Source: an uncultured Eubacteriales bacterium (lineage in GTDB: Bacteria > Bacillota > Clostridia > Lachnospirales > Bianqueaceae). From it: a stretch of DNA of 33,338 bases. Positions 1 through 33,338 of this stretch are shown here, one piece after another. A model generated the notes under the pieces. That model was not told the DNA's origin and did not search any database. It saw only the letters and a list, made by a program, of their open reading frames with translations. Location: contig CADBPG010000128.1 of NCBI GenBank assembly GCA_902796435.1, positions 1 through 33,338 on the forward strand, in the 5' to 3' direction. Within the stretch, counting starts at the first letter, position 1. Each line of letters opens with the position of its first letter. The translations under genes were made by a program, and so were the position numbers.

Positions 1-2592
1 CAGATACTGGTGGTTCAGCGCCAGGACATCCGCCCGGTCGGTGGTCACCGACAATTGTGGCCAACCGATCAGCACGGTGGCACCTGCCTCCGCTGCAGCC
101 GTCAGCTTGTCCAGATCCTCTGGCGCGGCACAGTTGTAGCCCACCATGGCGATCAGTTTGTAAGGCGCGTAGGATGCGGCTTCCACCGGGATGATGTCGA
201 TGTTGCCGTGGGGCGTGCCGGTATGGAAGCCGACTGGCCCCTCAATGCAGGGATGGCGGTAGATGGCATCCTGCAGGCTCAGGGGATAATAATAGTTGAT
301 CAGGTCCCAGCTTTCTTCCGGGGCGGCGCAGGGCAGATCCGGATGCCCCCAGACACCATTGCGTCCGAAGACGCGCCAGCCGTCATAGCGGCCCTGCAGA
401 AAGGCGACCGGCGTGTAGAAGCTGCCGGTACGGCTGTGGGTGGCAACGAAACGGTAGAAGTCCTGCTGCTGCTTCCGGTGGTTGGTGCAGGCAGCACCGA
501 AACGGTCATGGGCATGGTAGTATTCTTCCATGTGCCACAGGCCTTCTTCGGTGTTGATCTCGTGGACGCCCTGCATGTAGGAAACATACAGTGCCAGACG
601 GTAGCGCCGGTACCGGGGCTCGATATCATGGGGCGTGGTGGACCACTGGACCGCGTGATGAGCACCGACGATGGGGTGGCCATAGGCCTGGGAAGCGCCG
701 CGCAGGGCGGAGCAGACCAGTTCCATCGGACCGTACATGGTCTCCGCACCGGTCCAGCTGTAGCCGGCCTGGTAGAAATACTTGAACAGGGAGGAAGGCC
801 CCGTGTGCCGGGTCGCCGTGTAGCGGGTCTTTGCCAGCTGCTCCACGAAATGGTCCGCCATCACCTTCATGTCCGCCGGCAGGTAGACATTGCGGTAGAG
901 CCCTAAATGCTCCTTTCCGTCCGCGTTATTGATCCGCGGATCCTCGAAATCCCCACCGTTGCCGATGGAAATGATGTTTTCCGGGCAGAGGAAGGCGTTG
1001 GATTCCTCCGGGAACTCTTCCAGCATCCGGATCATCATATCATAGTAGAGCTGCATGTTGGGCTTGTCCGTGTGCTCATTGTAGCCCCAGTAGCACTGGG
1101 CACCGTCCCGCTCATGGTTCTGCCGCCCCAGGAAAGCGGGGCTCTCCAGCAGAGCGCGGGCAGGGTTGGTGTTGACACCGGGCAGCTCGCGGCCATCGAT
1201 CATGTGGGCATATTTTACGTTCATGCCATTCAATACACGGACCAGCATCTCCCAGACCTGGGGGTCGATCTGCCGGCAGCCGCTCCATCGATAGGTGGGC
1301 CGGATGGTCAGCAGGTTGCCGACGCCTTCCGCCAGATACCAGCTTAAGTATTCTTCAAAATCCGCCGGGGTTTGGTCCACGTAGATCAGGTCGCCGGTGC
1401 CGGTGCTCACGCCGTCCTCTTCCTTGATGACCGCGCGCAGGATCTCTCCATCCACACCATTGACCTTGAACGTAAGGTGCGTGCCCGGATCATCGACACG
1501 GCAGCGCAGGACCTGCAGTCCGGCTTCCACAGTTTTCGGGCCGACTAGGCGGATCGTATCCGATGCCCACAGCACCGGCATGGCCTCCTTGGCCTTGACC
1601 AGGATACCGAATTCCACACCTACTGGTACCTGCTCCGGCACGGCAACGATGCGGAAGGGCGCGTAGGCATCCGGAATGGAGACAGCGCCGATCTCGTGCA
1701 GACGGTAGGGCAGGGGATTCCGACCCTCGTCCAGACGGGTGATGGTCAGCGTATTGTTTTCAGCGATCAGGCCTTCCGGCAGGCGGATCTGCCATTCGGA
1801 GTAGCGGTGGCAGCGTTCAAAGACAGGACCGTGCAGGATCTCGGTACCGTTCAGGGTGACCGCAAATGAGGGCCATTCTTTCTTGGACAGGTTCTGCCCC
1901 AGCCAGTTGAACTGGGGCCGGTCCTCGGTGAAGATCCCGAAGGAGGGGACGGTATTGTAACCGTTGGAGGAGGTCAAAAACGGCGCCTCGAACCAGATAT
2001 CACCGGTGAAATGGCGGCCTTCCAGGCAGACAAAGACGTTGGCGGTATCCTGGGTGGGGATGGTGATCTGCCGCACCAGGTCCTGCCAGTCATAGGTGCC
2101 CTCGGCAAAATCAATCTGCGCCACCACGTCTGCCGGGCCATAGCCCCGGCGGCGGGAGAGACCGGGCTTCTTATACCGGACCTCAAAGCGCAGGCGCAGG
2201 TAGCCGCCAGCGTTGATTTTTACATTTTTCGCCTTCGCACGGATCCCGCAGGTCCAATCCTCGGAGAAGCCGCTGAGGGCCAGATAGGACAGGACAGGGG
2301 GCCAGAGCACCTTGGTGCAGGCACGGAGAGGGTAGTCCGCATCCGTCCCTTCAAAATGGAGGGCATAGGCCTCTTTTTCCGCCTCGGCCGCGTCCAGCGC
2401 ATCATCGAGGCGGCGGTAGAACTGGGGCTCATCCGGCTCATTCTTCCACTGATAGAAGGTCACAGTCTCGCCAGTGAAAAAGAGCTGGCAGGTGTCCTTT
2501 GGCAGGGCGCCAAGCTCCACGGTCAATGACTTGCTCGGCCGGATGACATGATCTTCCGCGGGTGTCCATAAGGCTTGATAGGTCTCAAACAT
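1..2592 (-). CDS. Large glycoside-hydrolase-like protein, 3' end beyond the window
   Basis: An uninterrupted minus-strand frame of 864 codons runs from an ATG at 2592 to base 1, so the C-terminus is missing. The start follows an AAAGGAGG ribosome binding site. There is no signal peptide, so the product is probably cytoplasmic. Residues about 90-220 look like a beta-sandwich carbohydrate-binding domain, and the next 200 residues also look beta-rich. From about 430 to 760 the sequence has the Trp/Tyr/His/Asp-rich character of a TIM-barrel glycosidase, including NGGDFEDPRINNADG and GHPIVGAHHAVQWS. The visible end (KLIAMVGYNCAAPEDLDKL, then GATVLIGWPQL) resembles the flavodoxin-like domain that follows the barrel in some beta-galactosidases. 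I cannot assign a CAZy family or catalytic residues. It lies 17 bases downstream of the CobW-like gene and is probably cotranscribed with it. A sugar-active enzyme is likely; the substrate is unknown. Confidence 0.7.
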   Translation of the reverse strand, partial: MFETYQALWTPAEDHVIRPSKSLTVELGALPKDTCQLFFTGETVTFYQWKNEPDEPQFYRRLDDALDAAEAEKEAYALHFEGTDADYPLRACTKVLWPPVLSYLALSGFSEDWTCGIRAKAKNVKINAGGYLRLRFEVRYKKPGLSRRRGYGPADVVAQIDFAEGTYDWQDLVRQITIPTQDTANVFVCLEGRHFTGDIWFEAPFLTSSNGYNTVPSFGIFTEDRPQFNWLGQNLSKKEWPSFAVTLNGTEILHGPVFERCHRYSEWQIRLPEGLIAENNTLTITRLDEGRNPLPYRLHEIGAVSIPDAYAPFRIVAVPEQVPVGVEFGILVKAKEAMPVLWASDTIRLVGPKTVEAGLQVLRCRVDDPGTHLTFKVNGVDGEILRAVIKEEDGVSTGTGDLIYVDQTPADFEEYLSWYLAEGVGNLLTIRPTYRWSGCRQIDPQVWEMLVRVLNGMNVKYAHMIDGRELPGVNTNPARALLESPAFLGRQNHERDGAQCYWGYNEHTDKPNMQLYYDMMIRMLEEFPEESNAFLCPENIISIGNGGDFEDPRINNADGKEHLGLYRNVYLPADMKVMADHFVEQLAKTRYTATRHTGPSSLFKYFYQAGYSWTGAETMYGPMELVCSALRGASQAYGHPIVGAHHAVQWSTTPHDIEPRYRRYRLALYVSYMQGVHEINTEEGLWHMEEYYHAHDRFGAACTNHRKQQQDFYRFVATHSRTGSFYTPVAFLQGRYDGWRVFGRNGVWGHPDLPCAAPEESWDLINYYYPLSLQDAIYRHPCIEGPVGFHTGTPHGNIDIIPVEAASYAPYKLIAMVGYNCAAPEDLDKLTAAAEAGATVLIGWPQLSVTTDRADVLALNHQYL

Positions 2593-2609
2593 GGGGATCC
2601 TCCTTTATA

Positions 2610-3521
2610 TCAAGGAAATAGTGCTGTAACAGCGGGTTCTTGCAGTTCTTCGCCGATGACGATCAGGACTTCCTGTCCCGCCGCGGACGGCCGAAGATCC
2701 ATCTGCTCCTGGGTGGCATTGAGTTCCAGCCAGCCTTCATCGGTCTTCAGGAAACCTTTGACACGGATCACATGCCCATAGGCAGGGTCCGCGAACAACC
2801 GGGCGACGCGTTCTTTCAGGAGTTCAGGTGTCATCGTACGCTGCATCAGGTACAGGGTATCATAGCCATTCTCGTCCATGAGCTGCTGCTTTTCATAGGC
2901 CTCTGGCCGGTAATCACAGCTGGTAAGGAACGAGAGATCTTCAGGAGAGAGGGGTCCGCCATCGAAGGTGCGGGCTTCAGCCTCCGTAAAACGTCTGCGG
3001 CAGCGGATCCCGGCACAGGCCCTGTTCAAGTGCTCCAGTACATTGGTGGGCACTGCAGAACAATGGCTGAAGACGATGGCGCCGGCAGTGGCGGCCTCCG
3101 AAGCCAGCAGATATTCCGATTCCGGAGACAGTACCTCCGGCAGACGCGCATCCACCAGGGCGATCACGCTGCCGATGGTGTACCAGCGGTCCAATGGCTC
3201 CTCCTGCAGCGCATCGTAGAATTCATCCACGTCATAGATGCCGGAGGGTTCGACGATCACACGGTCATACCCCAGCATCCCCATGGCGATCAGCTTGGTG
3301 CGGAAGCGCCTGCGGTGGCAGTCATAATCGCAGCCACCCGCCACCATTTCGATATCGCAGCCCAGTTGCTCGACCAGCATGCGGTCGATGTTCACAGCAC
3401 CAAAGTCGTTCTCCAGGATGCAGACCCGAAGCCCCTGTTCCATGAGCAGGCGTACATATTGTGTGATAAAAGTAGTTTTACCGGCGCCAAGAAAGCCGGT
3501 GATCAGATCGATTTTTGTCAT
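2610..3521 (-). CDS. Divergent CobW/COG0523-type GTPase
   Basis: This 303-residue protein starts with the CobW/YjiA pattern: a P-loop GFLGAGKTT at residues 9-17, ENDFG at 37-41 (usually ENEFG), and EPSG in place of the usual ETTG. COG0523 proteins are metal-handling GTPases that deliver or insert metals such as zinc or cobalt. Two hallmark motifs are altered. The metal-binding GGCxCC is replaced by GGCDYDCH (C64, C68, H69), and the guanine-specificity NKxD region reads FSHCSAVP. The C-terminal part (about 220-300) fits the small CobW C-terminal domain. The ATG at 3521 begins the conserved TKIDLITGF segment; its ribosome site is only a weak GAAAG. It is the first gene after a good promoter and precedes the large glycosidase-like gene. 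Family assignment is firm; metal and client are unknown. Confidence 0.85.
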   Translation of the reverse strand: MTKIDLITGFLGAGKTTFITQYVRLLMEQGLRVCILENDFGAVNIDRMLVEQLGCDIEMVAGGCDYDCHRRRFRTKLIAMGMLGYDRVIVEPSGIYDVDEFYDALQEEPLDRWYTIGSVIALVDARLPEVLSPESEYLLASEAATAGAIVFSHCSAVPTNVLEHLNRACAGIRCRRRFTEAEARTFDGGPLSPEDLSFLTSCDYRPEAYEKQQLMDENGYDTLYLMQRTMTPELLKERVARLFADPAYGHVIRVKGFLKTDEGWLELNATQEQMDLRPSAAGQEVLIVIGEELQEPAVTALFP

Positions 3522-3559
3522 AGGTATTGTCTTTCTTTGTTTCTGTGAGTTACAGATGT

Positions 3560-3588
3560 ATCATACTCAAAAATAAAGGATCTGACAA
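3560..3588 (-). promoter_or_regulatory. Sigma-A-type promoter of the CobW-like gene
   Basis: On the minus strand TTGTCA (3588-3583) and TATGAT (3565-3560) are separated by exactly 17 bases, about 40 bases before the ATG at 3521. Confidence 0.7.
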
Positions 3589-3634
3589 GGTGAAAGCATA
3601 AAAAAGAGAGGCCATGAAATACCGAGGATCGACT

Positions 3635-3936
3635 TGTCCTGCCCCATTGACTATCAGGAATCGAGATATCATCGATGCTACAGGTACAGCGGGCTTGCAG
3701 GATCGCTTTATACCCTTACTCTACAGGTACACCGGGCTTGTAGAATCGCTTTATACCCTTACTCTACAGGTACACCGGGCTTGCAGAATCGCATTATATC
3801 TTTGTCCTACATGTACAATTTGCGCGAAAAGCGGCCAAGCGTACATGTAGGATTTATGAAGTGGTCGATTCTGATAGCTTCATGTACCTGTAGATTTTAC
3901 GAAACGCTTGATCCTGATAGCTTCGTGTACCTGTAG
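3635..3936. repeat. Mirrored array of 43-base repeats around a palindromic centre
   Basis: CTACAGGTAC begins units at 3678, 3721 and 3764, and the related CTACATGTAC begins at 3807. The spacing is exactly 43 bases. The inverted form ends at 3850 (GTACATGTAG), 3893 and 3936 (GTACCTGTAG), again every 43 bases. The element thus reads as three forward units, a 44-base centre (3807-3850) with 10-base inverted arms, and two reverse units. Forward units also share GGGCTTG and an AGAATCGC-like core; reverse units share the core as ATCAG(A/G)ATC. A decayed forward unit is visible at 3635-3677 (CTATCAGGAATCG). As 43 is not a multiple of three, this is not a protein repeat. The stretch 3522-4145 contains no convincing gene, only this array and the flanking promoters. 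Confidence 0.85.
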
Positions 3937-4063
3937 ATCATCCCAGATCTAAATAATTGCAGGTCAGCCCCTGTTTTTGTTGAACGATGATCAGTCTCAA
4001 AATGACTAAGTCAGAAAAAGCTAACATTAATTTGTACAATTCCAACAAAATTCTAAAAACCTG

Positions 4064-4092
4064 TTGACAGAAACAGTGCAAATCAGTATAAT
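4064..4092 (+). promoter_or_regulatory. Strong sigma-A-type promoter of the fucosidase/beta-galactosidase operon
   Basis: Consensus TTGACA (4064-4069) and TATAAT (4087-4092) are separated by 17 bases, 54 bases before the kinase ATG. Confidence 0.85.
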
Positions 4093-4103
4093 CAAGCCAA
4101 AAG

Positions 4104-4115
4104 CGAAACGTTTCG
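4104..4115. promoter_or_regulatory. LacI-type operator (palindrome with central CG)
   Basis: The perfect palindrome CGAAACGTTTCG lies just after the -10 box, where bound repressor would block transcription. A central CpG with A/T-rich flanks is typical of LacI-family operators and also resembles cre sites of CcpA. The LacI-type gene at 9569 in the same operon is the most likely ligand-responsive partner; this is inferred from position. Confidence 0.65.
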
Positions 4116-4145
4116 TTTTTCGAATATCGAAAAGTGGAGAAACCC

Positions 4146-5660
4146 ATGAAAAATCTACTCATTGGAATCGATATCGGCACGTCCGGATTGAAGACAGCGG
4201 TCTTCTCGCCGGAGACAGGCCTGGTCGCCGCAGTCTCAGAAGACTACCCGGTGGATTACCCCCATCCCGGCTGGGCGGAACAGGATCCGGACATCTGGTG
4301 GAACGCCGCGGTCCGCAGTCTGAACCGTCTGTGGACAGAGGAAAAGGTGGATCCGGCAGACGTGGCCGGACTGGCGGTGGATGGACAAAGCTGGTCCTGC
4401 ATCCCCATCGATCGGCAGGGGCGTGTACTGCATAAGACCCCCATCTGGATCGATACGCGTGCGGATGAGATCTGCCGCAGGGCGGAGGAGCAGGGGCTGT
4501 CGGAACGGGCATTCCAGACCGGACAGAATCCCTTCAAACCCAGCTATACCACGCCGAAGATCCTCTGGTTCAAAGAAGAAAAGCCGGAGGTCTACAAGAA
4601 CACCTATAAGTTTTTGCAATGCAACAGCTTTATCGAATATCGTCTGACAGGCATCGTATCGCAGGATGTCTGCATGAGTTACGGCCTGCATGTCGTCAGC
4701 ATGGAGACCGGTGCTTATGATCCGGAACTGGCAGATCTTTTAGGGGTCGACCTGGAAAAACTGCCGGAAAAGAATCTGGACTGCGATGCCATCGTCGGTG
4801 GAGTCTCTGCGCAGGCAGCGGCTTTGACCGGCCTGAAGGAAGGAACACCGGTCATCGCCGGTGGTCTGGATGCAGCCTGCGGAACGCTGGGCGCCGGGGT
4901 CTACCGGGAAGGGCAGACCCAGGAACAAGGCGGCCAGGCCGGCGGCATGAGCATCTGCACCTCTTCCTATAGAGGCGATCCTTCCTTGATCATGAGTCAT
5001 CACGTTGTACCTGGTCTGTGGATCCTACAAGGAGGGACTGCCGGGGGTGGAGCCAGTCTGAACTGGATCGTCCGTGAGATCGGAGCGGCTGAAGAGCAGT
5101 GGGCGGCCGCCAACGGACGGGGCAAGTTCGAACGAGTCAGCGAACTGGCAGAAACCATACAGCCCGGCTCAGATGGGTTGGTCTTCCTCCCCTACCTGTC
5201 TGGCGAACGGTCCCCCCTTTGGGATGCACAGGCAAAGGGCGTTTTCTTCGGCCTGGGGTTCGATAAGACCCGGGCCCATATGTACCGTTCCGTCATGGAA
5301 GGTGTGGCGTTTTCTCTGCAGCACAACCTGGAAGTGGCGGCGAAGGCCGGCGCGCCGGTGGGAGAGATGTACGCCATGGGCGGCGCGGCCAACAGCCTGG
5401 TCTGGACGCAGCTGAAGAGCGATATCACCGGCAAGACCATCCATGTGCCCGCCACGGACACGGCGACCACCCTGGGCGCCTCGATCCTGGCCGGTATCGC
5501 GACTGGCGCGTACAAGAGCTACCAGGAGGCAGTGGAAAGAAACGTGCAGATCCTGCGCACCCATACGCCGGATCCGGAACGTCATGAGGCTTATCAAAAG
5601 TACTACCGCATCTACCGCGCACTGTATGAGCAGACGCGCGACCTGATGCACGAACTGTAA
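4146..5660 (+). CDS. FGGY-family sugar kinase, xylulokinase-like
   Basis: This 504-residue protein has the normal FGGY kinase length. The N-terminal phosphate-binding segment IGIDIGTSGLKTAVF, GWAEQDPDIWW and WIDTRADEI are of the xylulokinase type. The second half carries GGLDAACGTLGAG, GGTAGGGASLNW and AMGGAANSLVWTQ, which match the C-terminal ATP-binding half. The usual xylulokinase SGQMHG motif reads VDGQSWSC, so the sugar specificity is uncertain. The ATG at 4146 is chosen because GGAG at 4136-4139 lies before it and the conserved N-terminus follows; an in-frame GTG at 4134 is less likely. It is the first gene of an operon with a beta-galactosidase, reductase, class II aldolase, LacI regulator and alpha-fucosidase. 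It probably phosphorylates a ketose made from a sugar released by that operon. Confidence 0.85.
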   Translation: MKNLLIGIDIGTSGLKTAVFSPETGLVAAVSEDYPVDYPHPGWAEQDPDIWWNAAVRSLNRLWTEEKVDPADVAGLAVDGQSWSCIPIDRQGRVLHKTPIWIDTRADEICRRAEEQGLSERAFQTGQNPFKPSYTTPKILWFKEEKPEVYKNTYKFLQCNSFIEYRLTGIVSQDVCMSYGLHVVSMETGAYDPELADLLGVDLEKLPEKNLDCDAIVGGVSAQAAALTGLKEGTPVIAGGLDAACGTLGAGVYREGQTQEQGGQAGGMSICTSSYRGDPSLIMSHHVVPGLWILQGGTAGGGASLNWIVREIGAAEEQWAAANGRGKFERVSELAETIQPGSDGLVFLPYLSGERSPLWDAQAKGVFFGLGFDKTRAHMYRSVMEGVAFSLQHNLEVAAKAGAPVGEMYAMGGAANSLVWTQLKSDITGKTIHVPATDTATTLGASILAGIATGAYKSYQEAVERNVQILRTHTPDPERHEAYQKYYRIYRALYEQTRDLMHEL

Positions 5661-5675
5661 GGAACAGTACCACCT

Positions 5676-7640
5676 ATGGAAATCAAAGCACCTTTCCTGG
5701 GATGTGCCTACTATCCGGAGGACTGGCCGGAAGAGCAGATCCCCTATGACATTCAGAAAATGAAGGAGGCCGGCATCCGCTGCGCACGTATCGGAGAATT
5801 TGCCTGGCGCAAGATGGAGCCGAAACGCGGCGTCTACGATTTCACCTGGCTGCATAAAGTAGTCAATGCCCTGGGTGAGGCCGGGATCTACGTCGTCATG
5901 GGTACGCCCACCGCGACACCGCCGATCTGGCTGTCCCGCGAGTATCCCGACGTACTGAACCGCAACGCGGACGGGACCCGGGTCGAGCACGGCGGCCGCC
6001 GTCATTGCTGCTCCAACAACCCGCATTACCTGGAAGCCAGCGATGCCATCGTCGAGGCGATGGGCCGGGAATTCGGCGAGGATCCCTACATCATCGGCTG
6101 GCAGCTGGACAACGAGATCTACACCGGCAATGATGGCTGCGTCTGTCCGCACTGCATGGACCGGTTCCACAAGCATCTGAAGGATACCTACGGCACCGTC
6201 GAGAACCTCAATGCCCGTTGGAACCTGAACCTGTTCAGCCAGGCTTATGATTCCTTCAACGAAGTGCCGCCGGCAGTCAATGCCTGGCACAACCCGCACA
6301 TGAAGTATGAGTGGGAGATGGCCCATCACATCGCCAACATCGAGTTCATGCACCGCCAGGCTGCCATCCTGAAAAAGTATACGAAGGCGCCCATCGGCAC
6401 GGACATGATGCCTCTGAACGGCATGGGCTATGAAGAAATGACAGAGCCTCTGGATGTGGTCATGTTCAACCATTACAACGTGCCTGAGAACCTGAACGAC
6501 GAGATCTTCTGGTTCAACTTCCTGCGTCCGTTGAAAGAGCGTCCCTTCTGGAACACAGAGACGGCGACGATCTGGAACGGCAGCACGGCCATCAGCCAGT
6601 TCCTGAAGCCGGAAGGCTATTGCCGCCTCAACTCCTGGCTGCCCATCGCCCTGGGTGGAGAGTCCAACATGTACTGGCTGTTCCGCCAGCACTGGGCCGG
6701 ACACGAGCTGGTCCATGGCTCCGTCCTGACACCGGAGGGACGTCCAGTGCATACCTTCGGCGAGATCCAGCAGACCTCCGCGGAATATGACAAGGCGGCC
6801 GAGTTCCTGAAGAACAACAAGATCAAGACGCCGGTGGCCATGCATTTCACCTCCCGCAGCTGGAACCTGTTCCGGCAGCAGAAGCTCTACGCGGACAATG
6901 ATTATCTGGCGCAGGTGCGCAACTTCCACCACGCCATCTTCAAAGAGGGTGTCCTGCCGGACGTTATCGATTCCACCAAGGATCCTGAAGCCTACAAGGT
7001 GGTCTTCTCACCGCTGGTCATGACCCTGGAAGACCGTGACTTAAAAGAAAAGATGCGCCGCTTCGTCGAGAACGGCGGTGTCTGGGTGGCCGGTCCCATG
7101 ACCGACATCCGCAATGATATCGGCGCCCACTATACCGACAAGGCCATGGGTCTGTTGGAGGAGATGCTGGGCATCCGCCAGGATTACCAGATCCCGAACA
7201 ACGGCCTGTACCTGAAGGCGGACCATCCGGACGGACGTCCCGCGGATCTGGGTCCCTGGGTCGAGTGCTATACCGTGCCGGAGGACGCCAAGGTCATCGT
7301 CAAGATCGCAGAAGGGCACAGCGCCCTGAAGGACGAGGCCGTCATCAGTGAGATCGCCTATGGCAAGGGCAAAGTCATCGTGCTGGGCACCATGCCCTCC
7401 GAGATCGGCCTCAGCCACCTCATCCGCTTCGCCCTGTCCGAGGCGGGCGTCCAGCCCTACAAGACGGAAGGATCCCTGCTGGTCATTCCGCGCGGTGAGG
7501 GTCTGATCCTCTGCGAGACCGCTTTCCAGCCGGCGAAGATCTGCCTGGAGCAGGAGATGGTCAACGTGCTGACCGGTGAGACGGTTTCCGGCGAGCTTGC
7601 CGTATCCCCCTATGATGTCGTGATTCTTCAAAATAAATAA
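5676..7640 (+). CDS. GH42 beta-galactosidase
   Basis: This 654-residue protein matches family GH42 over its full length and hydrolyses terminal beta-D-galactosides. The N-terminal barrel begins with FLGCAYYPEDWPEEQ. The acid/base glutamate is E147 in GWQLDNEI, and the nucleophile is probably E295 in FWNTETAT. The Cys-rich loop CVCPHC near residues 152-157 corresponds to the structural metal site seen in several GH42 enzymes. A flavodoxin-like trimerisation domain (about 390-590) and a small C-terminal beta domain follow. There is no signal peptide, so it acts on imported oligosaccharides in the cytoplasm. It starts 15 bases after the kinase and belongs to the same transcript. The family is certain; the linkage preference cannot be read from the sequence. 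Confidence 0.95.
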   Translation: MEIKAPFLGCAYYPEDWPEEQIPYDIQKMKEAGIRCARIGEFAWRKMEPKRGVYDFTWLHKVVNALGEAGIYVVMGTPTATPPIWLSREYPDVLNRNADGTRVEHGGRRHCCSNNPHYLEASDAIVEAMGREFGEDPYIIGWQLDNEIYTGNDGCVCPHCMDRFHKHLKDTYGTVENLNARWNLNLFSQAYDSFNEVPPAVNAWHNPHMKYEWEMAHHIANIEFMHRQAAILKKYTKAPIGTDMMPLNGMGYEEMTEPLDVVMFNHYNVPENLNDEIFWFNFLRPLKERPFWNTETATIWNGSTAISQFLKPEGYCRLNSWLPIALGGESNMYWLFRQHWAGHELVHGSVLTPEGRPVHTFGEIQQTSAEYDKAAEFLKNNKIKTPVAMHFTSRSWNLFRQQKLYADNDYLAQVRNFHHAIFKEGVLPDVIDSTKDPEAYKVVFSPLVMTLEDRDLKEKMRRFVENGGVWVAGPMTDIRNDIGAHYTDKAMGLLEEMLGIRQDYQIPNNGLYLKADHPDGRPADLGPWVECYTVPEDAKVIVKIAEGHSALKDEAVISEIAYGKGKVIVLGTMPSEIGLSHLIRFALSEAGVQPYKTEGSLLVIPRGEGLILCETAFQPAKICLEQEMVNVLTGETVSGELAVSPYDVVILQNK

Positions 7641-7665
7641 TGAAACTCTTGAAAGGAGATCTACT

Positions 7666-8724
7666 ATGGCACAATTCATTATGAACCAGGACGCAGTCGA
7701 TCCGAAGAGCGTCCCGCAAAAGACCCTGTACACCGGCGCGACCATGCCGGCCGTCGGTATCGGTACCTTCGGTTCCGACCGCTTCTCCAACGAGGACATC
7801 GCGGCCGCCGTCTATGATGCGCTCCACAGTGGCTATCGCTTCGTCGACTGCGCTGCCTGCTATGGCAATGAAAAGAATATCGGTGAAGTCTTCCACAAAG
7901 TCTTTGAAGAGGAAGGCCTGCCCCGGGAAGAAGTCTTCGTCATGTCCAAACTGTGGAATGACAAGCACGCTCCGGAGGATGTCATCGCTTCCTGCAAGCA
8001 GACGCTGGAAGATCTGCAGCTGGACTATCTGGACTGCTATCTGGTCCACTGGCCCTTCCCGAACTACCATGCACCGGGCGTATCTGTAGATTCCCGCAGC
8101 GCCGACGCCCGTCCCTACATCCATGAAGAGTTCATGGCCACCTGGCGTGCCATGGAATCTCTGGTGGAGCAGGGGCTGGTCAAGCACATCGGTACCTCCA
8201 ACGTGACCATTCCGAAGCTGTCCATGATCCTGCGCGACGCGAAGATCAAGCCGGCCATCAACGAGATGGAACTGCATCCGTGCTTCCAGCAGGGTGAACT
8301 GTACCAGTACTGTGTCGACAACGGCATCCAGCCCGTCGGCTTCTGCCCGATCGGTTCTCCGACCCGTCCCGACCGCGACATGACTCCGGATGATCTGGCA
8401 GACATCGAGCAGCCCATCGTAGTGCGCATCGCGAAGGCCCATGGCGTCCATCCAGCCGTCATCTGCATCAAGTGGGCGGTACAGCGTGGCCAGGTGCCGA
8501 TCCCGTTCTCCATCCATCACAACGAGTACGTCAGCAACCTGCGCTGCGCGACGGAAGATCCGCTGACGATCCAGGAGATCGAGGACCTGAAGAGTGTAGA
8601 ACGTTACTGCCGTCTGATCAAGGGCCAGGTTTTCCTGTGGAAAGGCGCCAATGACTGGCTGGATCTGTGGGATGTGGATGGAACCATCCCGGGCTGGAAC
8701 GGTTATGAAAGGAAGTTCAACTAA
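7666..8724 (+). CDS. Aldo/keto reductase with intact catalytic tetrad
   Basis: The 352-residue product is an NAD(P)H-dependent aldo/keto reductase. The tetrad is complete: D61 and Y66 in VDCAACYGNE, K96 in VMSKLW and H128 in YLVHWP. GTSNVTIPKL and NEMELHPCFQQ are characteristic later barrel segments. The start follows GAAAGGAG. The protein is somewhat longer than a typical member (about 280-320), with an acidic, Trp-rich C-terminal tail (WKGANDWLDLWDVDG) that may cover the active site. Its stop overlaps the aldolase start by one base (TAATG), so translation is coupled. In this operon it probably reduces a sugar or an aldehyde formed by the aldolase; which one is not clear. Confidence 0.9.
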   Translation: MAQFIMNQDAVDPKSVPQKTLYTGATMPAVGIGTFGSDRFSNEDIAAAVYDALHSGYRFVDCAACYGNEKNIGEVFHKVFEEEGLPREEVFVMSKLWNDKHAPEDVIASCKQTLEDLQLDYLDCYLVHWPFPNYHAPGVSVDSRSADARPYIHEEFMATWRAMESLVEQGLVKHIGTSNVTIPKLSMILRDAKIKPAINEMELHPCFQQGELYQYCVDNGIQPVGFCPIGSPTRPDRDMTPDDLADIEQPIVVRIAKAHGVHPAVICIKWAVQRGQVPIPFSIHHNEYVSNLRCATEDPLTIQEIEDLKSVERYCRLIKGQVFLWKGANDWLDLWDVDGTIPGWNGYERKFN

Positions 8725-9569
8725 TGCTGGTCACCAGTCAGGAAATGTTGTTGAAGGCGCAGCAGGGCGGCTATGCCGTCGGCGCCTTCAACGTCGAGAA
8801 TATGGAGATGGTCCAGGCGGTCGTGGCCGCGGCTGAGGAGCTGGGGAGCCCTGTCATGCTGCAGACGACCTCCTCCACCTTGAAGTATGCTTCCCCGGAA
8901 CTGTATTTCGCCAATGCTAAAGCAGCAGCGGAAGCCGCCTCTGTGCCGGTCTGCATCCATCTGGATCACGGCAAGGACTTTGACATTTCCATGAAGTGCC
9001 TCCGGGCCGGCTACACCTCCATCATGATCGACGGATCACATGAAGAATATGAAGACAACATCCGCGTGACCAAAGAGGTGGCGGATGTCTGCAAGGCCAT
9101 GGGCATCCCCTGCGAGGGTGAACTGGGCAAGGTCGGCGGTAAGGAAGACGATGTGGAGGCTGAGGGAGACGCCTACACGGATCCGTTAGAAGCCAAGGAA
9201 TTCGTCGAGCGTACCGGTGTTACCTCTCTGGCAGTCGGCATCGGCACGGCCCACGGTGTCTACAAGACGACACCGGTCCTCAATGTCGAGCGCCTGTCCG
9301 AGATCCGTGCCCAGGTGGACGTGCCCCTGGTACTGCACGGTGCCTCCGGCCTGAGTGATGAAGCGGTGCGTGAGTGCATCCGCCGCGGTATCTGCAAAGT
9401 CAATTTCGCGACGGAACTGCGCCAGGCCTACACGAAGGCTGTGCAGAAATTGTTGACTGAAAAACCGGAGACCTTTGATCCGAAGGCCTATGGAAAAGAA
9501 GGGCGGGCAGCTGTCAAAGCCCTGGTCGAGGAAAGAATGAAGGTCTGTGGTTCTGTGGGTAAGGCCTGA
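8724..9569 (+). CDS. Class II (zinc) ketose-phosphate aldolase, FBA/GatY type
   Basis: The 281-residue protein belongs to the class II fructose/tagatose-bisphosphate aldolase family, which cleaves phosphorylated ketoses to dihydroxyacetone phosphate and an aldehyde. The family start YAVGAFNVENMEM is present. Zinc and catalytic positions include D81 and H82 in HLDHGKD, H177 in GTAHGVYK and H205 in LHGASGL. GELGKVGGKEDDV is the family's signature loop. The length is normal. It overlaps the reductase before it by one base and the LacI gene after it by one base, a tightly coupled set. Coupled with an FGGY kinase, it may act on a ketose phosphate other than fructose 1,6-bisphosphate. The exact substrate (tagatose, fructose or a deoxy-sugar derivative) is open. 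Confidence 0.9.
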   Translation: MLVTSQEMLLKAQQGGYAVGAFNVENMEMVQAVVAAAEELGSPVMLQTTSSTLKYASPELYFANAKAAAEAASVPVCIHLDHGKDFDISMKCLRAGYTSIMIDGSHEEYEDNIRVTKEVADVCKAMGIPCEGELGKVGGKEDDVEAEGDAYTDPLEAKEFVERTGVTSLAVGIGTAHGVYKTTPVLNVERLSEIRAQVDVPLVLHGASGLSDEAVRECIRRGICKVNFATELRQAYTKAVQKLLTEKPETFDPKAYGKEGRAAVKALVEERMKVCGSVGKA

Positions 9570-10570
9570 TGGCCGCCACATATAAGGATATCCAGCGTCT
9601 GACAGGCCTTTCACTCGCGACGATATCCAAATACTTCAACGGCGGCGCTGTCCGGGAGGAAAACCGGCAGGCCATCGAAGAAGCCATCCGGCAGCTGGAC
9701 TTCCACGTCAACGCCTACGCGCGCAGCCTGAAAAGTAAAAGGTCAAAGCTGATCGGTGGTCTGATCCCGGAACTGGACTCGACCTTCAACACCCGCATGA
9801 TGGCGGACGTGGAAGAGTACCTGCGCCAGCGGGGTTATGGCCTGATCATCTGCGACAGCCGGCTGGATCAGGACAGTGAAAAAGAAGCACTGGACTTCCT
9901 GCTGGGCCGCATGGTCGACGGGATCATCACCATTCCCTACGATAAGAGCGGACAGCATCTGGAAGCGGCCCGTGCCCGCGGGGTGCCCGTGGTGGTACTG
10001 GACCGTCTTCCCACGGATTTCGAGACCGATGCGGTCATCCTGGAAAACGCGGACGCCGCCCGCACGGCAGCCGAGACATTCATCCAGAACGGACATAAGG
10101 AGATCGCCATCATCAATGGACCGGGCAGTCTGTTTACCATGCAGGAACGTATGCGCGGCTTCCAGGAAACGTTGGCAGCGCACAAGATCCCGATCCGTCA
10201 GGAATGGATGATCGACGGTCCGATGACCATCGACGGCGGCTATCAGAACACGAAGATGATCATGTCACTTTGGCATAAGCCCACGGCGCTGTTCTGCGCA
10301 AACTACGAGATCACCTTTGGCGCGATGATGGCTCTGAACGAGATGGGCATCCGCATCCCGGACGAGATCTCCATGATCGGTTTCGACAATCTGCCGCTGG
10401 CCCGGGTCATCCGGCCGCGGTTGACGATGGTCATGCAGCCGATGGAAAAACTGGCACATAAGGCCGCGGAGCTCCTGATCGAAAGGATCGAGGGGACAGC
10501 TCCCAAAGACCCGCAGATCATCCGCATGCAGGCGGAACTGGTCGCGGGAGAATCCGTAAAAACTATGTAA
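9569..10570 (+). CDS. LacI-family transcriptional regulator
   Basis: The 333-residue protein has an N-terminal LacI helix-turn-helix (TYKDIQRLTGLSLATISKYF, residues 4-23) and hinge helix, followed by a periplasmic-binding-protein-like sensor domain (about 60-330) with IGGLIPELDSTFN, DGIITIPYDKSG and ISMIGFDNLPLA. Its ATG overlaps the aldolase stop (TGATG), so it is made with the enzymes. Regulators of this family usually repress the operon they lie in until a sugar is bound. The palindrome CGAAACGTTTCG at the operon promoter is the natural candidate site. The first three residues before the HTH are short, as is normal. Family assignment is certain; target and ligand are inferred. Confidence 0.95.
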   Translation: MAATYKDIQRLTGLSLATISKYFNGGAVREENRQAIEEAIRQLDFHVNAYARSLKSKRSKLIGGLIPELDSTFNTRMMADVEEYLRQRGYGLIICDSRLDQDSEKEALDFLLGRMVDGIITIPYDKSGQHLEAARARGVPVVVLDRLPTDFETDAVILENADAARTAAETFIQNGHKEIAIINGPGSLFTMQERMRGFQETLAAHKIPIRQEWMIDGPMTIDGGYQNTKMIMSLWHKPTALFCANYEITFGAMMALNEMGIRIPDEISMIGFDNLPLARVIRPRLTMVMQPMEKLAHKAAELLIERIEGTAPKDPQIIRMQAELVAGESVKTM

Positions 10571-10595
10571 ATCTAAGGAAAGGTACAAGACGATC

Positions 10596-12083
10596 ATGGC
10601 AAAAACTACACATTTCGAGCCTACGTTTGAATCCCTCAGACAGTATGAAGTACCGGATTGGTTCCAGGATGCGAAGTTTGGTATCTGGAGTCATTGGGGC
10701 CCGCAGAGTGTGCCTATGTACGGTGACTGGTATGCCCGCAACATGTATATCGAGGGCAGCCCGCAGTACAAATACCATCTGCGTCATTACGGACATCCCT
10801 CCGAATTCGGTTACAAGGATCTGGTCAAGCTGTGGAAGGCGGAGAAATTCGAGCCTGAAAAGCTGATGGAGATGTACTACAAGGCCGGCGCACGGTATTT
10901 CGTAGGCCAGGCGATGCATCATGACCATTTCTTCAATTTCGATTCTGACCTGAACCGTTTCTGCGCCACCAAGGTCGGCCCGATGAAGGACATCATCGGC
11001 ATGTGGAAGGCCGCCGCGGACAAGTTCGGCCTGCCCTTCGGTCTGACCGAGCACATGGGCGCCAGCTTCACCTGGTGGAAGGTCAACAAGGGCTGCGATA
11101 AAGAAGGCCCCTATGCCGGCGTTCCTTATGATGGCAATGATCCGGAATACCGTGATTTCTACTTCGACAACTATGAGCACGTCGATGGAACCAGTGACAT
11201 CTTCCCGACGACCCCGTGGTATACGCCGAACAAGAAGTACCACGAGTACTGGCTGAGCGTCATGAAGGAGATCATCGACAAGTACGAGCCGGATCTGCTG
11301 TATTCTGATGGCGGTCTGCCGTTTGCCACCGCGGATCCCCATACCATGCAGGGTGCGCAGGATGATGATCCGGCCTATGAAGCAGGTCTGGAAGCGGTCG
11401 CCTATCTGTACAACAAGTCCATCGAGAAGTACGGTGAGAACCGTGCCGTCTACAACCAGAAAGACCGCCGTCCGCAGGTCTATACCATCGGCGTTCTGGA
11501 TATCGAGAAGTCTCAGCTGCCCGGCATTCAGGAGAACGTATGGCAGACTGATACCTGCATCGGCAACTGGTTCTATGATGTACGTCAGGACTTCAAGAAG
11601 CCCGGCCACATCATCGAAATGCTGGTCGACATCATCTCCAAGAATGGTGTCATGCTGCTGAACATCCTGCAGCGTCCGGATGGCTCCCTGGATAAAGAAG
11701 CCATCTACATCCTGGAAGAACTGGCAAAGTGGTTCGACATCAATGCTGAAGCAGTCTACAGCACACGTCCGTGGCGTGTCTGCAGCGAAGGCGACAGCAA
11801 GGTCGTCATCGACCGCTTCAAGGAAGATGCCGTTGAATGGACCAGCTCCGACTATCGCTTCGTAAAGAAGGACAACACGGTGTACGTCCACATGATGCGT
11901 GCGCCTGAAAACCGTGTCGCCGTGGTCAAGAGCTTTACGCCGGAAGACAAGATCAAGTCCGTGCGTCTGCTCGGTGTGGGCGAAGTCCCGTTCGCACAGG
12001 AATTCGGCGTCCTGACGGCCAAACTGCCGGAAGAAATGCCGACACCTTATGTAAACGTACTTGCGGTAGAGTTAGCCGAATAA
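10596..12083 (+). CDS. GH29 alpha-L-fucosidase
   Basis: This 495-residue protein matches family GH29, retaining alpha-L-fucosidases. The N-terminal barrel has GIWSHWGPQSVPMYGDWYA, RYFVGQAMHHDHF (the conserved His pair) and LTEHMGASF. The nucleophile is D238 in LLYSDGGLPF. LLNILQRPDGSLD closes the catalytic domain, and a C-terminal beta domain occupies about 395-495. There is no signal peptide, so it acts inside the cell on imported fucosylated oligosaccharides. It is the last gene of the operon, 25 bases after the LacI gene, behind AAGGAAAGG. Together with GH42 it could strip fucose and galactose from host or plant oligosaccharides. No fucose isomerase or fuculose-phosphate aldolase of the usual AraD type lies nearby. 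Confidence 0.93.
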   Translation: MAKTTHFEPTFESLRQYEVPDWFQDAKFGIWSHWGPQSVPMYGDWYARNMYIEGSPQYKYHLRHYGHPSEFGYKDLVKLWKAEKFEPEKLMEMYYKAGARYFVGQAMHHDHFFNFDSDLNRFCATKVGPMKDIIGMWKAAADKFGLPFGLTEHMGASFTWWKVNKGCDKEGPYAGVPYDGNDPEYRDFYFDNYEHVDGTSDIFPTTPWYTPNKKYHEYWLSVMKEIIDKYEPDLLYSDGGLPFATADPHTMQGAQDDDPAYEAGLEAVAYLYNKSIEKYGENRAVYNQKDRRPQVYTIGVLDIEKSQLPGIQENVWQTDTCIGNWFYDVRQDFKKPGHIIEMLVDIISKNGVMLLNILQRPDGSLDKEAIYILEELAKWFDINAEAVYSTRPWRVCSEGDSKVVIDRFKEDAVEWTSSDYRFVKKDNTVYVHMMRAPENRVAVVKSFTPEDKIKSVRLLGVGEVPFAQEFGVLTAKLPEEMPTPYVNVLAVELAE

Positions 12084-12152
12084 GTCCCGCGTCATGCGCA
12101 AAGAACAAGCCCGTTGCTAGCAACAGGGCTTGTTCTTGCATAGGACGCGACT
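12083..12152 (+). terminator. Long two-part hairpin after the fucosidase gene
   Basis: An inner stem pairs AAGAACAAGCCC..GTTG (12101-12116) with CAACAGGGCTTGTTCTT (12121-12137) around a four-base loop. An outer, less perfect stem pairs AGTCCCGCGTCATGC (12083-12097) with GCATAGGACGCGACT (12138-12152). It begins at the last base of the stop codon. There is no T-run, so it may be an mRNA 3' stabilising structure or a Rho-type end rather than a classical terminator. Confidence 0.6.
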
Positions 12153-12211
12153 AAAGACATGAGGACGAAGTGCGGAGCACGAAAAGTTTTGAGCAAGGGA
12201 GGCGTATTCTT

Positions 12212-12427
12212 GTGCAATCAATATTGATAAAGGATACAACGCGCGAGGAGCGGATCCGGATCGTCAATCAAGGCCTTGCAGCCTGTGGAACCGAATGTGA
12301 GGGCTGCAACGGCTGTGATAATCTGGGCGGTGGCAGTGTGGAGCGCATGTATGAGCCGTATATCGAGGGCTTGAAGGAGCTCAGAGATATCAATATGGAG
12401 TATAACAGAAGTACCGTTCATGGATGA
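12212..12427 (+). CDS. Small Cys-rich conserved-type protein
   Basis: A 71-residue protein starting at GTG 12212, nine bases after GGGAGG; the in-frame ATG at 12170 has no such site. The sequence opens with IKDTTREERIRIVNQGL and contains CGTECEGCNGC, four cysteines within eleven residues, before a helical acidic tail ending EYNRS. This has the look of small clostridial proteins of unknown role that share the N-terminal TTREER-type segment. The Cys cluster could bind a metal or FeS cluster, but no second cluster is present, so a dimer might be required. The next gene begins 13 bases after its stop, so the two are probably cotranscribed. No function can be assigned. Confidence 0.7.
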   Translation: MQSILIKDTTREERIRIVNQGLAACGTECEGCNGCDNLGGGSVERMYEPYIEGLKELRDINMEYNRSTVHG

Positions 12428-12440
12428 GAGGGAGGTGCCT

Positions 12441-13193
12441 ATGAGACTGGATATTCCCTTGCCCTGTTTTTTCCGGGGCGTGCCCTTTGCTGAAGCGGTC
12501 CGTACCGTGCGCCAGTGCGGATACGATGCGATCGAGACCTATAACTGGAAGGATCTGGATCCGGCAGAAGTGCAGGATGTGCTGGACGAGACCGGCATCG
12601 AATTCCTGAGCATGTGTACATCGGAGTTCCGCATGACCGATCCCGCATTCCGCCAGGAGTGGCTGGAAGGGCTGGAGGAGAGCTGCCAGGCCGCGGTCCA
12701 GATGCGGGTCTCCCGGCTGATCACCCAGGTGGGTCCGGACACCGGTGCCCCGCGCAAGGACCAGCATGCCGCCATCGTGGATACGCTTCTGGAAGCCCGT
12801 AAGATCCTGGAACGCTACGGTGTCACGATCATGCTGGAGCCCTTGAACACCTATGTGAACCATCCCGGATACTATCTGACTTCCTCCGCGGAGGCCTTTG
12901 ATATCATCCGGACGGTGGACCATCCGCTGGTCAAGATCGTCTTCGATATCTACCATCAGCAGATCATGGAAGGCAATATCATCCCCAATATCACGAATAA
13001 TCTGGACTGCATCGCCCATCTGCACGCGGCAGGCCATCCCGGCCGCAACGAGCTGCAGTTCGGAGAGAATGATTACAAGGTCATCTTCCAGGCGGTGGAG
13101 AAAGCCGGGTACAACGGTTATTGTGGTCTGGAATATAAGCCCCTGCTGGATCCTCTGGAAAGCATGCGGCTGGCCAGGGAGATCTACGGATAA
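12441..13193 (+). CDS. Hydroxypyruvate-isomerase-like TIM-barrel sugar isomerase/epimerase
   Basis: This 250-residue protein belongs to the AP-endonuclease-2-type TIM barrels (sugar phosphate isomerases/epimerases). It most resembles hydroxypyruvate isomerase (Hyi/OtnI): MLEPLNTYVNHPGYYL, IVFDIYHQQIMEGN, LHAAGHPGRNELQFGE and CGLEYKP. These carry the usual metal ligands (Glu in LEP, Asp and His in FDIYH, Glu in LEYKP). The ATG at 12441 follows GGGAGG at 12430-12435. An earlier in-frame ATG at 12420 overlaps the previous gene and lacks a site. It may interconvert a ketose or 2-oxo acid derived from the neighbouring sugar operon. Substrate assignment is uncertain because this fold is widely reused. 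Confidence 0.85.
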   Translation: MRLDIPLPCFFRGVPFAEAVRTVRQCGYDAIETYNWKDLDPAEVQDVLDETGIEFLSMCTSEFRMTDPAFRQEWLEGLEESCQAAVQMRVSRLITQVGPDTGAPRKDQHAAIVDTLLEARKILERYGVTIMLEPLNTYVNHPGYYLTSSAEAFDIIRTVDHPLVKIVFDIYHQQIMEGNIIPNITNNLDCIAHLHAAGHPGRNELQFGENDYKVIFQAVEKAGYNGYCGLEYKPLLDPLESMRLAREIYG

Positions 13194-13211
13194 GCTTTAA
13201 GTTGCCTATGC

Positions 13212-13257
13212 AAAAGGAGCTGGTTCCTCAGCTATAACTGAGGGGCCGGCTCCTTTC
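13212..13257 (+). terminator. Intrinsic-type terminator after the isomerase gene
   Basis: AAAGGAGCTGGTTCCTCAG pairs with CTGAGGGGCCGGCTCCTTT (G-T pairs included) around CTATAA, a 19-pair stem ending in TTT, 19 bases after the stop. Confidence 0.8.
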
Positions 13258-13283
13258 ATTGTATTAAGAAATCTGAAAGGAGA

Positions 13284-13312
13284 TTGACAGAGTGGCATCA
13301 CGAATATAAAAT
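13284..13312 (+). promoter_or_regulatory. Sigma-A-type promoter of the FeS aldo/keto reductase gene
   Basis: TTGACA (13284-13289) and TAAAAT (13307-13312) have a 17-base spacer; TATAAA at 13305 is an alternative -10. The start codon is about 70 bases downstream. Confidence 0.7.
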
Positions 13313-13382
13313 GTACGAGTAAAAGCGCACAGCGAAAAATGTTTTGCGGTGTGCCAACTCCATGAAGTGAGGAATAAGAAGT

Positions 13383-14510
13383 ATGAGCATCGCAATGGAA
13401 AATACAGGCAAGCTGGGCTTCGGCCTGATGCGGCTGCCCAAGAAGGGCCTGAAGATCGACGTACAGCAGACGTCGCGCATGGTAGACATGTTCATGGATG
13501 CGGGCTTTACATATTTTGATACCGCGCATGTGTACCTGGGTTCGGAGGAAGCGGCCAAAAAGGCTCTGGTCGAGCGCCATCCCAGGGAAAGTTTCACCCT
13601 GGCCACGAAACTGTACGCCCCTTCAGCGCTCACGGAAGAAGCGGCGCGTAAACAGTTCCAGACCAGCCTGAAACGGACCGGCGCCGGCTATTTCGATTAT
13701 TACCTGCTGCATTCACTGATGAAAAACAATTATCAGAAGTATGAGCGTTTCCATCTGTGGGACTTCGTCAATGAGCAGAAGGAAAAGGGCCTGATCCGCC
13801 ACATCGGTTTTTCCTTCCATGACGGACCGGAACTGCTGGAGCAGATCCTGAAGGCCCATCCGGAGGTGGAATTCGTCCAGCTGCAGATCAACTACGCGGA
13901 CTGGGAGAATCCTTCCGTCACAGCCCGGGCCAACTACGAGGTCGCCCGGAAGTATGGCAAATACATCACGATCATGGAGCCGGTCAAGGGCGGCAGTCTG
14001 GCAAAACCCAACCCGGAGATCCAGAAACTGTTCCATGACTATGCGCCGGACCGTTCACCGGCCTCCTGGGCCATCCGCTTCGCCGCGTCCCTGGACGGTG
14101 TCCTGACGGTGCTGTCCGGTATGTCCAATGAAGCCCAGATGCGGGACAATGTGTCCTACATGCGGGATTTCGAGCCGCTCAATGAAGAAGAGCAGCAGAT
14201 CATCCGCAAAGCGCAGGAGATCCTGGGCCGGTCCAAGGCTATCCCATGTACCGCCTGCCGTTACTGCACAGAAGGCTGCCCCATGCAGATCCCGATCCCG
14301 GATATCTTCAGTACGATGAACAAGCGGCTGGTCAGTGGACGGATCGAGGAAGCGGCGGCGGACTATCAGAAGATCCTGGCCCGCGGCGCCGGGGCGGATG
14401 CCTGCATCGCCTGCGGTCAGTGCGAACAGGCATGTCCACAGCATATCAAGATCGTCGATCAGTTGAAAGAATGCGCAGATACATTGAAAGGAGAACACGT
14501 GCCATCATAA
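13383..14510 (+). CDS. Aldo/keto reductase with C-terminal 4Fe-4S domain
   Basis: The 375-residue protein has an aldo/keto reductase barrel (residues about 8-265: LGFGLMRLPK, FTYFDTAHVYLGSEE, ATKLYAP, YYLLHSLM, HIGFSFHDG). A ferredoxin-like tail follows, with cysteines C289, C292, C295, C299 and C341, C344, C347, C351, arranged CxxCxxCxxxC, as expected for two 4Fe-4S clusters. This is the COG1453 architecture, common in anaerobic Firmicutes, thought to couple carbonyl reduction or oxidation to electron transfer. Its substrates are poorly known. An alternative start at 13395 would remove four residues. It has its own promoter and is followed by a lipoprotein gene with no strong terminator between. 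Confidence 0.92.
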   Translation: MSIAMENTGKLGFGLMRLPKKGLKIDVQQTSRMVDMFMDAGFTYFDTAHVYLGSEEAAKKALVERHPRESFTLATKLYAPSALTEEAARKQFQTSLKRTGAGYFDYYLLHSLMKNNYQKYERFHLWDFVNEQKEKGLIRHIGFSFHDGPELLEQILKAHPEVEFVQLQINYADWENPSVTARANYEVARKYGKYITIMEPVKGGSLAKPNPEIQKLFHDYAPDRSPASWAIRFAASLDGVLTVLSGMSNEAQMRDNVSYMRDFEPLNEEEQQIIRKAQEILGRSKAIPCTACRYCTEGCPMQIPIPDIFSTMNKRLVSGRIEEAAADYQKILARGAGADACIACGQCEQACPQHIKIVDQLKECADTLKGEHVPS

Positions 14511-14540
14511 GACTGTAAAAACATAATACTTGAGGCACGT

Positions 14541-14559
14541 GACAAATCGCCTTCGGCGA
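14541..14559 (+). other. Small GC-rich hairpin upstream of the lipoprotein gene
   Basis: AAATCGCC-TTC-GGCGATTT is a perfect 8-pair inverted repeat between the reductase stop and the lipoprotein start. It lacks a T-run, so it is more likely an mRNA structure than a complete terminator. Confidence 0.5.
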
Positions 14560-14589
14560 TTTCGAAGGTTATCTGAAAGGGGAAAGAAT

Positions 14590-16005
14590 ATGAAAAGAGC
14601 AAGATCTATCTTATGCATGATCCTGGCGGCACTTTTAGTGCTGTCCCTGGTCGGCTGTAAGGAAAAACCGGTGGAAGAGCCCACGTCGGAAGCTTCTTCC
14701 GAAACAAAGGAAGAGTCTTCGGTAGAAGAAAGTGTACCGGAATCCTCCGAGAGCAGTGAAAGCGAGGAGCCAGAAGAGGAACCGGAACCGGAAACTGAAG
14801 ACACGGCATATATCTATGATGATTTCGTGCTGAATATACCGAGTGCCTATGTGGACCTGGTCGAAGTCGTGTACGGAGATCCGGATCCGAATACCTTGTT
14901 CAAAGTAACCGAGATCGCTTCTAAGGAAGCGGCTGTGGCGGACGGCAACAGTGAGGACGATGGTTCTGGCTATCTGTTCAGCATTGCGGCTGTCAGCGAG
15001 GAAGAAGCACAGGGCCTGGTCAATGAGGACGTGCCCGGCAACCGTGTCTTCGCGGTGGATCAGAATGGTATCTACTATGTCTTCCGCTTCCCTACCGACG
15101 TACGTTTCTACCGATCCACCCCGGAAGAGATGGACGCGGATCAGGATCTTTGGACAGAACTGATCGCCTGGGCCAACAGCGTCCCGGAGACCTTTGTGGC
15201 AGATAATGCAGGCCTTCTGACGGAAGCCGTCCTGGACCCCCAGCCCGAGTCTAAGACAGCAGATCCGGAGGAAGTCCTTGCGGAGGATCCTTTTGAAGGT
15301 AAGTGGGCCTGCGGCCGCGCTTCCATGGAGATCGCCAAGCTCGGTGAACAGTACAAGGCTCAGGTCATCTGGGGCAGCGCAGCGGATACCGCAACGTACT
15401 GGAATTATGTTCTGGAATATGATGAGGCCGAGGGCTGCCTGAACGGTACCGGCGAGATGGTCGGACGGGTCTTCCAGGAAGACGGGTCGATCGAAAGTGA
15501 AGAACACACCACGGACCAGCTGGTCACCATCCGCCTCAATGACAACGGCAATATCGTCTGGGAAGACCTGATCGATAATGCCGGCGCGGACATGGAGTTC
15601 GAATATGCGGCCTATCAGCCGGAGATCCCCGCAGTCGATGTGATCGCGGATGAGTATTTCCGTGCTTTGAACAGCGACCAGACCCCCGCGAGTGCGGCTC
15701 TGGTGGTGCTGCGCTTTGCCGACCAGAATGAACTGTGGAACGCACCAGGTGCAGAGTTCAGAGATCAGCTGCTTGCGGCCTGGGAGTCTTTGAGCAAGGA
15801 TGAGCAGCAGGCCTTCGACAGAGTATTCATGGATGCGGTCAGTATAGCGGACAACGCCTATGCAGATTGGTCTAGTGTACAGACCTTCATACATGAAATG
15901 GGTCTGGAGGATGAGTTCCTTGCCCTCCGTGAGAGTCCGCTGGCGGAAAAGAGCTATGATCGCCTGAAAGCCTACACACTGACGATGGGCAATAGCAACG
16001 AATAA
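14590..16005 (+). CDS. Unrecognised extracytoplasmic lipoprotein
   Basis: A 471-residue protein starting at ATG 14590 behind GAAAGGGGAAAG. Residues 1-22 form a lipoprotein signal with lipobox LVGC and lipidated C23. Residues about 27-75 are a Glu/Ser/Pro-rich linker that would extend the domain from the membrane. A domain at about 77-205 (YIYDDFVLNIPSAYVDLVEV to the SVPETF region) has alternating beta strands. A second domain at about 235-345 begins DPFEGKWACGRASMEIAKL and looks like a small beta-barrel. The C-terminal 100 residues are helical. Strong acidity suggests a cell-surface location. I do not recognise the family. It probably shares a transcript with the FeS reductase, though this is only positional. 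Confidence 0.75.
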   Translation: MKRARSILCMILAALLVLSLVGCKEKPVEEPTSEASSETKEESSVEESVPESSESSESEEPEEEPEPETEDTAYIYDDFVLNIPSAYVDLVEVVYGDPDPNTLFKVTEIASKEAAVADGNSEDDGSGYLFSIAAVSEEEAQGLVNEDVPGNRVFAVDQNGIYYVFRFPTDVRFYRSTPEEMDADQDLWTELIAWANSVPETFVADNAGLLTEAVLDPQPESKTADPEEVLAEDPFEGKWACGRASMEIAKLGEQYKAQVIWGSAADTATYWNYVLEYDEAEGCLNGTGEMVGRVFQEDGSIESEEHTTDQLVTIRLNDNGNIVWEDLIDNAGADMEFEYAAYQPEIPAVDVIADEYFRALNSDQTPASAALVVLRFADQNELWNAPGAEFRDQLLAAWESLSKDEQQAFDRVFMDAVSIADNAYADWSSVQTFIHEMGLEDEFLALRESPLAEKSYDRLKAYTLTMGNSNE

Positions 16006-16008
16006 TAA

Positions 16009-16050
16009 AAAAGGATCCTGATCCATTATACGGACCAGGATCCTTTCTTA
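16009..16050 (+). terminator. Intrinsic terminator after the lipoprotein gene
   Basis: AAAGGATCCTG (16010-16020) pairs with CAGGATCCTTT (16036-16046); the stem continues with ATCC and GGAC, and TTTCTT follows. Confidence 0.85.
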
Positions 16051-16112
16051 ACTCATGGGGCTGATAGCAGGTACTGGATGAGCGGCGGGTTGCTGGAATT
16101 TGCACTGGGGTA

Positions 16113-16486
16113 GTGGATACAAAAATTAAAAAGCTGGGTTTTGATCCACGAAATGGATCAGAAGAGTAGATTTTGATTTTTATATCCACCGGTCATTCAG
16201 AATCTGATTGTAGGGTGTGGATATAAAAATGAAAAATATGGAAGATGATCCACAAAATGGATCATCTTGAAAGATTCTTTGATTTATATCCATTGCTATG
16301 ACTGGGCAAATGCTGGCGGTGCCTTAAAAATCCATGAGATTCATGGATATAATTTTTGAAATGCTTGATTCTGATCCAATTGATGGATCAGAATCGATTT
16401 TTTTTATTTTATATCCAATGGGCAGCAAAGTGTTAAGAAGAAAGTGTGGATATAAAAATGGAAAATGCAGGATTAGATCCAATTTG
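16113..16486. repeat. Array of about 77-base palindromic repeats
   Basis: Three full copies lie at 16113-16189, 16217-16293 and 16343-16418, and a left half-copy at 16446-16486. Each starts with (G/A)TGGATA(T/C)AA and ends with the complement ATATCCA. Each has GATCCA and TGGATC around a 3-5 base loop at its centre. The inner stems differ but stay paired: AAGATGATCCA/TGGATCATCTT in the second and GATTCTGATCCA/TGGATCAGAATC in the third. The stretch 16048-16579 has no convincing gene; it holds this array and the terminator of the MFS gene. Confidence 0.88.
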
Positions 16487-16521
16487 AAAGAGTGTCCGAC
16501 AAAAATAAGTCCTATAAGGTC

Positions 16522-16557
16522 AAAAAAACTTGCAAGCACATTTATCCGCTTGCAAGT
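16522..16557 (-). terminator. Intrinsic terminator of the MFS gene
   Basis: On the minus strand ACTTGCAAG and CTTGCAAGT form a nine-pair stem followed by seven T residues. Confidence 0.85.
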
Positions 16558-16579
16558 CATTTTCTATGGAAAAGAGTTC

Positions 16580-17788
16580 TTACTTTTTCTTCTGGTAGAT
16601 GGTGACGGCGGTCAGCATGGCCAGCACGCCGATGACAGCGCAGATGATGAGGGAGATCGTATATCCGCCGCTCCAGTCATAAATATAACCGATGATGCTG
16701 GTGCCAAAGGCGTTGACGATGGACATGACCATGGAGACCTTCGGATAGGTGGCGGAGTACTGTGCGGTGCCGAAGGCATCCCGGCAAAGCAGGACCAGAC
16801 TGACGGTGGGCAGGGTATAGACGACGCCGAACAGGACCGCGAAGGGGATCATCAGGCCGGCAACATGCACGGTCAAAAGCAGCAGCGCCGCAGTAGTGAA
16901 GATGATGCAGTACAGGATGATGGTACGTTTCGCACCGATCTTGTCGGCCAGTGCGCCGAACAGGAGTTTGCCGCAGGTATTGGCTACCAGACAGGCGGAA
17001 AGCATGCCGGAGCCGATGGCAGCGGCGAACCCGAAGGAGGTGGCCACGCTGGGCATGTGCGGCGGGAAGGAGGAGATGAAGGCGACCAGGACGGCGTAAC
17101 CGAAGGCCAGCAGCAGGATGGTCTTGTTGATACCGGAGGCCTCCTGGTTTTGTGTTGCCTGTGTATCTGTGGTCTCGGCCTTGGTGTAGCCCATGAGTTC
17201 CAGATCCAGGTCTTCCGCGCGGAAGGCGATGGGCAGCAGAATGGCCGGCAGATACATTGCCAGAATGATGGCACCGTCCACTACGTAGGCCAGCCGCCAG
17301 CCGGCTTTTTCGATAATGGCGGAAAGCACGGGAGAGAACACCGCTCCGGCAATTCCGCTGCAGCCCATGGCGATACTGGTGATCAGTCCGGTGCTGGAAT
17401 AATACCAGTTGGTGATGATCATCGTGACGGCCACATTGCCCACAACGCCGGCTGCGAAGCCGCGGAGGGCGTTGAACAGGTACAGCGGGATCAGGGAACT
17501 GCAGATGGCCAGCAGCATGGTGCAGCCGGCAAAGACAACAGCGCCGATGATCATCAGTTTGCGGAAGTTCGTGGAGCGCAGGTACTTGGCGGCCCACATG
17601 CCGCCGACCGCGAAAACCAGATTGCTGATCGTGAGTGTCATACTGACGCTGCCGCGTCCGACGCCCAGTTCCTCTGCGATCGGAGAGAAGAACAAGCCGG
17701 AGACGTTGGTCAGCATGCCCATGGAAGCGGCTGCCATACCGCAGATCGCGATCAGGACCAATAAGTATTTTCCTTTGAGGAGTTTCAT
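16580..17788 (-). CDS. Major facilitator superfamily transporter
   Basis: The 402-residue product has about twelve membrane segments in two halves and an MFS layout: first helix LVLIAICGMAAASMGMLTNV, SPIAEELGVGRGSVSMT, a central cytoplasmic loop (about 195-225) rich in Thr/Gln/Glu, then LLFGALADKIGAKRTII, the conserved loop of the second half. The SxxAxELGxxRxxVS pattern and conserved Tyr-rich segments resemble the oxalate/formate (OFA) antiporter group, which moves small organic anions. I start at ATG 17788 (MKLLKGKYL), where the conserved sequence begins. An upstream in-frame ATG at 17902 would lie before the promoter. The ribosome site is weak. It is monocistronic, with its own promoter and terminator. 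Substrate unknown. Confidence 0.88.
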   Translation of the reverse strand: MKLLKGKYLLVLIAICGMAAASMGMLTNVSGLFFSPIAEELGVGRGSVSMTLTISNLVFAVGGMWAAKYLRSTNFRKLMIIGAVVFAGCTMLLAICSSLIPLYLFNALRGFAAGVVGNVAVTMIITNWYYSSTGLITSIAMGCSGIAGAVFSPVLSAIIEKAGWRLAYVVDGAIILAMYLPAILLPIAFRAEDLDLELMGYTKAETTDTQATQNQEASGINKTILLLAFGYAVLVAFISSFPPHMPSVATSFGFAAAIGSGMLSACLVANTCGKLLFGALADKIGAKRTIILYCIIFTTAALLLLTVHVAGLMIPFAVLFGVVYTLPTVSLVLLCRDAFGTAQYSATYPKVSMVMSIVNAFGTSIIGYIYDWSGGYTISLIICAVIGVLAMLTAVTIYQKKK

Positions 17789-17833
17789 CAGAGGATCCGC
17801 CTTTTTTATCTTTAGATTAAAAACACTAGAACT

Positions 17834-17862
17834 ATAGTAGCAAAATAAAAAGTCAGCGTCAA
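17834..17862 (-). promoter_or_regulatory. Sigma-A-type promoter of the MFS gene
   Basis: TTGACG (17862-17857) and TACTAT (17839-17834) on the minus strand have a 17-base spacer. It is back to back with the argC promoter, the two -35 boxes being 11 bases apart. Confidence 0.75.
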
Positions 17863-17873
17863 CTGAAAATCCC

Positions 17874-17902
17874 TTTACGAATCCGAGAAAACAGGTTATC
17901 AT
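17874..17902 (+). promoter_or_regulatory. Sigma-A-type promoter of argC
   Basis: TTTACG (17874-17879) and TATCAT (17897-17902) have a 17-base spacer, 38 bases before the argC start. Confidence 0.6.
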
Positions 17903-17940
17903 ACAAAGAAGTACAGTATTAGAAAGGATGCTATGGAATC

Positions 17941-18981
17941 ATGATCAAAGCAGGCATCATTGGAGCGACCGGCTATGCCGGAGAGGAACTGGTACGTATC
18001 CTGCTGCGGCATCCGGACGTGGAGATCGTCTGGTATGGGTCCCGCAGCTATGTGGATCAGCCCTACGCTGACGTATATAGAAACTTTTTCAAATTAGTGG
18101 AGGCAGACTGTTTCGACGATGATCTGCCGCAGCTGGCCAAGGAGGCAGATGTCATCTTCACCGCCACACCCCAGGGATATCTGGCCAGTGTGATGACGGA
18201 GGAACTGTTGGGTCAGGTCAAGTTCATCGACCTGTCCGCGGACTACCGCCTGAAAGACGTCCAGGTGTATGAGCAGTGGTACAAGATCGAGCATAAATCC
18301 CCCCAGTTCCTGGAGGAAGCGGTCTACGGCCTGTGCGAGATCCACCGGGAGGACATCAAAAAAGCCCGTCTTGTGGCGAACCCCGGCTGCTATACCACCT
18401 GTTCCATCCTCACCGCCTGGCCGCTGGTCAAGGAAGGCCTGATCGATGCGGACACCCTTATCATCGATGCGAAATCCGGTGTTTCCGGCGCGGGCCGCAG
18501 CGCGAAGACGGCGAACCTGTTCAGCGAAGTCAACGAGAGCATCAAGGCCTATGGTGTGACCACCCATCGGCATACGCCGGAGATCGAGGAGCAGCTGTCC
18601 CTGGCCGCCGGCCGTCCGCTGACCTTAAGTTTCACGCCCCATCTGGTGCCCATGAACCGCGGCATCCTGGTTACCGCCTATGCTTCCTTGAAAGAAGGTG
18701 TGACGGAGCAGGATCTGCGCGACGCGCTGGAAAAACAGTATCAGAACGAGCCCTTCATCCGCATCCTGCCGAAGGGCGTCTGCCCGGAGACCCGCTGGGT
18801 GGAAGGCAGCAATTATGTCGATATCAATGTGCTGGTCGACAAACGTACGAACCGTGCGATCCTGATGGGCGCCATCGATAACCTGGTCAAGGGCGCGGCC
18901 GGTCAGGCAGTGCAGAATATGAATCTGATGTTCGGACTTTCGGAAACGGCAGGCCTGGACCTGGTACCGCTGTTCCCGTAA
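17941..18981 (+). CDS. argC: N-acetyl-gamma-glutamyl-phosphate reductase
   Basis: This 346-residue protein is full-length ArgC, which reduces N-acetylglutamyl phosphate to the semialdehyde with NADPH, step 3 of arginine synthesis. The NADP-binding GATGYAG is at residues 8-14. The catalytic cysteine is C150 in VANPGCYTT, and the conserved histidine region is THRHTPEI. DLSADYRL, SGVSGAG and FTPHLVPMNRGI are family signatures. It starts behind AGAAAGGA at ATG 17941. An esterase gene follows after 17 bases, and the other arg genes resume 2.7 kb later. It has its own promoter, divergent from the MFS gene. The decamer TACAGTATTA at 17912-17921 also occurs before the second arg unit. Confidence 0.97.
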   Translation: MIKAGIIGATGYAGEELVRILLRHPDVEIVWYGSRSYVDQPYADVYRNFFKLVEADCFDDDLPQLAKEADVIFTATPQGYLASVMTEELLGQVKFIDLSADYRLKDVQVYEQWYKIEHKSPQFLEEAVYGLCEIHREDIKKARLVANPGCYTTCSILTAWPLVKEGLIDADTLIIDAKSGVSGAGRSAKTANLFSEVNESIKAYGVTTHRHTPEIEEQLSLAAGRPLTLSFTPHLVPMNRGILVTAYASLKEGVTEQDLRDALEKQYQNEPFIRILPKGVCPETRWVEGSNYVDINVLVDKRTNRAILMGAIDNLVKGAAGQAVQNMNLMFGLSETAGLDLVPLFP

Positions 18982-18998
18982 ACTAAAGGAGGAGTAAC

Positions 18999-20315
18999 AT
19001 GAGTCGAGAAGTGGTCACGAAGTATGGTCGTATTGCCGGTATCGAGCAGGAGTCCTGGATGGAATTCCGTGGCATTCCCTTTGCCAAGGCCCCGGTGGGC
19101 GAACTGCGCTGGAAGGCGCCTGTAGCACCGGAATCTTGGGAAGGTACCTATTACGCGGACCAGTTCAAGGCCAAATCCATGCAGAGAGAAGGTTCTTCTC
19201 CGCCATGGGACAAGGACTTTTATGATGATCCGGCCTTCGAGCGTCCTTCATCGGAGGATTGCCTGTACCTGAACATCTGGACACCGAAGGATGCCGAGAA
19301 CTGCCCTGTGGCCATCTGGATCCATGGGGGTGCCTTCTTGGGCGGCTTCTCCAGTGAGAAAGAATTCGATGGTGCGGCATACGCCAAGCGCGGTGTCATC
19401 TTCGTGAGCATCCAGTACCGTCTGGGCGTCCTTGGATTCCTGGCCCATCCCTGGCTGACCGCGGAAGCCGGCACCTCTGGCAACTACGGTATTCTGGACC
19501 AGATCGCAGCCATCAACTGGGTCTATGACAATATTGCTGCTTTTGGTGGAGATCCTGAAAATATCACCATCTTCGGACAGAGTGCCGGCGCCATGAGCGT
19601 CCAGACGCTGATCTCTTCTCCGCTGACCGGGGACCGCATCAAGCGGGCAATCCTGCAGAGCGGCGGCTCCTACGGGGAAGGCCTGCACCGGGATATGACC
19701 CTGGCCGAGGCGGAGCAGTATGGCCTGATGTTCTCGGAAATGATGCAGGCGGAGGATCTTGCGGCTTTGCGTGCGATGCCTGCAGAGGAGATCTTCGCCG
19801 CCACCGATGCTTTCATGGCCAAGGCCATGCCACAGGCACGCGGCCTGTTCCTGACGCCCAATATCGATGGCATCCTGCTCACGGACGGATATTATGCCGC
19901 GATCGATCAGGGCAAGATCAAGGACATTCCGTATATGCTGGGCAGCACCAAGAACGATATCACGGTCGAGGGCGATCCCAAGGATCCGACGGAATCTCCG
20001 CTGCATCGGGGCTGCCTTGCCTTCTCCAAAAAGCTGGAGGAGCTGGGCCGCAAACCCGCCTATGTATATTATTTCCAGCGCAACCTGCCGGGAGACGAGC
20101 AGGGCGCCTGGCATTCCGCAGAGCTTTGGTACATGATGGGCACGCTGAGCCGTTGCTGGCGTCCCTTCACACCGGAGGACTACGCCTTGTCCGACCAGAT
20201 GCTGGATTACTGGTGCAACTTCATGCGCAATGGGGATCCCAACGGCGCAGGTCTGCCGGAGTGGAAACCCTGCAGCAGCGCAGACGGTTTCGTACAGACA
20301 TTTGATGTGGAGTAA
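18999..20315 (+). CDS. Type B carboxylesterase
   Basis: The 438-residue protein is an alpha/beta hydrolase of the carboxylesterase type B family (para-nitrobenzyl esterase group). It shows the oxyanion loop WIHGGAFLGG (107-116), the segment EDCLYLNIW, the nucleophile S195 in IFGQSAGAMS, and a histidine at H372 in GAWHSAELWYM. The acid member of the triad is not obvious to me. At 438 residues it is shorter than most members (about 480-550). It lacks a signal peptide. A strong AAAGGAGGAG site lies 17 bases after argC, so it is probably cotranscribed with argC, though no link to arginine synthesis is known. It may hydrolyse acyl esters of small molecules. Confidence 0.92.
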   Translation: MSREVVTKYGRIAGIEQESWMEFRGIPFAKAPVGELRWKAPVAPESWEGTYYADQFKAKSMQREGSSPPWDKDFYDDPAFERPSSEDCLYLNIWTPKDAENCPVAIWIHGGAFLGGFSSEKEFDGAAYAKRGVIFVSIQYRLGVLGFLAHPWLTAEAGTSGNYGILDQIAAINWVYDNIAAFGGDPENITIFGQSAGAMSVQTLISSPLTGDRIKRAILQSGGSYGEGLHRDMTLAEAEQYGLMFSEMMQAEDLAALRAMPAEEIFAATDAFMAKAMPQARGLFLTPNIDGILLTDGYYAAIDQGKIKDIPYMLGSTKNDITVEGDPKDPTESPLHRGCLAFSKKLEELGRKPAYVYYFQRNLPGDEQGAWHSAELWYMMGTLSRCWRPFTPEDYALSDQMLDYWCNFMRNGDPNGAGLPEWKPCSSADGFVQTFDVE

Positions 20316-20326
20316 AAGAATCATAA

Positions 20327-20377
20327 AAAGGGGCATGTGTGGAGCAGCTTACATCAGCTGTACCATACATGCCCCTT
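20327..20377. terminator. Bidirectional terminator between the esterase and EIIC-like genes
   Basis: AAAGGGGCATGT (20327-20338) pairs with ACATGCCCCTTT (20367-20377 region), with a second inner pairing AGCAGCT/AGCTG. The A-run and T-run flanks suit both converging transcripts. Confidence 0.8.
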
Positions 20378-20395
20378 TGGGGTATTTGTTGGAAA

Positions 20396-21487
20396 TCAGA
20401 GCTTCATATCTCCCTCTTTGACCCAGCCCAGGTTCTTTGCGAGCATATGGAAGAGCAGGGAGAAGATGGCCGGCAGTACAAAGGAGATCAGGATCAGGCC
20501 GATCCAGTCGAAGGCGGTGATGGCGGCCTTGGTGCCGGCAGCCACATCGTTCACCCAGCCGGTGTATACGCCGATCTGGCCCACCAGACCGCAGGTGCCC
20601 ATGCCGGAGGAGACTGGAGCGCCGTTCATCTGCAGTTTGAACAGGCAGGTGGCCAGGGGACCGGTGATGGCGGAGGCCAGGGTCGGTGCGATCCATATGC
20701 GGGGGTTCTTGACGATATTGCCCATCTGCAGCATGGAGGTGCCGATGCCCTGGGAGACCAGACCGCCCCAGCGGTTCTCTTTGAAGGAAATGACTGCGAA
20801 ACCGATCATCTGTGCACAGCAGCCGGCTACGGCGGCACCGCCGGCAAGACCGGTCAGTCCCAGAGCCGCGCAGATCGCCGCGGAGGAGATGGGCAGTGTC
20901 AGCGCCATGCCCACCAGCACAGATACCAGGATGCCCATCAGGAAGGGCTGCAGTTCCGTTGCCCACATGATCAGCCCGCCAAACCACTGGGCCGCCTGGC
21001 CGATGGGCGGAGCGATCAGCCAGGAAAGGAAGATGCCGACGCCGATGGTGACCAGAGGCGTCACCAGGATGTCGACCTTGGTCTCCTTGGAGACCGCCTT
21101 GCCGCATTCCGCGGCGATGATCGCGATGATGAGGACGGCCAAGGGGCCGCCGGCACCGCCCAGTGCGTTCGCGGCGAAACCGACAGAGATCATGGAGAAC
21201 AGGACCAGCGGCGGGCACTTGAGGGCGAAGCCGATGGCGGTAGCCATGGCCGGTCCGCTCATGGCGGAGGCGATCCCGCCGACCGTATAAGAGCTTTCAC
21301 CGATCGTGGCGACCGGCTGTGTCAAAAATGAAAGCTGGAACTGGGTCCCGATGGTGTTGATGATGGTGCCGATCAGCAGGGAGCAGAAGAGACCCTGAGC
21401 CATGGCGCCCAACGCATCGATCCCGTACCGCTTCAGCGAGATCTCGATATCTTTACGTTTCAGAAATGCCTGGAATCTGTTTTGCAT
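20396..21487 (-). CDS. PTS EIIC-like membrane protein (EIIC_2 type), orphan
   Basis: The 363-residue protein has about ten hydrophobic segments. Glycine-rich motifs (GGIASAMSGPAMATAIGFAL, ANALGGAGGPLAVL, NGAPVSSGMGTCGLVGQIG) are typical of the PTS_EIIC_2 family, a clade resembling sugar phosphotransferase membrane units. Most members are encoded without EIIA and EIIB, as here, so it may not be a phosphorylating permease. I place the start at ATG 21487 (MQNRFQAFLKRKDIEISLKR) because a promoter lies just upstream. An earlier in-frame ATG at 21532 would fall at the predicted transcription start, and one at 21598 before the promoter. It is oriented against, and interrupts, the arginine genes. Its substrate is unknown. 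Confidence 0.85.
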   Translation of the reverse strand: MQNRFQAFLKRKDIEISLKRYGIDALGAMAQGLFCSLLIGTIINTIGTQFQLSFLTQPVATIGESSYTVGGIASAMSGPAMATAIGFALKCPPLVLFSMISVGFAANALGGAGGPLAVLIIAIIAAECGKAVSKETKVDILVTPLVTIGVGIFLSWLIAPPIGQAAQWFGGLIMWATELQPFLMGILVSVLVGMALTLPISSAAICAALGLTGLAGGAAVAGCCAQMIGFAVISFKENRWGGLVSQGIGTSMLQMGNIVKNPRIWIAPTLASAITGPLATCLFKLQMNGAPVSSGMGTCGLVGQIGVYTGWVNDVAAGTKAAITAFDWIGLILISFVLPAIFSLLFHMLAKNLGWVKEGDMKL

Positions 21488-21532
21488 CGTGCTTTTGTCA
21501 AACCTTTCTGGCAGAATATATACTTCAAGCAT

Positions 21533-21561
21533 ACTATACGTTTCATAGGTTCCTGAGTCAA
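21533..21561 (-). promoter_or_regulatory. Sigma-A-type promoter of the EIIC-like gene
   Basis: TTGACT (21561-21556) and TATAGT (21538-21533) on the minus strand have a 17-base spacer, giving a leader of about 40 bases. Confidence 0.75.
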
Positions 21562-21676
21562 TTGGTAAAAATCCCAAAAATCCTGCATGACGATGCATAG
21601 AAAGAGAATAATATGGGCATTTATATGAATAATTATGCAGATTTGCGGGAAATTTGTTGGTTTTTCCTCTTTACTA

Positions 21677-21706
21677 AATTGAATAAATACAGTATTATAA
21701 TCAATT
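21677..21706 (+). promoter_or_regulatory. Probable promoter and operator of the GNAT-argJBD operon
   Basis: A -10 box TATAAT lies at 21696-21701, with no clear -35. It sits inside an inverted repeat AATTGA (21677-21682) / TCAATT (21701-21706). The A/T-rich TTGAAT half resembles ARG boxes bound by ArgR/AhrC. The decamer TACAGTATTA (21688-21697) is shared with the region before argC. Confidence 0.5.
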
Positions 21707-21735
21707 GAAAACTAAAAAATAGAAAAGAAGAAAAA

Positions 21736-22209
21736 ATGACAGAACATACATATCAGATCCGCGTCATGCGGGACGAGGATTACCAGGAGGTCCACAAACT
21801 GTGGAAGCAGATCTCCGGTTTCGCCATGCGGACGCTGGACGATTCGGAAGAGGGCGTGCTGCGGTTCATCCACCGTAATCCCACCACCAGCATCGTGGCA
21901 GAGATGGAAGGCGAGATCGTCGGAACGATCCTGGCAGGGCATGATGGCCGGCAGGCCAGCTTCTATCACGTCTGTGTCCGCAAGGACCGGCGGAACATGG
22001 GGATCGGGACCGCCATGGTCACGGCGGCCATGCGGGCCTTGAACGAGGAGCACGTCAACAAGATCACCCTGGTGGCCTTCCGGAAGAATGAGGTCGGCAA
22101 CCGGTTCTGGCAGCACGTGGGCTGGAAGATCCGGGAAGACGTCAATGTGTACGAGTTTGTTTTGAACGACAAGAATATATCGACATTCAATGAAGAGGTA
22201 TCCTTATGA
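21736..22209 (+). CDS. GNAT acetyltransferase, candidate short N-acetylglutamate synthase
   Basis: The 157-residue protein is a single GNAT domain. It has an acetyl-CoA pyrophosphate loop RRNMGIGTAM, the central strand VRK, and the later WQHVGWKIREDVNVYEF segment. It begins the argJ-argB-argD operon, and its stop overlaps the argJ start by four bases (ATGA), so the proteins are made together. ArgJ of the recycling kind still needs a starter supply of N-acetylglutamate, so a short, amino-acid-kinase-free synthase is a natural role; short NAGS enzymes are known in other bacteria. The evidence is positional, and the protein could instead acetylate another amine. The ATG at 21736 follows AGAAAAGAAG. 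Confidence 0.8.
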   Translation: MTEHTYQIRVMRDEDYQEVHKLWKQISGFAMRTLDDSEEGVLRFIHRNPTTSIVAEMEGEIVGTILAGHDGRQASFYHVCVRKDRRNMGIGTAMVTAAMRALNEEHVNKITLVAFRKNEVGNRFWQHVGWKIREDVNVYEFVLNDKNISTFNEEVSL

Positions 22210-23429
22210 AAATCATCGATGGTGGAGTGACATCCGCAAAAGGTTTTAAAGCGGCCTGCACGGCCGCGGGCATCAAGTATAAGGATCGGACCGACATGGC
22301 CATGCTGGTCAGTGAGCAGCCCTGTGTCACCGCCGGTACCTTCACCCGCAACCTGGTCAAGGCGGCGCCGGTCCTGTGGGATCGGGCGATCGTAGAAAAC
22401 GCGGGCCCAGCGCAGGCGGTGGTCATCAACGCGGGTATCGCCAATGCCTGCACCGGCGAGGAAGGCTTCGATGCCTGCCGGAAAACGGCAGCCGCGGTGC
22501 AGGAGATCTGTGGCTTTGCACCGGAGCAGGTCTTCGTAGCCTCCACCGGTGTCATCGGCGCACAGCTGCCGGTGGAAAAACTGACGAAGGGCGTACAGGC
22601 CATGGTCCCACAGCTGGACGCTTCCCGGGAAGCCGGACATACAGCTGCCCGGGCCATCATGACCACGGATACCCTGCCGAAGGAAGCCTGCGTCGCTGTC
22701 GAGATCGATGGCGTCACGGTCACCATCGGCGGCATGTGCAAGGGCTCCGGCATGATCCATCCGAACATGGGCACCATGCTCTGCTTCATCACCACCGATG
22801 TGGTGATCGAGAAAGCATTGCTGCAGAAAGCCCTGTCGGAAACGGTGGATGAGACCTACAACATGGTCTCCGTCGATGGTGATACCTCCACCAACGACAC
22901 CTGCCTGATCCTGGCCAACGGCCTGGCTGGCAATGCGCCGATCGCTGAAGAGGGTGCTGCCTACGAAGCCTTTAAGGAAGGCCTGATGGCGGTCAACAAG
23001 GCACTGGCCATGAAGATCGCTGGGGACGGCGAAGGCGCCACGGCCCTGTTCGAAGTCATCGTGAAGAACGCGGCCAACAGAGAAGATGCCAGGACCTTAA
23101 GTAAGTCGGTCGTCACCTCCAGCCTGTCCAAGGCGGCGGTCTATGGCCATGACGCGAACTGCGGACGTTTCCTCTGCGCCTTGGGTTATTCCGGTGTGGA
23201 CTTCGACCCTGATCAGGTGGACATGTGGTTCCAAAGTGAGCATGGCACCCTGCAGGTGGCGGCAAACGGTGTCATCCTGCAATATAGCGAAGAAAAAGCG
23301 GCTGAAATCATGACCACAGAGCACTTTACCGTGGTCTGCGATATGAAGCAGGGCACGGCGGAAGCCACTGCCTGGGGCTGTGATCTGACCCATGAATATG
23401 TGACGATCAACGCGGATTACCGGTCATAA
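22206..23429 (+). CDS. argJ: Glutamate N-acetyltransferase (ArgJ)
   Basis: The 407-residue protein is full-length ArgJ, which moves the acetyl group from N-acetylornithine to glutamate and may also use acetyl-CoA. It self-cleaves into alpha and beta chains before a nucleophilic threonine. That site is KGSGMIHPNMGTMLCF, with the threonine at T190. The preceding residue is G189, where most ArgJ proteins have alanine. Other signatures are STGVIGAQLP, SVDGDTSTNDT and the oxyanion TG pair (residues 114-115). The start overlaps the GNAT stop, and argB follows after 12 bases. Whether it is mono- or bifunctional cannot be read from the sequence. Confidence 0.96.
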   Translation: MKIIDGGVTSAKGFKAACTAAGIKYKDRTDMAMLVSEQPCVTAGTFTRNLVKAAPVLWDRAIVENAGPAQAVVINAGIANACTGEEGFDACRKTAAAVQEICGFAPEQVFVASTGVIGAQLPVEKLTKGVQAMVPQLDASREAGHTAARAIMTTDTLPKEACVAVEIDGVTVTIGGMCKGSGMIHPNMGTMLCFITTDVVIEKALLQKALSETVDETYNMVSVDGDTSTNDTCLILANGLAGNAPIAEEGAAYEAFKEGLMAVNKALAMKIAGDGEGATALFEVIVKNAANREDARTLSKSVVTSSLSKAAVYGHDANCGRFLCALGYSGVDFDPDQVDMWFQSEHGTLQVAANGVILQYSEEKAAEIMTTEHFTVVCDMKQGTAEATAWGCDLTHEYVTINADYRS

Positions 23430-23441
23430 GAAGGAGAGCAA

Positions 23442-24362
23442 ATGATAATGAGAGATTCTGTAATGAACAGCAATGAGATGCAGAACTTCATCGATAAGGC
23501 GCAGGTCCTGATCGAGGCCCTGCCCTATATCCGCCGGTTCAACCGTCGGATCATCGTTGTCAAGTACGGCGGTTCGGCCATGCTGGACGAGGAACTGAAG
23601 AACCAGGTCATCGAGGACGTGACACTGCTGAAGCTGGTCGGCTTCAAACCCATCATCGTCCATGGCGGCGGCAAGGACATCAGTGCGTGGGTCAAGAAGA
23701 GCGGCATGGAGCCCCGGTTCGTCAACGGTCTGCGTGTCACGGACGAGCCCACCATGGAGATCGCCGAGATGGTCCTGAACCGGGTCAACAAGTCTCTGGT
23801 GCAGAAGGTGGAGAAGCTGGGCGTCCTGGCGGCCGGTATCAGCGGCAAGGACGGCGGCCTGCTCAAGGTCAAGAAGAAGTACTCCGGCGGCGAGGACATC
23901 GGCTTCGTTGGTGAGGTGGAGCAGGTCAATCCGAAGATCCTGTTTGACCTGCTGGAAAAGGACTTCCTGCCAATCGTCTGCCCCATCGGTTACGATGACA
24001 ATTTCGACACCTACAATATCAACGCGGATGACGCGGCCTGCGCCATCGCGAAGGCGGTCAATGCTGAGAAGCTGGCCTTCCTGACCGATATCGAGGGCGT
24101 CTACAAGGATCCTTCCGACCGTTCCACCCTGATCTCCGAACTGTCGGTGTCTGAGGCCGAAGGCCTGATCCATGATGGCGTGATCGGCGGCGGTATGCTG
24201 CCCAAGCTGGGCAACTGCATCGACGCCATCGAGAACGGCGTCAGCCGGGTCCATATCCTGGACGGCCGTATCGCCCATTGCCTGTTGTTGGAGATCTTTA
24301 CGAACCGCGGTATCGGCACGGCCATCATCGCGAACGATCAGGAGCGTTTTTACCATGAATAA
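23442..24362 (+). CDS. argB: Acetylglutamate kinase
   Basis: The 306-residue protein is acetylglutamate kinase, step 2 of arginine synthesis. [11 protein letters not shown] places the ATP-contacting lysine at K41. [36 protein letters not shown] and GGGMLPKL are conserved. The N-terminal helix [20 protein letters not shown] is the extension found in hexameric, arginine-sensitive ArgB enzymes, so feedback inhibition is plausible. The ATG at 23442 lies five bases after AAGGAG; in-frame ATGs at 23448 and 23463 are alternatives. Its 3' end overlaps argD by eight bases, so the two are translationally coupled. Confidence 0.97.
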
Positions 24363-25554
24363 GCAAGCATATATCGATCAGGCGGAAGCCCATCTGTTCC
24401 ATGTATATAATCGTTTTCCGGTGGTCTTCGACCATGGAGAAGGCGTCTACCTGTACGATACCGATGGCAAGCAGTATCTGGACTTTGCCTCCGGTATCGG
24501 CGTCATGGCGTTAGGCTACAGTGATCCGGAATATACGGCGGCTGTGCAGGAGCAGGTCGGCCGTCTGCTGCATACCTCGAACCTGTACTATACGCCGCAG
24601 GTCGCGGCTGCCGGTGAGGCGGTCTGCCGGGTGTCCGGAATGGACAAGGTCTTCTTCACCAACTCTGGAGCGGAGGCCATCGAAGGCGCCATCAAGACGG
24701 CGAAGAAGTATGCTTCCCGTCGGGACGGCCATGCCGGTCATGAAGTGATCGCCATGCAGCAGTCCTTCCACGGCCGTACCGTCGGCGCGCTGTCCGTCAC
24801 CGGTACAGACCATTACCGCGAACCCTTCTATCCGCTGATGGGCGGTGTCAAGTTCGCCAACTTCAATGATCTGGACTCCGTCAAGGCTTTGATGAATGAA
24901 AACGTCTGCGCGATCCTGGTGGAGACCGTACAGGGCGAGGGTGGTATCTATCCCGCCGAGCCGGCCTTCCTGGAAGGTCTGCGTGCCCTCTGCGACCAGT
25001 ACGATGCGCTGCTGATCCTGGATGAGATCCAGTGCGGCATGGGCCGTTCCGGCTCCATGTACGCTTTCCAGCAGTACAATGTCAAGCCGGATATCCTGAC
25101 CACGGCCAAGGCCCTGGGTCTGGGTGTCCCGGTGGGCGCCTTCGCGGTCACCCAGAAAGTGGCGGATGCCTCTCTGGTACCGGGCGATCATGGCACGACC
25201 TATGGCGGCAATCCCCTGGTCTGCGCGGCGGTAGCCAAATCCGTCGAACTGATGGAACAGCGGCAGATCCCCAAACACGTGCAGGAGATGACTCCCTATC
25301 TGGTGGAGACCCTGCAGTATTTCGTGGACAAGTATGACTGCGTCACGGCGCAGCGCGGCATGGGCTTCATGCGTGGCTTAGTCCTGACCATCCCCGTGGG
25401 CCCGGTGGTGGCAAAGGCTCTGGAAGAGGGGCTGATCGTCTTGTCCGCGGGCAAGGATGTCCTGCGTCTGCTGCCGCCGCTGGTCATGGAAAAAGAAGGC
25501 ATCGACGAGATGAAGGAAAAACTCACGAAGGTGCTGGACAGCTTCCAGGCCTGA
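24355..25554 (+). CDS. argD: Acetylornithine aminotransferase
   Basis: The 399-residue protein is a class III PLP aminotransferase of the ArgD type, which makes N-acetylornithine from the semialdehyde. It shows [29 protein letters not shown], the aspartate D223 in [14 protein letters not shown] and the PLP lysine K252 in [16 protein letters not shown]. Length is normal. It overlaps argB by eight bases and ends the operon before a strong terminator. No argF, argG or argH is in the window. Similar enzymes can act on succinyl-diaminopimelate, but the operon makes the arginine role clear. Confidence 0.97.
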
Positions 25555-25580
25555 AACTGAACAAAACTATAGAATCCAAG

Positions 25581-25616
25581 AAAGGCTGTGCAAGAATCGT
25601 TTTGCACGCCTTTTTT
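25581..25616 (+). terminator. Intrinsic terminator of the arg operon
   Basis: AAAGGC(T)GTGCAA pairs with TTGCACGCCTTT around GAATCGT, followed by a T-run. Confidence 0.92.
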
Positions 25617-25642
25617 CTCTGTTCAGGCAGGCGTTTGTGTGC

Positions 25643-25648
25643 TATAAT
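25643..25648 (+). promoter_or_regulatory. Probable -10 box of the NifX-FKBP gene
   Basis: TATAAT, 38 bases before the ATG. The -35 region is poor (TGTTCA at 17 bases), so an activator may be involved. Confidence 0.5.
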
Positions 25649-25685
25649 TAGAGCAATATTGGAGCAAAGAAAGGTTATATATTTT

Positions 25686-26510
25686 ATGAAGATCGCTGTA
25701 ACATATGAAAATGGTAATGTATTTCAGCACTTTGGACATACCGAGGCCTTCAAGGTCTACGATGTGGAAGATGGCAAGATCATATCTTCCGAGATCTTAA
25801 GCACGGGTGGGACCGGCCATGAAGCGCTGGCCGTACTGCTTTCCGACAAGAAGATCGATGTGCTGATCTGCGGCGGCATCGGCGGTGGCGCTGTGCGGGC
25901 TCTGGAGCAGCAGGGGGTAGAACTCATGGCCGGCGCTTCCGGCAGTGCAGACGCGGCGGTAGAAGCATATCTCAAGGGTGAGCTGGAGAACACCGGTGCC
26001 AATTGTGACCATCACGGCGAGGGCCATCATCATGGCGAACACGACTGCGCGGGTGACTGCCACAAGGAGGACAAGCCTACCGGCAAGAACATGGGCAAGA
26101 CTGTACGCACCCACTATCGCGGCACCTTCAACGACGGGACCCAGTTCGATTCTTCCTACGACCGTGGCGAGCCGTTGGAATTCGTCTGCGGCGCCGGCAT
26201 GATGATCCCCGGATATGACGCGGCTGTCGCGGAAATGGAAGTCGGTGAGATCAAAGAAGTGCACCTGATGCCTGCAGAAGCCTATGGCGAAGCGGATCCG
26301 AACGCGATCTTCACCGTCAATCTGTCCGATCTTCCCGGAGCCGAGGAACTGGAAGCCGGCCAGCGGGTCTATCTGCAGAACGCCATCGGACAGCCCTTCC
26401 CGGTCGTGGTAACGGCGAAGGACGAGACCACCATCACCTTCGATGCCAACCATGAAATGGCGGGTAAGGAACTGAACTTTACCATCGAACTGGTGGAAGT
26501 CAAAGACTGA
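25686..26510 (+). CDS. NifX-like domain, His/Cys metal-binding linker and SlyD-type FKBP fusion
   Basis: A 274-residue protein in three parts. Residues 1-103 form a NifB/NifX-type FeMo-cofactor-binding domain (MKIAVTYENGNVFQHFGHTE, VLICGGIGGGAVRALEQQGV). Residues 104-132 are a linker with seven His and three Cys (H109, H110, H114-116, H119, H126; C107, C121, C125), likely to bind a transition metal. Residues 138-274 form a SlyD-like FKBP peptidyl-prolyl isomerase: THYRGTFNDGTQFDSS, GAGMMIPGYDAA, PAEAYGEADP, and an insert-in-flap region ending FDANHEMAGKELNFTIELV. The start is ATG 25686, since an earlier in-frame ATG at 25602 lies in the preceding terminator. NifX-like proteins with His tails are known in clostridia. 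SlyD handles nickel, so a metal chaperone role fits. Each domain is clear; the joint role is inferred. Confidence 0.9.
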   Translation: MKIAVTYENGNVFQHFGHTEAFKVYDVEDGKIISSEILSTGGTGHEALAVLLSDKKIDVLICGGIGGGAVRALEQQGVELMAGASGSADAAVEAYLKGELENTGANCDHHGEGHHHGEHDCAGDCHKEDKPTGKNMGKTVRTHYRGTFNDGTQFDSSYDRGEPLEFVCGAGMMIPGYDAAVAEMEVGEIKEVHLMPAEAYGEADPNAIFTVNLSDLPGAEELEAGQRVYLQNAIGQPFPVVVTAKDETTITFDANHEMAGKELNFTIELVEVKD

Positions 26511-26515
26511 TCTTT

Positions 26516-26556
26516 GCCGGCATAACTCATGTTCAGAGCTATGCCGGTCTTTGTTT
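26516..26556 (+). terminator. Intrinsic terminator after the NifX-FKBP gene
   Basis: CCGGCATAACTC pairs with GAGCTATGCCGG (one mismatch), then CTTTGTTT. Confidence 0.85.
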
Positions 26557-26580
26557 AAATGAATCAGAAGGGATGGTTTC

Positions 26581-26688
26581 ATGATGAATACAGAGATTCT
26601 GATCGGCATCCTGATCCCCTTTGTGGGCACCATCGCCTTTGCACTGGGTTTTGTACTGATGATGATCCTGGATGTGACTCTGGGATAA
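26581..26688 (+). CDS. 35-residue hydrophobic peptide resembling the first ZIP-transporter helix
   Basis: An ATG-ATG start follows AGAAGGGATGG, and the frame ends at TAA 26686-26688. It encodes one long membrane helix, with ILIGILIPFVGT followed by FALGFVLMMIL. ILIGILIPFVGT closely resembles the start of clostridial ZIP/ZupT-type metal transporters (typically LIGxLIPFxGTT), but nothing of the remaining seven helices follows; the next sequence is the ribosome site of the hydrolase gene. It may be a true small membrane protein, or a short remnant of a transporter gene. The neighbouring upstream gene is also metal-related. Translation is plausible, not proven. Confidence 0.45.
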   Translation: MMNTEILIGILIPFVGTIAFALGFVLMMILDVTLG

Positions 26689-26707
26689 ATATAAGGAGGA
26701 AAGCACC

Positions 26708-27748
26708 ATGGCATGGGAAGATATGGACGCCTTTATGGCGAGAATGGCTAAGATCACGCAGCAGTTCGGTCCGGAAAAGCTGAAAGCGGTGGAGCTTTGG
26801 GAAAGCATCCCACGGTACAACGAGGCGCAGGTGGTCGCACTTGCCAAGCTCGCACAAAAGATCCAGTTTGGCTGCACCGACGAGGAACGCCCGACATTGA
26901 TCGAAGAGTTTGCCCGCCTGCGGGACCAGGTGGAGCTTAGAGAGAATCCGCCGGAGAAGATCTATTTGTGGCCGGAGGGTGTGCTGCCTGCGGAGACAGA
27001 GTATACCGACAACAGCAACTACCGGTACAATCATGATCCGGATTTCATCCCCTATATGTTCGAGATGCTGGTGCCGGAGGATGTGACGCCCAAGGGTGCC
27101 ATTGTGGTCTGCGCCGGCGGTGACCATGGAGATGCGGTGCTGCACGAGGGCTACCAGACCTCCAAGGACCTGAACGCCTTGGGCTACCAGTGCTTCCTGC
27201 TTCTGAACCGGACCAACCATAGCCCCTGGAACGGGCATGAGTGCGGCGCCGACGGTGCCCGGGCGATCCGGTACGTGCGGGCCCACGCGGAAAAGTACCG
27301 CGTCCGTCCGGACAGCATAGCCTTTGCCGGCTTTTCGAATGGAGGTCTGACAGGGGAAGCGGTCATCGAGAACTATTCCGGCGAAAAGAAAGTGACCGAC
27401 TATTTCCCGGACTATGTGCCGGATGAACTGGACGCTTATTATGGAGCACCGGACGCGTTCCTGTGCATCTATGGACCCCGTTTCGACGGTGCTGCCTTCA
27501 ACTGGGACGGTGTGGTCTATCCGCCCACCTTCTTCGCGGTCGGCCGGGAGGACAGTGCTATGAACAATCTGCACTATGTCTATCCGGATCTGCTGGCCCA
27601 TGGGGTTCCAGTGGAGGTGCACACCTTCGCGGGTGTACCCCACGGTAAGGCGGGCGCCTCCATCTATGGGGATGATTATCCCAGTTTTGATCTTTGGCTG
27701 ACCCTGGCAGATTATTTCCTGCAGGATATCTTCGGAAAGGAGCAATAA
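26708..27748 (+). CDS. Alpha/beta hydrolase, esterase-like
   Basis: The 346-residue protein has a helical N-terminal part (1-85) and an alpha/beta hydrolase core. GAIVVCAGGDHG (residues 130-141) is the oxyanion strand-loop, and the nucleophile is S210 in FAGFSNGGLTG. A likely acid is D282 in AVGREDSAMN, and the histidine is H312 in GVPHGKAG. This matches small esterases of the BD-FAE/acetyl-esterase type that deacylate sugars. It has an excellent TAAGGAGG site and lies three bases before the rhamnosidase gene, so it may remove acetyl groups from rhamnose-containing oligosaccharides. It has no signal peptide. Substrate unknown. Confidence 0.85.
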   Translation: MAWEDMDAFMARMAKITQQFGPEKLKAVELWESIPRYNEAQVVALAKLAQKIQFGCTDEERPTLIEEFARLRDQVELRENPPEKIYLWPEGVLPAETEYTDNSNYRYNHDPDFIPYMFEMLVPEDVTPKGAIVVCAGGDHGDAVLHEGYQTSKDLNALGYQCFLLLNRTNHSPWNGHECGADGARAIRYVRAHAEKYRVRPDSIAFAGFSNGGLTGEAVIENYSGEKKVTDYFPDYVPDELDAYYGAPDAFLCIYGPRFDGAAFNWDGVVYPPTFFAVGREDSAMNNLHYVYPDLLAHGVPVEVHTFAGVPHGKAGASIYGDDYPSFDLWLTLADYFLQDIFGKEQ

Positions 27749-27751
27749 ATA

Positions 27752-29713
27752 ATGAATGCACGTTGGATCTGGTATCCGGGAGATTTTGAACTGTACCACA
27801 GCATGCTGCTGCACAGCCGCCGTACAGAGTACGACCATGACTATCCGGCCATGTGGCACATCAGCCGGCCGGAATATTCGGTCCGGTTCCTGAAGCAGGT
27901 AGACCTGAAAGAGCCTCTCGAGGTGATGATCCATGCCCGGGGCAAGGGCTTTGTCCGCGTCGAACGGAAATTCCTGGGCGGCGTCAACCAGATCGTGACC
28001 TTCCCCGCCGGCCAGTACGAGGTGGAGGTGGCGGTGCTCAATATCGAGACTTTCCCGGCCATCTACTGCGATGTACCTGAACTTCTGACCGACGAGACCT
28101 GGGTGGCGGACCTGTGCGATGTGGATCCGAAGCCTGTGGGCTGGGAGCCGGGCTTCTATACCTTGGAGGCGGATCCCGCGGTCTTCCCCTTTGCTTACAA
28201 GAATCTGGAACCCGTAGCTGAGGAACCCCAGGCAAACGGTATCCTGTACGATTTCGGTGTGGAATCCTTCGGCCCGGTCACGGTCTGCCATACAGAAGAT
28301 ATGGGCAAGATCGGCCTGTATTACGGGGAATCCAGGGAAGAAGCTCTGGATACCGAGTGGACGCTGATCCGGGAAAAGGTTGCCGCCGCTGATGAGACCT
28401 ACACGGCCCCGGCCCGGGCTTTCCGCTATATCTACGTGACGGCGGAGCAGGGTACACCACAGATCCGGGCCCAGCTGGAATACCTGCCGATCGAGGACAA
28501 AGCCTCCTTCACCTGCGATGACGAGGCCCTGCCGAAGATCTGGGAGATCTGCGATCGCGCCTTCCACCTGAATTCACGGGAATTCTATCTGGACGGTGTC
28601 AAACGGGACCGCTGGGTCTGGTCTGGCGATGCCTACCAGTCCTACATGATCAACCGTTATCTGTACATGGAGCCGGGCATCACCAAGCGGACCATCCGCG
28701 CCTTGCTGGACCGGGCACCTTACAAGCGCCATATCAATACGATCAACGACTATTCCGCTTATATGTTCCTTGCGGTCTACGAGCAGTATTTCGCCACGGG
28801 CGACCAGGCCTTTGTTGCCTACGTATGGCCGCTGCTCAAAGAACTGTACAAGTTCATCACGGAACGTCTGGACGAGGAGACCGGTTATGTGGTGGCCCGT
28901 CCCGGAGACTGGGTCTTCATCGACTGGCACCGGTTCGATCTGGTAGGGCCTTTGTGCGCCGAGCAGATCCTCCTGCATGAGGTCTACCGCGCCATGGAAG
29001 TCCTGTCCGCGCTGATGGGCGAGAGTGGGGACTATGCCGCAAGAGCCGCGGCGCTAAAAGAGCGGATCCTGAAGGATTTCTGGGATGAGACCCAAGGTGC
29101 TTTCATCGACAGTTATACCTCCGGCAAACGCCAAGTGACCCGGCACGCGAATATCTTCGCCGTCCTCTATGACTTTGTGGACGCAGGAAAACAGCAGCAG
29201 ATCCTGCACCGGGTATTGCTGAACGATGCGATCCCGCAGATCACCACACCGTATTTCAAACTGTTCGAGCTGATGGCGCTGGGCCAGCTGGGCCAGATCG
29301 AAGCCGTGCAGGAATATATCGACAGCTATTGGGGCGGCATGATCGCCAACGGTGCCACCAGCGCCTGGGAAGAATATATCCCGGACCGCCAGGGCATCGA
29401 GCATTACGAGATGTATGGGGATAAATATGGCTGCTCCCTGTGCCATGCCTGGGGCAGCGGTCCCATCTACCTGCTGGGCCGCTACTGCGCCGGCGTCCGG
29501 CCTAATTCTGTGGCCACCCGGTCCTTCGTGGTCGCTCCGAATCCCGGCCGCTATGCCCACTTCGAAGCGGTGGTGCCTATCGGCTGCGGGACGGTCAGCG
29601 TACAGTATGCGGACGGTGCGGTCACCGTATCTACGGATGTGCCGGGCGGCGTGCTGCAGTGGAACGGTAAGGAACTTCCGATCCCGGTGGGTACAGAGAT
29701 CCACGCAAAATGA
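27752..29713 (+). CDS. GH78-type alpha-L-rhamnosidase
   Basis: The 653-residue protein has N-terminal beta domains (1-245) and an (alpha/alpha)6 barrel (about 250-580) of family GH78, ending in a small beta domain. The catalytic stretch is YLDGVKRDRWVWSGDAYQS, residues 279-297, with D281 and D293. Characterised GH78 enzymes have D-C-P-x-R-E-R-x-G-W-x-G-D here, so the general acid glutamate corresponds to D286. E540 in SAWEEYIPD is another conserved acidic position. No signal peptide is present, suggesting cytoplasmic cleavage of imported rhamnosides. It overlaps the next gene by four bases (ATGA). Family membership is likely; activity on rhamnose needs testing because of the Glu-to-Asp change. 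Confidence 0.87.
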   Translation: MNARWIWYPGDFELYHSMLLHSRRTEYDHDYPAMWHISRPEYSVRFLKQVDLKEPLEVMIHARGKGFVRVERKFLGGVNQIVTFPAGQYEVEVAVLNIETFPAIYCDVPELLTDETWVADLCDVDPKPVGWEPGFYTLEADPAVFPFAYKNLEPVAEEPQANGILYDFGVESFGPVTVCHTEDMGKIGLYYGESREEALDTEWTLIREKVAAADETYTAPARAFRYIYVTAEQGTPQIRAQLEYLPIEDKASFTCDDEALPKIWEICDRAFHLNSREFYLDGVKRDRWVWSGDAYQSYMINRYLYMEPGITKRTIRALLDRAPYKRHINTINDYSAYMFLAVYEQYFATGDQAFVAYVWPLLKELYKFITERLDEETGYVVARPGDWVFIDWHRFDLVGPLCAEQILLHEVYRAMEVLSALMGESGDYAARAAALKERILKDFWDETQGAFIDSYTSGKRQVTRHANIFAVLYDFVDAGKQQQILHRVLLNDAIPQITTPYFKLFELMALGQLGQIEAVQEYIDSYWGGMIANGATSAWEEYIPDRQGIEHYEMYGDKYGCSLCHAWGSGPIYLLGRYCAGVRPNSVATRSFVVAPNPGRYAHFEAVVPIGCGTVSVQYADGAVTVSTDVPGGVLQWNGKELPIPVGTEIHAK

Positions 29714-30912
29714 TGTTGATCACAAAAGAGCAGGCCAGGTGCTTTATCCTGCGTAAGCAGGGGCTCTTGGGCAAACATCGGTTCATCGGGAAGGAAGGGG
29801 CCAGCCAATATGTGCGGCAGGCCGGCTGTATCCAGTATGATCCGGTGGATGTCTGCGGCAAGAACGCGGAGTTGACCATGCAGTCCCGGGTGCGCGGATT
29901 TACAAAAAAGCACCTGGAAGAACTGTTGTACAAGGACCGTCTACTGGTCGATTATGTAGATAAAGAACTGGCCATCTGGCCGCGGGAGGACTGGCCTTAT
30001 TTCGCAGACTATCGAAACCGCAGTCAGGCCCATGGACAGACCTTTGCCGGATTGCAAGAACTGGAGGACCAGGCCATCGCCTATATTCGGGCGCATGGCC
30101 CGGTCAGCAGCGACACACTGCCCATCGAGGGAAAGATCTTCTGGCATTCCTCCATGCACTGGAGCGGGAACTGGGAAAAGGAATCCCAGGCAGCCCGGTC
30201 GGTGCTGGAGCAGCTGTACACGGACGGGGTCCTGCTGATCCACCATAAAAGTGGGTCACGCAAGTACTACGATCTGGCAGATAAGTATTTTGATCAGGAA
30301 CTGCTGAAGGCCCAGAACCCCTGTCCGGACGAGCAGTCTTTTCTGCAGTGGCGGATGCTGCGCCGGATCGGTGCGGTCGGGTTACTGTGGGACCGGGGAT
30401 CTTCCGCCTGGCTGGGCATCCGGATGACGACGGAGCAGCGCAGAGAAGCTTTTCAGCTTTTGCAGGCGCAGGGCAGGATCCAGGCTGTACAGGTCGAAGG
30501 CATCCGCGGTCCCATGTATCTACTGGCAGAGGACATGCCGCTTTTGGAGGAGGTCCTTTCCAGCACAGTGGACACCCAGCCGCGCATGGAGTTTCTGGCA
30601 CCGCTGGATCCCATGCTGTGGGACCGTAAATTGGTGGAGACGCTGTGGGGCTTCCAGTATTCCTGGGAGATCTACACACCGGCAGCCAAGCGGAAATACG
30701 GGTATTATGTCCTGCCGATACTGTATGGACAGAACTTTGTCGGTCGGATCGAAGCCGCGGCGGACAGAAAAGACGATACACTGGTCGTAAAGAACATCTG
30801 GCTGGAACCGGACGTCCGTAGGACCAAGCGCCTGGAACATGCCATGGAAATGAGCATCAAGCGCCTGGCCCGGTTCAACAGCTGTAAAGGGATCGTCCTC
30901 CCAGAAGAATGA
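29710..30912 (+). CDS. AlkX/YcaQ-type winged-helix DNA glycosylase
   Basis: The 400-residue protein belongs to the HTH_42 (AlkZ/YcaQ) family, whose tandem winged helices remove alkylated or crosslinked bases from DNA. The catalytic loop is Q42-Y43-D44 (CIQYDPVDV). The QxD form is that of the AlkX/YcaQ branch, which unhooks interstrand crosslinks; the AlkZ branch has QxQ. Other recognisable parts are LTMQSRVRGF, VDYVDKELAIWPREDWPYF and FLAPLDPMLWDRKL. It starts at an ATG overlapping the rhamnosidase stop by four bases, and ends before a strong terminator. A DNA repair gene at the end of a sugar operon is unusual and may only reflect gene order. Lesion specificity is inferred from the motif. 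Confidence 0.88.
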   Translation: MMLITKEQARCFILRKQGLLGKHRFIGKEGASQYVRQAGCIQYDPVDVCGKNAELTMQSRVRGFTKKHLEELLYKDRLLVDYVDKELAIWPREDWPYFADYRNRSQAHGQTFAGLQELEDQAIAYIRAHGPVSSDTLPIEGKIFWHSSMHWSGNWEKESQAARSVLEQLYTDGVLLIHHKSGSRKYYDLADKYFDQELLKAQNPCPDEQSFLQWRMLRRIGAVGLLWDRGSSAWLGIRMTTEQRREAFQLLQAQGRIQAVQVEGIRGPMYLLAEDMPLLEEVLSSTVDTQPRMEFLAPLDPMLWDRKLVETLWGFQYSWEIYTPAAKRKYGYYVLPILYGQNFVGRIEAAADRKDDTLVVKNIWLEPDVRRTKRLEHAMEMSIKRLARFNSCKGIVLPEE

Positions 30913-30964
30913 AGCGCAAACAAAAGACTTATAGGACAAAATGTGCCGGTTAAACCCGTCGAAA

Positions 30965-31038
30965 CCCTGATAGAATGAAAGGAACCAGATCATGCTGTAT
31001 GCGCAACTGGTTCTGTTCATTCAATCAGGGCTTTTCTT
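30965..31038 (+). terminator. Long-stem intrinsic terminator after the glycosylase gene
   Basis: CCCTGATAGAATGAAAGG (from 30965) pairs with the complementary arm ending TCATTCAATCAGGG (31030), with an AACCAG/CTGGTT inner stem, then CTTTTCTTT. Confidence 0.9.
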
Positions 31039-31065
31039 TATGATTCAGAGATGATGGTAAGTGAG

Positions 31066-31084
31066 TTGCGCATAAGTTGCGCAA
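31066..31084. promoter_or_regulatory. Upstream pair of TTGCGCAW sites
   Basis: TTGCGCAT (31066-31073) and TTGCGCAA (31077-31084) lie 11 bases apart, one helical turn, about 65 bases before the -35 box. The same octamer occurs twice downstream, so they are probable auxiliary regulator sites. The remainder of 30913-31257 holds only the terminator, promoter and operators. Confidence 0.45.
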
Positions 31085-31150
31085 TGTGTGCGCCGACAAA
31101 CTGGTAAAAATCAACAAAATAGATAATACATTTTTGTCGAATAAAACAAA

Positions 31151-31179
31151 TTGACAAATAATTCTTCTGGTAGTATAGT
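31151..31179 (+). promoter_or_regulatory. Sigma-A-type promoter of the sugar ABC genes
   Basis: Consensus TTGACA (31151-31156) and TATAGT (31174-31179) with a 17-base spacer, about 80 bases before the lipoprotein ATG. Confidence 0.88.
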
Positions 31180-31188
31180 ATGCACAAA

Positions 31189-31236
31189 GCAAACGGTTGC
31201 GCATAAACGCCAATAATAGAACAAACGCTTGCGCAT
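31189..31236. promoter_or_regulatory. Two LacI-type operators after the promoter
   Basis: GCAAACGGTTGCGCAT (31189-31204) and ACAAACGCTTGCGCAT (31221-31236) share CAAACGxTTGCGCAT, a LacI-type CG-centred motif. They are 32 bases apart, three helical turns, between the promoter and the ribosome site, so repression is likely. No regulator gene is visible next to them; the LacI protein at 9569 is a different operon's and its palindrome differs. Confidence 0.65.
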
Positions 31237-31257
31237 CAAACCAAGGAGGAAAATAAA

Positions 31258-32520
31258 ATGAAGAAAAGCTTGCTTATGTTGCTTCTTGTCTGCACCATGG
31301 TCGTGACCATGCTGGCAGGCTGCGGTAAGAAAGCGGATAACTCTGGCGCTGCGGCTGAAGAGGAGATCACGGATTACGGCAGCAGCGAGATCAAGATCTG
31401 GGTTGCTGAAAATGTAGCTGATTTTACGAAAGCCAAGGCAGAACAGTTCATCAAGGACAATGAGAAGTTCTCCGGTTATACTATCAAGGTCGAAGCTGTT
31501 GGTGAAGGCGATGCAGCCTCCAACATGATCACCGACGTTCAGGCCGGTGCTGATATCTACGGTTTCGCACAGGATCAGCTGGCCCGTCTGGTAGCGGCCG
31601 GCGCCATCGCTCCGGTTCCGGCGGATATCGCTTCTACCGTCAGCAGCGAGAACGATGAGCAGTCTGTAGCGGCTGCCACCATCGGTGATGTCCTGTACTG
31701 CTATCCGACCACTTCCGATAACGGTTACTTCCTGTACTACGACAAGAGCGTCGTTACCGATCCGACTTCCGTAGACGCGATCCTTAAGGACTGCGAAGCG
31801 GCCGGCAAGGGCTTCTACTTCGAGATCAACAGCGGTTGGTATCAGACGGCCTTCTTCTTCGGAACTGGCTGCACCCTGACCTATGAAACTGACACGGCCG
31901 GTGCTTTCACCGCCTGCAACGCGGACTATGCCAGCGAGAATGGTGTGGCTGCTCTGAAGGCCATGATCGCGCTGCACAAGTCTCCGGTATTCAACAACGG
32001 TTCCAGCATCAGCAACGCTGCCAACGTGGCCGCCATCGTCGATGGTACCTGGGATTCCGGCGCTGCCAAGGATCTGTTCGGTGAAAACTATGCCTGCGCC
32101 AAACTGCCGAAGATCACGGTAGACGGCAAGGAGTATCAGCTGGGCGGCTTCAGCGGCTACAAGCTGATGGGTGTCAAGCCGCAGGAAGAAGCCGGCAAAC
32201 TGGCTGTCTGCAATGCGCTGGCTGCCTACCTGACCAGTGAAGAAGTCCAGATCGACCGTTACAACGAAGTCGGCTGGGGTCCGTCCAACAAGAAAGCTCA
32301 GGAAAACGACGCTGTCAAGGCCGATGAAGCGCTGTCCGCACTGCGTGAGCAGTTGCCTTTCGATATCCCGCAGGGTCAGTACCCGGGCGACTACTGGGGT
32401 CTTGCCACTTCTCTGGGCGACTCCGTCATCGCGGGCGACTATGACAATGCCACGGACGAAGAACTTATGAGCGTTCTGACGACATTCCAGGATACCTGCG
32501 CTTCCTACGTCAGCAAATAA
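31258..32520 (+). CDS. Sugar ABC transporter substrate-binding lipoprotein (MalE-like)
   Basis: This 420-residue protein has a lipoprotein signal (1-21) with lipobox LAGC and lipidated C22, a Ser/Ala/Glu linker, then an extracellular solute-binding domain of family 1. Characteristic parts are EIKIWVAENVADF (first strand), YTIKVEAVGEGDAASNM, AGADIYGFAQDQLARL, DGTWDSGAAKDLFG and the closing PQGQYPGDYWG region. Such proteins capture oligosaccharides and deliver them to a membrane permease. It has an AAGGAGG site, and the next gene is the permease, so it starts a MalE-MalF type operon. It may feed the cytoplasmic fucosidase, galactosidase or rhamnosidase. The bound sugar is not known. Confidence 0.94.
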   Translation: MKKSLLMLLLVCTMVVTMLAGCGKKADNSGAAAEEEITDYGSSEIKIWVAENVADFTKAKAEQFIKDNEKFSGYTIKVEAVGEGDAASNMITDVQAGADIYGFAQDQLARLVAAGAIAPVPADIASTVSSENDEQSVAAATIGDVLYCYPTTSDNGYFLYYDKSVVTDPTSVDAILKDCEAAGKGFYFEINSGWYQTAFFFGTGCTLTYETDTAGAFTACNADYASENGVAALKAMIALHKSPVFNNGSSISNAANVAAIVDGTWDSGAAKDLFGENYACAKLPKITVDGKEYQLGGFSGYKLMGVKPQEEAGKLAVCNALAAYLTSEEVQIDRYNEVGWGPSNKKAQENDAVKADEALSALREQLPFDIPQGQYPGDYWGLATSLGDSVIAGDYDNATDEELMSVLTTFQDTCASYVSK

Positions 32521-32536
32521 TTCCGATCAAACTCTG

Positions 32537-32573
32537 AACGGGCGGAGCCATCGTTAAAGCTCTGCCCGTTTTT
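32537..32573 (+). terminator. Attenuating terminator between binding protein and permease
   Basis: AACGGGCGGAGC pairs with GCTCTGCCCGTT, with TTTTT after. Its position within the operon suggests that only part of the transcription continues into the permease, giving excess binding protein. Confidence 0.8.
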
Positions 32574-32591
32574 AAAAAAGCGAGGCACATT

Positions 32592-33338
32592 ATGGCGAAA
32601 AAAGTATTCAGCCGCATCGGGACCGGGTTCCGCGTGCTGGGTGCTGATATCAAGGATATCGGCACAACCTTCGCGAAGGGCGACTGGAAGACCCGCGTTT
32701 CCTACATAGTCATGGGGTTTGGTCAGCTGATGCGCGGCCAGATCGTCCGGGGCGTCACCTTCCTCGGCCTGGAGGTCCTGTTGCTGTTCTTCATCATCGG
32801 ATTCGGCGGCCAGTACGTCAGCAAGCTTCCCACGCTCGGAACGGTCGGCCGGATCGTCAATCCGAACGGCACCGTCACCTATGGAGACAACAGTTTCTTT
32901 ATCCTGCTTTTCGGCATACTTACGATCATCGCGATCCTGCTGCTGGTCCTGCTATGGCGGATGAACGTCCGTCAGAACCGGGACGGCCAGCGGGCGCTGG
33001 AAGAAGGAAAGCACCTTCCGACGAATCGGGAAGATCTGCATTCCCTGCTGCACGAGCGTTTCGACCGCACGCTGCTGGCGCTTCCGGTGACCGGTATCTT
33101 CATATTTACCGTCCTGCCGATCCTGTTCATGATCGGCGTGGCGTTTACCAATTATGACAGTACCCACCAGCCGCCGGCCAACCTGTTCTCTTGGGTCGGG
33201 CTGGAAAACTTCAAGAACATCGTATCCCTGAACGGAGAAGGAAGCTTCGGCTCCACCTTCTTCAGCGTCCTGGGCTGGACGTTGATATGGGCGTTCTTTG
33301 CCACGTTCCTGACCTATTTCCTGGGCATGGCGGTGGCG
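32592..33338 (+). CDS. Sugar ABC transporter permease (MalF/GanP-like), 3' end missing
   Basis: A frame of 249 codons, open to the window end, starts at ATG 32592, six bases after GAGG. It has an N-terminal cytoplasmic stretch, membrane segments at about 55-72 (FLGLEVLLLFFIIGFG), 101-122 (SFFILLFGILTIIAILLLVL), 161-186 and 223-249, and a periplasmic part with the conserved WVGLENFKNI (201-210). The long N-terminal region with an extra helix pair and the GTVGRI segment fits MalF/GanP-type permeases. It pairs with a second permease (MalG-type) that should follow beyond the window. It moves the sugar captured by the upstream lipoprotein across the membrane. No ATPase gene is visible here. Confidence 0.92.
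   Translation, partial: MAKKVFSRIGTGFRVLGADIKDIGTTFAKGDWKTRVSYIVMGFGQLMRGQIVRGVTFLGLEVLLLFFIIGFGGQYVSKLPTLGTVGRIVNPNGTVTYGDNSFFILLFGILTIIAILLLVLLWRMNVRQNRDGQRALEEGKHLPTNREDLHSLLHERFDRTLLALPVTGIFIFTVLPILFMIGVAFTNYDSTHQPPANLFSWVGLENFKNIVSLNGEGSFGSTFFSVLGWTLIWAFFATFLTYFLGMAVA

Follow-up and report, generated by a model that had tools for sequence, protein, structure and literature searches.

A BIME-like array of putative protein-binding dyads between convergent genes of an uncultured Eubacteriales bacterium

The DNA considered here, called the window, is a stretch of 33,338 nucleotides from an uncultured Eubacteriales bacterium of the gut. A lipoprotein-like gene and an MFS-type transporter gene converge in it on an intergenic gap that measures about 575 bp and is A+T-rich, the G+C content of the window being 56%. 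Three palindromes of 74–75 bp and a half-copy lie in this gap, at 16114–16481 (Table 1). These units and the distances between their starts (104, 126 and 103 bases) are those described in an earlier sequence-only reading, which had also rightly set the array apart from CRISPR: whole units are palindromic and only 69–70% alike, and the spacers measure 29 and 51 bp. The extent of the array was likewise correctly given, but the element proper is larger, running from the hairpin at 16006–16050 to about 16563. This first hairpin probably represents a degenerate initial unit, as suggested by its partial match to the unit model and by its alignment with the first unit of a second array in the same genome. 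The window units are not the product of chance, since their predicted folding lies 5–8 SD below that of dinucleotide shuffles, and since the pattern TGGATAYA-N45..75-TRTATCCA has six matches in the 2.67-Mb genome, all of them within two arrays, against none for a reversed-pattern control.

Table 1. Features of the array and its flanks in the window, and Y1_Tnp genes of the genus discussed in the text.
Feature	Position	Strand	Remarks
Lipoprotein-like gene, faces the next gene	14530..16005	+	ORF; orthologs adjoin the MFS gene in two sister species
Terminator-type hairpin 3' of the lipoprotein gene	16006..16050	.	Inverted repeat I5; partial unit-model match, 24.9 bits
Palindromic unit A, 75 bp	16114..16188	.	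81.2 bits, model R1 (training set includes unit A); fold z −7.0
Spacer, 29 bp	16189..16217	.	
Palindromic unit B, 75 bp	16218..16292	.	80.3 bits; fold z −5.0
Spacer, 51 bp	16293..16343	.	
Palindromic unit C, 74 bp	16344..16417	.	76.8 bits; fold z −8.3
Spacer, 29 bp	16418..16446	.	Read off the sequence
Half-unit D, 35 bp, TGGATA...GATCCA	16447..16481	.	Missing in the C158 copy
Second terminator-type hairpin, CTTGCAAGC/GCTTGCAAG	16522..16563	.	Inverted repeat I9; common to the C158 block by alignment
MFS-type transporter gene	16580..17902	-	ORF; orthologs at 68-75% identity
Y1_Tnp (RAYT-like) genes of the genus	L054 about 170-2170; L055 2662-4668; L056 4541-6556		

The second array is found at the end of contig C158 and is 83% identical to the window array over 436 aligned bases, which take in units, spacers and the terminator-like end hairpin. 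The block common to both extends through the second terminator hairpin, and the C158 array begins with a unit that aligns with the window hairpin at 16006–16050. Because the alignment spans all of these parts, what was copied is one block of some 0.5 kb rather than three separate palindromes. A comparison of orthologous loci, suggested by the sequence-only reading, shows that in two sister species the gap between the MFS and lipoprotein genes measures about 70 bp and has one terminator hairpin but lacks an array; a third sister species has a different neighbour beside the MFS gene. The diverged second block and this array-free orthologous site bear out the earlier proposal of a mobile palindrome. 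The site reflects either gain of the array in the window lineage or loss in the others, between which one locus cannot decide. The gene neighbouring the C79 locus was considered as a lead to a second array-free site and set aside, since the comparison is not clean: its ortholog lies among other genes in the sister species G001 and G002.

With a covariance model built from 11 units, arrays of these boxes are recovered from about five loci of the window genome and, in two sister species, from about six or seven and five loci, respectively; the third sister species, a member of the same genus, shows no TGGAYA array. Among 295 genomes of the order, nothing credible came up beyond the genus, only one isolated weak match. 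In a pattern scan of GTDB contigs, true matches were confined to two MAGs, one from sheep abomasum and one from the rumen; matches in Streptomyces and elsewhere were rejected, being non-palindromic and coding-like as judged by eye. The element has no match in phage, plasmid and viral collections. Tandem amplification of a unit together with its spacer is visible in C330, C29 and C181. At G002:C186, beside groEL, a single unit of hybrid appearance stands in place of the three seen at G001:C121, which would fit recombination between units. About nine of eleven independent loci scored by simple ORF calling are in convergent position, one of the nine being an array with another box word (GGAGAG, see below) and the left gene at C158 having been read by eye; by comparison, 2 of 22 neighbouring pairs are convergent in the ORF list of the window. 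Repeats of other kinds were also seen in these genomes. The last ~1400 bases of L136 (G001:C69) hold a different tandem array, with repeats of ~60 bp (CAGTGGGTCA...ACATACTG), which sits at the 3' end of a gene distantly orthologous to the one that adjoins the single unit on C224 of the window genome (G000). G002:C244 (L015 3239-3547) has, near the contig end, two copies of a 120-bp stretch that lie 189 bp apart and are 93% identical.

Across the family, the conserved features are the boxes TGGAYAcAAA and GATCCA-N5-TGGATC, the unit lengths and the spacers. The basic piece is about 36 bp long and carries two inward-facing boxes, TGGAYAcAAA ... GATCCA, the profile of the half-unit being TGGACACAAA ... 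AAA ... TTT ... GATCCA. Two such pieces placed head to head across a 5-bp gap make up the palindrome of about 75–77 bp. The half-unit measures 35–37 bp in 34 units, with one half-unit of 34 bp. A G precedes the TGG at the 5' foot in 21 of 34 units and gives GTGG; this foot, to be compared with the GT[AG]G that adjoins REP palindromes, is absent from the GGAGAG and GGCGGA words described below. Spacers measure 29, 40 or 50 bp (30 and 51 once each), and an 18-bp spacer occurs at three flanking half-units, read once from the sequence and twice from coordinates. These classes of 18, 29, 40 and 50 bp differ from one another by one helical turn. Tested for a period of 10.5 bp, the spacers give a Rayleigh R of 0.98 (31 spacers) or 0.99 (21, each counted once), on hand-assembled lists in which the 29-bp class dominates, so that the independent weight for phasing sits in the 18-, 40- and 50-bp classes. 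Over their full length, ten 29-bp spacers show some similarity (0.36 against 0.30 when shuffled), and some may therefore share descent, which would account for part of the constancy in length. Their middle 19 bases are no more alike than expected (0.32 against 0.31 shuffled, p 0.12). Spacer length is held more tightly than spacer sequence. Intrinsic curvature was considered and rejected, since a wedge model gives a z of 0.0 for the window array, i.e. an average value, and mostly positive values elsewhere, and since the periods in the helical range that A/T tracts show overlap harmonics of the repeat length.

The compensating changes in the inner stems, on which the sequence-only reading laid most weight, are present in the window (AAGATGATCCA/TGGATCATCTT and GATTCTGATCCA/TGGATCAGAATC). 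In the window genome, arms pair somewhat better with their own partners than with swapped ones (7.92 versus 6.90 pairs at positions 7–20, p 0.01), although the C49 units of the same genome are devoid of this extra inner pairing. In the two sister species, by contrast, the arm interiors are unpaired beyond the boxes: 21 units give 5.0 own-partner versus 6.0 swapped pairs over the same positions (p 0.998). Scrambling only the interior between the boxes gives a mean z of −2.9 in the window genome and of −0.36 in the sister species. Covariation is thus a property of most copies in the window genome and not of the family. Running the covariance model on other genomes recovered further copies, but these do not preserve the pairing, an outcome that the sequence-only reading had itself named as counting against it. 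The step from covariation to a folded RNA or a cruciform is therefore not supported for the family, and the folded RNA was rejected, Rfam having no match in the window at gathering score. Box symmetry and helical spacing are kept and inner pairing is not, a pattern indicative of double-stranded DNA.

Arrays built on two other box words have centre spacings (41–43, 54 and 64–65 bp) close to those of TGGAYA. The GGAGAG word is found on contigs C163, C169 and C211 of the window genome and on C363 of G001, in arrays with spacers of about 6–8, 18–19 and 28–29 bp and in which some units abut. Genome G016, from another genus of the family, has about eleven loci of GGCGGAWAAA units of 38–39 bp, set in series 26 bp apart (once 27); its same-facing boxes give two 41-bp steps and one 53-bp step. 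Upstream of rubrerythrin, G001 and G002 carry a TGGAYA array (L014 2880-3250 and L043 5992-6350), and the same gap in the window genome, on C163, holds two tandem GGAGAG arrays 306 bp apart (L131 about 838-1400), the two flanking genes being apparently the same in all three. The different words may form one system. It is a tentative possibility that uncultured Clostridia-type bacteria have a class of chromosomal arrays on which proteins dock and whose word (TGGAYA, GGAGAG or GGCGGATAAAA) varies by array or genus, with a geometry (centres at ~41, 54 and 64–65 bp) that is kept; one architectural machine would then have changed its DNA specificity. In G016, two shared end-like sequences, CCGTGTCCACTCTACGGGGTACAGTTTA and GGTTACGTCTGTAAAATGGTGTAAATTGAG, adjoin GGCGGA arrays near contig ends on C2, C38 and C43 (L044, L106 and L109) as well as on C5 and C20 (L102 and L103). 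They are perhaps insertion sequences that target the arrays.

In iteron-like and operator arrays, dyad boxes are repeated at whole helical turns. The dyad boxes of the present arrays are spaced likewise, but they occur at many chromosomal loci, are duplicated as blocks and are absent at an orthologous site of sister species. A closer likeness in form is offered by REP, BIME and REPIN elements, which are extragenic palindromic units in alternating orientation, assembled with linkers into arrays that lie mostly at gene ends; unit and linker amplify in tandem, and inverted pairs form hairpins (PMC2817692, PMC3116915). Preferred inter-REP distances of 71 and 110 bp were described in P. fluorescens SBW25, and the length of inter-REP segments was reported to vary substantially in Stenotrophomonas BIMEs (PMC2817692, PMC3116915). 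The window array consists, in the same way, of extragenic palindromic units in alternating orientation with linkers. However, its ~36-bp piece is only weakly self-complementary, its hairpin pairing is seen in the window genome and absent from the 21 sister-species units, and its spacers are locked to helical steps. In addition, no array is found in the inspected flanks of the Y1_Tnp gene. Since neither conserved hairpin pairing nor the REPtron arrangement, a transposase gene with its repeats on either side, is found, and since the phase-locked spacing differs, the array is BIME-like in form and not a member of the REP/BIME/REPIN group. The TIR families of TIRtrons are clustered inverted boxes that do not form strong hairpins and that carry a GGGGWSAS motif, in genomes encoding a long Y1 protein (TIRYT) with a C-terminal extension, whose gene the repeats flank (PMC3733652, PMC6006769). 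The present arrays are also clustered inverted boxes in a genome with a long, C-terminally extended Y1 protein, but their words are unlike GGGGWSAS, and the inspected flanks of the gene have no such repeats.

The reading that we favour, and to which we attach about even weight for and against, is that of a mobile BIME-like array of putative double-stranded protein-binding dyads, rather than of a folded RNA. A sequence-specific, probably dimeric protein would bind the boxes cooperatively, the phased spacers keeping repeats and dyads on one face of the helix, so that a nucleoprotein patch could form between convergent genes, at their 3' ends, and may there take up supercoils or stop read-through. 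The block would be copied to new sites, and the number of units would change by duplication and recombination; the array-free site would then reflect gain rather than loss. This docking-array reading draws on the phased spacers, on half-unit lengths that stay fixed in sister species without interior pairing, on other words at the same spacings, on the 83% block duplication, on the array-free ortholog and on the mostly convergent loci. A pure binding-site model leaves the extra inner pairing of the window genome unexplained, and the average predicted curvature of the window array also weighs against this reading. A non-autonomous REPIN/BIME- or TIR-type element, mainly selfish DNA whose copying would fall to a RAYT/TIRYT (Y1/HUH) transposase that works on single-stranded hairpins, is rather unlikely. 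It would account for extragenic palindromic units arrayed with linkers mostly at gene 3' ends, for the block duplication and the empty site and for the GTGG foot, and the genus conserves a protein of ~670 aa that joins an N-terminal Y1_Tnp (RAYT-like) domain to a long C-terminal extension and the C-terminal part of which has a weak, below-cutoff match to DUF1015. Yet the inspected flanks of its gene hold no box array, and thus no REPtron or TIRtron arrangement; the gene is present in 16 of the 19 genomes of the family, among them that of the genus member devoid of TGGAYA arrays, so that its presence does not track the arrays; and hairpin pairing is not conserved in the sister species. The first two of these findings were taken to speak against mobilisation by this RAYT-like protein.

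That the array is a structured RNA or 3'-UTR device, whose hairpins terminate transcription or stabilise the mRNA of the flanking genes, seems improbable. The strong folds of the window genome (z −5 to −8), the terminator-like hairpins at both ends and the convergent placement would suit it, but it finds no match in Rfam, no unit-specific pairing in the sister species (interior z about −0.4) and no meaning for helical spacing. Less probable still is a MITE of a conventional DNA transposon, the boxes being sub-terminal transposase sites: block duplication and the array-free ortholog are compatible with it, but phage, plasmid and viral collections contain no match, and the spacing fixed across three words would be left unexplained.

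Repeats of the REP/BIME type are best known from proteobacteria, and the reason why cells keep them is an open question. If spacing, and not sequence, is what stays constant under different words, this would suggest a role for such repeats as DNA-protein scaffolds where convergent genes end. This scaffold reading predicts a DNA-binding protein, which can be searched for.
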